Source of the DNA: an uncultured Saccharospirillaceae bacterium
GTDB lineage: Bacteria > Pseudomonadota > Gammaproteobacteria > Pseudomonadales > Natronospirillaceae
NCBI GenBank assembly: GCA_913063165.1
Contig: CAJXZL010000005.1
Location: 1 to 64,000 of the forward strand
Length of the DNA: 64,000 nt
Direction: 5' to 3'
Below, one piece after another: positions 1-64,000 of this stretch. The notes under the pieces were generated by a model, which did no database searches, had not been told where the DNA came from, and worked only from the letters and a program-made list of their open reading frames with translations. The position numbers and the translations under genes are program-made. Numbering within the stretch: position 1 is the stretch's first letter; each line of letters starts with the position of its first letter.

Positions 1-1125
1 GAAAGAATCCCTTTGGTAAGCCCTGCACCAGGCACTAGACGCTACTTGCAGGTATATCGGCTTGGACCAAAGGACGCCAGCCGAAAGATATACATTCAAG
101 CGGGACTTCATGCTGATGAATGGCCCGGTTTGCTCATGCTACAGCACCTCATTCCGAAACTGGAACAGCTCGAAGCGGCTGGGCAGCTGACTGCACAGTT
201 CGTCATCGTTCCCTTTGCAAACCCTGTCGGCCTTGGGCAACAAATTTTTGGGCTAACCACCGGCAGGTTTTCCCATGAAAACGGACAAAATTTCAACCGT
301 AACATGGCGCTTCCTGTCGACAACGTTATCTCACGGGTCCGTGGCCGTTTAACCGATAACATCGAGACAAACACCCAAATCATTCGCGAGGCATTGCTTG
401 CTGAAGTATGGGACAAGCCTGATGAACATGAGCTGCAAGGACTGCATAAAACCCTGTTAGGTTTGTCTATCGATGCCGACATCGTTTTGGATGTGCACTG
501 TGACCTTGAAAGCCTTGCGCATCTGTACTGCGCCACAGTGCAAAAGGATGAAGGCATGGTACTCGGACGGCATCTGGCATTCCCAGTGGTGATGCATGAG
601 GATATTTTGGGTACTGTCGCTTTTGATGCGACCCATACCCAACCTTGGGAGGTTTTAAAACAAGCCTTCCCAGACCATCCAATTCCACGGGCTTGTTTTG
701 CTGCGACCTTAGAGCTTCGGGGTAAGAGCGATGTTAATGACAGCCTTGCTAGCCAAGATGCCGGCAACCTAATCGGGTACTTTGAACATACCGACGATAT
801 CCGACTGCCACACGCTTCTGATGCGCAATTCACGCTTGAACCTAAATGTTACGGCATTGACAAGGTTTATACCGTGGCAAGTCCTTGCGCAGGATTACTG
901 GTGTATCGCTATCCGTTGGACACATGGTTAGAAGCTGGCACCATATTCGCGGAAATTGTGTTGATTGACAGCGATGAACCCAATCAACGGGTGCCGGTTA
1001 CGACACAACATGCAGGGTATTTCTTTACGCGCACCCATTACCGACTGGTCAGGCCAGGCACGACCATTGCCATGATGGGCACCGATGCTGCTGTAAGGCC
1101 ATTAGGCGTTCAAATAGCGTTGTAA
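1..1125 (+). CDS. Succinylglutamate desuccinylase/aspartoacylase-family zinc deacylase, 5' end missing
   Basis: The reading frame is already open at base 1, so the true start probably lies outside the window; a TTG at position 13 is the only in-window candidate before the conserved part. The protein has the zinc-site pattern of the family: HADEWPG (H-x-x-E) early, then VDVHCD-like LDVHCD in the middle as the third ligand. The segment with PFANPVGLGQ and NFNRNM is typical of M14-like deacylases that cut N-acyl groups from amino acids or related amides. The C-terminal beta-rich part (cofactor-carrier-like) fits the family. The substrate cannot be told. An IS3 element begins 12 bases after the stop. 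Confidence 0.85.
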   Translation, partial: ERIPLVSPAPGTRRYLQVYRLGPKDASRKIYIQAGLHADEWPGLLMLQHLIPKLEQLEAAGQLTAQFVIVPFANPVGLGQQIFGLTTGRFSHENGQNFNRNMALPVDNVISRVRGRLTDNIETNTQIIREALLAEVWDKPDEHELQGLHKTLLGLSIDADIVLDVHCDLESLAHLYCATVQKDEGMVLGRHLAFPVVMHEDILGTVAFDATHTQPWEVLKQAFPDHPIPRACFAATLELRGKSDVNDSLASQDAGNLIGYFEHTDDIRLPHASDAQFTLEPKCYGIDKVYTVASPCAGLLVYRYPLDTWLEAGTIFAEIVLIDSDEPNQRVPVTTQHAGYFFTRTHYRLVRPGTTIAMMGTDAAVRPLGVQIAL

Positions 1126-1137
1126 AGGCATTAGGCA

Positions 1138-1161
1138 TGACCCGTCCTAAAATATGTTGAC
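1138..1161 (+). repeat. Terminal inverted repeat of the IS3 element, orfB end
   Basis: The first 24 bases begin TGACCCGTCCTAAAATATG and match the reverse complement of the other end at 22 of 24 positions. They mark the downstream boundary of the element relative to transposase transcription. Confidence 0.9.
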
Positions 1162-1172
1162 GGTTTTTATAG

Positions 1173-1202
1173 AGCCAACTGAGGCATCTCAGTTGGCTTT
1201 TT
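1173..1202 (+). terminator. Rho-independent terminator inside the IS end, plus-strand reading
   Basis: An 11-bp perfect stem (AGCCAACTGAG pairing with CTCAGTTGGCT) with a four-base loop is followed by six T residues on the plus strand. It lies 36 bases inside the element. It would stop transcription entering from the upstream deacylase gene, which would otherwise run antisense to the transposase. The orfB stop codon falls within the second arm. Confidence 0.85.
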
Positions 1203-2001
1203 CGTGCACGGCTGCTGGGGTTTTCATTCCCAAGCTAGTATGCGGCCGTTTGTAATTATACGCATTGATCGACTCTTTCACGACTTGTTCCAGTTCCTGT
1301 CGGTTCCGATACTTATGGATCAAGAACTCACCTTTTAAAATCCCATTGATTCGCTCTGCCAGGGCATTCTGATAGCAGTCATAGCCGGTCGTCATCGACG
1401 GTTGGATATCTTGAGTGGCTAACCGCGACTGATATAATGCCGAGCAGTATTGAAGCCCTCGATCTGAATGATGGATCGCAGTACCTCGGCTCGTGCGTTC
1501 ACTGAGCATTTGATCCAACGCCTGAACCACGGACGTCGTTGAAAGGTTATCACTGACATAATGCCCAACGATTTTCCGCGAATAAGCATCCGTCACCAAT
1601 GACAGATAATGCACGCCCTCCAGGCTTTCAAGATAGGTGATGTCGCTCACATAGGCCTGCTCAGGCTGTGTGAGTGTCATATCTTGATATAGATTCGGGT
1701 ACTTTCGCATCCAGTGCTTACTCTGGGTGGTCTTTCGGTATTGCCGAGTCGGCGCAATTAGTAACCGATGCAGTCGTAATAAATCAAACAAGCCATCCCG
1801 ACCGAGCTTGATGTCTTGACGCTCTAATTCAGGCTGCAGCAGGTGATAGAGTTTACGTCCACCCAAGCGTGGCAAGTCGCGGCGTATCTGGTGTACCCAG
1901 CTTAATACGGGTTCCAACGTACGAGCCTTTTCCCGTTTGCGCTGAAGCTCTTGATATAATGCCTGTCGAGAGATGCCGATGAGCCGACAGCTACGGCTCA
2001 A
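1189..2001 (-). CDS. IS3-family transposase OrfB, DDE catalytic domain
   Basis: The 270-residue frame carries an HTH_21-type segment (RDLPRLGGRKLYHLL), then an integrase-core DDE domain. The acidic residues are visible as SDIT (first D), HSDRGLQY (second D) and NALAERINGILK (E). The frame can start at a TTG at 2001. It is open further upstream to the slippery site near 2049-2055, so the working enzyme is most likely the OrfAB fusion made by -1 frameshifting from orfA. No internal stop or frameshift damages it. Confidence 0.93.
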   Translation of the reverse strand: MSRSCRLIGISRQALYQELQRKREKARTLEPVLSWVHQIRRDLPRLGGRKLYHLLQPELERQDIKLGRDGLFDLLRLHRLLIAPTRQYRKTTQSKHWMRKYPNLYQDMTLTQPEQAYVSDITYLESLEGVHYLSLVTDAYSRKIVGHYVSDNLSTTSVVQALDQMLSERTSRGTAIHHSDRGLQYCSALYQSRLATQDIQPSMTTGYDCYQNALAERINGILKGEFLIHKYRNRQELEQVVKESINAYNYKRPHTSLGMKTPAAVHEKAN

Positions 2002-2003
2002 CG

Positions 2004-2393
2004 TCAGTCGCCCTTTGGCTTGAGCCTCTCGGGCAACGAGGCTAAGAACTTTTTTCGAAAGGAACCTCCTTTAATCTGGTCGACTCGTTTAAGCGTTTCG
2101 TCCATTAAGTAGATGTAATCTTCTTTATCTTTGAGTTCCCGCTCAAGGCGTTTAATGGTCTGCTCTGGGGTTTCATTTTTCATGGGAGATTGCACACGTT
2201 GTGACGTCCAGTCCAACGTACCATGCTTACGCAACCAAACCAAAACTGTCGATCGCCCTTGAATGCCATATCGAGCTTGCGCTTGTTTATAAGTTAGTTC
2301 GCCTTTTTCAACCTGATCAACGACCGCGAGTTTAAAAGCCAAAGAATAATCTCGTTGTGTTTGTTTGCGGGGCGTGTTTTGAAGGGTTTCCAT
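2004..2393 (-). CDS. IS3-family transposase OrfA, helix-turn-helix protein
   Basis: This 129-residue protein has an N-terminal helix-turn-helix of the HTH_8/HTH_Tnp_1 type (SLAFKLAVVDQVEKGELTYK, then YGIQGRSTVLVWLRKHG). The coiled-coil or leucine-zipper part typical of IS3 OrfA follows near residues 75-105. The ATG has a good ribosome site (GGAGA, 7-base spacing) inside the right inverted repeat region. Its last codons contain the slippery heptamer that links it to OrfB. In this family OrfA binds the ends and can regulate transposition. Confidence 0.92.
   Translation of the reverse strand: METLQNTPRKQTQRDYSLAFKLAVVDQVEKGELTYKQAQARYGIQGRSTVLVWLRKHGTLDWTSQRVQSPMKNETPEQTIKRLERELKDKEDYIYLMDETLKRVDQIKGGSFRKKFLASLPERLKPKGD
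2023..2055 (-). promoter_or_regulatory. Programmed -1 ribosomal frameshift cassette of the IS3 element
   Basis: On the minus strand the orfA frame reads CGA AAA AAG, which is the canonical A_AAA_AAG slippery heptamer (2049-2055). Five bases later comes a stem-loop, AGCCTC pairing with GAGGCT around a nine-base loop (2023-2043). A one-base backward slip joins orfA directly to the frame of orfB with no stop between. Both the heptamer and the downstream structure are those known to drive OrfAB synthesis in IS3-family elements. Confidence 0.85.
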
Positions 2394-2410
2394 TAATAAG
2401 TCTCCAAGGT

Positions 2411-2434
2411 GTCAACTTATTTCAGGACGGGTCA
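2411..2434 (-). repeat. Terminal inverted repeat of the IS3 element, orfA end
   Basis: Read on the minus strand this end begins TGACCCGTCCTGAAATAAG and pairs with the repeat at 1138-1161 with two mismatches. It lies just upstream of the orfA ribosome binding site GGAGA. Confidence 0.9.
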
Positions 2435-2443
2435 ACAGGCACA

Positions 2444-2470
2444 AAAAAGGCAGCCAATGGCTGCCTTTTT
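2444..2470. terminator. Bidirectional terminator beyond the IS
   Basis: A GC-rich stem, GGCAGCC pairing with GGCTGCC, is flanked by A5-6 on the left and T5 on the right, so it can end transcripts in both directions. It follows the outer-membrane protein gene on the minus strand. It also probably served the deacylase gene on the plus strand before the IS inserted. Confidence 0.88.
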
Positions 2471-2483
2471 ATTCACTTTACTA

Positions 2484-3230
2484 TTAGAACTCAGCAGCAA
2501 CGCCAACAAAGAATCCTTTGCTGTTGATGTCTGAAGCCATATCTGCCGGCTTGGTGATCGCAATAGTAAAGTCGTGGTAACCCACTTCAATACCCAAATC
2601 TACAATCAGCGTCGGTACTGGGAGCACATACCGCGCTTTTACCAGAAGATCGGAAACGTTTAAGCCTTCGATTGGCAAAGTATTGTATTCGCCATACACT
2701 GATATGTTACCCGGCAAAGGCATAGAGACTGCCGCATGCAACATAGGCAGTGGTAAAGTTTTGCTACCCTCTTGCGTAGCAACAAAACCTCCGTCATCTT
2801 TCATACTAAAACTGCCATTAATCATGCGCACATTGATACCAAAATCAACATTCATGACGGGAAGAGGCAAGCCATAATGTGCTACGACATCGATATAACT
2901 CAAATCAAGGCTACTAGTCGTGGCCAAACCGTCAAATGCACTAAGATCAACTCCTAGAAAATCAGAAGCAGTCGCTGTCGAAAGCGTTCCTGACCCATTT
3001 GCAGTAAGGGATTGGCTTCTTACTTTAATGTTCGGAATAATCAATGGCATATCAATAGTGGCATAGAAATACAGATCGTTAGATCCAGATAGCCCCATAT
3101 CGCCCATGTTGAGCGCATTATTCGCAATGTCGCCACCCATCGACTGCTGCCAAATACCTGTGCCCACTTCTATGGCACTGCCATAGGTTGCGGTTGCTGC
3201 TAATAAAGCGCCTACCAAAACTTTTTTCAT
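2484..3230 (-). CDS. Outer-membrane beta-barrel protein, TIGR04219-like
   Basis: The 248-residue product begins with a signal peptide (MKKVLVGALLAATATYGSA). The rest alternates polar and hydrophobic residues with repeated short strands and ends in an aromatic-terminated GVAAEF motif, as barrels recognised by the Bam machinery do. The segment EVGTGIWQQSMGG is typical of the TIGR04219 family of unknown function. The ATG at 3230 is chosen because AAGGAG lies 7 bases upstream; an in-frame start at 3257 would spoil the signal peptide. It is a single gene between a terminator and purC. Confidence 0.82.
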   Translation of the reverse strand: MKKVLVGALLAATATYGSAIEVGTGIWQQSMGGDIANNALNMGDMGLSGSNDLYFYATIDMPLIIPNIKVRSQSLTANGSGTLSTATASDFLGVDLSAFDGLATTSSLDLSYIDVVAHYGLPLPVMNVDFGINVRMINGSFSMKDDGGFVATQEGSKTLPLPMLHAAVSMPLPGNISVYGEYNTLPIEGLNVSDLLVKARYVLPVPTLIVDLGIEVGYHDFTIAITKPADMASDINSKGFFVGVAAEF

Positions 3231-3321
3231 CTGATGCTCCTTGCGTAAAAACCACATAATGTTTAAAAATCTCCCTTCAACCTAGCTGTAATGGGCTGAA
3301 TGGGATCTGAATTGCTCAAGA

Positions 3322-4035
3322 TTAATCGAATTTAACGCCGATACGGTGACCTACCTCACGGTATGCCTCGATGACATTGCCCAAATCTTGGCGAAAACGG
3401 TCCTTATCCATTTTCTCTAAGGTTTTTGCATCCCACAATCGACAACCATCAGGAGAGAACTCATCGCCTAGCATTAGCACGCCATCACTCGTTCCAAATT
3501 CCAATTTATAGTCGACAAGAATGAGGCCGCCTGCATGAAACAATTCGATTAAGATGTCATTAACCTGCAAAGTCAGCGCTTTCATCTGTGCAATCTGCTC
3601 AGCCGTCGCCCAGCCAAACGTCACAATATGACTGTCGTTGATCATCGGATCGCCAAGCGCGTCACTTTTGTAGAAAAATTCAAATACCGGCGGCTGTAGT
3701 TCTGTGCCCTCAGCAATGCCCAACTTACGCACCAAACTGCCAGCGGCGCGGTTACGCACCACACATTCTACTGGCAACATATCTAAAGCGCGAACCAATG
3801 ACTCGGTTTCCGACAATAGCCTATCGAAGTGCGTAGGAACGCCAGCCGATTGCAATTGCGCCATAATAAAAGCATTGAACTTGTTGTTCACCATGCCTTT
3901 GTCATCCAACTGCGCCAACTTCTTGCCGTCAAAGGCAGAGGTGTCATTCCGATATTCCATGATTAGGCGGCCGGGAATCTCCGATTCAAATACAGATTTT
4001 GCCTTGCCAGCGTACAGCAATTTACCTTGTTTCAT
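3322..4035 (-). CDS. purC: Phosphoribosylaminoimidazole-succinocarboxamide synthase
   Basis: PurC joins CAIR and aspartate using ATP in the eighth step of IMP synthesis, in the cytoplasm. The 237 residues equal the E. coli length. Family motifs are visible: [11 protein letters not shown] (ATP-grasp start), [38 protein letters not shown] and [14 protein letters not shown]. The start codon overlaps the stop of the upstream hydrolase gene by four bases (ATGA), so it is the last gene of dapA-bamC-hydrolase-purC and is probably translationally coupled. Confidence 0.98.
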
Positions 4036-4817
4036 GAACTGCCCTCTAGGTGAGAAATATCAATTTCGTGCCACGGTAATCCGTCTGACTGATCAGCTAA
4101 GGTTAGCTGAATGTCGGATGCCAATTCTTGTACGACAGCATCACGCACTAACTCTGGATCATTGTTGTTTTCACTTATATGGGTAATACAGACCTGTTGT
4201 AATTGTCTTGTATCGACCGCTTGTAAAAACTGAATAGATTGGTGGTTATTTAAATGGCCATAATCACCGCCCACTCGAACTTTGAGTGATGGTGGATAGG
4301 CACCCACTGACAATAAATGCGTGTCGTGGTTACATTCTAAAAGTAATGCATTACAGCCCGCATAGGAAGTCACGATATGCCGTGTGATATGACCACAATC
4401 TGTCAAGATGCCAATACGACTGCCGGCATCATTACCAATCACAAATTGACACGGCTCGCGCGCATCATGAGGCACTGTCACAGGATTGATATCCAATGAA
4501 CCCAAACGAAAAGGACTGTCCGGTATAATCCAATGAATATCGACTTTGTCTAAATTTTTGCAACCTCGAAACGTACCATGGGTCATATAGACAGGGATAT
4601 TGCCCTTTCTGGCAACCGGCCCTACCCCTTTTGCATGATCGCCATGCTCATGGGTTACCAATATTGCTGAAATATCTTCAAGACCAATACCTAATCGCGC
4701 GAGGCGTTTTTGCGTTTCCTGAACGCCGAAACCACAGTCGATTAACACCGTAGTCCCGCTGTGGCGCACCAATGTACCGTTACCTTTACTGCCACTACCG
4801 ATAGAGGAATATTGCAC
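4032..4817 (-). CDS. MBL-fold metallohydrolase, YycJ/WalJ-like
   Basis: The 261-residue protein has the metallo-beta-lactamase signature HEHGDH at residues 56-61, an early SGSKGNGTL segment and a later [19 protein letters not shown] region with further metal ligands. This matches the small YycJ/WalJ branch of nuclease-like MBL proteins. The gene starts with GTG three bases after bamC stops and overlaps purC by four bases. The same position between bamC and purC is common in Gammaproteobacteria. The biochemical role is uncertain; a DNA exonuclease-like activity is the family's best guess. Confidence 0.88.
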
Positions 4818-4820
4818 CGA

Positions 4821-5444
4821 TTACTGACTCAGATTGTCATTGATTTCATTGAGAATGGCATTGCTTGCTTCTATATCGGCGAGTTCATCAGATGAAAACT
4901 GCACGGACACTTCGGTACCAAGTTGTGTTTTGGTTACTGACAATTGATAACGTTTAGCTTTAGATGTGCGTTTATTCTTGATGCCGCTAAATACGCCGCC
5001 GGCTACTTCGTCGAGAAAAATGATGCCCTGAGATCGGTCATTGTCCTTCACCCTGAGCCGACTGTTGGAAACGGCTAGCAGTAATTGTTCCCAGGCGTCT
5101 GAGAAGCCTACCTGTAACACCAAAATTGGATAGCCATTACCGTCTTCTCTAACCAAGGGGGCTCCACCATTAGCCTTATTTTCAATAGCAGGGGCGAGTA
5201 CCAGGGATACAGGCACCAAGGCAACCTCAAAAATGGGTTGGCTATCATCGACCGGAAAAGGATTTCTCGTCACGTCGCCCGACAGCGCAGAAATGGCTGC
5301 TGTACCATTGGTTCGAGTATCGATTGCCAAGGGCTTTGAACTACAACCCACCAACCACAGCAGAGCCGTCAATAGCCCCAGTTTAGCCAACGGATTATTT
5401 AACAAGATGACAGGCCACCATTGCTTCACGGAGGTCAGCCTCAT
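4821..5444 (-). CDS. bamC: Outer membrane assembly lipoprotein BamC, short form
   Basis: The protein has a lipoprotein signal ending in the lipobox LVGC, then a linker and one helix-grip-like domain (about residues 95-207; KAKRYQLSVTK and VSVQFSSDELADIE). BamC is an accessory part of the beta-barrel assembly machine. At 207 residues it is much shorter than E. coli BamC (344), which has two such domains. The position after dapA supports the call. The ATG at 5444 overlaps the end of dapA by 50 bases; in-frame GTG or TTG codons a little downstream would give a more ordinary signal peptide, so the start is uncertain. Confidence 0.75.
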   Translation of the reverse strand: MRLTSVKQWWPVILLNNPLAKLGLLTALLWLVGCSSKPLAIDTRTNGTAAISALSGDVTRNPFPVDDSQPIFEVALVPVSLVLAPAIENKANGGAPLVREDGNGYPILVLQVGFSDAWEQLLLAVSNSRLRVKDNDRSQGIIFLDEVAGGVFSGIKNKRTSKAKRYQLSVTKTQLGTEVSVQFSSDELADIEASNAILNEINDNLSQ

Positions 5445-6276
5445 GACTTTTATCGAGCCAGGTTAGCGGCAAACGAATGCCTGAAGGCATCATGCCCATT
5501 TCCGCTAAAACCCATTTAACCGGTATTGGATTCGCTTCAACTGATAGCATTCTGTCATGCAAAATCATCATGCTCTGTTGCACCGCTTCTGCTTGAATAT
5601 ATTCGCCCGCCAAAGCTGCTTGGCACATTGCCGCCATCTGAGCAGGCATCACATTCGCAGTCACTGAAATGACGCCGTGGCCGCCTTCCTTAATCAAGTC
5701 TAGGCATGTAGCGTCATCACCAGACAAAATAGTAAAGTCATCTGGCACTTGGCTACTAATCATTTTAACGCGGGAAACATCACCCGTTGCTTCTTTGATA
5801 CCCACGATATTGGGATGTTGGGCTAGACGCGCCACCGTATTGGGCAACAAATCGCATGCCGTCCTACCCGGTACATTGTACAAAATCTGTGGAATGTCGA
5901 CTTGATTGGCGATCGCGGTATAGTGTTGGAATAAGCCCTCTTGCCCAGGCTTGTTATAATAGGGTGTCACGAGCAAACACGCATCTGCACCTGCTGCCTT
6001 GGCAGACGCGGTCAGCTCTATGGCCTCTAGGGTGGCATTGGCTCCGGTTCCTGCAATTACGGGGCAGCGTTTGTTGACTTTTTGGACAACAAACTGAATT
6101 ACTTTGGTATGTTCTTTGACCGATAATGTCGCTGATTCACCCGTCGTTCCCACCGCCACAATCGCTGTAGTGCCATTGTCGATATGAAACTCTATTAACT
6201 TTTCGAGGCTGTCCCAGCAAATACTGCCGTCTGCTTCCATAGGTGTCACTAATGCCACCATGCTGCCCGTTAACAT
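5395..6276 (-). CDS. dapA: 4-hydroxy-tetrahydrodipicolinate synthase
   Basis: DapA condenses pyruvate with aspartate semialdehyde, the first committed step to diaminopimelate and lysine. The 293 residues match the family. Motifs: GTTGESATL, YNVPGRTACDL with the catalytic Tyr, and VGIKEATGD with the Schiff-base Lys. The ATG at 6276 gives the usual MLTGSMVALVTPM start; an upstream in-frame TTG at 6294 is less likely. It heads the dapA-bamC-hydrolase-purC operon and is divergent from the peroxiredoxin gene. Confidence 0.97.
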   Translation of the reverse strand: MLTGSMVALVTPMEADGSICWDSLEKLIEFHIDNGTTAIVAVGTTGESATLSVKEHTKVIQFVVQKVNKRCPVIAGTGANATLEAIELTASAKAAGADACLLVTPYYNKPGQEGLFQHYTAIANQVDIPQILYNVPGRTACDLLPNTVARLAQHPNIVGIKEATGDVSRVKMISSQVPDDFTILSGDDATCLDLIKEGGHGVISVTANVMPAQMAAMCQAALAGEYIQAEAVQQSMMILHDRMLSVEANPIPVKWVLAEMGMMPSGIRLPLTWLDKSHEADLREAMVACHLVK

Positions 6277-6416
6277 AGGTCTCAACTCCGCCAAAAAATG
6301 TGGGTTAAATGGTACGTGTCAGTGCGTACAGACTCAAGAGAAATGGCCAGTTAAATGACAATTTATAGATATGTGCCATACTAAGAATACAAACTGGCGA
6401 CATGAGAGGGAAATTC

Positions 6417-6908
6417 ATGGCGAATATTAGTATCGGACAGCCTATTCAGGACTTTGTAGCTTTAGCCACCAACAGGCATCGGGTACAACTAAGCCGTCTG
6501 AAACATCAAAAAGTGATTCTGTTTTTTTACCCCAAAGATGGCACTCCGATCTGCACCATCGAAAATCAAGATTTTTCGGCCAACCACCGTCAATTCTTAG
6601 ACAACAATACGGTGGTCTTCGGCGTTTCTAGAGATGATCTCGCTTCACACGAAGCTTTTAAAAAAGCCCTTAACATTCCGTTTGAATTGATTTCAGATAC
6701 GCAGGGATTGTTATGCGAACATTTTTCAGTTCTGCAGGCGAAACAACGGGGCCAAGAATCGTTTCAGTCCCTGTGTCGCAGTACATTTTTAATTGATGAA
6801 AACGGTTTGCTCTTGAGGGAGTGGCGCAACGTGTCTGTGCGTGACCACGTCCATCAAATCTTGGAATTCGTTCAACAGGTGTCAGGCCGCCGCAGCAGCC
6901 TGCACTAG
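6417..6908 (+). CDS. Peroxiredoxin, BCP/PrxQ type
   Basis: The 163-residue protein has the thioredoxin-fold peroxiredoxin motif FFYPKDGTPICT with the peroxidatic Cys at residue 46, and the conserved Arg in CRSTFLIDENG. It would reduce hydroperoxides in the cytoplasm. E. coli Bcp has a resolving Cys five residues after the first; that residue is not Cys here, so resolution must use another Cys (candidates near 101 and 119) or an outside thiol. The ATG at 6417 is favoured over 6402 by the GAGAGGGA ribosome site just before it. The gene lies beside dapA, as bcp often does. Confidence 0.85.
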   Translation: MANISIGQPIQDFVALATNRHRVQLSRLKHQKVILFFYPKDGTPICTIENQDFSANHRQFLDNNTVVFGVSRDDLASHEAFKKALNIPFELISDTQGLLCEHFSVLQAKQRGQESFQSLCRSTFLIDENGLLLREWRNVSVRDHVHQILEFVQQVSGRRSSLH

Positions 6909-6915
6909 ATTCACC

Positions 6916-8016
6916 TTATGGCTCTACCGTTTCTTCGGGGTGGGTTGGCCAAGCATTCATAATCGCCTTTAACAAGGTTGCCAATGGAATTGCAAAAAAC
7001 ACGCCCCAGAAACCCCACAGGCCACCAAAAAACAACACAGCAACAATAATGGCTGTAGCGCTTAAATTGACTGCCTCAGAAAAAATCAGTGGTACCAGAA
7101 CATTGCCATCCAACATCTGCAGAATGCCATAGGCTAAAATCGCATACATAAATTCAGGTCCAAACCCCCACTGAAACAGGGCAATGGTGGCTACCGGCAG
7201 CGTCACAGCAATAGCACCGACATAGGGTACCAATACCGAAAATCCAATAATCACGGCCAAGAGCGCCGTATATTTGAGTCCAAGAAAGCTAAAAACCCCG
7301 TAGGACACCACACCGACAATGACAATTTCAAGCAACTTGCCACTGATATAGTTGGTGATTTGCTGGTTCATTTCATTGCCAATTTTGTTCAGCAAACTGC
7401 GACGTTTCGGCAAAATCCATTCCAGCTGTTCCAGCAAATACCGACGTTCCTTCATAATGAAGAACACCAAAACTGGCACAATCAATACATACACACCCAC
7501 CGCCAAAATATTGGGTACCGACTGGAACGAGGCCTGAATAATAGGAACAACCCAAGACACCAGGGTTTCACCGACAGAATTACTATTGAGATATGAAGAC
7601 CAGTGCGTAATGATGGTTTCATTAAAATATTCTGGATAATTCAAGGGTAACAACTGCAACTGTGCAACCACGTCTTGCAGAATCTTAGGTGCGTCTGCTG
7701 CAAAATTACTGGTTTGCCGCACAACCATGGGTACAATGCCCAATATGATAAATAGCAACGAGCCCATGAAGACCAAAAACACCAAAACATTGGCCAAGCC
7801 GTATGGAATCCCCAATTTTATAAGCCGGTTAGAGAACGGAATCAATAAATAGGCAAAAACAAAGGACGCGAGCACTGGGGCTAGAATCTTACCAAAGAAA
7901 TAAAATGCCACAACAGATGCTGCAATCAGAATGGCCAAAATCGTTGCCTCTTCATCATAGAAATAACGATGAATCATCTTCTTAAACACTTGTGACATGA
8001 CAGGTATTGTTTTCAT
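6916..8016 (-). CDS. perM: AI-2E transporter family membrane protein, PerM-like
   Basis: The protein of about 366 residues has the eight-helix layout of the AI-2E exporter/PerM family, with N-terminal helices (FFGKILAPVLASFVFAYLLIPF), a central soluble part, and paired C-terminal helices ending WGFWGVFFAIPLATLLKA. Members move small molecules or ions; the PerM substrate is not settled. ATG at 8016 is preferred over TTG at 8022. The gene follows tusA by six bases, a frequent pair beside bepA in Gammaproteobacteria. Confidence 0.87.
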   Translation of the reverse strand: MKTIPVMSQVFKKMIHRYFYDEEATILAILIAASVVAFYFFGKILAPVLASFVFAYLLIPFSNRLIKLGIPYGLANVLVFLVFMGSLLFIILGIVPMVVRQTSNFAADAPKILQDVVAQLQLLPLNYPEYFNETIITHWSSYLNSNSVGETLVSWVVPIIQASFQSVPNILAVGVYVLIVPVLVFFIMKERRYLLEQLEWILPKRRSLLNKIGNEMNQQITNYISGKLLEIVIVGVVSYGVFSFLGLKYTALLAVIIGFSVLVPYVGAIAVTLPVATIALFQWGFGPEFMYAILAYGILQMLDGNVLVPLIFSEAVNLSATAIIVAVLFFGGLWGFWGVFFAIPLATLLKAIMNAWPTHPEETVEP

Positions 8017-8022
8017 TGCCAA

Positions 8023-8262
8023 TCAACTTCCCACTTGAATATAAAATTGAAATATCGCGCCATCTTGCGCCTCTAATATAAGACGATGTTGACTATGGGC
8101 AATAAACCTCGGAATATCTTTTTTTGCCCCAGAGTCGGTGGCCAACACCAGTAAAATGTCTTCAGGTGCAAGTGTCTTTAATGCCATCTTGGTCTTTAAC
8201 AGAGGCAATGGACACCGCATGTGGGTCGCATCTAGGGTTAAATGTATGGTTTCTGGTAACAT
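8023..8262 (-). CDS. TusA/SirA-family sulfur carrier protein
   Basis: This 79-residue protein has the family signature MRCPLPLLKTKMAL, in which the Cys of CPxP accepts sulfur. The rest is the short alpha-beta fold of TusA/YeeD/SirA proteins (APEDILLVLATDSGAKKDIPRF). The ATG at 8262 is chosen because GAAAGG precedes it by four bases; longer in-frame starts lack homology. It is immediately upstream of perM and divergent from bepA. Whether it acts in tRNA thiolation, like TusA, or in another sulfur relay cannot be told. Confidence 0.9.
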   Translation of the reverse strand: MLPETIHLTLDATHMRCPLPLLKTKMALKTLAPEDILLVLATDSGAKKDIPRFIAHSQHRLILEAQDGAIFQFYIQVGS

Positions 8263-8332
8263 AATGCCTTTCGGACCCATTTCTATAACGCGATTATACG
8301 CTGTATCCATCATAAATCATTAGGAGCAAGAC

Positions 8333-9745
8333 TTGCGGATTTTTTCGTTGCTGGTTGGATTGGCACTATCAAACTTTGGCGCAGCGGACTCATTACCGCA
8401 GCTTGGGACCACAACTGCTGGATTTACCCAACAACAGGAACAGATATTAGGGCAGCATTGGTTACGACAATTGCGCGGTCAGACCTCGATGTTTGAGGAC
8501 CCACTCATACTTGATTATTTAAATGACAACATCTCACATTTAAGACGTCCTCTGTCACTGGGTCCGTTACCTGTCACAACACTTGTCGTCAACAATCCAT
8601 TATTGAACGCCTTTGCAGTGCCGGGCAATATTATTGGGGTTAACAGTGGCTTGTTTTTGACGGTACCTATTGAGGAACAATTTCTCAGTGTCTTGGCCCA
8701 CGAGTTGGCGCATTTGGAACTACACCATTTCAACCAACAGCTGGTTAACCAAGCACAAAACCAAAAAAAAGCATTCATGGCAGTATTAACGGCAACGGTG
8801 ATCGCCCCCTATTCAATTAATGCCAGCCAAGCCTTATTTACCGCAGCCATTGCAGACAGTGCAGTCAATCAACTTGCCTATACACGAACGTTAGAGGCTG
8901 AGGCTGACCGTCGCGCCACCTTTATCATGGCCCAGGGTGGTTATCGCACAAACGCTGTCAGCGACATGCTGCAAACGATGATGGCCTACAACCTGCCCAA
9001 CCGGTCACAGGTTCCGGAGTATTTTCTAACCCACCCACTGACATCAAACCGCATCGCTGACGGTCTGCGGTTTAGCCAAGACCAAACACTTGCACAAAAT
9101 CCAAAAATTCCAAACCATTTGGCGTTTCAATTAATCCGATTACGTCTGGCGAAGACCCATAAGGTCGGGTTGCTACCACCCACCGATAGTGAAACCCAAG
9201 CACTGTTGCATTGGGCCAACAACTTGCTCCAGACTGACAAGCACATGAATAACGGGGAATTGGATCTTGCTGCACAGCTGTTGAGTACGTTTCCAGATAC
9301 CTTACAAATAGAGTCAGAATGGTTATTGCGACAGGCGGAGTTATGGCACCTTAAAGGCAACCCAGACCAAGCACTGTCTCAACTCTTGAAAATGAAACAA
9401 CAGACTCCGAATAGCATCCGGTTGACTCTAGCCACCGCCGAACAGCTAAAACGGATGAACAGGCTTCCAGAGGCCATTCAAATATTACGTAAGCAAGCGC
9501 AAAACAATCCCAACCAGCCGGGTCTTTGGTTTAATGTGATGCAATATAGCGTTTTGGGGCAGGATGAATGGACACGATTTGATGCAGAGATGCATTACCT
9601 GTGGCTAACAGGGCAAGACGACAGGGTAATTCACACCCTAGAAACAGCATTGGTATCTAATCAATGGACAGGAACAGAGAAAGCCCGCATTAAAGACCGC
9701 TTAAGACAATGGCGCCACGAACTCGATGTTTTGGAAAAGCTGTAA
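8333..9745 (+). CDS. bepA: Periplasmic M48 metalloprotease and chaperone BepA
   Basis: The 470-residue product has a signal peptide (first ~18 residues), an M48 zinc-protease domain with HELAH at 123-127 and the third ligand in EAEADRRATFIM, then a C-terminal TPR region from about 280 on. BepA helps LptD and other barrel proteins assemble and degrades stalled ones. The start is TTG with AGGAG seven bases upstream. The gene is transcribed away from tusA/perM and ends close to convergent nadA. Confidence 0.93.
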   Translation: MRIFSLLVGLALSNFGAADSLPQLGTTTAGFTQQQEQILGQHWLRQLRGQTSMFEDPLILDYLNDNISHLRRPLSLGPLPVTTLVVNNPLLNAFAVPGNIIGVNSGLFLTVPIEEQFLSVLAHELAHLELHHFNQQLVNQAQNQKKAFMAVLTATVIAPYSINASQALFTAAIADSAVNQLAYTRTLEAEADRRATFIMAQGGYRTNAVSDMLQTMMAYNLPNRSQVPEYFLTHPLTSNRIADGLRFSQDQTLAQNPKIPNHLAFQLIRLRLAKTHKVGLLPPTDSETQALLHWANNLLQTDKHMNNGELDLAAQLLSTFPDTLQIESEWLLRQAELWHLKGNPDQALSQLLKMKQQTPNSIRLTLATAEQLKRMNRLPEAIQILRKQAQNNPNQPGLWFNVMQYSVLGQDEWTRFDAEMHYLWLTGQDDRVIHTLETALVSNQWTGTEKARIKDRLRQWRHELDVLEKL

Positions 9746-9760
9746 CCAAGACCACAGCAT

Positions 9761-10801
9761 CTAGGCTTGAAAAGACAGCATCCTATTTAGCGAGCGCAAC
9801 GCACCTACAATATGATCCGCTGCCACCTGCACCTCATGCCCTGCAGGCACGGTGAGGCATGCCTTTAACCGCTGCAAGTCGTTCATGGCCATCCAGGGAC
9901 AATGAGCGCAACTACGGCACGTAGCACCTTCACCACGCGTAGGGGCCTCGATAAAAGTTTTATCAGGGGACGCTTGACGCATTTTGTAAAAAATACCGCG
10001 ATCTGTTGCCACAATGAATACTTGATTGGACATTGTTTTGGAGGCATTTAACAACTGTGACGTGCTGCCAACGACATCTGCAAGCGCAACAATCGCTTCA
10101 GGAGATTCTGGGTGTACCAGAACCGCAGCATCGGGATGCAAGGCTTTTAGGGCTTCCAAACCTTGATGTCTAAATTCCTCGTGGACAATACAGGAGCCAT
10201 TCCACAAAAGCATATCTGCGCCAGTTTCCTTTTGGATATACCGTCCAAGGTGTTGGTCTGGACCCCATAGAATCTTTTCACCCCGTTCATGCAACGTGGA
10301 TACGATGTCTAATGCAATACTTGAGGTAACCACCCAATCTGCCCGCGCTTTAACTGCTGCCGAGGTATTCGCGTAGACGACAACCGTTCGATCAGGATGC
10401 TGATCACAAAACTGCGCAAATGCATCAGCTGGACAACCCAAATCCAGACTGCACTCAGCTTCCAAAGTAGGCATCAGTATGGTCTTTTCTGGCGACAATA
10501 TCTTCGCCGTTTCACCCATAAACCGCACACCGGCGACTACCAGGGTAGTACCACTAGCAGCCTTACCGAATTTTGCCATTTCTAACGAATCGCCTACAAA
10601 ACCGCCCGTTTCCTCCGCCAATGCTTGCACCAGATCATCCGTGTAATAGTGCGCAACCAATGTGGCATTATTCTGCTTCAGTAAATCTGCAATTTCGCCT
10701 TTAAGCGCAGCAACAATCTGCGGATCCATAGTTGTGGACTGTTCGGTAACCGGCACTGTAAAGTCGATTTTTAAGTCAGAAAGTTGGGCTGCGTGAGACA
10801 T
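9761..10801 (-). CDS. nadA: Quinolinate synthase
   Basis: NadA condenses iminoaspartate (from NadB, encoded at 43.8 kb) with DHAP to quinolinate in NAD synthesis. The 346 residues match the long proteobacterial type. The three cysteines of the 4Fe-4S cluster sit in [22 protein letters not shown] and [11 protein letters not shown], with extra Cys near the last. [20 protein letters not shown] and [15 protein letters not shown] are family blocks. It follows the tRNA-Lys pair on the same strand, separated by a terminator. Confidence 0.97.
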
Positions 10802-10886
10802 GGTTCAGGACCTGTTCTTTGTAGATACTGTGCATTATATCCGTTTAGACCTATAAACACATGACGTGGATTGATAATCAATAGCC

Positions 10887-10915
10887 AAAAAAAAGGGAGA
10901 GCAATCGGCTCTCCC
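10887..10915 (-). terminator. Terminator after the tRNA-Lys genes
   Basis: On the minus strand GGGAGAGC and GCTCTCCC form an eight-base stem with a five-base loop, followed by eight T residues. It would end the tRNA transcript before nadA. Confidence 0.9.
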
Positions 10916-10925
10916 TTTTCAGGTA

Positions 10926-11001
10926 TGGTGGGTCGTGGGCGACTCGAACGCCCGACCAATTGGTTAAAAGCCAACTGCTCTACCAACTGAGCTAACGACC
11001 C
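10926..11001 (-). tRNA. tRNA-Lys (anticodon TTT)
   Basis: The 76-base gene folds as a cloverleaf: acceptor GGGTCGT paired with ACGACCC, D arm with AGCTCAGTTGGTAGAGC, anticodon loop CTTTTAA giving TTT, T arm with GTTCGAGTC, and CCA encoded. It is identical to the copy at 11077-11152. The two are probably one transcript. Confidence 0.98.
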
Positions 11002-11076
11002 TGAAACTGAACAAAATTATTACAATTTTTGGAAAAAATGTCAATAAAAATAATGACTTAGAGCTATTTAAAAAAA

Positions 11077-11152
11077 TGGTGGGTCGTGGGCGACTCGAAC
11101 GCCCGACCAATTGGTTAAAAGCCAACTGCTCTACCAACTGAGCTAACGACCC
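11077..11152 (-). tRNA. tRNA-Lys (anticodon TTT), upstream copy
   Basis: Same 76 bases as the copy at 10926-11001, including encoded CCA. It is the first of the pair in the direction of transcription, with a promoter-like sequence 15 bases upstream. The 75-base spacer between the copies shows no gene. Confidence 0.98.
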
Positions 11153-11166
11153 TAAAAGAGGCGCAT

Positions 11167-11194
11167 ATAATAGGGATTTTTTCAGGTGAGGCAA
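11167..11194 (-). promoter_or_regulatory. Putative sigma-70 promoter of the tRNA-Lys genes
   Basis: Read on the minus strand, TTGCCT (-35) and TATTAT (-10) are 16 bases apart, and a GC-rich stretch follows before the tRNA start. GC-rich discriminators are usual at stringently controlled tRNA promoters. This is inferred from sequence only. Confidence 0.6.
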
Positions 11195-11234
11195 GTACTT
11201 AGGAGAAAAAAATGAAATTCTTTTGGAAAACCGC

Positions 11235-11915
11235 CTAAATAACGTATTGGGTCACGTCTTTTATACCTGCTTGGGCAAATCCTTGGGCACGCAATAGACA
11301 ACTATCGCACTGACCGCAAGCACGACCCTGTTCATCTGCTTGATAACAAGAAATGGTGTCTTGATAGGCCACCCCTAATTGCGTACCTGCCTGAATGATT
11401 TCTGCTTTGGATAGCGCAATCAAAGGTGTATGTATTTTTATACGATGACCTTCAACACCAATTTTAGTAGCAAGGTTGGCCATGTTTTCAAAAGCAGCAA
11501 TAAATTCGGGTCTACAATCTGGATACCCTGAATAGTCCACTGCTGTCACACCAATAAATATATCGGTGGCCGCCAATACTTCGGCATAGCCCAATGCGAC
11601 AGACAAAAAGATAGTATTCCGCGCTGGGACATAGGTAGAAGGGATTTGAGAATGGTCAATGTCGCTGCCGGTTGGCACCGTTAAGTTGTCATCCGTGAGA
11701 GAGGAACCGCCAAATAATCGCAGGTTAAGATCAACGATCTTGTGTTCCACGACACCGGCTTTTTTAGCTATATTTTTTGCTGCTGTTAGCTCCGCCTTAT
11801 GCCTTTGTGCATAATCAAAACTAATCGCACAGCACTCATAACCCTCACTCTGGGCAATCCGCAATGTGGTGGCCGAATCAAGACCACCTGATAGCAAAAT
11901 CACCGCTTTCTTCAT
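11235..11915 (-). CDS. queC: 7-cyano-7-deazaguanine synthase
   Basis: QueC turns 7-carboxy-7-deazaguanine into preQ0 with ATP and ammonia, for queuosine. The 226 residues hold the PP-loop SGGLDSATT near the N terminus and the zinc cysteines CGQCDSC near the C terminus. The start overlaps the cpoB stop by four bases (ATGA). In Pseudomonas queE lies between cpoB and queC; here there is none. Confidence 0.97.
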
Positions 11916-12730
11916 TGCGCAGCAAGCGCCTGTTTGGCACGTGCAGAGAGCTGGCTATCTGGATAGCGCTGAATCAGTGTCTCCAGGTACTGCCGACCAC
12001 TCGCGGCGTTATCCGTTTTTAACAACGTGACACCTAATCGGTAAAGGGAATCAGGATGCTTTTGATGCTTGGGATAATTTTTTACCACTTCGCTAAAAGA
12101 ACGCACCGCATTATCAACATCCGGTAACACCAAATAGACTTCGCCTAGCCAATACCAAGCGTTTGCCGTCAACGTATCGTTAGGGTAGTCCTTCACAAAG
12201 CCATTAAAAGCCGTTATGGCGCCTGTGTAGTCCTTTTGACGAATCAAGTCTTTAGCCTGATTGTAAGCCTCTTGCACCATCGCAGGGTCAATCACAAGCG
12301 GTGGTTGCTCAATGGCAACAGGATCTGTAGTACTTGATATGAGCCCAGCATCGCCGTCTGGCGTTTGCTCAATCGCTATTGGAGCGATTTGGGTCACGGT
12401 AGGTGGTGCTGAATTTTGGGCCGTTGACCGCACTTCAGAAATACGACGATCAAGGTCGATGTACCGATCTTTAGATTCGGTTCGAAGCTGGTTCAATTCA
12501 TAGGACAGCTCTTCAACCTGGCCACGCAATGAAGCGAGGTCCATTTGCAGTTGCTGAAACTGCATTAACAGCTCACCAATGGCTTGATCATTGGATGCGG
12601 GTACGCGTACAACCGTTACCGGTGTCGCTTTCTCTGCTGTCGGTACAGATTCCACTACGGGAGCTTCTGCCAAAACAAAAGTGCTGCCACAAAGGGCAGC
12701 ACTTAAAATCAAGCATTGATAATTTCTCAT
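11912..12730 (-). CDS. cpoB: Cell division coordinator CpoB (YbgF), TPR protein
   Basis: CpoB links peptidoglycan synthesis (PBP1B) with Tol-driven outer membrane constriction. The 272-residue protein has a signal peptide ending near ALAEA, a coiled-coil segment (about 50-95, trimerisation), a spacer rich in Pro, Ile and Thr, and TPR repeats from about 155 ([20 protein letters not shown] and following). It is the last gene of the tol-pal cluster and overlaps queC. Confidence 0.94.
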
Positions 12731-12756
12731 ATCAACCTAGATATCTCACTTTTAGA

Positions 12757-13392
12757 TTACTGGTATTTGAACTCTACGCGACGGTTCTTAGCGTAGTCAG
12801 CTTCAGATTTGCCAACTGATACTGGCATTTCTTCACCGTAGCTCACCATTTCCATTTGATCTGGTGCAACACCACGTAACTTCAGGTAGGCATATACTGC
12901 ATATGCACGACGCTCACCCAACGCAAGGTTGTATTCACGTGTACCGCGCTCATCAGCGTGGCCTGCCAAAATCACCTTCGCGCCTGGTGTAGTCGCTAGG
13001 TAGTCACCATGCTGGTCCAATAACTTACGGAACTCAGGATTGATGCCTGCCTTGTCGAAATCGAAATATACGACATTAACCATAGGACGCACGACAGCTG
13101 GCTCAGAGTAAGCTGGCTTTTCAGGTGCTTTGAATTGAAGGATGAATGATTCAGTTGCTTCCGGTGCAGCTTCAACAGCAGGTGCCGCTTCTTCTGTAAC
13201 TGATGCTACAGTTTCAGCAGATGCCATTTCAGTTACTACAGGTGCTGCTGCTTCAACTACTTCTGTAGCCGTTGCAGCTGCTTCAGTGCTCGTAGCACCT
13301 TCGCCAGCATCAGTAGCAGTTTTACTAGCACAACCAACTAAAGTAATAGTTGCAGTTATAGCCATAATTTTTAGCAGATTTGATTTAGCCAT
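12757..13392 (-). CDS. pal: Peptidoglycan-associated lipoprotein Pal
   Basis: Pal anchors the outer membrane to peptidoglycan and binds TolB. The lipobox LVGC places the lipidated Cys at residue 21; an Ala/Glu/Val-rich spacer follows to about residue 90; the C-terminal OmpA-like domain has YFDFDKAGI and GHADERGTREYNLALGERRA for diaminopimelate binding. The ATG at 13392 follows GGAAGGGA. An in-frame extension to 13500 would overlap tolB and has no signal peptide. The low-complexity spacer is longer than in E. coli. Confidence 0.96.
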   Translation of the reverse strand: MAKSNLLKIMAITATITLVGCASKTATDAGEGATSTEAAATATEVVEAAAPVVTEMASAETVASVTEEAAPAVEAAPEATESFILQFKAPEKPAYSEPAVVRPMVNVVYFDFDKAGINPEFRKLLDQHGDYLATTPGAKVILAGHADERGTREYNLALGERRAYAVYAYLKLRGVAPDQMEMVSYGEEMPVSVGKSEADYAKNRRVEFKYQ

Positions 13393-13478
13393 TTTCCCTT
13401 CCCAATCTATTCCGGTTAATGAAATAACAATAGTTTTAAGGCATCTTACTATACGGTTATGTGAATTGTTAGTACAAA

Positions 13479-14783
13479 TTACTGTAAGTAAGGAGACCAA
13501 GCAGGCTCTCTAACATGCCCTGTTTCCGAAGGCATAATACTAGCTAGCTCTCCATCCACTGACGCCCAAGCAAGCACGCCACGCCCATCATCTTGAGTAC
13601 CATACACTAACATTGTGCCGTTAGGTGCGAGACTCGGTGATTCATCCAATTCCGTTTCCGTTAGAATACGTAATTGTCTCGTTTCAACATCCAATGCAGC
13701 GATATGAAACGACTGTGTGCTTTGGTGAACCATAATGACGTATTTGCCATCAGAACTATAGTGGCCACGCGCATTATATATTCCTTCAAAGGTTAGGCGC
13801 TCTACCCGCCCTGTGTCTAGCCAAAGTTGGTAAATTTGTGGCCTACCTCCTCTTTCAGAGGTAAAAAGCAATTGCTTTCCATCTGGAGACCAACTCGGTT
13901 CCGTATCGATAGACCAGTGGTTGGTCAATTGCTTGACGGCCTTCGTTTGTAAGTTCATTAAATATATATCAGCATTGCCAGTTTTTGAATTAACAAATGC
14001 AATATTTTTTCCGTCTGGCGAAAAGGCTGCTGCACTGTTGATACCAGGAAATGAAGGGAGACTTTCCACAGCCTTTGAAATCCGATCAACGACCTTAATC
14101 GATGTTCTACCGTCATTATCAAAATGGGTAAAGGCGAGCTTGCGGCCATCTGCTGACCAAGCCAGTGAAATAATCGCATTGGGTGAGCGATATAATTCAA
14201 TGGGTCGGTAACCGTCGGCATCAGACACTTCTATTCGATAGTTAGGTGCCGCGTTTTCGGTATTCAAAGTCACGTACGCAATTTTGGTGGAAAAAACACC
14301 ACGAATGCCCGCCAATTTTTGATAAACACCATCACTGATAAGGTGCGCAAGGTCTCGGACTTGATCTCTTGTGCCACTTACTTGAGCTGCATATATATTG
14401 GTTTCACGCACGACATCATAGAGCCGATACGTGATTTGATACTTCTGCGATACTTGTTCAAAGGCGATATCGCCGATGATCAGATAGTCCTGCTGCAATA
14501 GCTTCCAATCTCTAAAATAAACTTGGTCGTGTCGACAAGGCTGGGACAGCATGTTCTCATCTGACAGCGGTTGATATTGTCCTGTGCGCGACAGGTCAGC
14601 CGCAATCACGTGAGCAACATTTTCAGGCATAACCTGGTTGCCCTGCCAACAAAACGGCACTACGGCCACTGTTGTTGGTTGGTCATAACCGCGTGTAATA
14701 ATGAATTTGAATTCCGCTTGTACGTACGCAGACACCATCATGCCCAATACAATACCTACTATTATTTTTATTCTGTCTTTCAC
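13479..14783 (-). CDS. tolB: Tol-Pal system protein TolB
   Basis: TolB is the periplasmic part of Tol-Pal. The 434 residues comprise a signal peptide ending near VQA, an N-terminal alpha-beta domain (EFKFIITRGYDQPTTVAVVPF) that contacts TolA, and a six-bladed propeller with repeated SPDGKNIAF, SWSPDGKQLLFTS and APNGTMLVYGT motifs. The start is GTG and overlaps the tolA stop by four bases. Confidence 0.96.
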   Translation of the reverse strand: MKDRIKIIVGIVLGMMVSAYVQAEFKFIITRGYDQPTTVAVVPFCWQGNQVMPENVAHVIAADLSRTGQYQPLSDENMLSQPCRHDQVYFRDWKLLQQDYLIIGDIAFEQVSQKYQITYRLYDVVRETNIYAAQVSGTRDQVRDLAHLISDGVYQKLAGIRGVFSTKIAYVTLNTENAAPNYRIEVSDADGYRPIELYRSPNAIISLAWSADGRKLAFTHFDNDGRTSIKVVDRISKAVESLPSFPGINSAAAFSPDGKNIAFVNSKTGNADIYLMNLQTKAVKQLTNHWSIDTEPSWSPDGKQLLFTSERGGRPQIYQLWLDTGRVERLTFEGIYNARGHYSSDGKYVIMVHQSTQSFHIAALDVETRQLRILTETELDESPSLAPNGTMLVYGTQDDGRGVLAWASVDGELASIMPSETGHVREPAWSPYLQ

Positions 14784-15775
14784 TGCTTCAAGTCCTCTGG
14801 TCTAAAGCCGATCTCAAATTTTCTAAAATACAATTCAAATAATCGGGTATCTTTCGGCACTTCAAATCGGGTCACTTTACGTACTGCACGCTCAGCCGAC
14901 AAGTCGGTAGCGGAATCCCCACTAGGTGCTGTGATAAAAACGTCCTTTAATTCCCCGTTGGGTAAAAGATGCATCTCCATACCAACAAACATACCATTTC
15001 GGGTAGACGGTGGGCGCGACCAATTCATCATAATCTGACGTTCGATCATCTGAAAATAGCTCATGGCGTTTGCTTGATCTTCGGTAGCCTGCAGATTCTG
15101 TGCCTCAATCTGACGATCTTCAGCTTCCAATCCATCTAGAATACTACCTTCTAATGCGGCGCGCTCTGCGGCCAATGCGGCTTTCTTCGCGGCGTCAGCA
15201 GCACGCTTGGCTTTTTCATCTGCCGCTGCCTTGGCAACTGCCGCTTCTTGTTGTTTTTGTATTTCGAGGGCTTTCTGTTTGGCAAGATCGTCAGCGGCCT
15301 TTTTGGCGGCGTCGGCTGCTGCTTGTTTCGTGGCTGCTGCGGCTTCCGCTGCACGGGCCTTGTCTGCCTCAGCCTTTTTCTTGGCAGCAGCAGCTGCTGC
15401 CGCCTCGTCAGCCTGCTTTTTGGCTAAGGCTTCTGCTGCTTTTTTATCCGTGAGCGCTTTATTGGCCGCTTCGTTAGCAGCTTTCAACTGAGCAGCAGCG
15501 GCGTCCGCTGCTTTTTTAGCAGCTGCAGCCTCTAGGGCCTTTTTCGCAGCAGCTGCTTCTAAAGCCTTTTTGGTAGCGGCATCTGCTGCACGGGTATCTG
15601 ACTTCGGAGGCGCTACTTGGGTGACTGGTTTTGGTAGAACTACCAATGTGGCGCTGACATGCTTTGGAATGCGGAAGGTATCGGGCGCCTTAGTTGACCA
15701 GTTAGTCACTAGAATAAGCACCACGCCAGCATGGAGTGCGAGTGCGACAAATAAGGCGACAGCATAATATTTCAT
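14780..15775 (-). CDS. tolA: Cell envelope integrity protein TolA
   Basis: TolA couples TolQR to the outer membrane. The 331 residues have one N-terminal membrane helix (YAVALFVALALHAGVVLILV), a long Ala/Lys/Glu-rich helical domain (about 65-230) with many AAAKKA-type repeats, and a globular C-terminal domain with two strands (GELKDVFITAPSGDSATDLSAERAVRK). The GC-rich repeats create long spurious antisense frames. It overlaps tolB by four bases. Confidence 0.95.
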   Translation of the reverse strand: MKYYAVALFVALALHAGVVLILVTNWSTKAPDTFRIPKHVSATLVVLPKPVTQVAPPKSDTRAADAATKKALEAAAAKKALEAAAAKKAADAAAAQLKAANEAANKALTDKKAAEALAKKQADEAAAAAAAKKKAEADKARAAEAAAATKQAAADAAKKAADDLAKQKALEIQKQQEAAVAKAAADEKAKRAADAAKKAALAAERAALEGSILDGLEAEDRQIEAQNLQATEDQANAMSYFQMIERQIMMNWSRPPSTRNGMFVGMEMHLLPNGELKDVFITAPSGDSATDLSAERAVRKVTRFEVPKDTRLFELYFRKFEIGFRPEDLKQ

Positions 15776-15778
15776 TGT

Positions 15779-16198
15779 TTACGGGGCTTCCGTAACCAAA
15801 CCAACAGAAGGTGCACCTGCTGCTTGTAATATGGTCATCAGTTCAACTACAGCGCCATAGGGTACCATCGCATCGCCACGCACCAACACCTGTGTAGATG
15901 GCACTTGATTTAATACCTTACTGACATAGTCGCTCACACTGGCTTCATCGGCAGCCTCGGGCTCTTTGGCACCGCGCTCGATGAAATAAGCGCCACCTTG
16001 GTCAATGGTGATAATTAATTGGGCATTGGGATCTTGGTTGGCGACGGGGTCAGATTGGGTCCGTGGCAAGTCCACTTTGACCCCTTGGGTTAACATGGGC
16101 GCAGTAATCATAAAAATCACCAACAACACCAGCATCACGTCGATATAGGGTACGACGTTGATGTCAGCCATCGGTCTTCTTTTGGTTTGATTATTCAT
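15779..16198 (-). CDS. tolR: Tol-Pal system protein TolR
   Basis: TolR is an ExbD-like inner membrane protein that forms the proton channel with TolQ. The 139 residues start with a short cytoplasmic part (RRPMADINVVPYIDV) containing the membrane Asp needed for proton use, one helix (VMLVLLVIFMITAPML), then a periplasmic ExbD fold. It lies 17 bases after tolQ and three before tolA. Confidence 0.97.
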   Translation of the reverse strand: MNNQTKRRPMADINVVPYIDVMLVLLVIFMITAPMLTQGVKVDLPRTQSDPVANQDPNAQLIITIDQGGAYFIERGAKEPEAADEASVSDYVSKVLNQVPSTQVLVRGDAMVPYGAVVELMTILQAAGAPSVGLVTEAP

Positions 16199-16215
16199 TG
16201 TTTTTAACCCAATTA

Positions 16216-16926
16216 TTATGATTCTACGGGCTTTTTGCTCGCTTGAGACTTCACCATGTGCAACTGACGATTCAGAATCGCAGAGAATTCTTCAGCAAAA
16301 ATCTCTTGGGCTTTCAACATACGGTCTGAACGCATGGTGTAACGGTTATAGGCCATTACTGCAGGAATCGCTGCAAACAGACCCATCGCTGTAGCGATCA
16401 AGGCTTCTGAAATACCAGGGGCTACCGTTGCAAGGCTGGCTTGGCTTGCATTGGCCAATCCACGGAATGAATTCATTATGCCCCACACCGTACCGAACAG
16501 ACCGATATAGGGACTGGTAGAGCCTACGGTAGCCAAAAACGACAGATGTTTGTCTAACACGTCTGCCTCTTTACTCATAGCAACGCGCATCGCACGCTGG
16601 GTGCCACCCATAATATTCTCTGTATCGGCACTGGCCTGTTGTCTCAGTCGGGTAAATTCTTTGAAACCCGCTCTAAAAATACTCTCAACGCCGCCATTAA
16701 ATTCAGGATTGCCGTTGAGCTGACGGTACAGCTGTGTCAAATCGATACCAGACCAGAAACGTTCTTCGAAATTCTGAAATGCTTTGTGTGCGGCCGAAAA
16801 CACCAAGCTACGCTCAATGATCATCACCCACGAAACAATGGAGGCGATAGTTAATATGAGCATCACCAACTTCACCAGTAAGCTGGCGTTGACGATGAGG
16901 CTCCAAAAAGACAGTTGTTCAGCCAC
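16216..16926 (-). CDS. tolQ: Tol-Pal system protein TolQ
   Basis: TolQ is the MotA/TolQ/ExbB-type motor subunit. The 236 residues have three membrane helices (near 15-37, 137-160 and 172-195) and the family block PYIGLFGTVWGIMNSFRGL. It is the first tol gene; ruvB ends 122 bases upstream. In most relatives ybgC sits in that gap, and it is absent here. Confidence 0.97.
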   Translation of the reverse strand: MAEQLSFWSLIVNASLLVKLVMLILTIASIVSWVMIIERSLVFSAAHKAFQNFEERFWSGIDLTQLYRQLNGNPEFNGGVESIFRAGFKEFTRLRQQASADTENIMGGTQRAMRVAMSKEADVLDKHLSFLATVGSTSPYIGLFGTVWGIMNSFRGLANASQASLATVAPGISEALIATAMGLFAAIPAVMAYNRYTMRSDRMLKAQEIFAEEFSAILNRQLHMVKSQASKKPVES

Positions 16927-17048
16927 GTTTATTGCTCCTGACAGTCACATGAATGGCACTAGGCTAATGATATTTTATTCGGAATACCAGAGCGGATGCT
17001 GGTTTTTCGATTTACTGACCAACATACCATTGCACATACAGCGATGCG

Positions 17049-18083
17049 CTATTTATTTAGATCCTTACTGGGATCATTTACTGGTGCGCTCAGGCCAAAA
17101 TGCTGATATGCCAAGTCAGTAACGACACGCCCACGGGAAGTACGCATCATAAAGCCTTGCTGAATCAAATAGGGTTCAATCATGTCTTCTATAGTGTCAC
17201 GCTCTTCGCTTATCGCCGCAGCCAAACTATCTACACCCACTGGCCCGCCGCCAAACTTCTCCATCATCGCCAACAATAGCCGTCGATCCATGTGGTCAAA
17301 GCCAGCAGCATCAACATGCAGCATATCGAGTGCAGTTTTAGCGATATCTAGCGTGATAACCCCAGTGCCTTTTACATCAGCAAAGTCTCGGACCCGTCTT
17401 AATAGACGATTGGCAATACGAGGCGTACCGCGCGATCGCTTCGCAATTTCTTCGGCACCCTGGGCATCTGCTTCCACGCCCAACAATCGTGCTGACCGCA
17501 ACACGATGTGCGTAAGATCAGGTATTTGATAAAACTCGAGCCGTTGTGATATCCCAAATCGGTCACGCAATGGTGACGTTAGCATACCGGCCCTAGTGGT
17601 TGCGCCCACCAATGTAAAAGGCGGCAAATCCAACTTGATAGAACGTGCTGCAGGACCCTCACCAATCATGATATCAAGCTGATAGTCTTCCATTGCCGGA
17701 TACAACACTTCTTCGACATGGGCGCTGAGCCGGTGTATCTCGTCTATAAAAAGCACGTCACCTGGCTCCAAATTGGTCAGCATCGCCGCCAAGTCTCCTG
17801 CTTTTTCTAAAACAGGGCCTGAGGTGGTCTTTATGGCAACACCCATTTCATGCGCAACGATGTTCGCCAGCGTCGTTTTACCTAACCCCGGTGGGCCGAA
17901 CACTAACAGGTGGTCGAGCGGTTCTTTGCGGCGGCGTGCAGCCTCAATAAAAATTTCCATCTGCTCGCGCACTGCATCTTGACCACGGTAGTCCGCTAGC
18001 GAAGTCGGCCTAATAGCCCGCTCTAGCACTTCCTCAGTTCTACTCTCAACATCTGGCTGTATAAAACGATCAGTTTCAATCAT
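17049..18083 (-). CDS. ruvB: Holliday junction branch-migration helicase RuvB
   Basis: RuvB is the hexameric motor that drives branch migration with RuvA. The 344 residues show Walker [11 protein letters not shown], Walker [11 protein letters not shown], sensor [10 protein letters not shown] with arginine finger downstream, and a C-terminal winged helix ([17 protein letters not shown]). Its ATG overlaps the ruvA stop by four bases. Confidence 0.98.
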
Positions 18084-18679
18084 TTGGATACCATTGATTT
18101 CAGTGCATTTCGAATAATCATGTCACTGGTAAGGTCAGATTGATACACGCGTTGAACCATTTGGGTTGCAACCGCGGGCTTGTAACCTAAGGCTACCAGC
18201 GCACTTTCAGCATCCTGTCGGGAATTGGCAACAGGCTCACTAGGCAATAATGACATCCCCGTCGACTGGGGGTTGTCATCCTTTAACTTATCTCGCAGCT
18301 CAATGAGTAATCGTTCAGCCGTTTTTTTACCAACGCCAGGGACCTTTACCAAACTGGCTAAATCATTTTGCTGCACCACGCGAATGAGATCACTGCTGTC
18401 CATACCTGATAATATGGCCAGACCCATTTTTGGCCCGACACCATTGACCTTGATGAGCTGCCTAAATAATCGGCGATCCTGTAACGAATGGAAACCGAAC
18501 AGAACGTGCGCATCCTCTCGAATCGATAGATGCGTAAATAATTTCACTGACACATTGAGTTCTGGAAGCTGGAATAGCGTCGACATGGGTACCTGTATGC
18601 TATACCCAATGCCCTGTACATCGATGGTAACCTCGGCCAAGCCTTTTTCGACCAAGGTCCCTTTTACATATCCAATCAT
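18080..18679 (-). CDS. ruvA: Holliday junction DNA-binding protein RuvA
   Basis: RuvA is the tetramer that holds the Holliday junction for RuvB. The 199 residues have the N-terminal OB fold ([13 protein letters not shown]), two helix-hairpin-helix motifs ([16 protein letters not shown] and [17 protein letters not shown]), and the flexible C-terminal RuvB-contact domain. ATG at 18679 is the standard start; the in-frame TTG at 18700 is unlikely. A LexA-like site lies 59-74 bases upstream. Confidence 0.97.
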
Positions 18680-18737
18680 ATTGCCTGCTACGCGCTGCAA
18701 AAGTTAAAAACACCTTATCATTCTGCATACAATAATA

Positions 18738-18753
18738 CTATATATACATACAG
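18738..18753 (-). promoter_or_regulatory. LexA-like SOS box upstream of ruvAB
   Basis: The minus strand reads CTGTATGTATATATAG, matching the gammaproteobacterial LexA consensus CTGT-N8-ACAG at seven of eight fixed bases. It lies between ruvC and ruvA in a 167-base gap. RuvAB is SOS-induced in E. coli and relatives, so LexA control is likely here; ruvC lies outside. Confidence 0.7.
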
Positions 18754-18846
18754 TCTTTATCAGGATAATAATGGCCATGCATTTCTATCCGATGAAAAAT
18801 CTAACATCCCTATGAACCGGTGGAATCGCCTTATCATTGATCGAGA

Positions 18847-19380
18847 TTACTTGGTAGATAACAGTCGGCCGCGCCTGCTGTGAAGAGCACCCGCTGTCTT
18901 AATGAGATGCTGTTGTGTGTGGGCATGACAAATTGCTATAGCCAGCCCATCAGCGGCATCCTCTTGCGGCAATCCGGGAAGACTGAGCAACACCTTCATC
19001 ATGTGCTGCACCTGCTCCTTTGTGGCGCCACCATTACCCACTGCGGCCTGTTTCACCTTACGCGCTGCGTACTCATGGACCGAGAGGTGATGTTGCATAC
19101 AGGCCACAATAGCGGCGCCTCTTGCCTGACCCAATTTTAAAGCAGACGCTACATTGCGTCCCAAGAATACCTCTTCAATAGCCGCTTCATCCGGACGGTA
19201 TTCAGCAATAATCTCTACAATGGAGGCGAAAATTTGATGGAGTCGTTCGGGGAAGGCTGCGAAGTTTTCAACGCGTATGACGCCACTGGTGACATAACGC
19301 AGGCGGGTTCCGCCTTCATGCTCGATAATACCAAAACCTGTTTTTCGAGAACCAGGGTCAATCCCTAAAATCAATGCCAT
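18847..19380 (-). CDS. ruvC: Holliday junction resolvase RuvC
   Basis: RuvC cuts Holliday junctions symmetrically. The 177 residues carry the acidic catalytic residues in [14 protein letters not shown] (Asp 7), [11 protein letters not shown] (Glu) and [14 protein letters not shown] (two Asp). The next gene upstream in most relatives, yebC, survives only as a remnant. A 167-base gap with its own LexA site separates it from ruvA. Confidence 0.97.
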
Positions 19381-19496
19381 GGCGAAAGGAACCCGTATGA
19401 TGTGTGTGATTAGTGTCTAATAATACTGAGATCAAGGCAAACACCGACTGCTACCGCACCCATGCCTTACCTCCTCCCCGCCGTCCCAAAAAGTAT

Positions 19497-19949
19497 TGAT
19501 AAAAACACATCGATAAAAACGCCTTGAACATCGTCAAGGTCTTCCTGCATGTCGACTCAGCGGGTTATCGCTTTTGCTACCTAAGATGCCAGGGCAACTG
19601 CGAAAGATACGACCATGCACGTACCACCTTCTACAGACAAGCCAGCATCAATCGGCGCCAGTTTTACAACTACAGAGCCCTAGGGTTGGGTAAGGACTTC
19701 GAAGCCACCGATACCACAGGCGTTCGCCTTGTCTGCTAAGTCCCTTTTCATAATGGCGGCAATGGCCTTGTCGATTATTGGTGCTTTGGTCGGGTCATCT
19801 TCTGGTCTGGTTATCTTCTGCTAGGTCTCCACCATGATGGGGCGGTCACCACAGACTCACGGATCATGTTGAAAAACACCTTGGCACAGATTGGTATCCT
19901 GATCTGCTGTACGATGCCTGAAGCTAGCCCACTGACTATGACCGACCAT
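19497..19949 (-). pseudogene. yebC: Decayed yebC (YebC/PmpR family) remnant
   Basis: Minus-strand translation beginning at the ATG at 19949 gives MVGHSQWASFRHRTADQD, matching the universal MAGHSKWANIKHRKAAQD start of YebC. After a frameshift it continues KVFFNMIRESVVTA, then in another frame DDPTKAPIIDKAIAAIMKRDL and GIGGFE, then a damaged GGNLGS-like part, and finally EDLDDVQGVF, the family's C-terminal motif. Several frameshifts and stops are present, and the remnant is about 450 bp against about 740 bp for an intact gene, so a large inner segment is also lost. The place between aspS and ruvC is the normal yebC locus. Confidence 0.88.
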
Positions 19950-19976
19950 CTGATAAGCCGTCTAAGATTGAGATAT

Positions 19977-19998
19977 AAAAAAAGGGGCTCGAAGCCCC
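19977..19998 (-). terminator. Terminator after aspS
   Basis: On the minus strand GGGGCT-TCG-AGCCCC is followed by seven T residues, 14 bases after the aspS stop. It would separate aspS from the yebC remnant and ruvC. Confidence 0.88.
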
Positions 19999-20011
19999 TT
20001 AGTGTTTTGCC

Positions 20012-21790
20012 TTACGACTCTAGCTTGGGCTTCTGTCGTAATCGGATATGTAAATCGTTTAACTGCACTGCATTGACCAAACCGGGCGCATTGGTCATCA
20101 CACAGGCCGCAGTTTGCGTCTTCGGAAATGCCATCACTTCTCGAATAGAGCTAGCACCCGTCATCAACATAACCAATCGGTCAAGACCGAACGCGAGGCC
20201 GCCGTGCGGTGGCGCACCAAATTGTAATGCATCCAACAAGAAGCCGAACTTTTCACGCTGCTCTTCAGGTGAAATACCCAAGACTTCAAAGACAGTTTCT
20301 TGCATCGCTTGTTCGTGTATACGAATTGAACCGCCGCCCAACTCAACACCGTTAAGGATCATGTCATAGGCACGTGACAAAGCGTTGGCAGGATCTGCAA
20401 CCAGCGCTTCGGCAGAACATGATGGCGAAGTGAACGGGTGGTGTGCAGCTGTTAGTGAACCGTCTGAATCTTCTTCAAACATCGGGAAGTCGACTACCCA
20501 CAATGGCGCCCACTCACAGGTATACAGGTTCAAATCTGCACCTAGCTTGTTACGCAACGCACCCAAGGCTTCGTTTACAATCTTCTTCTTATCTGCACCA
20601 AAGAAAATGATGTCGCCTGTTTCAGCACCGACTCTTTCTAGCAATGCCTTGCGCACTTCAATCGGCAAGAACTTAACGATAGGAGACTGCAAGCCTTCTT
20701 CCAAATCGTTGCTGTCATTGACCTTGATATAGGCTAAGCCCTTAGCACCATAGATTGAAACGAACTTGGTGTAGTCATCAATTTGCTTACGGGTAAGCAA
20801 GGTCGCGCCTTGAGGCACTTTCAATGCAGCCACTCGGCCTTTTGGATCAGAGGCTGGGCCTGAAAATACTTTAAAATCGACCTCACGCATCAAATCACAT
20901 ACCGTCACCATTTCTAGTGGAATACGTAAATCTGGCTTGTCGACACCATACTTAGATATGGCTTCTGAGAATGGCATTTGTGGCAGCTTGCCCAAATCTA
21001 CATTCATGACGTCTTTAAACAGATTAACAATCATGTTTTCAGTAACAGCCATGATGCCTGCTTCATCCATAAACGACGTTTCAATATCGATTTGGGTAAA
21101 TTCAGGTTGGCGATCAGCACGCAAGTCTTCGTCACGGAAGCACTTTGCGATTTGATAGTAGCGATCAAAGCCAGCAACCATCAACAACTGTTTAAACAGT
21201 TGTGGCGACTGCGGCAATGCAAAAAAGTGGTGTTCATGGGTACGCGAAGGCACCAAATAGTCACGAGCGCCTTCAGGCGTGGCACGTGTCAAAATGGGGG
21301 TTTCGATATCCAAAAAGCCATTGTCTTCCAAGAAACGACGAATGTTGCCGGTGATCTTAGAACGCAAAATCAACTTCTGCTGCATTTCAGGGCGACGCAA
21401 ATCGAGGTAACGATATTTCAAACGAATATCTTCACCAACGGTCTGATAATTATCCAATGGAAATGGGGGTGTTTTGGATGCATTCAAAACGGTAATTTCA
21501 CGGCCAAGCATCTCAATCTCACCGGTCGTCATGTCTTTGTTTACAGTGCCGCTTGGACGCGCACGGACAAGACCCTTAATTTCCAGTACATATTCGCTAC
21601 GGACCTTATCGGCAATCGCAAAATTCTCAGCGTTATCTGGATCAAAAACTACCTGTACTAGGCCGTTACGGTCACGGACGTCCAAGAAGATCACCCCACC
21701 GTGGTCACGGCGACGATGCACCCATCCTTTGATGGTGACTGTTTGGTCTATGTGGGTGGCGCGCAAATCGCCGCAATACAGGCTTAACAT
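20012..21790 (-). CDS. aspS: Aspartate-tRNA ligase
   Basis: AspRS charges tRNA-Asp, or also tRNA-Asn if it is the non-discriminating type. The 592 residues hold the N-terminal OB anticodon domain ([24 protein letters not shown]), class II motif 2 ([19 protein letters not shown]), the bacterial GAD insertion, and motif 3 ([15 protein letters not shown]). ATG at 21790 gives the standard start; TTG at 21808 is less likely. A 227-residue antisense frame inside is a shadow. Confidence 0.97.
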
Positions 21791-21992
21791 AATGTTAGAT
21801 CCTACCAATCTCAGAGAAATTTAAGCCACGCGTCATTCAGGACGATGGCAGACAAAAATGGGCGAGCATTATAGCCTGAAAGCGTGGCGTCTAACACTGG
21901 CGGGAGAATAAAAAGATGAAATTTTATACAGAGGCGTTAGACCGCTACGGACAGGCAACACAAGTGCAATGCCTGTCCTGTGTTTGCCGGAT

Positions 21993-22694
21993 TTAACACC
22001 AAGACATATGAGCGGGTTGGTCTCTTAATAGTTGCTCGATATTGGCTTGAATCACACGATACCCAACATTACCAAAAAGCTTTTGGCGACCACCATCGAG
22101 TATAAACGTAGGGCTACCCTCGAGTTGCAGACTGTACCGTTTTTCGTTTTGTAACGCATGACGAGCCAAGGCGCGCCCGTCATTGAGCACCTGCTCGACT
22201 GCACTACGAGGCACATCAAATTGCGCGATAATTTCCCATAAAACGTCCATCTGGCCGATGTTTTTACCCTGCTCAAAAAAAGCACGTCGGATGGCACATA
22301 TGATTCGTTCAACTCGTGTCTTGCCGGTGGCGTCACGCTGATCGTCTACCACCGCATCGGCCACCAACACTTGGATTGCTTGGATCATTAAATGCGGCAC
22401 TGCGGATGACGCCGGCTGGCAACCCAATTTCCACACATCAGGATGCAACTGACAATGGGGGTGCTGGTCGCAAACGGCCGCGACATGATCATGAAACCCT
22501 GAGAATCCACCACGGTCTTTCCAGCCAACTTCGAGGCGCGTGGTGGTATCGCCAAAGAGAGAGAAAAAGTGATGGTTGATGATGACTTTTTCGCCAAACT
22601 CTTGCTGAATTTCATCCACACGTACCTGAGCAACATAGGCCCACACACAGAGAAGATCAGAGTAATAATCAATTACAACAGGCGCTCGGTTCAT
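21993..22694 (-). CDS. DsbA-family oxidoreductase-like protein (FrnE/HCCA isomerase group)
   Basis: The 233-residue cytoplasmic protein has a thioredoxin fold with helical insertion, N-terminal DYYSDLLCVWAYVAQ and C-terminal GSPTFILDGGRQKLFGNVGYR, as in the FrnE/2-hydroxychromene-2-carboxylate isomerase group. The active-site position reads CVWA, so the second Cys of a CxxC is missing; it may act on glutathione conjugates or as an isomerase rather than as a disulfide oxidase. It stands alone, with no close operon partner, after aspS. Confidence 0.8.
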   Translation of the reverse strand: MNRAPVVIDYYSDLLCVWAYVAQVRVDEIQQEFGEKVIINHHFFSLFGDTTTRLEVGWKDRGGFSGFHDHVAAVCDQHPHCQLHPDVWKLGCQPASSAVPHLMIQAIQVLVADAVVDDQRDATGKTRVERIICAIRRAFFEQGKNIGQMDVLWEIIAQFDVPRSAVEQVLNDGRALARHALQNEKRYSLQLEGSPTFILDGGRQKLFGNVGYRVIQANIEQLLRDQPAHMSWC

Positions 22695-22795
22695 GGTCTT
22701 GCCTCAACAGGTAGTCATTCAGAAGTTAATGTGATTATGGACTGTTCACGTGACGGATTGAATCACTGGCTACAGTTTTCATGTCGCCACGGGTT

Positions 22796-23317
22796 CTAAA
22801 CAGTGGACTTAAATTGTCGCGTGTGGGACGGCGACCGCAGCCTAACAAAACGCATGTGCTGGTAAGCCGGATCACGCATGTCGGCGAGATACCGCTGACG
22901 ATTGCTGTAATAGGTCTTAAACGTCCAGACCACAACGGAATCTTTGCTAAAGAAATTCTTTTTAAACGACTCGGTGTTATCAGTGCCCCACAGCGGCTCT
23001 TTGGTCGCTGCACGTCGAATCGCACGTATCACAGCCTGAAACAGCGTTCTAAAAAATCCATAATCAAGCCAAACGACGGTATCAACTTGGCGCTATTTTA
23101 TCGATCGTGTTCGATTGTAATTACCGTCCAGTATCCATTGTGGCTGGTCTAATGCGCGGTCTAGCACAGTAAAAAACGTGTCATCATCTAACGTTTGCCA
23201 CTGGTCATTCCAATATAATGCGTCCATCTGGATATAGGGCATTCCCAGAGCTGCTGACAGCCTCTGGGCAAGTGTCGACTTGCCACTACCGCTCGTACCC
23301 ACTACATTCAAACGCAT
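22796..23317 (-). pseudogene. P-loop kinase-like gene (FlaR/adenylate-kinase type) broken by one in-frame TAG
   Basis: The frame starting at 23317 has Walker A GTSGSGKSTLAQRL and the family block WILDGNYNRTRSIK. It is then cut by TAG at 23093-23095 (codon 75). The same frame continues past the stop with RQVDTVVWLDYGF, SFKKNFFSKDSVVVW and RFVRLRSP, all standard blocks of this roughly 170-residue nucleotide-binding family. The family usually has Trp right after the Lys, so TGG to TAG is the simplest cause. No other damage is visible, so the loss is recent, or the codon is read through, or it is a sequencing error. Confidence 0.85.
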
Positions 23318-23364
23318 CGCAACAACCTGTCTCTACTATTTTAATGGCTATACAGCATGATCGG

Positions 23365-23790
23365 TTACACCTTCAATGTCCCCAACCACCGCTTTAACGC
23401 ACTCTCACTCATTGCGCCCGCTTGCCGCGCAATCTCACGGCCGCCCTTAAACACAGCGAGGGTCGGAATGCTCTGAATACGGTACTGTGCAGCAATGGCT
23501 TGGCATTTTTCAGTATCGACCTTTGCAAACTGGAATTGGGGTTCCATGGCGCCTGCGGTCTTTTCAAATACGGGTGCCATCATTTTACAAGGACCACACC
23601 AAGCGGCCCAAAAATCTACGACAACGGGTAAATCAGACAATTGGACGTGCTTTCCAAAGGTCGCAGCATCCAAACTGACCGGCTTACCGAGAAAGAGGGC
23701 CTTTTTACAACGACCACACTTGGGTTGATCCTCAAGTTTGTCGTAGGGTAGATTATTGGCGACATGGCAACTGGGGCAAACGACTTTCAT
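23365..23790 (-). CDS. trxC: Thioredoxin 2
   Basis: Thioredoxin 2 is a zinc-binding cytoplasmic disulfide reductase. The 141 residues have an N-terminal zinc ribbon with Cys 5, 8, 25 and 28, then a thioredoxin domain with WCGPC at 64-68 and the cis-Pro loop SIPTLAVFKGG. ATG at 23790 is used; an in-frame TTG lies six bases earlier. In E. coli trxC belongs to the OxyR regulon; no OxyR site was recognised here. Confidence 0.95.
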   Translation of the reverse strand: MKVVCPSCHVANNLPYDKLEDQPKCGRCKKALFLGKPVSLDAATFGKHVQLSDLPVVVDFWAAWCGPCKMMAPVFEKTAGAMEPQFQFAKVDTEKCQAIAAQYRIQSIPTLAVFKGGREIARQAGAMSESALKRWLGTLKV

Positions 23791-23873
23791 AAACAACTCT
23801 CACACCTTTAAATTAGATTATGCTAATATAATATCACTTCGGTTCTGATCTATCGACAGACAGCGTGAAAAAC

Positions 23874-24113
23874 TCAACCACGCTCGAGTAAATAAATCGC
23901 TTCAGTCATGTTATCAACCTGCTGGCTAATGGCAGCTTGGGCGTCATATAGGCCTTGGTTGTAATAAAAGCTACCCATCTCCTTGCCTAAAAAATCCAAT
24001 AGAAACTCTGCATCAAAGCCACCTAAGGTAATCTCTAGCTCTTCTTGAAGGTAATCTTGCAACTTAGAGACCATCACTTTTTTTTGCTCTACTGCTATCT
24101 CTATGGGTTTCAC
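23874..24113 (-). CDS. DUF2164 family protein
   Basis: This 79-residue protein matches DUF2164: an N-terminal EIAVEQKKVMVSKLQDYLQEEL helix, then LGGFDAEFLLDFLGKEMGSFYYNQGLYDAQ. The function is unknown. A GTG at 24113 with AGGAG six bases upstream is favoured over the ATG at 24134, and the resulting length fits the family. Confidence 0.82.
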   Translation of the reverse strand: MKPIEIAVEQKKVMVSKLQDYLQEELEITLGGFDAEFLLDFLGKEMGSFYYNQGLYDAQAAISQQVDNMTEAIYLLERG

Positions 24114-24280
24114 TGGCGCTCCTGTCAGTATCATGCCTATCGGCTCAAAGTGTGTTTAGCGATCATTATAACCCAATCGTTGCTCTGCGTTATAAATCCA
24201 ATGCGCGGTTGAAACTGGTATTGGGTTTGCCCAAAACTAACGGTACACTGCGCCTTCAAATTATTCATGAGAAAGACACT

Positions 24281-24676
24281 ATGCTATCAGCAGATTGGTA
24301 TCCACTTATCAAGTCCATACACATGGCAACAGCAGTAATTTCGATCTTGGGTTTTGCAACACGCGGTGTGCTGATGGCTTTTGATGCAGGCGTGATGAAG
24401 CAAAAATGGATCAGAATTGTTCCGCATATCAATGACACGCTATTGTTAGCAGCGGCCATTTGGCTGATGTTTTTCTTGCACCGCTACCCGTTCGCAGATG
24501 CGTGGGTAACAGCCAAGCTTATTGGTCTGGTCGCCTATGTGTTATTTGGTACTTGGGCATTGAGAAAGGGAAAATCGCTCGGCAGCCGCCTCATTTTCTT
24601 CGTGTTGGCGCTGGGCAGTGCCGGCTATATTTTGGCGATTGCCATTACAAAATCGATCACATTGAATTTAATGTAA
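24281..24676 (+). CDS. SirB2-family membrane protein
   Basis: The 131-residue product has four membrane helices and the family blocks WYPLIKSIHMATAVIS and PHINDTLLLAAAIWLM. SirB2 proteins are small integral membrane proteins of unknown biochemical role. An in-frame ATG at 24152 would add 43 residues not found in the family, so 24281 is preferred. It is convergent with the acetyltransferase gene. Confidence 0.87.
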   Translation: MLSADWYPLIKSIHMATAVISILGFATRGVLMAFDAGVMKQKWIRIVPHINDTLLLAAAIWLMFFLHRYPFADAWVTAKLIGLVAYVLFGTWALRKGKSLGSRLIFFVLALGSAGYILAIAITKSITLNLM

Positions 24677-24704
24677 GCTGAAACAAGCAGAGACAAGCGG
24701 TACC

Positions 24705-25238
24705 TCAACCCTGTTGGGGCACCGTATATTCTAACCACATGACATCGTGATACCGTTCAAATTTTCTACCTACCTCATGAAATGTACCGCAGGGTTTGAA
24801 CCCTAGCGCTTGATGCAAGCCGACCGACACATCATTGGGCAACGTAATACAAGCCAAGACTTGGTGTACGTCCTGCCCAGCTAATTGCATGAGTAGGTGC
24901 TGCAATAGCCGTTTCCCCAAGCCAAGGCCCTTGGCATCGGGATGCAAATACAGGCTGTCTTCGACACTCGGATCATAGGCTGCCTTACCGCGAAACGGCA
25001 TACTGGCGGCATACCCCAATACCCGATCACCCTGTTTGGCAACCCATAATTGATGGCGCTGGTGGTCTGAAAATTGATCAAACCAAGGACGACGGGTATC
25101 CACAGTGTAAGGCTTTAAATCAAAGGTAATGGCGGTGTCGAGAATATAGCCATTATAGATGGCAACAATCTGTTCAAGGTCAGCTAACTGACCTTGCTCT
25201 AAGGTGATGGCTTCATTATTCATAAAACCGTCAGCCAT
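24705..25238 (-). CDS. GNAT N-acetyltransferase, phosphinothricin-acetyltransferase-like
   Basis: The 177-residue protein shows GNAT motif A as LYLHPDAKGLGLGKRLLQHLL and family blocks AIYNGYILDTAITFD and GYAASMPFRGKAAYDPSVEDSLYL, the pattern of the PAT/YncA branch that acetylates small amines or amino-acid analogues. The start ATG overlaps the lipA stop (TAATG); ATG at 25223 is also possible. The overlap suggests co-transcription with lipA, although no functional link is known. Confidence 0.87.
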   Translation of the reverse strand: MADGFMNNEAITLEQGQLADLEQIVAIYNGYILDTAITFDLKPYTVDTRRPWFDQFSDHQRHQLWVAKQGDRVLGYAASMPFRGKAAYDPSVEDSLYLHPDAKGLGLGKRLLQHLLMQLAGQDVHQVLACITLPNDVSVGLHQALGFKPCGTFHEVGRKFERYHDVMWLEYTVPQQG

Positions 25239-26206
25239 TACACAATGCTCTCGCCAGCTGCTTGACGATCTGCATGGTAGGACGATCTTACCAATGGACC
25301 GCTGGCAACATTCTTAAAGCCTATTTCATAGCCATAGACTTCGAGCGCCTTGAACTCATCAGGTGTTACATAGCGATCAATTGCTAAGTGCTCGCGCGAT
25401 GGTTGTAGGTACTGACCAATCGTCACCATGTCGACATTATGGGCACGCAGATCACGCATCACTTCTTGTACTTCTTCTATTGTTTCACCGATACCCACCA
25501 TCAAACCAGACTTGGTCGTGACGTCAGGACAACGGGCTTTAAATGCCTTCAATAGATCTAATGAATGCTGATAGTCAGCACCTGGCCGGGCCTTTTTATA
25601 TAAGCGCGGCACGGTTTCCAAATTATGATTCAATACGTCAGGCGGCATATTGGCCATGATGTCGATGGCAATATCCAATCGACCACGGAAATCAGGTACC
25701 AAGGTTTCAATGGTGATATTCGGTGCTCGCTGGCGTGTCTCGTCAATGCAGCGGTTAAAATGTTCGGCACCACCATCGCGTAAGTCGTCACGGTCTACTG
25801 AAGTAATAACCACATACTTTAAGCCCATGTCAGCGATGGCTGCTGCCATTTGTACTGGCTCATTCTCATCCAATGGATTTGGACGACCATGGCCCACGTC
25901 GCAAAATGGGCAGCGACGGGTGCAGATGTCACCCATAATCATGAATGTCGCGGTGCCTTTGCTAAAGCACTCACCTAGGTTAGGGCAACTGGCTTCTTCA
26001 CAGACTGAATGTAACTTATGACCCCGTAACTTTTCTTTAATGCGCCCTACTTCGGCATTGTTACCCAAGCGCACTTTAATCCAAGAAGGCTTGCGCATCA
26101 CATCAACGGTTGGAATCACTTTAACAGGGATACGTGCAACTTTGTCGGCACCACGCAGTTTGACACCCTGCATTTTTTTGGCAGGCTTAGGGGTTGAATC
26201 GGTCAT
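25238..26206 (-). CDS. lipA: Lipoyl synthase
   Basis: LipA is a radical-SAM enzyme that inserts two sulfurs into octanoyl groups. The 322 residues hold the auxiliary cluster motif [12 protein letters not shown], the SAM motif CTRRCPFC, and the C-terminal RSSYHAD serine ligand. It starts directly after the lipB stop with no gap and is in the run ybeD-lipB-lipA. Confidence 0.98.
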
Positions 26207-26857
26207 CTAGGGTTCCTCTGAAGACGCTATATGGGTTACACCATCAGCGCCTAATTGTATGGCGAGTGCCTGTGCTAATTGTTTTTTCACTGAGGCCATG
26301 CTGGGTGTGGGCACAAAATCTTTTAATTGCACCATTGCCAAGCCTGCGTAGCCACAAGGATTGATTCTTAAAAACGGTTCGAGGCTCATGTCCACATTCA
26401 AAGCCAAGCCATGAAAGGACCGCCCCTTTTTGATGCGCAATCCGAGAGACGCGATTTTGTTATCGGCAACATAGACCCCAGGTGCATCGGGCTTGGCGGC
26501 AGCCGCCACACCATACGCCGCGAGGGTATCCACTATAGCCTGTTCAATGGCTGTCACCAGTTGCCGAACGCCGATCTTGGCGCGTTTGATATCGATCAGG
26601 ACGTAGGCAACCAATTGACCGGGACCGTGATAGGTCACCTGTCCGCCACGGTCCACTTTGACCACGGGAATGTCTCCGGTACGCAACAAATGCTCGGCCT
26701 TACCCGCTTGCCCTTGCGTGAAAACCGGTGGATGCTCGAGCAACCAGATTTCATCTGGCGTATGCTCGTCACGCGTTTCTGTGAAGGTCTGCATGTCATG
26801 CCATGTAGACTCATAGGGCACTAAGCCCAATTCACGAATGAGGAGATCTTCTATCAT
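26207..26857 (-). CDS. lipB: Octanoyltransferase
   Basis: LipB moves octanoyl from acyl carrier protein to lipoate-dependent enzymes. The 216 residues hold [20 protein letters not shown], the conserved Lys in [10 protein letters not shown] and the catalytic Cys in INPCGYAGL. The ATG overlaps the ybeD stop by one base (TGATG). Confidence 0.97.
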
Positions 26858-27129
26858 CAAAGAACCATCTTCACCCGACTGTCTTCTCTCAGACGGGTAT
26901 TGAGTGTTTCTAACTGCTCGGTACCTGTTGCTGTGATCCAGACATTGACCGACATGTAATTACCTTTGGCACTCAATTTGGATACTGTCTTACTGCGGTC
27001 ATACCCAGGCGCAATGCTTTCAACCACTGCTTCAACACTGGCTTGAAAGTCTGGCTCTGCGTCACCCATGATCTTGATGACATAGTCTTCACAGGGAAAA
27101 ATAATTTTCGGCTCTTCTTGCTCAGTCAT
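26857..27129 (-). CDS. ybeD: YbeD/DUF493 family protein
   Basis: The 90-residue protein has the DUF493 fold of Ybe[13 protein letters not shown] at the N terminus, and the ferredoxin-like second half [28 protein letters not shown]. The position between dacA and lipB is the usual one, and the family is thought to be regulatory. ATG at 27129 is used; an in-frame GTG at 27138 is possible. Confidence 0.92.
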
Positions 27130-27165
27130 GTTACTCACTCAGAAAGCGACTCGTTTAGGAGTCAC

Positions 27166-28326
27166 TTAATTCATCAAATTAAAAAAGAACAGCAGGATGT
27201 AATCCCAGATGCGTTTGAAAAATCCAGCTTCAGGCACATCTGCCAAAGCGACCAACTGCCGCTCTAATACAACCTCTCCATCAAGTGACACAGACAGAGT
27301 ACCTAACACATCACCCATGGCGACTGGCGCTTTGATAACGGGATTGATAGCAAGCTGTGCTTTCAATGCATTGTCTTCACCCTTGGGGTAGGTCACTATC
27401 GCATCGCTGCTTAGACCTAACTCAACGTTGTCGGACATCCCAGCCCATACACGACTGCTGTTTAATGGCGAGGCAGCTGTATAGAGGGCTTTGGTGGTGA
27501 AATAGCGAAAGCCATAGGACAGCAGCTTTAAGGATTCTTGCTCTCTTGAAGCCTCGCTTGACGCTCCCATCACTACCGAAATGAGTCGCATGCCATCTTC
27601 AGTAGCCGAGGCTACCAGGCAATAACCTGCTTCTTGGGTATGTCCCGTCTTAAGGCCATCGACATTCGGTGCACGCCACAACAATGAGTTGCGGTTGCTC
27701 TGGGTAATGTTGTTATAAGTAAATTCACGCTCTGCATACATGGGATAAAACCCTGCATGCTCCGTCACAATTTTCTGGGCCAAGATAGCCAAATCACGCG
27801 CGGTTGAGTAATGATCCGGTGCTGGCCAACCCGACGCATTAACATAGTTGGTATTGACCATGCCAAAAGCAGCGGCATACTGATTCATCATGCCGGCAAA
27901 CGCTTCTTCAGATCCTGCGACATGTTCAGCTAACGCAATGGCCGCGTCATTGCCCGACTGAATGATCAATCCACGCAACAAATCTTCAATACTGACCTGC
28001 GTATTGACCTCAACAAACATTTTTGAACCACCCCAGCTCCACGCTTTCTCACTGATCGTGGTTTTGTCTGACAACGAAATGCGGCCAGAAAGGATCTCAC
28101 TTTCGACAATATACGCGGTCATCAACTTGGTTAAACTGGCTGGCGGCAAACGCTCATCGGCATTTTTTTCAACAATGATCTTTGCGCTATTGGCATCCAT
28201 CAAAACATAGCCTGATGCGCCAATAGCGGGTGCCGCTGGAATAATGGCGGCCTGAAGGCTACCCGAGACCAACGCCCCTAGGAAACCCCACACTAAAACT
28301 GCTCTTTGAATGGTTCGGCTATGCAT
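27166..28326 (-). CDS. dacA: D-alanyl-D-alanine carboxypeptidase, PBP5/6 type
   Basis: DacA removes the last D-Ala from peptidoglycan stems in the periplasm. The 386 residues contain a signal peptide, the serine motif ASLTKLM (SxxK), IIQSGNDAAIAL (SxN) and LKTGHTQEAGY (KTG), the PBP5-like C-terminal domain, and an amphipathic membrane-anchor helix (FFKRIWDYILLFFFN). It follows rlpA and precedes ybeD. Confidence 0.96.
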   Translation of the reverse strand: MHSRTIQRAVLVWGFLGALVSGSLQAAIIPAAPAIGASGYVLMDANSAKIIVEKNADERLPPASLTKLMTAYIVESEILSGRISLSDKTTISEKAWSWGGSKMFVEVNTQVSIEDLLRGLIIQSGNDAAIALAEHVAGSEEAFAGMMNQYAAAFGMVNTNYVNASGWPAPDHYSTARDLAILAQKIVTEHAGFYPMYAEREFTYNNITQSNRNSLLWRAPNVDGLKTGHTQEAGYCLVASATEDGMRLISVVMGASSEASREQESLKLLSYGFRYFTTKALYTAASPLNSSRVWAGMSDNVELGLSSDAIVTYPKGEDNALKAQLAINPVIKAPVAMGDVLGTLSVSLDGEVVLERQLVALADVPEAGFFKRIWDYILLFFFNLMN

Positions 28327-28361
28327 GATAAATCCCGTGTAATTCTGTCAACTGGAAGAAA

Positions 28362-28381
28362 GGCGCTATTCTAACAGCGCC
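28362..28381 (-). terminator. Possible weak terminator between rlpA and dacA
   Basis: On the minus strand GGCGCT and AGCGCC form a six-base stem with an eight-base loop, followed by TTTCTT. The stem is short and the T run imperfect, so it may only reduce read-through from rlpA into dacA. Confidence 0.4.
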
Positions 28382-28427
28382 CAGTTTAATGTCAGCCTTA
28401 GACTTTCAAAAACTTGTGTAAAAACTG

Positions 28428-29306
28428 TCAGTGTAAAATGAGTGCATTCCCCAAACGGGCTTTTTTAAGGGTTTTTTGCAATTTTTCAGCGTCATTTTCG
28501 GACATGGGTCCGACTTTGACACGGTAATAGCTGCCAGTTTCAACAAATACTGGCCACTTTGTATATTTGAGTACCGCCGCTGCCATTTCATTGGCCCCTG
28601 ACGCTTGGGTGAAAGCGCCTACCTGTAAAAAAACTGAATCTGCTGTAGCCACTTGGTTGCCATGCTGCGCGCTAGTCACTGTTGGCTTGGCGTTGCTCTT
28701 AGCACTCAACACTTCAATTCTTACCCTTGCGGTTCCGAGACTTTGGTATCCCAATGCAACAGCGCCGGCATAACTCATGTCCAATACCCGACCGCCATGA
28801 AAGGGGCCGCGGTCATTAACCCGCGCCACCACTGACTTTCCATTATCGAGATTGGTCACCAAAATATAGGTAGGGATCGGTAAGGTTTTGTGGGCAGCAC
28901 TGACTTGGTACATATCAAAAATCTCGCCATTTGACGTCTTATGGCCGTGAAATTTAGCGCCATACCAACTGGCAACACCGGATTGCGTCCAACCTTCAGG
29001 CCGATCAACAATGGTGTAGGACGAGCCCCTTACCGTGTAGGGGCTCTTATTACCGCCAGGGCTTCTCGGTTCGTCAATCGGCACCACCGTTTTGATGACA
29101 TGCCCATCAAGCACGGTATCTGGGGCACGGTCTTGTTTGATGCTATAGCGAGAAGCCTGATATTGGTCTGCCGATGACTGATACGTAGTGTCTGATGAAA
29201 ATCGCGATGAGCAGCCAGCCAATAAAGCGACACACAGCATCAACACCCACTGCAGGGGGCTGTGCTGTGCATATTTCAATGGCCCAAACTGGTTCACCAC
29301 AAGCAT
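28428..29306 (-). CDS. rlpA: Septal ring lytic transglycosylase RlpA
   Basis: RlpA is an outer membrane lipoprotein that cuts denuded glycan strands at the septum. The 292-residue protein has a lipobox (LLAGC), the double-psi beta-barrel (GVASWYGAKFHGHKTSNGE with catalytic Glu, and ARVNDRGPFHGGRVLDMS with Asp), and a C-terminal SPOR domain (SVFLQVGAFTQASGANEMA) that targets it to division sites. The start is unclear; a shorter start about 22 residues in gives a tighter signal peptide. Confidence 0.95.
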   Translation of the reverse strand: MLVVNQFGPLKYAQHSPLQWVLMLCVALLAGCSSRFSSDTTYQSSADQYQASRYSIKQDRAPDTVLDGHVIKTVVPIDEPRSPGGNKSPYTVRGSSYTIVDRPEGWTQSGVASWYGAKFHGHKTSNGEIFDMYQVSAAHKTLPIPTYILVTNLDNGKSVVARVNDRGPFHGGRVLDMSYAGAVALGYQSLGTARVRIEVLSAKSNAKPTVTSAQHGNQVATADSVFLQVGAFTQASGANEMAAAVLKYTKWPVFVETGSYYRVKVGPMSENDAEKLQKTLKKARLGNALILH

Positions 29307-29491
29307 GACGTCAATACACCTAAATTAAAAACTGCAGTAAATTGTGAGTTTACCGCATTTTATGGGACAACAACCAATTTAGCGATTGACCCGCCTTACG
29401 CAACGCACAATGAACCAAACGTCAGCGACCCAATATGGCGTGCCAGTACCTATTCTCAGCCATGGCGAAAGCACACAGCACCAACTGGTCT

Positions 29492-29833
29492 TTAAAAAAA
29501 TGGCCGAACTTCAACCGGCGCACGACAGGCAATAGTCGCCTTATGCGCCCAATATAAGGCAGCAGCCTCATCCGGAACGTCTAAGACCCAAAATCCGCCG
29601 ACGTGTTCATGGGTCGGCAAATAGGGTCCATCTGTCTCAACCGATAGACCCGATGCATCTAGCCTAACCGATTTCGCCTGCGACACGGGTTTCAAACCAC
29701 CAACGAATACCCGAACACCGGCGGCCACCATGTCATCATTAAGGGTGTCAATATCACGCGACATAGCCGCGTCTTCCGCAACAGCGGGATCGTAATTATC
29801 TGGGCGGTGAATTGCCACCAAATATTGGGCCAT
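29492..29833 (-). CDS. YciI/YCII-related protein
   Basis: The 113-residue protein resembles the YCII-related family (DGPF group): MAQYLVAIHRPDNYDP at the N terminus, then ETDGPYLPTHEHVGGFWVLDVPDEAAALYWAHKA, with the DGPY and HEHVGG motifs. These dimeric ferredoxin-fold proteins are of mostly unknown function; some are found near ECF sigma factors, which is not so here. It stands alone. Confidence 0.85.
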   Translation of the reverse strand: MAQYLVAIHRPDNYDPAVAEDAAMSRDIDTLNDDMVAAGVRVFVGGLKPVSQAKSVRLDASGLSVETDGPYLPTHEHVGGFWVLDVPDEAAALYWAHKATIACRAPVEVRPFF

Positions 29834-29898
29834 GTGGCCTCCTCTAGTCTGAGTGATGGGTCTGAGCGAAGGGTTTGCTTAACACATCACTGGCGTGG

Positions 29899-30105
29899 TT
29901 ATTTCTCTGAATCCGCTGGGTTCTTTACACCAGACAAAATCTTACCCAGTGTGGCACCGACTGCTGCCCCGATCGCAATACCCAATGCGATCCACAGACC
30001 GGTATCATCTGTTATCTGACCGATAATGGCACCCACAACCACGCCCATGCTGACACCGATGCCAATGGCTTTTTCCGATGATTGCTGTGACTGACCTTTT
30101 TTCAT
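29899..30105 (-). CDS. Small glycine-zipper membrane protein
   Basis: This 68-residue protein has two Gly/Ala-rich hydrophobic stretches (AIGIGVSMGVVVGAIIGQI and ALGIAIGAAVGATLGKILSG) with GxxxG spacing, typical of glycine-zipper membrane proteins. The ATG at 30105 follows AAGGAG by five bases, which rules out the longer frame from 30135. Function is unknown. Confidence 0.7.
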   Translation of the reverse strand: MKKGQSQQSSEKAIGIGVSMGVVVGAIIGQITDDTGLWIALGIAIGAAVGATLGKILSGVKNPADSEK

Positions 30106-30634
30106 GCTGTCTCCTTGACGCGATTCCCGTGCCAAATTGATGCGGTTAGGTAATGACTACAATAATGGCTGCATCGGCGGAAAAATTATCAGGATGCCAG
30201 CCGCGGCTTCCATTTTTAAGAGTTTGTGAATGGATCTGTCGTGCGACTATAGGTTGAGACGCGCGAGCTACTCATAATGTATCTCACCTGTCCCAATGAC
30301 TGGAATGGTTACTCCAGTCAATGGAATAACAACCCTGACAATTCCCTCTAGCATCGCGCTAGGAACCATGCACCATGCACCATGCACCGCTGTATATGAT
30401 ACGCAGTTTGCCGTTGAGAGATCAATTATCGAAGATGACCTAGGTCTGCCAAAGAACCCACCCTGCCAGCCCCGATGTGGCGTCACTCTGGCGTCAATCT
30501 GAGCAGTATCTAGGCGACCATTTTCACGAACACCCTATTCCGCGGCATAGTCCTCATCACAGCGCAATGTGTCGTGGACCAGGGCAATGTTGCGCGTTTG
30601 AGCGCCAGTGCCTTAAGCAAGACAAATCCCAGAC
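30106..30634. other. Intergenic stretch of about 530 bp without a recognised gene
   Basis: No frame here has a credible ribosome site together with recognisable protein motifs. Frames of 70-100 codons exist on both strands (for example minus 30268-30486) but resemble nothing known to me. A 7-base unit ACCATGC is repeated three times in tandem at 30365-30385 with a partial fourth copy. It may be a worn remnant of a lost gene or a regulatory spacer. Confidence 0.5.
30365..30388 (+). repeat. Short tandem repeat, 7-base unit
   Basis: ACCATGC occurs three times without interruption and is followed by ACC. It is in the gene-free stretch upstream of the guaA terminator. Confidence 0.85.
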
Positions 30635-30668
30635 AAAAAAGCCGCAGCGGGTTAGGCGGCGGCTTTTT
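30635..30668. terminator. Terminator after guaA
   Basis: GCCGC and GCGGC arms are flanked by A6 on the left and T5 on the right, so the minus-strand transcript ends in a GC stem followed by six T residues. It lies 28 bases after the guaA stop and could act in both directions. Confidence 0.8.
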
Positions 30669-30695
30669 GTTTGGAGGACATGCAATGATGAGACT

Positions 30696-32270
30696 CTATT
30701 CCCACTCAATTGTCGCTGGTGGCTTAGACGATACGTCATATACCACACGCGAAATGTGCTCAATCTCATTAATAATGCGATTGGAAATACGCTCAATTAA
30801 CTCGTAAGGCAAATGTGCCCATCGCGCGGTCATGAAGTCGATGGTTTCTACGGCGCGCAATGACACTACCCACTCGTACCGACGGCCGTCTCCGACCACG
30901 CCCACCGATTTTACCGGCAGGAAAACCACAAACGACTGACTGGTCTTGTGATACCAGCCAGAGCGGTGCAGCTCTTCCATAAAAATGGCATCGGCGTCAC
31001 GTAAGATGTCGGCATATTCTTTGGTCACTTCACCCAATATCCGTACGCCCAAACCAGGACCAGGAAACGGATGGCGGTAAACCATGTCGTAAGGCAAGCC
31101 CAAAGCCAAACCGACTTTGCGGACTTCGTCTTTAAACAGTTCACGCAGAGGCTCAACCAAAGACATCTTCATATCATCAGGCAATCCACCCACATTGTGG
31201 TGAGATTTAATGACATGCGCCTTGCCGGTTTTTGAAGCCGCTGATTCGATCACGTCAGGATAAATAGTGCCCTGTGCCAAGAAATCAACATCTTGAATCA
31301 GGCCTGCTTGTTCATCAAACACATCAATAAATGTGTTACCGATGATTTTTCGTTTTTGCTCTGGATCAGAGATGCCTTTCAACCCAGACAAGAATTGGTC
31401 TTCAGCATCGACACGAATCACTTTGACACCCATGTTGTCAGCAAACATCTTCATGACCGCGTCGCCTTCGTTTTTACGAAGCAAGCCATTGTCTACAAAT
31501 ACACAGGTGAGCTGCTTGCCAATGGCTTTATGCAGCAAGGCAGCCACTACGGACGAATCCACGCCACCAGACAAACCCAGCAATACCCGGCGATTGCCAA
31601 CCTGAGCCATCACTCGCTTGGTCATGTCTTCAATAATGTTTTCAGCCGTCCATAAGGCGTCACAGTCACAGAACGTGCGAACAAAGCGTTCGATGATATC
31701 TAGACCTTTCAGGGTATGGGTCACTTCTGGATGAAACTGCAAACCATAAAATTGGCGCTCATCATCTGCCATAGCTGCAATGGGACAACTTGGCGTTGAC
31801 GCCATGAGGGCAAATCCCTTAGGCATCGAAGATACTTTATCACCATGACTCATCCACACATCGAGGACGGGTTGGCCATTTTCTTTACGGTCGATCAAGT
31901 CTTTGAGCAGCTTACCTTGCTCGTGTACCACTACTTCTGCATAGCCAAACTCACGGGAATTTGACGTGGTAACAGAACCACCTAGCTGAGTGGCCATGGT
32001 TTGCATGCCGTAGCAAATACCCAATACAGGAATACCCATGCCAAACACAATTTCAGGAGCGCGAGGCGAATCGTCACCCGTCACTGATTCCGGACCACCA
32101 GAGAGAATAATGCCTTTGGGGTTATATGCCTGAATGTCAGCATCCGACATATCATAAGCATGAATTTCACAGTACACACCAATCTCGCGAATGCGGCGAG
32201 CAATCAGCTGAGTGTATTGTGAGCCGAAGTCCAGAATCAATATTTTTTGTGCATGTATGTCACGAGACAT
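30696..32270 (-). CDS. guaA: GMP synthase (glutamine-hydrolysing)
   Basis: GuaA aminates XMP to GMP. The 524 residues have an N-terminal class I glutamine amidotransferase domain with catalytic Cys 86 in LGICYGMQ and the His-Glu pair in FHPEVTHT, then the ATP-pyrophosphatase loop [11 protein letters not shown], and the dimerisation domain ending in [15 protein letters not shown]. It is 26 bases after guaB, in one operon. Confidence 0.98.
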
Positions 32271-32296
32271 GTATAGAATCCTATGCTGAAACGGGT

Positions 32297-33766
32297 TTAG
32301 CCCATGCGGTAGTTAGGGGCTTCTTTCGTGATCTGAACATCATGGACGTGCGATTCCTTAATGCCTGCGCCAGTAATGCGCACGAACTCAGGTTTGCTAC
32401 GCATTTCTTCAATCGTCCGACAACCGGTATAGCCCATCGCAGCCCGCAGGCCACCTAATTGCTGGTGCAACACACCGGCCAAAGGACCTTTCACAGCAAT
32501 GCGTCCCTCAATACCTTCTGGTACCAGTTTCTCTACACCACTTTCAACGGTTTGGAAATAACGATCGGATGAACCCTGAGATTGCGCCATCGCGCCCAAT
32601 GAACCCATGCCGCGGTAAGACTTATAGGTGCGACCTTGGAACAGTTCGACCTCACCAGGGGATTCATCGGTACCTGCAAACATACTGCCCGCCATAACCA
32701 CTGAAGCACCTGCAGCGATGGCTTTAGCGATATCGCCTGAAAAACGAATACCGCCGTCAGCGATTAGGGGGATGTCAAAGGCTTTCAACGCTTCGGATAC
32801 GTTTGCCACTGCGGAAATCTGGGGCACACCGATGCCTGCAACAATACGGGTTGTACAAATAGAGCCTGGGCCAATGCCAACCTTTACACCATCTGCGCCC
32901 ACTTCAGCCAAGGCAATTGCCGCCTCAGCAGTAGCAATGTTGCCACCAATGACGTCTATCTGTGGATAGGTGTCTTTAACCCACTTTACGCGGTCAATAA
33001 CGCCTTTTGAATGACCGTGAGCCGTATCAACCACAATGAGGTCAACGCCTGCTTCAACCAAGGCAGCAACACGATCAGGGGTTTCTGGACCCGTGCCAAC
33101 TGCGGCGCCAACGCGTAGCTGGCCTTCTGCGTCTTTACAGGCATTTGGCCAGGTTTTCGCTTTGGCGATGTCTTTCACAGTCACCAAGCCTTTGAGCTTG
33201 AAGTTGTCATCTACCATCAATATTTTTTCAATACGGTGAATATGCAACAACTCTTGAATTTTGTCTTTGCCAGTACCTTCTTTAACCGTCACCAGTTTGT
33301 CTTTTGGCGTCATAATGCCAGACACCGATTGGTTCAAGTCTTTTTCGAAACGCACGTCTCGACTGGTCACGATTCCTACTAGGTCATCTCCCAACATCAC
33401 AGGCACGCCGGAGATATTATTTTCTCCAGTCACTGCCAACAGGTCTCTGACAGAAGCAGTAGCTTGAATGGTAATCGGCTTTCTCACGACACCAGCTTCA
33501 AATTTCTTAACCTGACGCACTTCATAGGCTTGCTGTGAAATGGTCATGTTCTTGTGAATGATGCCCAAACCACCTTCTTGTGCGATAGCAATCGCCAAAC
33601 GGTGTTCAGTAACTGTGTCCATAGCAGCTGATACGATAGGGATGTTGACCATAATGTTGCGAGAAATACGCGATCGTAGCGACACTTCTTTAGGCAAAAC
33701 TTCTGAATACCCAGGAACGAGTAATACATCGTCAAATGTTAAAGCATCTTCTTTTATACGTAACAT
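32297..33766 (-). CDS. guaB: Inosine-5'-monophosphate dehydrogenase
   Basis: GuaB oxidises IMP to XMP with NAD. The 489 residues show the catalytic Cys loop [11 protein letters not shown], the two CBS domains (about 95-200, with [15 protein letters not shown]), and the flap and mobile region GMGSLGAM. The ATG at 33766 gives the family start [16 protein letters not shown]; the in-frame TTG at 33775 is not used. It is divergent from xseA with a shared 223-base promoter region. Confidence 0.98.
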
Positions 33767-33858
33767 GGTCTGCAATACCCCTTATCAAACTTGATCTACA
33801 CGGGGTGACCTCGGGTTCAAAAACCCTTACATTTAGGCCACTTGTAATTTGGCGCGCG

Positions 33859-33886
33859 ATTATAACGCTATTTGCTAAATTGAAAA
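33859..33886 (-). promoter_or_regulatory. Putative sigma-70 promoter of guaBA
   Basis: On the minus strand a perfect TATAAT (-10) lies 16 bases after TTTTCA (-35), followed by a GC-rich stretch CGCGCGCC. GC-rich discriminators accompany stringent control, which fits guaBA in E. coli. The site is about 93 bases upstream of guaB. Confidence 0.6.
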
Positions 33887-33989
33887 GTTTTATGGTCTAA
33901 TTCACGTTTAGTCTAACGTGCCGTTTTGCGGCCTACAACAACGCATCCTGTATTAACAGGTATTTCGACACGTTGACAAAGGGAATGTC

Positions 33990-35339
33990 ATGTACCCCAA
34001 CGCCCCTGCTACAAACACCTCCCCTGCTGAGTCGTCTCCATTAACGGTGAGTCAACTCAACCACCAAGCCCGTTATTTGCTAGAAAATCAATTCAGCCAC
34101 ATCCAAGTTACCGGAGAAGTGTCCAATTTAGCCAAGCCTGCATCGGGACATTTATATTTCACGCTGAAAGATGCTAACGCCCAATTAAAGGTAGCGTTGT
34201 TTCGCTCTCGGGTCGGCCGGTTTATTCCGAACAATGGCGACAAAATTGTGGTGTCAGGAAAAATCAGCCTGTACGAACCGCGAGGCGATTATCAAATGAT
34301 CGCTAGCGCCGTGCAACCAGCGGGTGAAGGCGACTTACAGCAAGCCTATTTGCGATTGAAAGCCTCACTAGAGCAAGAAGGTTTGTTTGATCCACAGCGT
34401 AAAAAAGCCATGCCAAAGCAGGTACATTGCATTGGGGTGGTGACCTCAGCATCTGGGGCAGCCATTCACGATATTCTCACCGTATTAAAACGCCGCTTTC
34501 CGTCTATATCCGTCATTCTTTATCCAGTTGCGGTACAGGGTACCGACGCGGGACAGCAAATTGCCAACGCCATTGCCACGGCAAATCGTTGGCCGCAATG
34601 TGACGTATTGATTGTCGGCAGAGGTGGCGGTTCATTGGAAGATTTGTGGGCCTTTAATGAAGAAGTTGTCGCCCGCGCAATCGTCGCCAGCGACCTCCCT
34701 ATTGTCAGTGCAGTTGGGCACGAAGTGGACTTCAGCATTGCAGACTTCGCCGCGGACCTGCGGGCGGCTACGCCCTCGGCTGCAGCAGAATTACTCAGCC
34801 CCGATCGATTCGAATTGATGCAAACGTTTGATCATAAAGAGCAGCAACTCGCCTCGGCAATGAACCAGCGCCTTCGCACTGGGCGCCAACAAGTCGACAA
34901 CTTAAAGGCCCGCCTAAGACATCCTGGCGATCGGGTAAAAGAGCAGAGAAATATGCTCGCGCAACTGCACCTACGATTGACTGGTGCCCAGCAGGCATTA
35001 CTGCTTCAAGAACGCACACTGATACAACAATTGGCCAGCCGTGTCGCACAACAACACCCGGCTAAAACCATACAAAGACACCAGGAATGGATTTCTCGAC
35101 TAGACAGCCAATTGGTTGTTGCTATAAAAGCAGACATTAAAAACGCACAGCAACAGCACCAAAGCCTTGCTAGAGCCCTTAATGCAGTGAGCCCTTTGTC
35201 GACGTTAGAACGCGGTTATGCGATCGTACAGGACAGTGACGGAAAGGCATTAACCCGCAGTGAAGGCGTGGCCATTGGCGATAAAATTAACATTAGGCTC
35301 CATGAGGGTAACCTTGCGGCAGAAATTATTGCTGAGTAA
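33990..35339 (+). CDS. xseA: Exodeoxyribonuclease VII large subunit
   Basis: XseA with XseB degrades single-stranded DNA. The 449 residues have the N-terminal OB fold (IQVTGEVSNLAKPASGHLYFTLKD), the catalytic domain with GVVTSASGAAIHDIL and VGRGGGSLEDLWAFNEE, a long coiled-coil part, and the C-terminal LERGYAIV block. No xseB is next to it, which is usual. The frame ends 16 bases from convergent acpS. Confidence 0.96.
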   Translation: MYPNAPATNTSPAESSPLTVSQLNHQARYLLENQFSHIQVTGEVSNLAKPASGHLYFTLKDANAQLKVALFRSRVGRFIPNNGDKIVVSGKISLYEPRGDYQMIASAVQPAGEGDLQQAYLRLKASLEQEGLFDPQRKKAMPKQVHCIGVVTSASGAAIHDILTVLKRRFPSISVILYPVAVQGTDAGQQIANAIATANRWPQCDVLIVGRGGGSLEDLWAFNEEVVARAIVASDLPIVSAVGHEVDFSIADFAADLRAATPSAAAELLSPDRFELMQTFDHKEQQLASAMNQRLRTGRQQVDNLKARLRHPGDRVKEQRNMLAQLHLRLTGAQQALLLQERTLIQQLASRVAQQHPAKTIQRHQEWISRLDSQLVVAIKADIKNAQQQHQSLARALNAVSPLSTLERGYAIVQDSDGKALTRSEGVAIGDKINIRLHEGNLAAEIIAE

Positions 35340-35355
35340 AGTGCGTCGGCAAGCC

Positions 35356-35730
35356 CTAATCTAACACCACAAAAGCGGTGGCATAGCGTTGCTCATCACT
35401 GATACTCAGATGACAGTTGTGTGCACCTATCAGGTGTAACCGATCCAATGCGCCACCAGTAAGCCGCGCCTTGGGTGCGCCATTCTCATCATTAAATATC
35501 GTAATATCCTGCCAGCTAACACCCCTTCCAATGCCAGTTCCCAAAGCCTTGGCTACGGCTTCCTTGGCAGCAAAACGCTTTGCGAGGAAACGCGCGGGAT
35601 GGGTTAAAGCGTGATACTGAACTTGTTCTTCATCGGTTAATATTCGCTGCACAAACCGCTCACCTTGGCGTTCGATGACCGCTTCTAGCCGTGAAATTTC
35701 AACCAAGTCTGTTCCGATACCAGCAATCAT
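35356..35730 (-). CDS. acpS: Holo-[acyl-carrier-protein] synthase
   Basis: AcpS adds the phosphopantetheine arm to acyl carrier protein. The 124 residues show IGTDLVEISRLE (Asp 8) and RFAAKEAVAKALGTG (Glu 57) for magnesium, with the usual ISDEQRYATAFVV end. It overlaps recO by four bases. pdxJ, often between recO and acpS, is absent here. Confidence 0.96.
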   Translation of the reverse strand: MIAGIGTDLVEISRLEAVIERQGERFVQRILTDEEQVQYHALTHPARFLAKRFAAKEAVAKALGTGIGRGVSWQDITIFNDENGAPKARLTGGALDRLHLIGAHNCHLSISDEQRYATAFVVLD

Positions 35731-36434
35731 GTCTTTGCTCCTAAATCACCTGTCGCCCTGTCCATAACTTGGCGCAAAAGGGTGCGGGTGTGCAATGTTT
35801 GACCTTCTAAATGTAGGTCAATTTCTCGAGAAAATATGCCACGGGCATGGTGCAGTGCACCAGCAAGGTGCCATTCGTTGCGATCAATGGCTATCAGATG
35901 CTCACCAGAAATGGCATTAGGAACAACGGGACTACGTTCGAATCCCGTACCCACACAGTGCCTATAATGGCCTTCAGGAACAATCGCTCTGCCGTCAAGT
36001 GACTGTTTGAATTCAAGGGCAAAACCCAATTCTGCTAGCAAGGTTCTTTCAAAATATCGCAATGCCGCGCGCTCTTGATGTTGCTTCGAGATGAGGGTGA
36101 GTGTACTGCTATAGAGTCCGAACAGCGCCACACTATTGCCCTGTAATGGCCACAACCGCGTGATCAGCTCGTTGAGATACAGGCCAAAATACAGCCGGTG
36201 TTCTTGAAGATGGTGGATAGGGCCAGACGGCACCCACGAGCGCATTTGATGACTGGCTCCCTGCCCTCGAAAATCAACATCCAGCTTCTGAAACAGTGGC
36301 ATGGGGTGTTTGTCCACTTTCCGTCGGAAGTGCAACCGACCCAGATCTGGTGTTAGGAGTTCAATCCGTTCTTGGCCCGTCTCAAGTGCTTGCCTGTGCA
36401 ACACGTAAGCGGGCTGAGATCGAATAGTTGACAT
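35727..36434 (-). CDS. recO: DNA repair protein RecO
   Basis: RecO helps load RecA on SSB-coated DNA. The 235-residue protein has an N-terminal OB fold (PAYVLHRQALETGQERIELLTPDLGRL) and a helical C-terminal domain with RYFERTLLAELGFAL. The position between era and acpS is conserved. It lies three bases after era. Confidence 0.93.
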   Translation of the reverse strand: MSTIRSQPAYVLHRQALETGQERIELLTPDLGRLHFRRKVDKHPMPLFQKLDVDFRGQGASHQMRSWVPSGPIHHLQEHRLYFGLYLNELITRLWPLQGNSVALFGLYSSTLTLISKQHQERAALRYFERTLLAELGFALEFKQSLDGRAIVPEGHYRHCVGTGFERSPVVPNAISGEHLIAIDRNEWHLAGALHHARGIFSREIDLHLEGQTLHTRTLLRQVMDRATGDLGAKT

Positions 36435-36437
36435 GAT

Positions 36438-37349
36438 TTAAATGTCGAGATAGCCAAGGCTCTTCAGTGCGCGCTCGTCGTCTGACCAGCCCCCTTTTAC
36501 CTTGACCCAAAGATGCAACATGATTTTAGCGTCAAAGAGATTTTCCATATCTTTGCGCGCTTCAGTACCAATGGACTTTAAGCGTGAACCTTGATCACCA
36601 ATAACAATGCGCTTCTGGCCTTTTCGTGCCACCAAGATCGCCGCATGAATGTGCAACACACGGCCTTCAAATTGCCATTGCTCGATTTCTACCGCGATGT
36701 CGTAGGGCACTTCATCGCCCAATTGACGCAGGACTTTTTCCCTGACAATTTCAGCTGCCATAAACCGTTCGGATCGATCGGTAATTTGATCTTCTGGATA
36801 ATAATGAAGGCTACGCGGCATCAAGCCGGACACAATACTTACCAATTGGTTGAGGTTGTGCCCCTTAAGCGCAGACAATGGCACCACATGATCAAATGAT
36901 CGAATGGCACTGATTTTTTCGATATGCGGCAACAAACTTTCTTTGTTGTCGATTTGATCAATTTTATTGATCGCCAAAATCACTGGACAGTTCACCGACT
37001 TCACGTGCTCGAGCACATACTCATCTTCGGCAGTCCACTGGAGGCGGTCAATCAAAAATACAACAACGTCAACGTCTTTTAATGCGGCGCTGGCTGTGCG
37101 GTTCATAAACCGATTAATGGCTTTTTCTTGACCCAGGTGTAATCCGGGCGTGTCGACAAATACAATTTGGGTCTTGTCTTCAGTATGGATCCCGACAATT
37201 TGTTGGCGCGTTGTTTGCGGTTTGCGTGAGGTGATACTGATCTTTTGCCCCAGAATGTGGTTCATTAACGTCGATTTCCCGACGTTTGGTCGACCAACGA
37301 TGGCAACATAACCACAGTGTGTATCTAACTGAAACTCTTTGGTGGTCAT
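36438..37349 (-). CDS. era: GTPase Era
   Basis: Era binds 16S rRNA and aids 30S assembly. The 303 residues have G1 GRPNVGKST (19-27), G3 DTPG, G4 NKID, and the C-terminal KH domain with [17 protein letters not shown] and a final [16 protein letters not shown]. It overlaps the rnc stop by four bases. Confidence 0.98.
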
Positions 37350-38041
37350 GCTTTTTTTCCTTTTGAAACACCTAGTTCGATCAATGCTGCCTTGGCAGCC
37401 TGCTGTTCAGCAGCCCGACGACTACCACCCTCACCAATAAAAACGGTAGGTTGGCTATCTAATTGGCAGTGCACCAGAAAGTGCTGATCATGGGGGTCAC
37501 CAGACACGGCAGCCACGGTATATTGCGGCAGGGCCAGTTTCCGAGACTGAAGATATTCTTGTAAACGGGTCTTCGGATCTTTTGATACCTGATCCAAAGT
37601 AAGACGAGATAATCGGTCTTGGTACCATGCCAAAATGCGCTCTTTAGCAGTGTCCATGCCCTTGTCTAAATAGATGCCGCCAATGATGGCTTCCACGGTA
37701 TCTGCCAATATGGACTCACGGCGAAATCCACCACTTTTCAATTCTCCTGAGCCTAGGTTGAGGTGCTGCCCCAAATCCCATGCCAAGGCAATTTCAGCCA
37801 ATGTATCGCCCTTAACTAGCGTAGCGCGTAAGCGGCTCAGTTGGCCTTCTCGGGCTTTACTAAACTGATTAAACAAGGCTTCAGCGATTACAAAGTTAAG
37901 AATAGAATCGCCCAGAAATTCTAACCGTTCGTTGTTGTGGCTACCTGAAACGCTTCTATGGGTTAGGGCAAGCGCTAACAACTCATGGTCGCCGAAGGTA
38001 TAGCCAATGGTGCGATGCAGGCGTTGCGTCAAATTGTCCAC
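37346..38041 (-). CDS. rnc: Ribonuclease III
   Basis: RNase III cuts double-stranded RNA in rRNA maturation and gene control. The 231-residue form has the catalytic signature [10 protein letters not shown] (37-46), a second acidic site in [17 protein letters not shown], and a dsRNA-binding domain from about 155. The GTG at 38041, one base after the DUF4845 stop, gives the normal N terminus; an in-frame ATG at 38092 would overlap that gene by 50 bases and add unlike sequence. Confidence 0.95.
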
Positions 38042-38042
38042 G

Positions 38043-38426
38043 TTATGGCTGCAAAGTGTATTCTTCGTGAAAAGACACCACCACGTCGACATTGGCCATA
38101 ATATGCACCTGCTTGGTGTAATCTAGAATCAATTTCTTCGGACTCACCGTTTGATCTATTTTGAAATCGTTTTTGACGTCAAATTTGACGTTGTTAATCA
38201 TCAAGTTTTTGCGCATACGGTCGAGAATATCGTTCTCGTTGAGGCTACTTGACCGGGTATCGGCAGCGATTTCATCGACCACATTTTTAACATACCAATG
38301 ATCTGTATATAGAGGCGACATTCGAACAATCAGCAGTCCAAAAAAACTCGCCAATAGGATGACAATAATGACTGCGAAAACTGAAAATCCCTGCTGCGCT
38401 GACCGACGGTCCGATTGAAGATACAT
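38043..38426 (-). CDS. DUF4845 membrane-anchored protein
   Basis: The 127-residue protein starts with a single membrane helix ([22 protein letters not shown]), preceded by QQGFS as in pilin-like leaders, and has a small periplasmic domain with repeated acidic residues. It belongs to DUF4845, always found between lepB and rnc in pseudomonads and relatives. The ATG overlaps the lepB stop by one base. Function is unknown. Confidence 0.9.
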
Positions 38427-39484
38427 TAATTTACAACTCCATTTCGAGTGATAGATGGAAGAGAACTTAGCTTAGGCCAATGTAGCCATATTGCAAAAGC
38501 TTTACCTAATACAGCCTGTTCGTCAACAAATCTCCAATATCGGGAGTCATAACTGTTGTCTCTATTGTCGCCCATGACAAAATATTTGCCTGGTGGCACC
38601 ACGACACCTGTTTCTGGAATCCATTCTTCTGACAGTCGGGTATTGCGATAGGCCTTATAAATTTGATGCGAGCCCTCACCTAACTGCTCCTCAAACAACC
38701 GGACAGGTTCCCCGTCTAAGGATTCGTCTGCCAGATAACGGGTGCTGACTTCTACGTCGTTAATCCACAAACGTTTTCTGCGGTAATCAAACCGAATATG
38801 GTCACCTGGTAGGCCCACTACCCTTTTAATAAAAGTCTTTTTCGGCTCATGCGGCGGTTTAAATACGATCAGATCACCGGTTTCAGGGTGGCCCATTTCA
38901 TACAGCATGGTGCCAGTCACTGGCATTTTTAAACCGTAAGCAAATTTGTTTACTACGATGAAATCACCAATTAATAAGGTTGGCTTCATTGATCCCGATG
39001 GAATCTGAAAGGGTTCTGCTATGAATGAACGCAGTACCAACACAAACAGCAACACTGGGAAAAATGATTTTGATGACTCAATGACGATCGGCTCTTGTGC
39101 TATGGCGTCTAGCGCTGGGTCGTCGCTACTAAATCGCTCAGCTGCCATCACCAATAATTTTCGACGCAATACACCAACAGATACGAGGTTAGCCATCACC
39201 ACGATACCCGTTGCCGCACTGGCAATAGAGAGCAGTATTGAAAAGTCCATGCTTTTACGAATCGAAAGATACAACAATGGCAACAGAGAATAGAGAAACA
39301 ACTTGCCTAGCCAATCAACCCATTTAGGTTCACTGATGGCCTGAACGACCGCGTCACTACCCGCGTCCGCACCGGTCAACGCAATGGCGGAAGAATAACG
39401 GCGCAGCCCCAAAGTAAAGGCTTCTAGCACCCACAAAATACCAGTGGTGGCACTTAGGATGGCTGCAAGGTTGAATAAGTCCAT
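38426..39484 (-). CDS. lepB: Signal peptidase I
   Basis: LepB cuts signal peptides at the periplasmic side. The 352-residue protein has N-terminal membrane helices, the catalytic Ser in IPSGSMKPTLL, the Lys in KKTFIKRVVGLPGD and the GDNRDNSYDSR block. It is 10 bases after lepA and is preceded by GGAG. It is a little longer than the E. coli protein, with extra residues in the cytoplasmic loop between the helices. Confidence 0.96.
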   Translation of the reverse strand: MDLFNLAAILSATTGILWVLEAFTLGLRRYSSAIALTGADAGSDAVVQAISEPKWVDWLGKLFLYSLLPLLYLSIRKSMDFSILLSIASAATGIVVMANLVSVGVLRRKLLVMAAERFSSDDPALDAIAQEPIVIESSKSFFPVLLFVLVLRSFIAEPFQIPSGSMKPTLLIGDFIVVNKFAYGLKMPVTGTMLYEMGHPETGDLIVFKPPHEPKKTFIKRVVGLPGDHIRFDYRRKRLWINDVEVSTRYLADESLDGEPVRLFEEQLGEGSHQIYKAYRNTRLSEEWIPETGVVVPPGKYFVMGDNRDNSYDSRYWRFVDEQAVLGKAFAIWLHWPKLSSLPSITRNGVVN

Positions 39485-39494
39485 GATTTCTCCG

Positions 39495-41294
39495 CTAGTC
39501 TACTTTCAATATCGCTAAAAATGCGTCCTGGGGTATTTCTACACGCCCAAATTGCTTCATACGCTTTTTACCGTCTTTCTGCTTTTGTAACAGTTTCTTC
39601 TTACGTGACACGTCGCCGCCATAACACTTAGCGGTCACATCTTTACGCATGGCTTTCACATTGGTACGCGCAATCACTTGGTTGCCAACCGCAGCCTGAA
39701 TAGCCACGTCGTACATTTGTCGCGGAATCAACTCTTTCATTTTCTGACACAGAGCCAAGCCTCGGCCACGTATCGCTTCTTTGTGCATGATAACGGCCAA
39801 GGCATCAACACTCTCACCGTTCACCAAAATATCCAAACGGGTCATGTCTGCAGCTTCAAATCGATCAAAACTAAAATCCAATGACGCGAAGCCTTTAGAG
39901 ACTGATTTTAAGCGATCGAAAAAGTCCATCACAACTTCAGCCATGGGAATGTCATAAGACACGGCTACCTGGCCACCTAAAAACTGCATGTCGTTTTGAA
40001 TGCCACGGCGCTCAGTACATAGCGTGATGACATTACCCAGATAGGCTTGAGGTACCAAAATATTGGCCTTAACGATGGGTTCCCTGATTTCTTCAATATT
40101 TTGCGGTGGTGGCAATTTAGAAGGGTTATCGACCATCACTTCTTTGCCATCGGTGCGCAACACCTGATAGACCACTGTCGGCGCTGTGGTGATCAAATCC
40201 AGGTTGTATTCTCGTTCGAGTCGCTCTTGAATGATTTCCATGTGCAACATGCCCAAGAAACCGCAACGAAAACCAAATCCCAACGCATCAGATGATTCAG
40301 GTTCAAAGAACAACGACGCGTCATTAAGACTTAATTTAGACAACGCGTCTCGGAAATCTTCATATTCGTCTGAACTGGTAGGGAACAAACCCGCATATAC
40401 CTGGGGTTTGATTTTTTGGAAACCAGCTAATTGTGCAACTTCTGGCGTCTTCTGGTGCGTGATCGTATCACCCACGGGTGCTCCGTGAATGTCTTTGATA
40501 GACGCACAGATAAAGCCCACTTCACCGGCTTTAAGGATTCCGGTTACGTTGCGCTTGGGAGTAAAAGTACCGAGCGAGTCGACAACATGGGCGCGACCGG
40601 TCGATTTGATAATGATTTTATCGCCCTTCTTTATCGTGCCTTCTTTTACACGAACCAGAGATACCACACCCAAATAGTTATCAAACCACGAGTCGATAAT
40701 CAGGCATTGTAAATGATTGTCTGGGTCACCTACCGGCGGTGGCACGCGTCTGACTAACTCTTCAAGCACTTCGATGATGTTTAATCCCGACTTTGCACTG
40801 CACTGCACGGCGTCGGTGGCATCAATACCAATAATTTCTTCAATTTCGTTGGCCACACGCTCAGGTTCAGCCTGAGGCAAATCCATTTTATTCAAAACCG
40901 GCACGACCTCTAGGCCTTGCTCTATGGCAGTGTAACAGTTTGCAACCGACTGGGCTTCGACGCCCTGAGCCGCATCAACAACCAACAACGCACCTTCACA
41001 AGCAGCCAACGACCGTGACACCTCATAGGTAAAGTCCACGTGCCCCGGCGTATCAATAAAATTCAATTGATAGGTATTACCATCCAAAGACAAGTAATTC
41101 AGGGTGACGCTCTGGGCCTTGATGGTAATGCCACGCTCACGCTCAATGTCCATACTGTCCAAAACCTGGGCAGCCATCTCGCGATCGGCTAAGCCACCGC
41201 ACACCTGAATGAACCGGTCAGCCAAGGTCGATTTACCATGGTCAATATGGGCAATGATTGAAAAATTTCGAATGTGTGACAGTTTACTACTCAC
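39495..41294 (-). CDS. lepA: Elongation factor 4 (LepA)
   Basis: LepA is a ribosomal GTPase related to EF-G that acts on stalled or initiating ribosomes. The 599 residues contain [10 protein letters not shown] (G1), DTPGHVDF (G3), NKMDLP (G4), and the unique C-terminal domain with [25 protein letters not shown]. The start is GTG. It is upstream of lepB, the usual pair. Confidence 0.98.
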
Positions 41295-41409
41295 TAAGGC
41301 TACTTCGCTTGATCAGAGTTGATTGGACCGATGTATCAGATACATCGGAAAATGGGTCGCGATTTTATAGAAAAACTGAACAACACGCTACTGCTCAACT
41401 CTTAAAGGT

Positions 41410-41443
41410 CGGGCGAAAGCGTAACTATTAATGCTTTCGCCCG
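41410..41443. terminator. Strong hairpin between mucD and lepA
   Basis: CGGGCGAAAGC and GCTTTCGCCCG form a perfect 11-base stem around a 12-base loop, directly after the protease stop codon. There is no clean T run on either side, so it may be a weak terminator or an mRNA 3'-end stabiliser. Confidence 0.6.
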
Positions 41444-41449
41444 CTTTGA

Positions 41450-42841
41450 TTATCGAATTCGGACGGCGATGAACAACGGCGAACCATTACGGAGCAATCT
41501 TACCGCCACCACATGCCCGGGTTTTAATTGGGTCTGTAATGACTGAAATTGCGCGTCAGAGGTAATGCCGCGATTGCCCATCATGGTGATAACGTCACCC
41601 GCTGCCAATCCTGCATCCTGACCCGAGCCTGGGTAAACCTGAGTAACCATAACACCTGACTCACCCACCATCGACTGCTCTTCAATTGACAGGTCTTGTG
41701 TGCGAATGTTGAGTGCATTATTTGGCGCTCTATCAGGCTCAGCTGCACCGGTTCTGGCGGCCGCCAAATCCTCTGGTAGCTCTTCAATGGTTACGGTGAT
41801 GATTTGCCTTTTGCCATCACGCAATACCAAAACATCTGCTTTTTCGCCAGGCAGTACGGTGCCTACGATTGGAGGCAATTCACTCGAATTGGCAATATCG
41901 ATTCCGTTGAACCGCAGTATCACGTCACCATTTTTCAAGCCAGATTTCTCTGCTGGGGATTCAGGCAATACCTGAGAAATCAATGCGCCTTGGGCACGAG
42001 GCAATCCATAGGACTCGGCCAAATCTTTATCGAGTTGCTGAATCAAAACACCCAACCAGCCACGGGATACACTACCCTTGTCACGAATCTGTAAATACAC
42101 GTTTTTAGCCAAGTTAGCTGGAATCGCAAACGACACGCCCATATAGCCGCCAGACCGCGTATATATTTGTGAGTTAATACCCACTACTTCGCCATCCAAG
42201 TTATACAGAGGGCCGCCCGAGTTGCCTGGATTGATGGCGACGTCAGTTTGGATAAACGGTACATAATTTTCACCGATGTTCCGGCCCATGGCGCTCACGA
42301 TACCGGCAGTAACCGAGTAATCAAGATTAAAAGGAGACCCAATAGCTAGTACCCACTCACCTACTTTTAAGCGGTCTGAATTACCGAAGGTCACCGCGTT
42401 AAAATCAGCTCCGTCAACTTTCAGAAGTGCTAAGTCAGTTCGTGGATCGGTTCCAATAACCTTTGCGTCATATTCACTCCGATCGGTCAGTGTGACGGTC
42501 ACTTCATCAGCGCCTTCGACCACGTGGTTATTGGTAAGAATGTAGCCATCACTGCTTACAAAAAAACCAGACCCACTGGTTTCTTGCGGACGAATGTCTT
42601 GCTGAGGAAAAGGGATATCACCAAAGAAACGTTTAAAGATTTCAGGAATCTCTTGATCTGGACTCATACCGCCATGCTCAGCGGGCTTGGCATTGGTCAC
42701 TGTCCAAATTTTAACCACCGATGTGGCATTATCCGCCGCAAGCTCTGTAAAGTCCGGCAGTGTTACGCTGGCAGCCTGTACCTGAGGCACCCAGATAAGC
42801 AACGCCATAAAGGCCCATGAAATTGATCGCATAGCTGACAT
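41450..42841 (-). CDS. mucD: Periplasmic serine protease of the DegP/MucD type
   Basis: The 463 residues comprise a signal peptide (cleavage near VQA), a trypsin-like domain with His in TNNHVVEGAD, Asp in RTDLALLKV and Ser in GNSGGPL, and two PDZ domains from about 270 and 375. It is a DegP/DegQ/MucD-type protease and chaperone for misfolded envelope proteins. The ATG at 42841 follows AGAGG; 42883 is an in-frame alternative that would hide the signal peptide. It follows rseC, as mucD follows mucC in pseudomonads. Confidence 0.93.
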   Translation of the reverse strand: MSAMRSISWAFMALLIWVPQVQAASVTLPDFTELAADNATSVVKIWTVTNAKPAEHGGMSPDQEIPEIFKRFFGDIPFPQQDIRPQETSGSGFFVSSDGYILTNNHVVEGADEVTVTLTDRSEYDAKVIGTDPRTDLALLKVDGADFNAVTFGNSDRLKVGEWVLAIGSPFNLDYSVTAGIVSAMGRNIGENYVPFIQTDVAINPGNSGGPLYNLDGEVVGINSQIYTRSGGYMGVSFAIPANLAKNVYLQIRDKGSVSRGWLGVLIQQLDKDLAESYGLPRAQGALISQVLPESPAEKSGLKNGDVILRFNGIDIANSSELPPIVGTVLPGEKADVLVLRDGKRQIITVTIEELPEDLAAARTGAAEPDRAPNNALNIRTQDLSIEEQSMVGESGVMVTQVYPGSGQDAGLAAGDVITMMGNRGITSDAQFQSLQTQLKPGHVVAVRLLRNGSPLFIAVRIR

Positions 42842-42964
42842 ACTGAAAACCTCTACAAAAATGACGATTAAGAACAATAACATGCTACCTATTGGCCGAA
42901 AAAACCAGTAGGCGGCGGTGGTTTTTACCTGACGTTTACAGTGGTTATACCGAAAGTAGACGGG

Positions 42965-43417
42965 CTATAAAGGGCCAAGGTGTGGCTGATAACGGGTGTC
43001 GCAATCCCACCTCGATATCCATTTTTTGACGCCAGCAAATGACAGTCCCAAACCCAAAATGCCCGATAGCGTAACAATACCGTCGGACGTTCCCAACACC
43101 ACTGCAATGGATGAGGCGATGAACATGCCGAATAAGGGTGCGGCATATACCAGTAAGGCGGTTTTTAAAACCACGCCTTCTTCTATCAATACCTGCACCT
43201 GACTCCCTACATCTGCCGATGTCGTGGCACCGTGGTCTGATAGCGCTACCCGCAGAACATTCTTTTTATATTGTCGCCCTTCATCCATCAATTGCCCCAA
43301 TACCGCCTGACCACAACCAGATCGTGCAGAGCAGCTTTGGCAAGACGACGCACGCACGGTTTCGACCCATAAGTAATCGGCATCTTTTGCGATGATGGTG
43401 CCTGTTTCAGCGATCAT
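42965..43417 (-). CDS. rseC: SoxR-reducing system protein RseC/MucC
   Basis: The 150-residue membrane protein has N-terminal Cys residues in SCQSCSARSGCG (26, 29, 35), then two membrane helices. RseC-family proteins are encoded with sigma-E genes in most relatives and take part in SoxR reduction. Here it is the first gene before mucD, but no rpoE, rseA or rseB precedes it. About 120 bases separate it from mucD. Confidence 0.92.
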   Translation of the reverse strand: MIAETGTIIAKDADYLWVETVRASSCQSCSARSGCGQAVLGQLMDEGRQYKKNVLRVALSDHGATTSADVGSQVQVLIEEGVVLKTALLVYAAPLFGMFIASSIAVVLGTSDGIVTLSGILGLGLSFAGVKKWISRWDCDTRYQPHLGPL

Positions 43418-43551
43418 GATTGTCCTTAGATTCCAAAGTGGCAGGCCGTCATTGTAACAGAATCTGCTGTAAGGGCATCAACCTCACCCATATCTGGCCT
43501 GTCCCGCTGCACCGCACATAAACTGGGTATGAAGCAATGACACTGAATGGT

Positions 43552-43725
43552 TCAGTCCACATGAAAATGGGCAACAGATGAAACTGAACACGGAAAATAA
43601 ACCGAGCACACCCCAGACTCATGGGCGAAGCAGCTCATTGAGATTGGCGCAAACACTACTGACATGGCAAGAACCCGTTTCGCGCCTTTGACCAACAGCA
43701 AAAATTCAATTGATTTTTTAGGCAT
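43552..43725 (-). CDS. Small putative secreted or membrane protein, unidentified
   Basis: A 57-codon frame starts at an ATG with GGGAGCAGGA just upstream. The N-terminal half is a signal-peptide-like stretch (basic MPKKS, then hydrophobic residues, more basic residues and AMSVVFAPISMSCFA). The rest is short and Cys-containing. It resembles no family I know. It occupies the interval where rpoE-rseA-rseB would be expected between nadB and rseC. It may be a real small gene, a remnant or chance. Confidence 0.35.
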   Translation of the reverse strand: MPKKSIEFLLLVKGAKRVLAMSVVFAPISMSCFAHESGVCSVYFPCSVSSVAHFHVD

Positions 43726-43797
43726 TCCTGCTCCCTGACTGGATATTTACAACACACCAATTATACTCGCCTGCACATTTTTCACGGATAAGTATCC

Positions 43798-45411
43798 ATG
43801 CCTAATATGACCTTTGACGCCATTATTCTTGGAAGCGGTGCTGCTGGCTTGACTGCAGCCTTGCTGATGCCAGCTGAATGGCGTATTGCGTTAATTAGTA
43901 AAACCGAACTTATCAGTGGCGCGACCCAGTGGGCGCAAGGTGGCATTGCCGCGGTATTAGACCAATCAGATTCTGTAGAATCGCACATCTCAGATACTCT
44001 GGTCTCAGGTGTTGGCCTCTGTAACCTAGCAGCAGTAACCCAAACCGTTTCTCAGTCGGCTGTTGCCATCGACTGGCTTATTGATCAGGGCGTTCCGTTC
44101 ACCGTTAATCCTGTATATGCAGAACCTGGCGCAGAGTATCCATTCCATTTGACCCGCGAGGGTGGCCACAGCCACCGGCGTATCATCCATGCCGCAGACG
44201 CGACTGGACGGGCGATATCTCAAACACTGACCGATAATGTCCGAAAACGCAGCAACGTGACGATATTTGAAAACTTTACCGGCATCGACATCGTGACCTT
44301 TGAAAAACTGGGGCTGACGGGGTCTGGAATGGCAGGGCTATATGCGCTAGACCGGGACAAAAAATCAGTCGTGGCATTTAGATCACAACGGTTGCTACTC
44401 GCTACGGGGGGCGCATCTAAAGCCTATTTGTATACATCCAACACCGATGGGACATCAGGTGATGGAATCGCAATGGCATGGCGCGCTGGCTGTCAGGTGG
44501 CTAACATGGAATTCAATCAGTTCCACCCAACCTGCCTGTATCACCCGCATGCCAAATCGTTTCTTATTTCCGAAGCGGTGCGCGGTGAAGGTGGCAGGCT
44601 GACCCTGCCCAATGGTGAAGCATTCATGCACAAATTCGACGAGCGCTTAGAATTGGCGCCACGAGACATTGTCGCCAGAGCCATAGACCACGAGATGAAG
44701 CGATTGGGGATTGACCATGTTAATTTGGATATCAGCCACCAAACACCAGAATTTATCAAGCACCACTTCCCGACCATTTATAACCGCTGCCTGAGTTTTG
44801 GGATCGACATTACCAGCCAACCCATTCCCGTCGTACCTGCTGCCCACTATACCTGTGGTGGGATTCAGACCGACCTTGATGCGGTGACAAACGTCAAGGG
44901 CATCTATGCGGCAGGTGAGTGCGCCCACACGGGGCTGCATGGCTCCAATCGCCTCGCATCGAATTCATTGCTCGAATGCTTGGTGTTTGCACGTACTGGC
45001 GTGGCGCATATGCTCACTATGGCAACGCGATCGGGAGACTACAAAATCCCAGAATGGGACAATACCCGCGTGACAGATTCCAATGAAGACGTGGCCATCT
45101 CCCATAACTGGGATGAGGTGCGTCGCTGCATGTGGGATTACGTCGGGATTGTTAGATCGGATAAACGGCTACATAGAGCACTTAAGCGTGTGCATGTCAT
45201 ACAGGGTGAAATTAACGAGCACTACCGCACCTATCACGTGAGCAACAATCAGTTAGAGTTACGTAATTTGACGATGGTCGCCGAGTTGATGATACGGTCA
45301 GCTTTGTTGAGAAAGGAAAGTCGTGGGCTACATTTCACCCAAGACTATCCAAACGTGCTTCCCGAAGCGCTTGATACGCTATTAACGCCTTCGATGCTAG
45401 ATGCCACCTAG
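43798..45411 (+). CDS. nadB: L-aspartate oxidase
   Basis: NadB oxidises aspartate to iminoaspartate, which NadA uses. The 537 residues have the FAD motif LGSGAAGLTAAL, ATGGASKAYLYTSN and the substrate block EFNQFHPTC, HGSNRLASNSLLE. It is the first gene on the plus strand after the rseC-mucD cluster, an arrangement (nadB divergent from the sigma-E operon) widely shared in Gammaproteobacteria. Confidence 0.98.
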   Translation: MPNMTFDAIILGSGAAGLTAALLMPAEWRIALISKTELISGATQWAQGGIAAVLDQSDSVESHISDTLVSGVGLCNLAAVTQTVSQSAVAIDWLIDQGVPFTVNPVYAEPGAEYPFHLTREGGHSHRRIIHAADATGRAISQTLTDNVRKRSNVTIFENFTGIDIVTFEKLGLTGSGMAGLYALDRDKKSVVAFRSQRLLLATGGASKAYLYTSNTDGTSGDGIAMAWRAGCQVANMEFNQFHPTCLYHPHAKSFLISEAVRGEGGRLTLPNGEAFMHKFDERLELAPRDIVARAIDHEMKRLGIDHVNLDISHQTPEFIKHHFPTIYNRCLSFGIDITSQPIPVVPAAHYTCGGIQTDLDAVTNVKGIYAAGECAHTGLHGSNRLASNSLLECLVFARTGVAHMLTMATRSGDYKIPEWDNTRVTDSNEDVAISHNWDEVRRCMWDYVGIVRSDKRLHRALKRVHVIQGEINEHYRTYHVSNNQLELRNLTMVAELMIRSALLRKESRGLHFTQDYPNVLPEALDTLLTPSMLDAT

Positions 45412-45462
45412 ACAGACTGTAGAATCGCGTGGAAAGTGGGCCCACTATCAATAGGGCAACCC

Positions 45463-45888
45463 TTACACAGCGGTGTTAAGCCAGGCCCTCAATGCACGCA
45501 AGGCTTCTGGGTCTGCGGAATCTGAAAACAATACCAATGATTTCTTCTGCCCCCTGTCATCGGCCAGCTTCAATACGGTCAACCAATGACTATTCCATTG
45601 TATTGCTGCCAAGTGACCCGGCCACCTTGTACCATCTTTTTGAATAAGGGTGAAAGCATCGCCAGCATATTCAAAGCCCATAATTGACGACTTGGCCGCC
45701 ATAGACACGGAACGAAAGAATACCCAGTTGAATCCCACACCGATGGGAAACAACAACATCAAAAACAGGGTATGAATGTCTGCCAATGTACTCACCGCAA
45801 TCATCAACACCAACAGCAGGCCATAGAGCCAAAATTTTAAGCGACTCGAACGCATTAGCGTGACAGCGACGGCATTATCGACTTTCAA
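45463..45888 (-). CDS. ygfX: YgfX-like membrane protein (CptA family)
   Basis: The 141-residue protein has two adjacent membrane helices (LYGLLLVLMIAVSTLA and LFLMLLFPIGVGFNWVF), then a soluble domain with DGTRWPGHL and a final DPEALRALRAWLN, as in YgfX. In E. coli it is proposed to be a toxin paired with SdhE. It overlaps sdhE by 14 bases. The start is TTG; ATG at 45855 is an alternative. The divergent function in this organism is not shown. Confidence 0.72.
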   Translation of the reverse strand: MKVDNAVAVTLMRSSRLKFWLYGLLLVLMIAVSTLADIHTLFLMLLFPIGVGFNWVFFRSVSMAAKSSIMGFEYAGDAFTLIQKDGTRWPGHLAAIQWNSHWLTVLKLADDRGQKKSLVLFSDSADPEALRALRAWLNTAV

Positions 45889-46135
45889 GAATTAGCCCTA
45901 CGATAGCGGCAATCTCAGCATCTTCTGGGATAGATGAGCGCATAAACCATGAAAACATATCTTGGTCTTCACAGGCTAATAACTGTTCATAACGCATCTG
46001 ATCGGCTTCACTGATTGTAGGGAAATGGTCACGTACAAAGGGAACTAAAATAAGATCGAGTTCCAACATTCCTCGACGACTGTGCCAAAAAATGCGGTTT
46101 AATTTTTCTTGACTGACCATTTTATTTTTCACCAT
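45875..46135 (-). CDS. sdhE: FAD assembly factor SdhE
   Basis: SdhE promotes flavin attachment to succinate dehydrogenase. The product of about 86 residues has the signature WHSRRGMLELDLIL (RGxxE) and the helical bundle LLACEDQDMFSWFM. The start is either ATG 46135 or ATG 46120; the frame to 46171 is too long. It forms the usual sdhE-ygfX pair, divergent from ygfZ. Confidence 0.93.
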   Translation of the reverse strand: MVKNKMVSQEKLNRIFWHSRRGMLELDLILVPFVRDHFPTISEADQMRYEQLLACEDQDMFSWFMRSSIPEDAEIAAIVGLILESR

Positions 46136-46230
46136 CGCCCATATCATGTTAAAAGAAGTTGCATAAAGCACACTTAATTCATTTCTGCGCTTAACTCATT
46201 CGTGTCGCTATTATAACTAAGGAATTACTA

Positions 46231-47127
46231 ATGTCCGACTCTTTCAGTGGTTTAGTTTCACCTTTGGCACAATTTGGGCTGATATATGTCAGCGGCACCG
46301 ACACTCTCACGTTTTTACAAGGCCAAACAACAATAGACGTCAACCAACTGGCTACCGATAAATGCTTGCTAGGTGCTTTTTGCAACCCAAAGGGACGGGT
46401 AGTGGCGAGCTTCATGGCAACGTCATGGGCAGACGGTGTCATGCTGGTGTTGCCCGCTGACAATGTATCGGGCACCCTAGCCCATCTCAAAAAGTATGCC
46501 GCTTTCTTCAAGACGCAACTGGTAGATGCTAGCAAACGATGGCACCTATTAGGCACCGACTCCCCAGTGCCAACCAGTGAAGCCATCAGTGCGTCGCCCC
46601 AGTGGGATGACAACCGACACATCACCTTTCTGAATCCATTGGCAGACGACTACGAAACTGCGTTGGAAGCCTGCTTGGCCAACAAACAGGCGGTTGATGA
46701 ACACCAATGGATGGCTTTAGATATTCAAATGGGTATCGCTTGGATTGACCAGCAAGCGGCAGGTGAACACACACCACACCACCTCAATTTGCAATGGAAC
46801 AACGGCATTAACTTCAAGAAAGGCTGCTATACCGGACAAGAAGTCGTGTCACGCATGCAATTCAAAGCCAAGTTAAAATCCATAGCCTATGCATTACAGT
46901 GCGGACAGCCCATGAAGCCAGCACAAGCCATTTATAACCGTGAAGGAAAAGCAGTAGGCACCGTCATCAATGCTGCTAATGAATGGGCGCTAGGAGTAGT
47001 TCACATTAAAGAATTACCAGGAGGCCTGTTTGCGGATGCCGAGGCGCACTTGCCTGTAACACCCGTTTCGTTACCTTATCAGGACGCCATAAAGGCCACT
47101 TTAGAAAAGCAGGCGTCAGACAACTAG
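46231..47127 (+). CDS. ygfZ: Folate-binding Fe-S cluster repair protein YgfZ
   Basis: YgfZ is a tetrahydrofolate-binding protein that helps certain Fe-S enzymes stay active, including MiaB. The 298 residues show the family signature NFKKGCYTGQEVVSRMQF with its key Cys and an N-terminal FLQGQTTIDVNQL. It is divergent from sdhE, the common arrangement, and overlaps the end of the convergent ykgJ-like gene by four bases. Confidence 0.95.
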   Translation: MSDSFSGLVSPLAQFGLIYVSGTDTLTFLQGQTTIDVNQLATDKCLLGAFCNPKGRVVASFMATSWADGVMLVLPADNVSGTLAHLKKYAAFFKTQLVDASKRWHLLGTDSPVPTSEAISASPQWDDNRHITFLNPLADDYETALEACLANKQAVDEHQWMALDIQMGIAWIDQQAAGEHTPHHLNLQWNNGINFKKGCYTGQEVVSRMQFKAKLKSIAYALQCGQPMKPAQAIYNREGKAVGTVINAANEWALGVVHIKELPGGLFADAEAHLPVTPVSLPYQDAIKATLEKQASDN

Positions 47128-47399
47128 GTTTGATGTTCTAGGGCTGTCAGGATGGCCATTGCTTCATCGCGGTGGCTTCCACAATAGGCTAGCTCAGCTT
47201 TAAATTGATCACAAAAGGCGGGGCGTTCAGTGCTTCCCCACAAGCGACATAAAAACTTGTCGTCGAGGTGAAGGCATTTCTGTCCTGCTGCTTTTCCTTG
47301 TGGCATCCCCGGCATTGGGGTGGTAATTGATGGCGCAATACAACAGGCACCACAGTCGCTTCGGCACACCATGGAATCGACAGTATGAATCAGTGCCAT
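47124..47399 (-). CDS. YkgJ-family cysteine cluster protein
   Basis: The 91-residue protein has the pattern CRSDCGACC near the N terminus, KCLHLDDKFLCRLWGSTERPAFC in the middle and YCGSHRDEAM at the end. This matches the YkgJ (UPF0153) family of predicted zinc- or iron-chelating proteins. It is convergent with ygfZ. Start ATG 47399 is used; a second ATG nine codons later is possible. Confidence 0.88.
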   Translation of the reverse strand: MALIHTVDSMVCRSDCGACCIAPSITTPMPGMPQGKAAGQKCLHLDDKFLCRLWGSTERPAFCDQFKAELAYCGSHRDEAMAILTALEHQT

Positions 47400-47648
47400 T
47401 AGCAGCTCCTACAAGATTGAAGACTTTAAAAATTAATGTCATGAAGCAAACAGTGTGCTCTGTGCCTACTGATTGAGCAAGCAGTCGATGATACTGGGCT
47501 GCAATTTGAAGCACCCAGTAGATGACCATTGACTGCCTAAAATACCGCCTTGGCATGGTTCTATTTTTTTGCACAGTGCTTGAGCCTCGCCCGCCAGACA
47601 GGCAAAATAGCAGCCCGCATTGACTGCCACCCACATCAGGAACCTGAC

Positions 47649-48437
47649 ATGCCACGCGCACCATTATTGCACTACACGGAACAAGGTTCAGGGCCACCAT
47701 TGCTGGTATTGCACGGCCTCTTTGGCGCTGGCAATAATTGGAGTCAAATTGGCAAAGCGCTGGCAGCCGACTACCGGGTTATCCAAGTTGATTTAAGAAA
47801 CCACGGGCAATCATTTCATGATGACCTCATGGACTATCCCGCCATGGCATCTGATGTCTGGGCATTGATGGACCACCTTCAGCTTGAAAAAAGCCACATT
47901 CTCGGGCATTCAATGGGCGGAAAAGTCGCCATGGAATGTGCTCTACAGCATCCTGATCGCGTCGACAAACTCATCGTGGTCGACATTGCTCCCGTCGCTT
48001 ATGATTCAAGGCACCATGCGGTTTTTGACGGAATTAGGTCTGTCGAGCTCGCACATTTACAACAGAGAAAAGACGCAGAAACGCAACTATCGCGTCATAT
48101 ACAGGATCCGATTGTGGTGCAGTTTTTGATGAAGGGCCTCCACCGCACGCCTGCTGGTTTTCAATGGCGATTCAATGCCGCTATTCTTGAACTGCATTAC
48201 GCTAATTTGATCGCAGCACCGGCAGCCACGGGCCAATTTACTGGCCCGACATTGTTTATAAAGGGTATGTTATCGGATTACATTTTGCCCGATCACAAGG
48301 CAGCTATCGCCCAACGCTTCCCTAATGCGCAAGCCAAACTCATTGCAGGTGCTGGGCATTGGCCACATGCTGAGAAACCGCGTCTACTGTTGTTGATGGT
48401 GAACCAGTTTCTTCAAGATGCCGTACCACATGACTGA
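47649..48437 (+). CDS. Alpha/beta hydrolase, YbfF-like esterase
   Basis: The 262-residue protein has the oxyanion loop VLHGLFGAGNNW, the nucleophile elbow GHSMGGKVA, and a catalytic His in AGHWPHAEKP, with HLQLEK and DIAPVAY blocks typical of YbfF-type esterases. YbfF hydrolyses acyl-CoA or short-chain esters in E. coli. ATG at 47649 follows CAGGA; an in-frame start at 47550 adds 33 unlike residues. Confidence 0.9.
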   Translation: MPRAPLLHYTEQGSGPPLLVLHGLFGAGNNWSQIGKALAADYRVIQVDLRNHGQSFHDDLMDYPAMASDVWALMDHLQLEKSHILGHSMGGKVAMECALQHPDRVDKLIVVDIAPVAYDSRHHAVFDGIRSVELAHLQQRKDAETQLSRHIQDPIVVQFLMKGLHRTPAGFQWRFNAAILELHYANLIAAPAATGQFTGPTLFIKGMLSDYILPDHKAAIAQRFPNAQAKLIAGAGHWPHAEKPRLLLLMVNQFLQDAVPHD

Positions 48438-48492
48438 CTGGCCGATCATTATCACGGCCCCCTAATTTTCAATTGATAGGCTCCAAGCACCT

Positions 48493-48708
48493 ATGAACCA
48501 CATCAATCCTAAAAAATTGGCCCACAGCAAATGGACTGCCGTAATCCCCACGAATAAAGAAAAACACTTTATCGTATCTGAAACGGAATTTGATGAGACA
48601 GGGGCCATTGTCAGCTGCACACTAGAGGCCGTATTGACGAAACGGGCCATACCTATAGACTGGCAAATATTAAAAGACGACAGCCATTGGGTGCATGGCT
48701 GGCAATAA
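48493..48708 (+). CDS. Small tryptophan-rich protein (TIGR02450)
   Basis: The 71-residue protein matches TIGR02450: MNHINPKKLAHSKWTAVIP at the start, then KHFIVSETEFDE and the C-terminal WQILKDDSHWVHGWQ with three Trp. Function is unknown; it is widespread in marine Gammaproteobacteria. It is one gene after the esterase, in the same direction. Confidence 0.9.
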   Translation: MNHINPKKLAHSKWTAVIPTNKEKHFIVSETEFDETGAIVSCTLEAVLTKRAIPIDWQILKDDSHWVHGWQ

Positions 48709-48791
48709 ATCTCACAGATAACTTTGTTTTGCCCGACATTGACGCTGAAACGCTTATTTAAGAACTCATCGGACTATTCTCAGAGGTACAT

Positions 48792-49310
48792 ATGGATACC
48801 TATGTTGTTTTGCTAAGAGGCATCAATGTTGGGGGTAAAAACCTGCTGCCAATGGAGAAGCTTAAGCACCTGCTTAATATGGCTGGTTTTGACCATGTGA
48901 AGACCTATATTCAAAGTGGCAATGTGGTTCTAACCAGTGTTGACAACCCTGCGTCTCACATCGAACGTTTAATCGAGGCCGAATGTGGTTTTCGGCCTGA
49001 GGTGTTGGCTTTCTTAAAAGAAAATTTTAACCGCGCCGCTGTGAACAACCCCTATCAGAGCCACAATGGCAGTCTTGTCCATTTTTTCTTCTGCAAAGAA
49101 ACGCCAAAGCCCGATCCTGCAGCCATGACACAGTACGCTGCAGATTCTGAGTCCTACCAACTGATCGATCAGGTATTTTATCTACATGCCCCAGATGGCA
49201 TTGGAAGGTCAAAATTGGTGAAGCACGTGGAGGCCTGCGTCGGCGTGAGAGCAACCGGCCGGAATCTCAACACCATAAGAAAAATTCAGGCGTTAATGGG
49301 TGGCGATTAA
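48792..49310 (+). CDS. DUF1697 family protein
   Basis: The 172-residue protein has the DUF1697 signatures YVVLLRGINVGGKNLLPMEKL, YIQSGNVVL and the C-terminal TGRNLNTIRKIQALM. These cytoplasmic alpha-beta proteins have an RNA-binding-like fold but no established function. It lies 83 bases after the Trp-rich gene. Confidence 0.92.
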   Translation: MDTYVVLLRGINVGGKNLLPMEKLKHLLNMAGFDHVKTYIQSGNVVLTSVDNPASHIERLIEAECGFRPEVLAFLKENFNRAAVNNPYQSHNGSLVHFFFCKETPKPDPAAMTQYAADSESYQLIDQVFYLHAPDGIGRSKLVKHVEACVGVRATGRNLNTIRKIQALMGGD

Positions 49311-49569
49311 CACTGCCACTTATTGATCTACTCCTAGTAAATCCTACACAACATCGTCGCGTTAATTTGTTATCTACCCTATGTGGCGAGCCCTCACAAA
49401 CCAGCTGGTAGTGTAAAAATGCCACCAGCAGCATCGCCAGCGTCTTATAGGCTGCATCTTCTGAAAAAATACTCCGTTAGCGTCTATACTTTTTGGGACA
49501 GTAATTCTGACTGTGCAGTATCAGCCAATGGAATTCATAACATACGATACCCATCATGAGGCGCACCCA

Positions 49570-50283
49570 GTGAACGATACAACGCTTACACGAAACACCC
49601 TGACCTTCACACGTTATGCCGCTATGGCTTGGTCAATGATCACATTGTTGACGTTTTCCTTGGCCATGATCGCCATTCCGCCCTCAGGGCCCTATTGCCC
49701 TTCTGAGTGCATGGTCTACCCCTACGCTGACCTATTAGCCTACTACCCCAGAGACTATTTCTGGCTCTATAGCGCAATAATTCAATTATTTGCCTATCTG
49801 GTCTTTGTCATGTCGACCTATTTCATTGCGACACAAGACAGAAAACTGTTCGCCTTCTTAAGCACTGGATTTGCGCTGATTGCCGCCACCGTTCTTCTGA
49901 TCGCCTACTTCACGCAGTTTTCGGTAGTACCCATTAGCTTGATGAAAGGAGAAACCGACGGCATGTTATTGTTAACCCAGTACAATGAACATGGCTTGTT
50001 TATCGCACTTGAAGAGTTAGGTTACCTTACGATGAGCATCTCATTGCTGTTTTTGGCCTGGGTTTTCCCTACTAACTTAAGACTAGGTAAATTCCTTCGC
50101 TATTTGTTAATGCTGCCTGTCATCGTCACAGTGGGTGCCTTTGCGTTTTACTCGTGGCAGTTTGGTATCGACAGAAGTTACCGCGCTGAAGTCGCCATTA
50201 TTACAGGCAACTGGCTGGTAACCATTGTCGCTGGTGTGGCCATTGCTTTCTATTGTAAGGATCTGGCCAAGAAAACAGCCTAA
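49570..50283 (+). CDS. Multi-spanning membrane protein of unknown function
   Basis: The product of about 237 residues has six or so hydrophobic helices: WSMITLLTFSLAMIAI, YSAIIQLFAYLVFVMS, FALIAATVLLIAYF, LGYLTMSISLLFLAWVF, LPVIVTVGAFAFYSW and NWLVTIVAGVAIAFYC. The Cys-containing loop GPYCPSECMVYPY after the first helix is distinctive. I do not recognise the family. GTG at 49570 follows GAGG by eight bases; GTG at 49513 or ATG at 49528 are other possible starts. It stands alone and is convergent with the coiled-coil gene across a terminator. Confidence 0.7.
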   Translation: MNDTTLTRNTLTFTRYAAMAWSMITLLTFSLAMIAIPPSGPYCPSECMVYPYADLLAYYPRDYFWLYSAIIQLFAYLVFVMSTYFIATQDRKLFAFLSTGFALIAATVLLIAYFTQFSVVPISLMKGETDGMLLLTQYNEHGLFIALEELGYLTMSISLLFLAWVFPTNLRLGKFLRYLLMLPVIVTVGAFAFYSWQFGIDRSYRAEVAIITGNWLVTIVAGVAIAFYCKDLAKKTA

Positions 50284-50357
50284 TCTGAGGGGCACATCAG
50301 CAATGGACCCGATACCTTAAAGTCCGCCTCATGATTTCAGACACCCGCGTTAATCAT

Positions 50358-50385
50358 AAAAAAAGCCAGCTCAAGGCTGGCTTTT
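50358..50385. terminator. Bidirectional terminator between convergent genes
   Basis: AGCCAGC and GCTGGCT pair around a five-base loop. Seven A residues precede and four T residues follow, so it serves best the minus-strand coiled-coil gene and less well the plus-strand membrane protein gene. Confidence 0.85.
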
Positions 50386-50407
50386 GACACAAACAGCGAC
50401 AGTAGAA

Positions 50408-51376
50408 TTACTGAGCGCCAGCCGATAATTGACTTTCAACCAGCATTTTTTCAAGCGCAGTGAGCTGAGACTGCAATCCAATTAGCCGCTCATTCACCTG
50501 TAATCTAAACGCATTAATCGAAGCGATATCCTGTCCGATCTCGTCGATGTTCACTTGAGACTGCAAGGAAGCTGCATCCAAGGCTTTTTGTTGCGCGGTA
50601 AATTTCGCATCAACATCCGCCATCCTTTGTTTAAAGTTCATCGAGCGGACCTGATCTGACAACAGGGTCTGTGACAGGGTCAATTCATCAAACTTTGGCG
50701 TCAAAGTGGCCCAGCGCTTATCAATATCGGATATTTGCTTAGTCATCACATCTAGCTGCTGTAAGGTTACAGCAATGCTAGCAACTTTCGATTCGACCTG
50801 CCCCAATGTGCCATGATCAGCTGCTTGGCGCTTGTCGAGGTCTGTGGCCTGCTTGCCCAATGATGTCAGTTGACTCGCATGTGTCGTTACGGTGCCAGCA
50901 AGTTCTGACGCATCAGAAGCCACTTGCGCAATGGCGGCTTGTAAGGTCTTGACACTCGCAGCGGCAGCGGTCTTCATGGCCGCAATTTCAGCCTGATTGT
51001 CTTCGATCCAGCCCTTGTTGCGCTTATTGGCGACATCCCACAGCTTTCTAATTTCAGACATATGATTGGTAAATTGAATCTTAATATTCGACTCATTCAT
51101 CACCAAATTTTCGTCAGTGGCAGACAACTGGCCTTCCATGACTCCAATACGGGCGTTGGATAGCTGTAATTCGTCAACGGTTTGATTCAGTCTCAGTGTT
51201 AACTGGTAATTTTGCCACACCACAAAACCCGTCAATAAAGCCAATAACAACACGAAAAACCACAACATTACCGGCTTTCTTGGGGTTTTTTCTTTCACTT
51301 TTCGCTCTTCGGGTACCGGTTTACGTCGTTGAACGATATCTTCACGATCAGGAACCATTTTAGGTAAGTCTTGCAT
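50408..51376 (-). CDS. Membrane-anchored coiled-coil protein
   Basis: The 322-residue protein has a basic proline-rich cytoplasmic start, one membrane helix near residues 37-54 (MLWFFVLLLALLTGFVVW), and a long periplasmic part that is nearly all heptad-like alpha helix rich in Ala, Gln, Leu and Asp. The pattern resembles pseudomonad ATPase-annotated or envelope scaffolding proteins, but no specific family is clear. A structural or tethering role is possible. It is divergent from sodB. Confidence 0.7.
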   Translation of the reverse strand: MQDLPKMVPDREDIVQRRKPVPEERKVKEKTPRKPVMLWFFVLLLALLTGFVVWQNYQLTLRLNQTVDELQLSNARIGVMEGQLSATDENLVMNESNIKIQFTNHMSEIRKLWDVANKRNKGWIEDNQAEIAAMKTAAAASVKTLQAAIAQVASDASELAGTVTTHASQLTSLGKQATDLDKRQAADHGTLGQVESKVASIAVTLQQLDVMTKQISDIDKRWATLTPKFDELTLSQTLLSDQVRSMNFKQRMADVDAKFTAQQKALDAASLQSQVNIDEIGQDIASINAFRLQVNERLIGLQSQLTALEKMLVESQLSAGAQ

Positions 51377-51537
51377 TGATCCACCTTGGGCATCTAAACA
51401 GATTAAAACACCGAGCCATCCACACGCCTAACTTACTGGGCCGTGCACAGGTCACTCGGGAAATTTTGTACACGCATTATAATGGTTTCATGGCACAATA
51501 CAGCACCGCAAAGTAATTATGCGGGCAATAAAAATGC

Positions 51538-51593
51538 GAATAAGGGTGTTTTTTTGTTTTATTTAATTGAAAGCAAACGATTCGCCCTTATTC
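51538..51593 (+). repeat. Inverted repeat in the sodB upstream region
   Basis: GAATAAGGG at 51538-51546 and its complement CCCTTATTC at 51585-51593 flank 38 AT-rich bases, about 90 bases upstream of sodB. It could be a regulator site or an mRNA structure; it does not match the Fur consensus. Confidence 0.5.
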
Positions 51594-51685
51594 TATAGTT
51601 AGGATTGCATGGCAACGAAACGCGAGCGCGGTTTGTTGGATGCACATTGTTTAGCGGCAATTTCTCTTACAATAGGACAACAATC

Positions 51686-52267
51686 ATGGCTTTCGAACTA
51701 CCAGCACTACCTTTCGCGCGTGACGCATTGGCTCCACACATTTCTGAAGAAACGTTGGACTACCATTACGGTAAGCATCACAACACCTATGTGGTCAAAC
51801 TTAATGGTTTGGTTGCCGGTACCGATTTGGCTAGCAAGTCACTTGAAGATCTTATCAAGACTGAAAAAGGTGGCATTTTTAACAATGCTGCACAGGTCTG
51901 GAACCACACCTTTTACTGGAACTGCTTGAGCCCAAATGGCGGCGGCGCTCCTACCGGCGCATTGGCTGATGCCATTAGTGCTAAATGGGGTACATTCGCT
52001 GCATTTCAGGAAGCGTTTAACAACAGTGCAGTAAACAACTTCGGTTCAAGCTGGACCTGGTTGGTTAAGCGCGCAGATGGCAGTTTGGATATCATCAACA
52101 CCAGCAACGCTGGTTGCCCATTGACTGACGCAAGCGTTACCGCCCTGATGACGGTCGATTTGTGGGAACACGCATACTATATCGACTACCGCAATGCACG
52201 CCCTGACTATATGGGTGCATTTTGGCAGTTGGTGAACTGGGATTTCGCGCAGGCTAACTTCGCGTAA
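51686..52267 (+). CDS. sodB: Superoxide dismutase [Fe]
   Basis: The 193 residues equal the E. coli SodB length. The metal ligands are His 27 (LDYHYGKHH), His 74 (WNHTFYW), and Asp and His in VDLWEHAYYIDY. FNNAAQVWNHTFYW and NFGSSWTWLV favour iron over manganese. ATG at 51686 follows AGGACAACAATC; in-frame extension to 51605 is not homologous. Confidence 0.96.
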   Translation: MAFELPALPFARDALAPHISEETLDYHYGKHHNTYVVKLNGLVAGTDLASKSLEDLIKTEKGGIFNNAAQVWNHTFYWNCLSPNGGGAPTGALADAISAKWGTFAAFQEAFNNSAVNNFGSSWTWLVKRADGSLDIINTSNAGCPLTDASVTALMTVDLWEHAYYIDYRNARPDYMGAFWQLVNWDFAQANFA

Positions 52268-52283
52268 TCACCAGATCACAGTA

Positions 52284-52311
52284 GAGCAGTGGGCCGTTCG
52301 GCCTACTGCTC
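52284..52311. terminator. Hairpin between convergent sodB and TIGR02647 genes
   Basis: GAGCAGTGGGCC and GGCCTACTGCTC form a 12-base stem with one G-T pair and a GTTC loop. It lacks a T run on either side. The stop codon of the minus-strand gene is within the second arm. It probably blocks transcription into the facing gene. Confidence 0.6.
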
Positions 52312-52539
52312 AGTCAGTATTAAACCTAAAGCATGTACGTGCTCTACGGCATCAATACCCAAACTGGTGAGATAGCCACCATCATCCTGCGTAACCAATC
52401 CTTTTTCATGTAACCGTTTTGCAGCCGCAATAAGTTCAGGCTTTGCATCGTGGTGAATCTTTATGCCTTCACGAATGGAATCGCCAGAAAACTGAAAAAG
52501 CACTTCAATTTCTGCTAACCAACCATTGGGTAATGTCAT
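52303..52539 (-). CDS. TIGR02647 family protein
   Basis: The 78-residue protein matches TIGR02647: GWLAEIEVLFQFSGDSIREGIKIHHDAKPELIAAAKRLHEKGLVTQDDGGYLTSLG in conserved order (winged-helix-like). The family is restricted to Gammaproteobacteria and is of unknown function, possibly DNA-binding. It is convergent with sodB. Confidence 0.9.
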   Translation of the reverse strand: MTLPNGWLAEIEVLFQFSGDSIREGIKIHHDAKPELIAAAKRLHEKGLVTQDDGGYLTSLGIDAVEHVHALGLILTEQ

Positions 52540-52626
52540 CGTTATATCCTCTGATACGATCTAAAAGTGTCTGATCTACGCGCCTTCTATCCACTCATGT
52601 GGCAGAAAGACGCCAATGTAGACGGT

Positions 52627-52944
52627 TTATTCAACAATGCCGAGTGCGACATCGATGTCATGAATAATCTGTATGATGGGCCCACCATCGGGCGCATCTT
52701 TAAAATACATTTCTGCCATCGCCGAAACATTACTGCCATTTGGTAAATTCATGCCGCCTTCAATCAAGGCAGTGAGACGCGGAATGAGCAGAAATTGCAA
52801 CCATTGCGGAAAGTTTAGTGTGTCGACACAAAAAGGCTGTTGGCTGTTTAATGCTTCTGGATCGATGGGTGATTGTTGCCACAAACCTGCAGCATCTAAA
52901 CGTTCTCGAAGTGCAGTCAACAAGGGCAATACTTCCTGTGTCAT
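52627..52944 (-). CDS. yqcC: YqcC-family protein (DUF446)
   Basis: The 105-residue protein fits the YqcC/DUF446 family: LRERLDAAGLWQQSPI, then FCVDTLNFPQWLQFLLIPRL and GSNVSAMAEMYF. The function is unknown. The start ATG follows the transporter stop with no gap, so the two are likely translated in tandem. Confidence 0.92.
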   Translation of the reverse strand: MTQEVLPLLTALRERLDAAGLWQQSPIDPEALNSQQPFCVDTLNFPQWLQFLLIPRLTALIEGGMNLPNGSNVSAMAEMYFKDAPDGGPIIQIIHDIDVALGIVE

Positions 52945-53925
52945 TTAACGGTGCTCCACAATATTTACGGGGACGGATTCACCCCTGTTCTTTTCGGCTT
53001 TAACTTTTTTTTGGTGCATATTTTCACGGTGCAGAATATACAAGCCTGTTGCAATCAATACACCGGCAGTCAAAAGTGTCGTACTACTTGGAATATCATC
53101 CCACAGCATCCACCCTAACCCAATGGCCCAAATCAGTGAACTGTATTCAAATGGGGCTAAAGCTGAGGCTGGCGCTAAGCGATAAGCTTCCGTCAACAAC
53201 AGTTGGGCTACGGCACCACTCAACCCTAACAACAATAAAACACCAATATCATCAACCTGAATCGGCTGCCAGTCTATCACCGACAAGCCTGCTGAACCCA
53301 GTGTCATCCCCAGTGTAAAGTAAAAGGTTAACGAGAGGGTGCTTTCTTTGCGGTGCATGATTTTCAATACAATAACCAATACCGCATAAACGACCGTGCT
53401 ATAGAGGCAAGCCATTGTTGCCCATGAGAAACCCAATCCTGCCGGCTGAAACAATGACAGCACTGCAATGAATCCAACCAATATAGCAGCCCATCGGTGC
53501 CAGCCAACGCGCTCTTTGAGCCACACTATGGATAACAGGGTGACAAACATTGGCGCAGCGTAAAAAATCGTATAAGCATCGGCCAGAGGCAATGCGCGAA
53601 AGGCAAACACTATGGCCGCTAACATGCTGATGGCCAATAATGATCGAACGATATGTAGCCCCCATTGCGCAGTCTTGAGTTCTCCCCATGCACCCTTCCA
53701 AGTCACGAGTGCAATCACAAAGGGTAACGCTGCCACCCCACGGAAAAAGGTTACTTGAAAGCTACCATAGTCAGCCGATAGTGTTTTTAAACAGGCATCC
53801 ATCACGGCAAATGCTGCAATAGCAGCCACTTTTAATGCAATGCCTCGGGTAATAGGATTCAACAGCTGTCCTTCATGTTGCGGATGATCACAATAACCCT
53901 GTGGGCTATTCGGTGCGGCATTCAT
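52945..53925 (-). CDS. EamA/DMT-family transporter
   Basis: The product of about 326 residues has ten hydrophobic helices in two EamA repeats, with the tandem-repeat features FFRGVAALPFVIALVTW and AFRALPLADAYTIFYAAPMFVTLLS in the first and LTEAYRLAPASALAPFEYSSLIWAIGLG in the second. Such proteins export metabolites or drugs. ATG at 53925 is chosen because the segment back to 54048 resembles nothing in the family; other starts are possible. It ends in yqcC. Confidence 0.88.
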   Translation of the reverse strand: MNAAPNSPQGYCDHPQHEGQLLNPITRGIALKVAAIAAFAVMDACLKTLSADYGSFQVTFFRGVAALPFVIALVTWKGAWGELKTAQWGLHIVRSLLAISMLAAIVFAFRALPLADAYTIFYAAPMFVTLLSIVWLKERVGWHRWAAILVGFIAVLSLFQPAGLGFSWATMACLYSTVVYAVLVIVLKIMHRKESTLSLTFYFTLGMTLGSAGLSVIDWQPIQVDDIGVLLLLGLSGAVAQLLLTEAYRLAPASALAPFEYSSLIWAIGLGWMLWDDIPSSTTLLTAGVLIATGLYILHRENMHQKKVKAEKNRGESVPVNIVEHR

Positions 53926-54273
53926 GGCTAACCACGCCCATGAATGGATGCAAAGCCAAACGATGACGCTATACGAGTGGGGTCTGGGCATTCTGCTGAT
54001 AGGAGGTACAGCTGTCCAGAGAAATGCATTATTTCTTACATGAAACACACCAACCGACCAGAGTCTTCACCGCATTCCTTTACCCAGGGTAAGCCACCAC
54101 ACGCACCCTCTGTTTGCCCCATATCATTGCAGTCAATAATTGAAGTGCTACAGTAGCAACATAATATAAAAACAATACGAATGTACGGTTCGACATGAAG
54201 ACAGCTGTGTTCCCAAACCACACATGAGGTTTGATGCAGTGCTGTGCCAAATCCTTTTCAACGGTAGGACAAC

Positions 54274-55488
54274 ATGACAAACGACGCCTTTATTTTTGAT
54301 GCCATTCGCACGCCCAGAGGCCGTGGGAAAGCGGTCGGCTCTCTGCATGAAGTAAAACCAATTCGGTTATTAACCGGTTTGATGGACGCCCTCATTGCAC
54401 GAAACCCCATCCCAACCGAGGCTATTGACGATGTGATTTTGGGCTGTGTGACGCCTGTGGGTGAACAAGGCGGCAATATTGCCAAAACCGCTGCCAGCTT
54501 AGCGGGCTGGGCTGACGATATCGCTGGCGTACAGATTAATCGCTACTGTGCTTCGGGTGCAGACGCGGTGAATACCGCCGCAATGAAAGTGCGGTCTGGA
54601 TGGGAGTCATTGATCGTTGCTGGTGGTATTGAGAGCATGTCTCGAGTACCCATGGGATCGGACGGTGGCCCTTGGGCACTGGATCCTGAGACCAATTATT
54701 GCAACCGGTTTGTACCCCAAGGCATAGGTGCAGACTTGATTGCCACTATCGACGAATTTGATCGATCAGCGGTAGATGCTTTTGCAGCACGTTCACACCA
54801 AAAGGCAGCCGAAGCTGAGTCAAAAGGACTGTTTGATCGCAGTCGCATTCCCGTCAAGGACCAAAATGGACGCATCATATTGGCAAGAGACGAATGCATC
54901 CGACCCGACACCAGTGTGGCGTCCTTGTCGGGTTTGAAACCGTCGTTCATGCAACTGGGCGCACTGGGTTTTGATGCTGTTACCCGCGAAAAATACCCTG
55001 AAATTGAACACATTCAGCATGTCCATCATGCTGGAAATAGCTCAGGCATCGTTGACGGTGCTGCGCTTGTACTCATCGGCAATAAAACCCAAGGCGAAGC
55101 CCTCGGCCTTAAGCCTAGGGCAAGAATTGTGTCTGCAGCGCTTGTAGGAACAGACCCGACTATCATGTTATCGGGCCCTGCCCCAGCTGCCCGTAAGGCA
55201 CTGAAAATTGCGGGATTGTCAGCAGATGACATCGATCTATTTGAAATCAATGAGGCCTTTGCCTCGGTTGTCATGCGATTCCAAAAAGAACTCAATGTGC
55301 CCGACGACAAGGTCAATATTTATGGTGGCGCCATAGCAATGGGCCACCCGTTAGGTGCTACTGGCGCTATGATTATCGGCACGCTGCTGGATGCGCTTGA
55401 AGACCAACAAAAGCGTTATGGCATGATTGCCATGTGTGTGGGTGGCGGCATGGGTATTGCCACGATTATTGAGCGCTGCGAAGCCTAA
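54274..55488 (+). CDS. Acetyl-CoA C-acyltransferase (thiolase)
   Basis: The 404 residues have the thiolase nucleophile Cys 92 in [12 protein letters not shown], the His of [15 protein letters not shown] and the second Cys of MCVGGGMG, and the NEAFA motif. It would carry out the last step of beta-oxidation, splitting 3-ketoacyl-CoA. It is the first of four clustered genes (with fadJ-like, acyl-CoA dehydrogenase and CaiB-like), 13 bases before the next. Confidence 0.95.
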
Positions 55489-55501
55489 AAGGATGTAATT
55501 T

Positions 55502-57604
55502 ATGATGACGTTTACCGTTGATGCACAGCATATTGGACATCTGGTTTTTGATCGAGACGATCAAGCGATGAATCTGATGGACCTGGCATTTACCACTGAC
55601 TTTGCAGCCACAGCCGCTGTTATCAAAGACACACCCAATCTTCGCGGTGTTATTATGCGCTCTGGGAAACCGACGTTTTTTGCAGGCGGCGATCTAGTCA
55701 GTCTGTCTCAGGTTACTGATGCAACAGCAGATGCACTGTTTGATCAGGTTGAATCGCTAAAAAACAGCATGCGACAGATCGAAACCTTAGGTATACCAGT
55801 CGTTGCTTGTCTCAACGGTGCGGCATTAGGTGGCGGCTGGGAACTGGCACTGTGCTGCCACTTTCGTATAGCCGTAGATAAGAAAGACCGTTATTTTGGA
55901 TTGCCTGAAGTCACACTGGGACTCCTACCTGGGGGCGGTGGCGTCACCCGTATGACCCGATTACTCGGGCTACAGGCAGCACTGCCCTATCTCACTGAAG
56001 GTAAAAAATTCAATGCCGCTGAAGGGTTACAGAGTCAGTTAATTGACCAAGTGGTAGCGGGGCCCGAAGCGCTTGAAGCCGCGGCGATAAGTCACATTAT
56101 GGCCACAGAACACAGCCAGCAGCCCTGGGATACAAAAGGTTTCAAACTACCCGGAGGACATCCCAGTAGTCCTGCATTACAGCAATTGATTTCGGTAGCG
56201 CCGGCATTACTAAGACAAAAAACCCGTGGCAATTTTCCTGCACCCATCGCCATTTTGTCAGCGGCCATTGAAGGCGCAGCACTCGATTTTGACACAGCCA
56301 GTCGCATTGAATCACGCTATCTGGTGCAGGTGGCACGGTCTCCGGTCGCCAAAAGTATGATCAATACGTTTTTCTTTCAAATGAATGCATTACAGCGTGG
56401 AAAATTCGCCCCACAGGGTAATGCCAAGCCCATTAAAAATGCAGCTGTGGTTGGCGCAGGTATGATGGGCAGTGGCATTGCATGGGCGCTAGCCAGCAAG
56501 GGCGTGCCGGTTATGTTACTAGACACCTCTTTAGCAGTGGCTAAGCAAGGCAAAGCCTATGTTGAAAAACTGGTCGAAAAACGTGTCAGCAAAGGCCGAT
56601 TATCAGCGCAAAAAGGCGTCGATATTGTCTCGTTAATCTCCCTGGCTGACGACATCGCTCAGGTTGCTAACGCAGACTTGGTGATTGAAGCTGTCGTTGA
56701 AGACCGTGCGGTGAAATCAGAATTGCTTCGGCAGGTATCCGCGGTCGTTTCTACACAGTGCATTATTGCCAGTAACACGTCCACGTTACCCATATCGGGA
56801 CTTGCTGAATCCGTTAGCCACCCTGAGCGATTCATGGGCATGCACTTTTTTAGTCCTGTTGAACAAATGCAGTTGATCGAACTCATTGCGGGTAAAAAGA
56901 CCCATATCGACACACAAGCCAGCCTGTATCAGCTCACCTCACTGTTGGGGAAAATGCCAATATTGGTGCAAGACAGCCGCGGATTTTATACGTCACGGGT
57001 TTTTCAAAGTTATATCTATGAAGGCATGAGAATGCTTTCTGAAGGGGTGCCTGCTGCATCCATTGAAAATGCTGCCTGGCTCGCAGGAATGCCGATGGGA
57101 CCGCTGACCGTCGTCGACAATGTGAGCCTGACTTTAATTGCCCAAATTATTAAACAAACCAAAGCAGACCTGAATGCAGACGGCGAAACAGTCGATGATG
57201 ATCCAGCTGAACTGGTTTTGAATCAACTGATCAGCGCGAATAGAACAGGCAAGTCGTCAGGTGCAGGATTTTATGATTACGACAGCGAACGCACTCAGCT
57301 ATGGGATGCATTACCGTCACTTTTCCCTGAAACCGCTCCTGTGCCGCTGCCAGATTTGGTAGACCGCCTACTGTATGCCCAAAGCATTGAATCCTTTAAG
57401 GCGTATAACGCGGGCATTGTGGGTCAGATTGCGGAAGCCAACATTGGCGCTATTTTTGCCTTGGGATTCCCAGCATGGACAGGGGGTACTCTGGAATATA
57501 TTAAACAGGTCGGCGTAGACGCTTTTACACGTCGGTGCCAAGATCTATCCACACGCTATGGTGAGCGATTTGCGGCACCAAGTAACCTGAACCGCTTATC
57601 CTGA
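55502..57604 (+). CDS. fadJ: Enoyl-CoA hydratase/3-hydroxyacyl-CoA dehydrogenase, FadJ-like
   Basis: The 700-residue protein has an N-terminal crotonase domain with GGDLVSLSQ and GAALGGGWELALCC (oxyanion loop), then a Rossmann dehydrogenase VVGAGMMGSGIAWALASKG and a C-terminal domain with HFFSPVEQMQLIELI. It would do the hydration and NAD-oxidation steps of beta-oxidation. A start of MMT has two ATG codons with GGATG just before. It overlaps none of its neighbours and is 13 bases after the thiolase gene. Confidence 0.94.
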   Translation: MMTFTVDAQHIGHLVFDRDDQAMNLMDLAFTTDFAATAAVIKDTPNLRGVIMRSGKPTFFAGGDLVSLSQVTDATADALFDQVESLKNSMRQIETLGIPVVACLNGAALGGGWELALCCHFRIAVDKKDRYFGLPEVTLGLLPGGGGVTRMTRLLGLQAALPYLTEGKKFNAAEGLQSQLIDQVVAGPEALEAAAISHIMATEHSQQPWDTKGFKLPGGHPSSPALQQLISVAPALLRQKTRGNFPAPIAILSAAIEGAALDFDTASRIESRYLVQVARSPVAKSMINTFFFQMNALQRGKFAPQGNAKPIKNAAVVGAGMMGSGIAWALASKGVPVMLLDTSLAVAKQGKAYVEKLVEKRVSKGRLSAQKGVDIVSLISLADDIAQVANADLVIEAVVEDRAVKSELLRQVSAVVSTQCIIASNTSTLPISGLAESVSHPERFMGMHFFSPVEQMQLIELIAGKKTHIDTQASLYQLTSLLGKMPILVQDSRGFYTSRVFQSYIYEGMRMLSEGVPAASIENAAWLAGMPMGPLTVVDNVSLTLIAQIIKQTKADLNADGETVDDDPAELVLNQLISANRTGKSSGAGFYDYDSERTQLWDALPSLFPETAPVPLPDLVDRLLYAQSIESFKAYNAGIVGQIAEANIGAIFALGFPAWTGGTLEYIKQVGVDAFTRRCQDLSTRYGERFAAPSNLNRLS

Positions 57605-57614
57605 GGAGACACGC

Positions 57615-58757
57615 ATGATACCGCGCGAAATTTACGATGCAGACCACGCCTTTTTTAGAGACATGGTAGAACGTTTTATGGAAGTGGAAGTAAAACCCTT
57701 TCATGACCAATGGGAAAAAGATGGCGAGGTTAGCAGAGCCGTGTGGAAGAAAGCCGGTGACCTTGGCTTCTTATGCCCCACCGTGTCTGAAGCCTATGGT
57801 GGCGCTGGTACCGATTTTCGCTATAACTGCATCATCGTCGAATCTTTTATGCGGGGTGGCTATACCGGCCTAGGGTTTGGCTTGCATTCTGATATCGTCG
57901 CACCCTATGTGCAAAACCATGGCAGTGAATATCTTAAACAACGGTATTTACCCGCCATGGTTGCGGGCGACATCATCACCGCCATTGCCATGACAGAACC
58001 TGCGGCGGGCTCGGATTTACAGGGCATCAAGACAACAGCAGTAAAAGCCGGTGATCACTGGGTCCTCAATGGCTCAAAAACCTTTATCACAAACGGTCAA
58101 ATGTGCGACATGGTTATTGTGGTCGCTAAAACTGACGTATCGGCGGGCGCCAAAGGCATCAGTCTATTTGTAGTTGATGCCGGCACACCGGGTTTTGACA
58201 AGGGTAAGACCTTACAAAAGGTAGGTATGAAAGCTCAGGACACCGCAGAATTGTTCTTTGATGACTGCCGCATACCAGAAAGCCATTTACTGGGCGAACT
58301 TAACCAAGGCTTCCGCTACCTTATGGAAGAACTACCACAAGAGCGCTTAAGTGTGGCGGTCGGTGCAATCTCTGGGGCAGAAGCCTTACTGGATATGACC
58401 CGAGACTATGTTAAAGAACGGACAGCATTTGGCAAAACCGTTGCTGACTTTCAGAATACCCAGTTTGTACTTGCTGACATGAAAACCCGCATCATGGCTG
58501 CCCGCGTTCTGGTAGACCGTTGTATTGCCTTACATCTCCAAGGCCAATTAACGGTTGCAGATGCGGCTGGCGTCAAACAGCTGACAACGGACCTACAATG
58601 CGCGGTCGCTGATGACTGTGTGCAGCTACATGGGGGAAATGGCTATATGTGGGAGTATCCTGTTGCACGTGCTTGGGCAGATTCACGCGTACAGCGCATC
58701 TATGCAGGTACCAATGAAATCATGAAAATGATTGTTGCCAGAGATTTACTTCAATAA
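57615..58757 (+). CDS. Acyl-CoA dehydrogenase
   Basis: The 380-residue flavoenzyme has the AMTEPAAGSDLQGIKTTA signature, GSKTFITNGQMCDMVIVVAKT and the C-terminal QLHGGNGYMWEYPVARAWADSRVQRIYAGTNEIM. The IYAGTNEIM form with Ala, not Glu, at the usual site and the ELPQERLSVAVGAISGAE block place it with long-chain or isovaleryl-like acyl-CoA dehydrogenases. It starts 10 bases after fadJ and its last bases precede the caiB-like start. Confidence 0.95.
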   Translation: MIPREIYDADHAFFRDMVERFMEVEVKPFHDQWEKDGEVSRAVWKKAGDLGFLCPTVSEAYGGAGTDFRYNCIIVESFMRGGYTGLGFGLHSDIVAPYVQNHGSEYLKQRYLPAMVAGDIITAIAMTEPAAGSDLQGIKTTAVKAGDHWVLNGSKTFITNGQMCDMVIVVAKTDVSAGAKGISLFVVDAGTPGFDKGKTLQKVGMKAQDTAELFFDDCRIPESHLLGELNQGFRYLMEELPQERLSVAVGAISGAEALLDMTRDYVKERTAFGKTVADFQNTQFVLADMKTRIMAARVLVDRCIALHLQGQLTVADAAGVKQLTTDLQCAVADDCVQLHGGNGYMWEYPVARAWADSRVQRIYAGTNEIMKMIVARDLLQ

Positions 58758-58773
58758 CCACAGGAACCGCACC

Positions 58774-59814
58774 ATGATCCATCCACTGAAAGGCATCAGA
58801 GTCCTGGACTTTACCACCCTGTTGCCTGGACCCTTTGCAACCAAATACTTGGTGGACATGGGCGCGACGGTGACGCGGGTGGAGGCACCCGATCGGCCAG
58901 ACTTGCTAAAAATGCTGCCCCCGTTGATATCTATGGGTGGCTCAAAGGTAGGTGCGAGCTATGCCTTTCTCAATGCCAACAAGTCTGTGCTCAGCTTAAA
59001 CCTCAAGTCGACAGCAGCCCAACAACAGGTACACGACATGATCAAAGATGTCGACGTGGTCATTGAGGGGTTCCGACCTGGGGTCATGGCCAAGTTCAAT
59101 CTGTCCTATGAAACACTTAGGCGGATTAATCCACATTTGATTTACTGCGCCTTAACAGGATACGGACAGACCGGACCCTTGAAAGACACCGCTGGCCATG
59201 ACATCAACTATGTCTCGCTATCGGGTATTGCGGGTTATTCTGGAGCCACCAAGCCTGAATTAAGCAGCATTCAAATTGCCGATGTGGCAGCTGGTAGCTT
59301 GCATGCCGTCATTGGCATCCAAGCCGCATTGATTGAACGCACACGCACAGGACAGGGACATTTCGTCGATATAGCCATGGCTGACTGTAGTACGGCCTTT
59401 CATGCCATTTCCGGTGCCAATCAGCAAGTAAGTGGTATTGACCCTACCTATGGTTCAGAGATGTTAAATGGCGGTAGTTTCTATGACTATTACGAAACCA
59501 TGGATGGTCGCTGGCTATCCGTGGGCGGCTTAGAGCCCAAGTTTGTCATGCAATTTTGTCAGATCATTCTGCGGCCAGAATGGGCGGAAAGATTTTTTGA
59601 TTTTGACCATCAGACTCCCTTAAAACAGAACCTCATGGCACTTTTTGCATCACAACCCTTGTCATACTGGTTGGATTTATTTGAGGGTAAAGATGTCTGC
59701 GTAGCACCTGTGTTGCACCTTTCCGAAGTCACCCGCCACCCGCATTTTATTGCCCGAGGTCTGGTGAAAGACGGTCAATTTGGGCATCCTATTCAATACG
59801 ATACTGTGAAGTGA
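58774..59814 (+). CDS. CaiB/BaiF-family CoA-transferase or alpha-methylacyl-CoA racemase
   Basis: The 346-residue protein has the family III CoA-transferase start GIRVLDFTTLLPGPFATKYLVDMGATVTRVE, then HLIYCALTGYGQTGP and a catalytic Asp in AGHDINYVSLSGIAGYSG. This branch includes AMACR, which inverts alpha-methylacyl-CoA. It follows the acyl-CoA dehydrogenase within 16 bases and has CAGGA before its ATG. Racemase is favoured because the protein is short and part of an oxidation cluster, but CoA transfer is possible. Confidence 0.9.
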   Translation: MIHPLKGIRVLDFTTLLPGPFATKYLVDMGATVTRVEAPDRPDLLKMLPPLISMGGSKVGASYAFLNANKSVLSLNLKSTAAQQQVHDMIKDVDVVIEGFRPGVMAKFNLSYETLRRINPHLIYCALTGYGQTGPLKDTAGHDINYVSLSGIAGYSGATKPELSSIQIADVAAGSLHAVIGIQAALIERTRTGQGHFVDIAMADCSTAFHAISGANQQVSGIDPTYGSEMLNGGSFYDYYETMDGRWLSVGGLEPKFVMQFCQIILRPEWAERFFDFDHQTPLKQNLMALFASQPLSYWLDLFEGKDVCVAPVLHLSEVTRHPHFIARGLVKDGQFGHPIQYDTVK

Positions 59815-59865
59815 CCACAGCGCATGACTTCATCCAACAGACATGAGACCCTTTGAGATGGCCCA

Positions 59866-60456
59866 ATGGCACGATTGAAATCCCTTGTGATTTACCTACA
59901 GATTGCGCTGCTGACATTAATTGCCGCTACTGTGCAGGCAGATAGCCATGAAGGTATCGACCCTGAATTGCTCAATACCTTGCGGTCTGCTGTTCAAGAG
60001 TCGACGAGCTTTGGCGATGCCTATGTTGCACAAGTGTGGTTGGTCGATATGTCGAAGCGCATTGAAAAGCTGATGCCCGATCCCATTGAACGGGTGACTT
60101 TTTTAAAAATCTTACATCATGAAGCAACACTGGCGAATCTGCAGCCTGAGTTAGTGCTCGCGGTAATTCATATAGAAAGCCGATTCGATCGCTATGCCAT
60201 TTCAAGGGCGGGTGCTCGGGGACTCATGCAAATAATGCCCTTTTGGAAAAATGAACTAGGACGCACTGAGGACAATTTGTTTAACACCGCTATCAATCTC
60301 AGATACGGCACCACCATCTTGGCGCACTACCTTAAAAGAGAAAAGGGTGACCTCCAAAAGGCACTGGCCCGCTATAACGGCAGCACCGGGAAAACCTGGT
60401 ATCCAGAAAAGGTGCTGACGGCCTGGGAGCGATTCTACTACGTCGACCATTCTTAA
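59866..60456 (+). CDS. Lytic transglycosylase, SLT domain
   Basis: The 196-residue protein has a signal peptide ending near QADS, and an SLT domain with IHIESRFDRYAISRAGARGLMQIMPFW, where the Glu is catalytic, then LRYGTTILAHYL and ALARYNGS. It would cut peptidoglycan glycan strands in the periplasm. It lies 51 bases after the fatty acid cluster and is probably independent of it. Confidence 0.93.
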   Translation: MARLKSLVIYLQIALLTLIAATVQADSHEGIDPELLNTLRSAVQESTSFGDAYVAQVWLVDMSKRIEKLMPDPIERVTFLKILHHEATLANLQPELVLAVIHIESRFDRYAISRAGARGLMQIMPFWKNELGRTEDNLFNTAINLRYGTTILAHYLKREKGDLQKALARYNGSTGKTWYPEKVLTAWERFYYVDHS

Positions 60457-60595
60457 ATGGCACTGTGCGCTTAAACCACAAGAAAACCCTTGGATGGATC
60501 GATTGCTGCCTAATTTTTAACAATCAAACTGGCAATTCTCAGAATTTGTATCATAGTTAAACTATGCATTTGGACATGCTAGGGAGACTACAGGG

Positions 60596-62044
60596 ATGAA
60601 AAAATTCACAGGTTTGCGGCTAACACTGCCTACATTGCATTTTGATATGTCCGAAGTAATGCAGAAGCGCAGCGTTGATATGCATGAGACTTTCCTACAC
60701 AACAATGATGTCATGGATGCCCCGCGCATATCAGACATCGCTGACTTTTTGAGTCTACACAATCGCACCGAAATTCCATTTACACTGCGTCACCAGCGTT
60801 GCCACAAGTTGCTAGAACAAATCATGTTTTCAGCAATTGACCTTCAGGAATTATTGCCTCACAAAGAACTGGCAACACTGCATACAGAAACCTGTTTCTC
60901 CGTAAAATTGCTCCTATTGCACGTACCTGCATCCAATACTGACCTGCAGCAGCAGTATCTGCATTGGCTGGTGTTTTGTTTGAGCCAGCAGATTGCGAGC
61001 CAATTTGCCAATTACCATAATGAACCGAAAAGCTTGTGGGGTGAATTGCACCGCGCCTATCAATACGTCCTAGATGAAAAGTTGGAAACCACCACAGGGT
61101 ATCCGTTAAAGCCCAACATCGCGCAAACTTATCAGGCTATCGTATTTTTCACGGCTGCAGAGCCTTACCACTTAGATGCTACTGACGCACGCATATTACT
61201 GCAGTGGCTAAGAGCCTGGATGCCTAACGATTGCATGACACGGCTAACCAGCCAAGAAACTAGCCGCCACCAGTTTTATGTCAATTTGCTTGAAAATCGT
61301 GGGGTGCTCTCGGACAAACGGTTGCATGAGTTATTGGTACAGGATCACGGGATATTGGTCGCCGAACCGACAGCGTTAATGGCCATCGCCAAATCTCACA
61401 TTAATTACCTCCATGCCAATGGCAGCGTCGATGAGATCAAAATTTATCTAGACGTAGACAACATCGACATCATATGTGCATTAAAAAAAGCGCTGGTTAG
61501 TTGGGGGAAAATCACTGAACGGAAAGATGTGCGTATCAAAAGTTACGAATCTGTCGAATTGGTAGTGGGACTGCCCTATGTATTACAAATTCTTGGATCC
61601 CATGTAGAGCACCGTCCTAATGCCATTTCCGGCACCGCCATCAACAACAGCAAAAACGGAGCCTGTATTGAAATTTCAAGCAAAGACATCATCAATGCCA
61701 ACGTGGGTGATATCGTCAACGAACAGATATCGGCATCCGAATCGTTTATTGGCGTTGTGAAATGGATTCGAAAAACACCCGATTCCGCTCAAATGGGCAT
61801 TGAATACCTGTTAGGAAATTCACATTCTGTTCAAACCAGCATCACGGACCATTGGGTGAACGGTTTGTTTATGCAAGAAGGCAATAATGAAGTGCTACTG
61901 ACCCGTTCTGGTATTTATCATTCTGGTCAAAATTTAAGAATAGCCAATCATAATCATGAAAAAACGGTACTGGCAAACTTAGGCCCCCTGTTGAACCGTT
62001 TTGGCAATACTGATGTATTCAGGGTGCTGTTTGATAACGCATGA
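60596..62044 (+). CDS. Large PilZ-domain protein, probable c-di-GMP receptor
   Basis: The 482-residue protein has a long helical region of unknown kind, and a C-terminal PilZ-like domain (about residues 340-415) with HRPNAISGTAINNSKNGACIEIS, then VGDIVNEQ and GVVKWIRKTPDSAQMGIEYL. The RxxxR and NxSxxG motifs for c-di-GMP are only partly preserved, so binding should be tested. The N-terminal two thirds resembles other long PilZ proteins of marine gammas. The gene is upstream of ccoN but separated by 201 bases. Confidence 0.75.
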   Translation: MKKFTGLRLTLPTLHFDMSEVMQKRSVDMHETFLHNNDVMDAPRISDIADFLSLHNRTEIPFTLRHQRCHKLLEQIMFSAIDLQELLPHKELATLHTETCFSVKLLLLHVPASNTDLQQQYLHWLVFCLSQQIASQFANYHNEPKSLWGELHRAYQYVLDEKLETTTGYPLKPNIAQTYQAIVFFTAAEPYHLDATDARILLQWLRAWMPNDCMTRLTSQETSRHQFYVNLLENRGVLSDKRLHELLVQDHGILVAEPTALMAIAKSHINYLHANGSVDEIKIYLDVDNIDIICALKKALVSWGKITERKDVRIKSYESVELVVGLPYVLQILGSHVEHRPNAISGTAINNSKNGACIEISSKDIINANVGDIVNEQISASESFIGVVKWIRKTPDSAQMGIEYLLGNSHSVQTSITDHWVNGLFMQEGNNEVLLTRSGIYHSGQNLRIANHNHEKTVLANLGPLLNRFGNTDVFRVLFDNA

Positions 62045-62245
62045 TCCATTTCTGAGTGAAAAATGACCCACTGTAGCTACAAGAGAACAAACCGATTGCA
62101 TTATTCAACCGAAAAATTTAAATTTTTTATTCATTATAGTGTCGCCTGACCTACGTCATATAAAGTAAAATGGTTCTTTCCCATACTGAATCCTACATTC
62201 TGTTTCAACTCAAACCTTTACATTATTCTCTTTGGAATCTGATCT

Positions 62246-63682
62246 ATGAGCTCTCAAACCTCTACGACAGACCGTCCTCAATACAATATGGATGTTGTGA
62301 AATTATTCACAATCATGACTATTGTTTGGGGTATTGTCGGCATGGGCGTTGGTGTACTTATCGCCGCGCAGCTGATTTGGCCTGACGCGCTAAGTTTTGG
62401 TCCTTGGCTTCATTTTGGACGCTTGCGACCGTTACATACCAACGCAGTCATTTTTGCATTTGGTGGCAGTGCGCTTTTTGCTACTTCTTACTACTCGGTA
62501 CAGAGAACTTGCCAAGCCACTCTGGCTTTTCCAAAACTGGCTATGTTCACGTTCTGGGGATGGCAAGCCATTATCCTATCGGCTGCTATCACCCTGCCGC
62601 TGGGTTTGACCTCTGGTAAAGAGTATGCAGAACTTGAATGGCCGATTGATATCGCAATCGCCGTCGTGTGGTTATCGTATTTAGCGGTATTCTCAAAAAC
62701 CATCATGGCCCGACGCACGCCGCATATTTACGTCGGCAACTGGTTCTATATGGCCTTTATCGTTACTGTCGCAATACTCCATGTGGTTAACAGTGCAGCG
62801 ATTCCGGTTGGGATGTTTAAATCTTATTCAGCATACGCTGGCACCACGGATGCGATGATTCAGTGGTGGTACGGACACAATGCAGTTGGCTTTTTCCTCA
62901 CCGCTGGCTTTTTGGGCATGATGTATTATTTCGTTCCCAAGCAAACGGGCCGTCCTGTTTACTCCTATCGCCTATCTATCGTTCACTTTTGGGCATTAAT
63001 TAGCATTTACATGTGGGCGGGCGGTCACCACCTACATTATTCAGCACTGCCTGACTGGGCACAATCATTGGGTATGGTGATGTCACTGGTACTGTTAGCA
63101 CCTTCCTGGGGTGGCATGATCAACGGCATGATGACCCTGAGCGGCGCATGGCACAAACTGCGCACGGACCCAATTTTGCGATTCTTAGTTGTGTCTCTGT
63201 CATTCTACGGCATGTCTACTTTCGAAGGCCCTATGATGGCGATCAAGACCGTGAATGCCCTGTCACACAATACAGACTGGACTATCGGTCACGTACATTC
63301 TGGCGCACTAGGTTGGGTCGCGATGATCACCATCGGTGCGGTGTATCACATGATTCCGCGCTTATATGGCGTTGCCGAAATGTATAGTGTGAAGCTCATC
63401 AATACCCATTTCTGGCTGGCAACAGTCGGCGTGGTGTTCTATATCGTAGCGATGTGGGTTAACGGCATCATGCAGGGTCTGATGTGGCGCGCGGTCAATA
63501 GCGACGGATACCTGATGTATAGCTTTGTACAATCACTAGAAGCCAGCTATGCAGGCTACATAGTGCGATTAATTGGCGGCGGTATTTTCTTTGTTGGCAT
63601 GCTCGTGATGGCCTACAACGTTTGGAAAACCGTACAACTTTCAAAAACTGACGCGACTGCATCTGTCGCACAGACTGTTTGA
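62246..63682 (+). CDS. ccoN: Cytochrome c oxidase, cbb3-type, subunit I
   Basis: CcoN is the heme-copper catalytic subunit with high oxygen affinity. The 478 residues include [64 protein letters not shown], and [14 protein letters not shown], with His ligands to hemes b and b3 and CuB. There are twelve or so helices. The start has GGAATCTGATCT before the ATG. ccoO starts 11 bases after. It should be expressed under low oxygen; no clear FNR/Anr box is seen upstream. Confidence 0.98.
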
Positions 63683-63693
63683 GGAGCGTCAAT

Positions 63694-64000
63694 ATGCAAC
63701 ATGAAAAGGTAGAAAAGAATCTCGGCTTAATGACCTTATTGATTCTATTCGCAATCAGTTTCGGTGGTTTGATTGAAGTAGTTCCCTTGTTTTTTATTAG
63801 TGAAACTACCGAGCCTGCTGAAGGGCTTAAACCCTACACAGCGATACAGCTTGAAGGTCGAGATATCTATATTCGTGAAGGCTGTAGTGTCTGCCACACG
63901 CAAATGGTTCGACCATTGCGCGCTGAAGTAGAGCGTTATGGCCCTTATTCACAGGCAGGTGAGTTTATTTATGACCACCCATTCTTGTGGGGTTCTAAGC
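63694..64000 (+). CDS. ccoO: Cytochrome c oxidase, cbb3-type, subunit II, cut by the window end
   Basis: The first 102 codons show a membrane anchor helix ([21 protein letters not shown]) and a mono-heme c site, CSVCH at 64-68 after REG, followed by [22 protein letters not shown] typical of CcoO. GAGGAG lies six bases before the ATG. It is co-transcribed with ccoN. Confidence 0.97.

Follow-up and report, generated by a model that had tools for sequence, protein, structure and literature searches.

Apparent recurrent loss of the sigma-E pathway in Saccharospirillaceae with retention of rseC and mucD beside nadB

Introduction

Sigma-E is widespread in Gammaproteobacteria and essential in E. coli. 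Its genes are typically found by nadB, in the operon rpoE(algU)-rseA(mucA)-rseB(mucB)-rseC(mucC)-mucD. MucD, AlgW and MucP are given as the Pseudomonas counterparts of the proteases DegP, DegS and RseP, respectively, in the consulted part of PMC6737893. A reference cited in PMC3386227 (consulted in part) names in its title the provision of sigma-E activity as the function that makes degS indispensable in E. coli; co-loss of DegS with RpoE would therefore be expected.

The closest described case is that of Acinetobacter, which lacks RpoE and carries SigAb, a distinct copper-responsive ECF sigma factor with the anti-sigma pair AabA/AabB (excerpt of PMC12153292). A further point of reference is P. 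aeruginosa, where the genes cmaX-cfrX-cmpX lie upstream of sigX (excerpt of PMC7641640).

Here we analyze a stretch of 64,000 nucleotides (the window) from an uncultured Saccharospirillaceae bacterium, whose genome we refer to as G000. The order and orientation of nadB, rseC, mucD and lepA in the window are those of the standard operon; in contrast to it, rpoE, rseA and rseB are missing from the window, and no degS/algW-type protease was found in the genome. As in the portion of PMC12153292 that describes Acinetobacter, this is a gammaproteobacterial lineage without RpoE that has kept another ECF sigma factor; unlike SigAb, the ECF sigma factors here are SigX-like and ChrR-type, and the losses are repeated within one family. 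The loss is thus of the same kind as the Acinetobacter case, and what it adds are repeated losses beside intact relatives. A search of the open-licence literature in PubMed Central returned no paper on sigma-E loss in Saccharospirillaceae.

Results

The gene nadB (43798..45411, plus strand), coding for L-aspartate oxidase, scores 839.8 bits against NCBIfam PRK09077 (cut-off 629) and diverges across 380 bp from rseC/mucC (42965..43417, minus strand; PF04246, RseC_MucC, 90.1 bits, cut-off 24.4). Behind rseC follow mucD (41450..42883, minus strand; TIGR02037, 468.4 bits, cut-off 416.2), encoding a DegP/HtrA-type (Do-family) protease with two PDZ stretches recognized by the PDZ_2 profile, and lepA (39495..41294, minus strand), an ORF named by eye and a conserved neighbour downstream of mucD. 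With the profile scores of nadB, rseC and mucD above their cut-offs, the initial annotation was right to see these three genes in their usual places.

The interval between nadB and rseC (43418..43797), the normal site of rpoE-rseA-rseB, measures exactly 380 bp, is unbroken, holds zero N and is internal to a contig of 81,662 bases. When its six frames were compared with the ORFs of at least 100 amino acids from 14 intact operon intervals of relatives, the best score was 18.5 bits, which is exceeded by the mean of 50 shuffled intervals (20.2 bits, maximum 25.0). We therefore rejected the idea of a remnant of rpoE-rseA-rseB in the gap, and the earlier claim that the three genes are gone from this site, leaving 380 bp, holds on an unbroken contig. 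No Rfam match was obtained for a structured RNA at 43100-44100 at E values up to 1.

In place of rpoE sits a candidate ORF of 57 amino acids (43552..43725, minus strand), which by eye has the look of a signal peptide. Its codon log-odds of 0.132 lies between those of nine spurious ORFs (-0.05 to 0.11) and those of three genes (0.16-0.17), and an ATG-initiated ORF of this length is present in 39.6% of 2000 random sequences. Its best match across 319 loci, its own copies aside, has an E value of 3.4, and there is no match in NCBIfam. The codon use of the ORF is gene-like, and it could have arisen by chance.

Twelve of the 14 intact operons have rseC at most 54 bp behind rseB (the distance is about 190-220 bp in G355 and G138), so that a deletion of rpoE-rseA-rseB would probably delete the promoter of rseC as well. 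Upstream of the window rseC, which is preceded by an AAGGA ribosome site, we picked by eye a candidate extended -10 element, TGTTACAAT (43451..43459, minus strand), as the putative rseC-mucD promoter. A consensus promoter scan reported only plus-strand sites, two in number (shuffle mean 1.5); it gave no minus-strand site and did not list TGTTACAAT.

In order to see whether the missing genes are encoded elsewhere, as the initial annotation had proposed, the whole genome (2,553,226 bases, 112 contigs, completeness 98.12%) was searched for homologs of rpoE, rseA and rseB, and no match of RpoE, RseA_N or RseB grade was found. RseA_N (PF03872) had zero matches across G000, with a positive E. coli control. 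The RpoE equivalog model TIGR02939 (cut-off 236.15) picked up two ECF sigma factors below its cut-off, at 57.2 and 54.1 bits, the better of which reaches 64.1 bits when the whole protein is scored. For RseB the best score was 16.7 bits (cut-off 22.3), obtained by a protein that scores 144.9 bits as LolA-like. Matches to Sigma70_r2 occur at five sites, namely the two ECF sigma factors and three longer frames of 636, 344 and 316 amino acids, presumably the sigma factors for housekeeping, stationary phase and heat shock. A second HtrA protease of the DegS/AlgW type was also not found in G000, where the search returned only MucD and short PDZ matches. RseP is present at 402.9 bits (cut-off 147.55) on contig C16, flanked by ORFs that by eye resemble dxr and bamA; a placement of RseP at C1:175963, taken from a PDZ match, proved wrong, as the ORF there resembles a C-terminal processing protease by eye. 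Within the 98% completeness of the assembly, the dedicated sigma-E pathway is gone from G000 as a module, with no copy found elsewhere.

The initial annotation had also called for a comparison of the locus in relatives, and we mapped NadB, RseC, MucD, LepA and AlgU at the loci of 22 Saccharospirillaceae genomes including G000. Fourteen of them carry rpoE in the nadB-rseC interval, which there measures 2.2-2.7 kb, while it is missing from this site in the other 8/22 (G000, G225, G205, G372, G265, G392, G005 and G184); here the 380 bp of the window form the longest interval, the other seven measuring 100-205 bp. Two of the eight carry rpoE-rseA-rseB at another position, as three-gene cassettes without rseC behind them (G005 C1:838000-839659 and G184 C26:30477-32124). 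The remaining six (6/22) have no RpoE-grade match anywhere, their best scores ranging from 32 to 106 bits on a model whose cut-off is also missed by the in-place RpoE genes of G162, G388, G320 and G391. RseB had no match in five of these six genomes; the 29.8-bit match in G372 (cut-off 22.3) covers positions 97-169 only and is taken for a LolA-type protein. In G225, a single-contig assembly with a completeness of 99%, no match to the RpoE model exceeds 32.1 bits, which means that genuine absence occurs in the family. We considered whether the ECF sigma factor of G392 (105.8 bits with the RpoE model) might be a hidden RpoE and rejected this in favour of another ECF: it shares 32-35% identity with the RpoE genes among its 25 best matches and 42% with a different ECF, from G390; the frames behind it, named by eye, are a short cysteine-rich one and a methyltransferase-like one, with no RseA or RseB.

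Other parts of the locus and pathway are more constant. RseC is present in all 22 family genomes, as are RseP and RnfC, both above their cut-offs. LepA matches of 77.6-87.3% identity adjoin the locus in every relative but G390 (20/21). On contig C263 of this last genome, which is 90% complete, RseC is present and MucD was found neither adjoining nor by the DegS-model search.

Of 586 named relatives ranked by NadB, the best 80 all have an AlgU match at most 1.5 kb from nadB, which makes the 380-bp gap unusual outside Saccharospirillaceae; no fewer than two of these 80 (Saccharospirillum salsuginis and Reinekea sp. G2M2-21) belong to the family itself by NCBI taxonomy. In a wider sample of the order, RpoE exceeds the cut-off, which the four in-place RpoE genes named above also miss, in 334 of 390 genomes, and 18 have no match whatever.

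Counts of AlgU-consensus promoters were compared with reversed controls and gave 0 vs 3 in G000, 12 vs 12 in the RpoE-less genomes (n=6), 1 vs 5 in those with relocated cassettes (n=2) and 58 vs 43 in those with the operon in place (n=14). Three such sites lie directly upstream of rpoE itself (G337, G284 and G138). As they do not set the groups apart, these counts are too weak to serve as proof of a lost regulon.

The DegS-type second protease largely follows the distribution of the operon. It is found in 12/14 genomes with the operon in place, in 0/2 with a relocated cassette and in 0/6 without RpoE (12/14 vs 0/8, Fisher p 1.4e-4, a tip-level value that ignores kinship). These calls are judgements from the extent and place of the matches, the TIGR02038 cut-off being reached by 0/22, and they leave out trypsin-like matches near 55 bits in G005 (54.9), G162 and G388. 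The DegS model also picked up MucD in 21/22 genomes, the sole match in G390 being the DegS-type one. In G303 and G084 the degS site is flanked, by eye, by a Nif3-like gene on one side and his genes on the other.

To place these events we used a species tree built from BLAST-matched stretches of NadB, LepA, MucD and RseC, in which G390 is represented without MucD and LepA and some outgroups without LepA or RseC. Total loss of RpoE maps to at least four branches (G000; G225; G392 with G265; G205 with G372), although the position of the last pair beside G005, G320 and G391 is weakly supported (47). Counting losses only, there are six local losses of the operon and five of DegS, four of which fall on shared branches, a number reached by 98 of 20000 branch-length-weighted random placements. 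Judged from these sequence comparisons, the loss of sigma-E appears to recur independently within Saccharospirillaceae, with DegS going too. Both the absence of the DegS-type protease and the recurrence in the family go beyond the initial annotation.

In the RpoE tree, the relocated G184 copy clusters with its G005 counterpart (98) and with the copies of G320 and G391 (97), apart from other Saccharospirillum. This suggests acquisition of the G184 rpoE cassette by horizontal transfer, a tentative reading given the long G184 branch. G320 and G391 combine an in-place RpoE operon with the lack of a DegS-type match. The module is thus incomplete in some genomes, and the first cut of RseA would need another protease in these two.

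Discussion

We consider it very probable that the window's genome represents a real instance of a recurrent loss of sigma-E, with rseC-mucD presumably read from a local housekeeping-type promoter and SigX and RpoH left to deal with envelope stress. From an ancestral order that would have been nadB / rpoE-rseA-rseB-rseC-mucD-lepA, the lineage would have deleted RpoE, the anti-sigma factor RseA, RseB and DegS, the protease that makes the first cut. Having lost the rpoE promoter, rseC-mucD would be transcribed from within the 380 bp, probably by a promoter of the sigma-70 type.

RseC, RseP and MucD would have been kept for work outside sigma-E. DegP- and RseP-type proteases have substrates besides RseA. 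In E. coli, RseC works together with the Rnf-like RsxABCDGE in reducing SoxR (PMC11729352, consulted in part), and the window RseC would likewise act as an Rnf/SoxR reducer; the last three of the cysteines called conserved in that text are present in it as CX2CX5C.

Envelope stress may thus be left to other regulators, among which the best candidate is SigX with CfrX and the MscS-like CmpX, in addition to RpoH. ChrR-type ECF systems are tied to singlet oxygen, and one of the two ECF sigma factors of G000 is paired with a ChrR anti-sigma factor (172.3 bits, cut-off 124.5). The other has SigX as its best NCBIfam match, at 141.1 bits against a cut-off of 194. Upstream of its gene lies an MscS-like CmpX (PF05552, 79.1 bits, cut-off 22), and by cmpX a 98-amino-acid ORF without a Pfam match, called CfrX-like from its size and position only. 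The minus-strand run at G000 C1:199337-203825 reads zinc-peptidase-like, cfrX-like, cmpX-like, sigX-like and acetyl-CoA-synthetase-like, the last named by eye. In P. aeruginosa, it is oprF that follows sigX. The order cfrX-cmpX-sigX and the MscS-type CmpX are shared with that species as described in the excerpt of PMC7641640, whereas the gene upstream is zinc-peptidase-like here and cmaX there.

A stronger version of this idea would be that SigX, with CmpX as a tension sensor, has taken over the sigma-E regulon and now drives the envelope repair genes. Consistent with it are the SigX-like score, if below the cut-off, the conserved gene order and the description of P. aeruginosa SigX as an envelope-stress sigma factor tied to AlgU (same excerpt of PMC7641640). 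Nevertheless, we regard such a takeover as rather unlikely. G303 has sigX, cmpX and cfrX in the same order (64.5, 52.6 and 44.4% identity) together with an intact sigma-E operon; since both sigma factors coexist there, SigX was present beforehand and retained, rather than recruited to replace RpoE. Moreover, the 52 ECF matches examined for SigX included no such cluster from the other three total losses. These 52 come from a set of 71 (89 RpoE-model matches minus the 16 RpoE genes and the two G000 ECFs) and cover 1/1 each in G225, G205 and G372, 5/5 in G265 and 4/5 in G392. SigX as the replacement at all losses is therefore unsupported.

The initial annotation had left the choice between sigma-E control having moved and envelope stress being regulated differently. 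Relocation is real in G005 and G184. For G000 it would require that the rpoE-rseA-rseB cassette lies in the missing 2% of an assembly of 112 contigs (98.1% complete), and the two relocated cassettes, whose genomes likewise have no DegS-type match and thus make the absence of DegS compatible with a move, lend this some plausibility. Yet the covered part of G000 yields nothing of RpoE, RseA or RseB grade, and the single-contig G225 is truly without RpoE; we accordingly judge a hidden cassette to be very improbable, and with neither a copy elsewhere nor a DegS-type protease found, the second option is favoured. That the operon was dropped by misassembly at a collapsed repeat, as might happen in a 112-contig draft, is extremely unlikely, since the sequence is unbroken and N-free inside its contig, the absence is genome-wide and G225 and G005, each assembled as a single contig, have the same type of junction.

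Genuine loss being the preferred reading, the pattern separates proteins that seemingly serve sigma-E only (RpoE, RseA, RseB and DegS) from RseC, RseP and MucD with their other jobs, and a family in which nature has removed the pathway several times, with close kin still intact, offers a way to ask why sigma-E is dispensable and what succeeds it. More speculatively, and with the odds in our estimate clearly against it, sigma-E in Saccharospirillaceae might be a dispensable loose module, lost whole repeatedly, moved as a cassette and in G184 passed sideways independently of DegS, with SigX-CmpX as the main envelope stress sigma system in the window's lineage.

On the far side of nadB, the minus strand of the window at 45463-46171 encodes SdhE, then a membrane protein resembling CptA (PF07254, 32.6 bits, cut-off 27.3).
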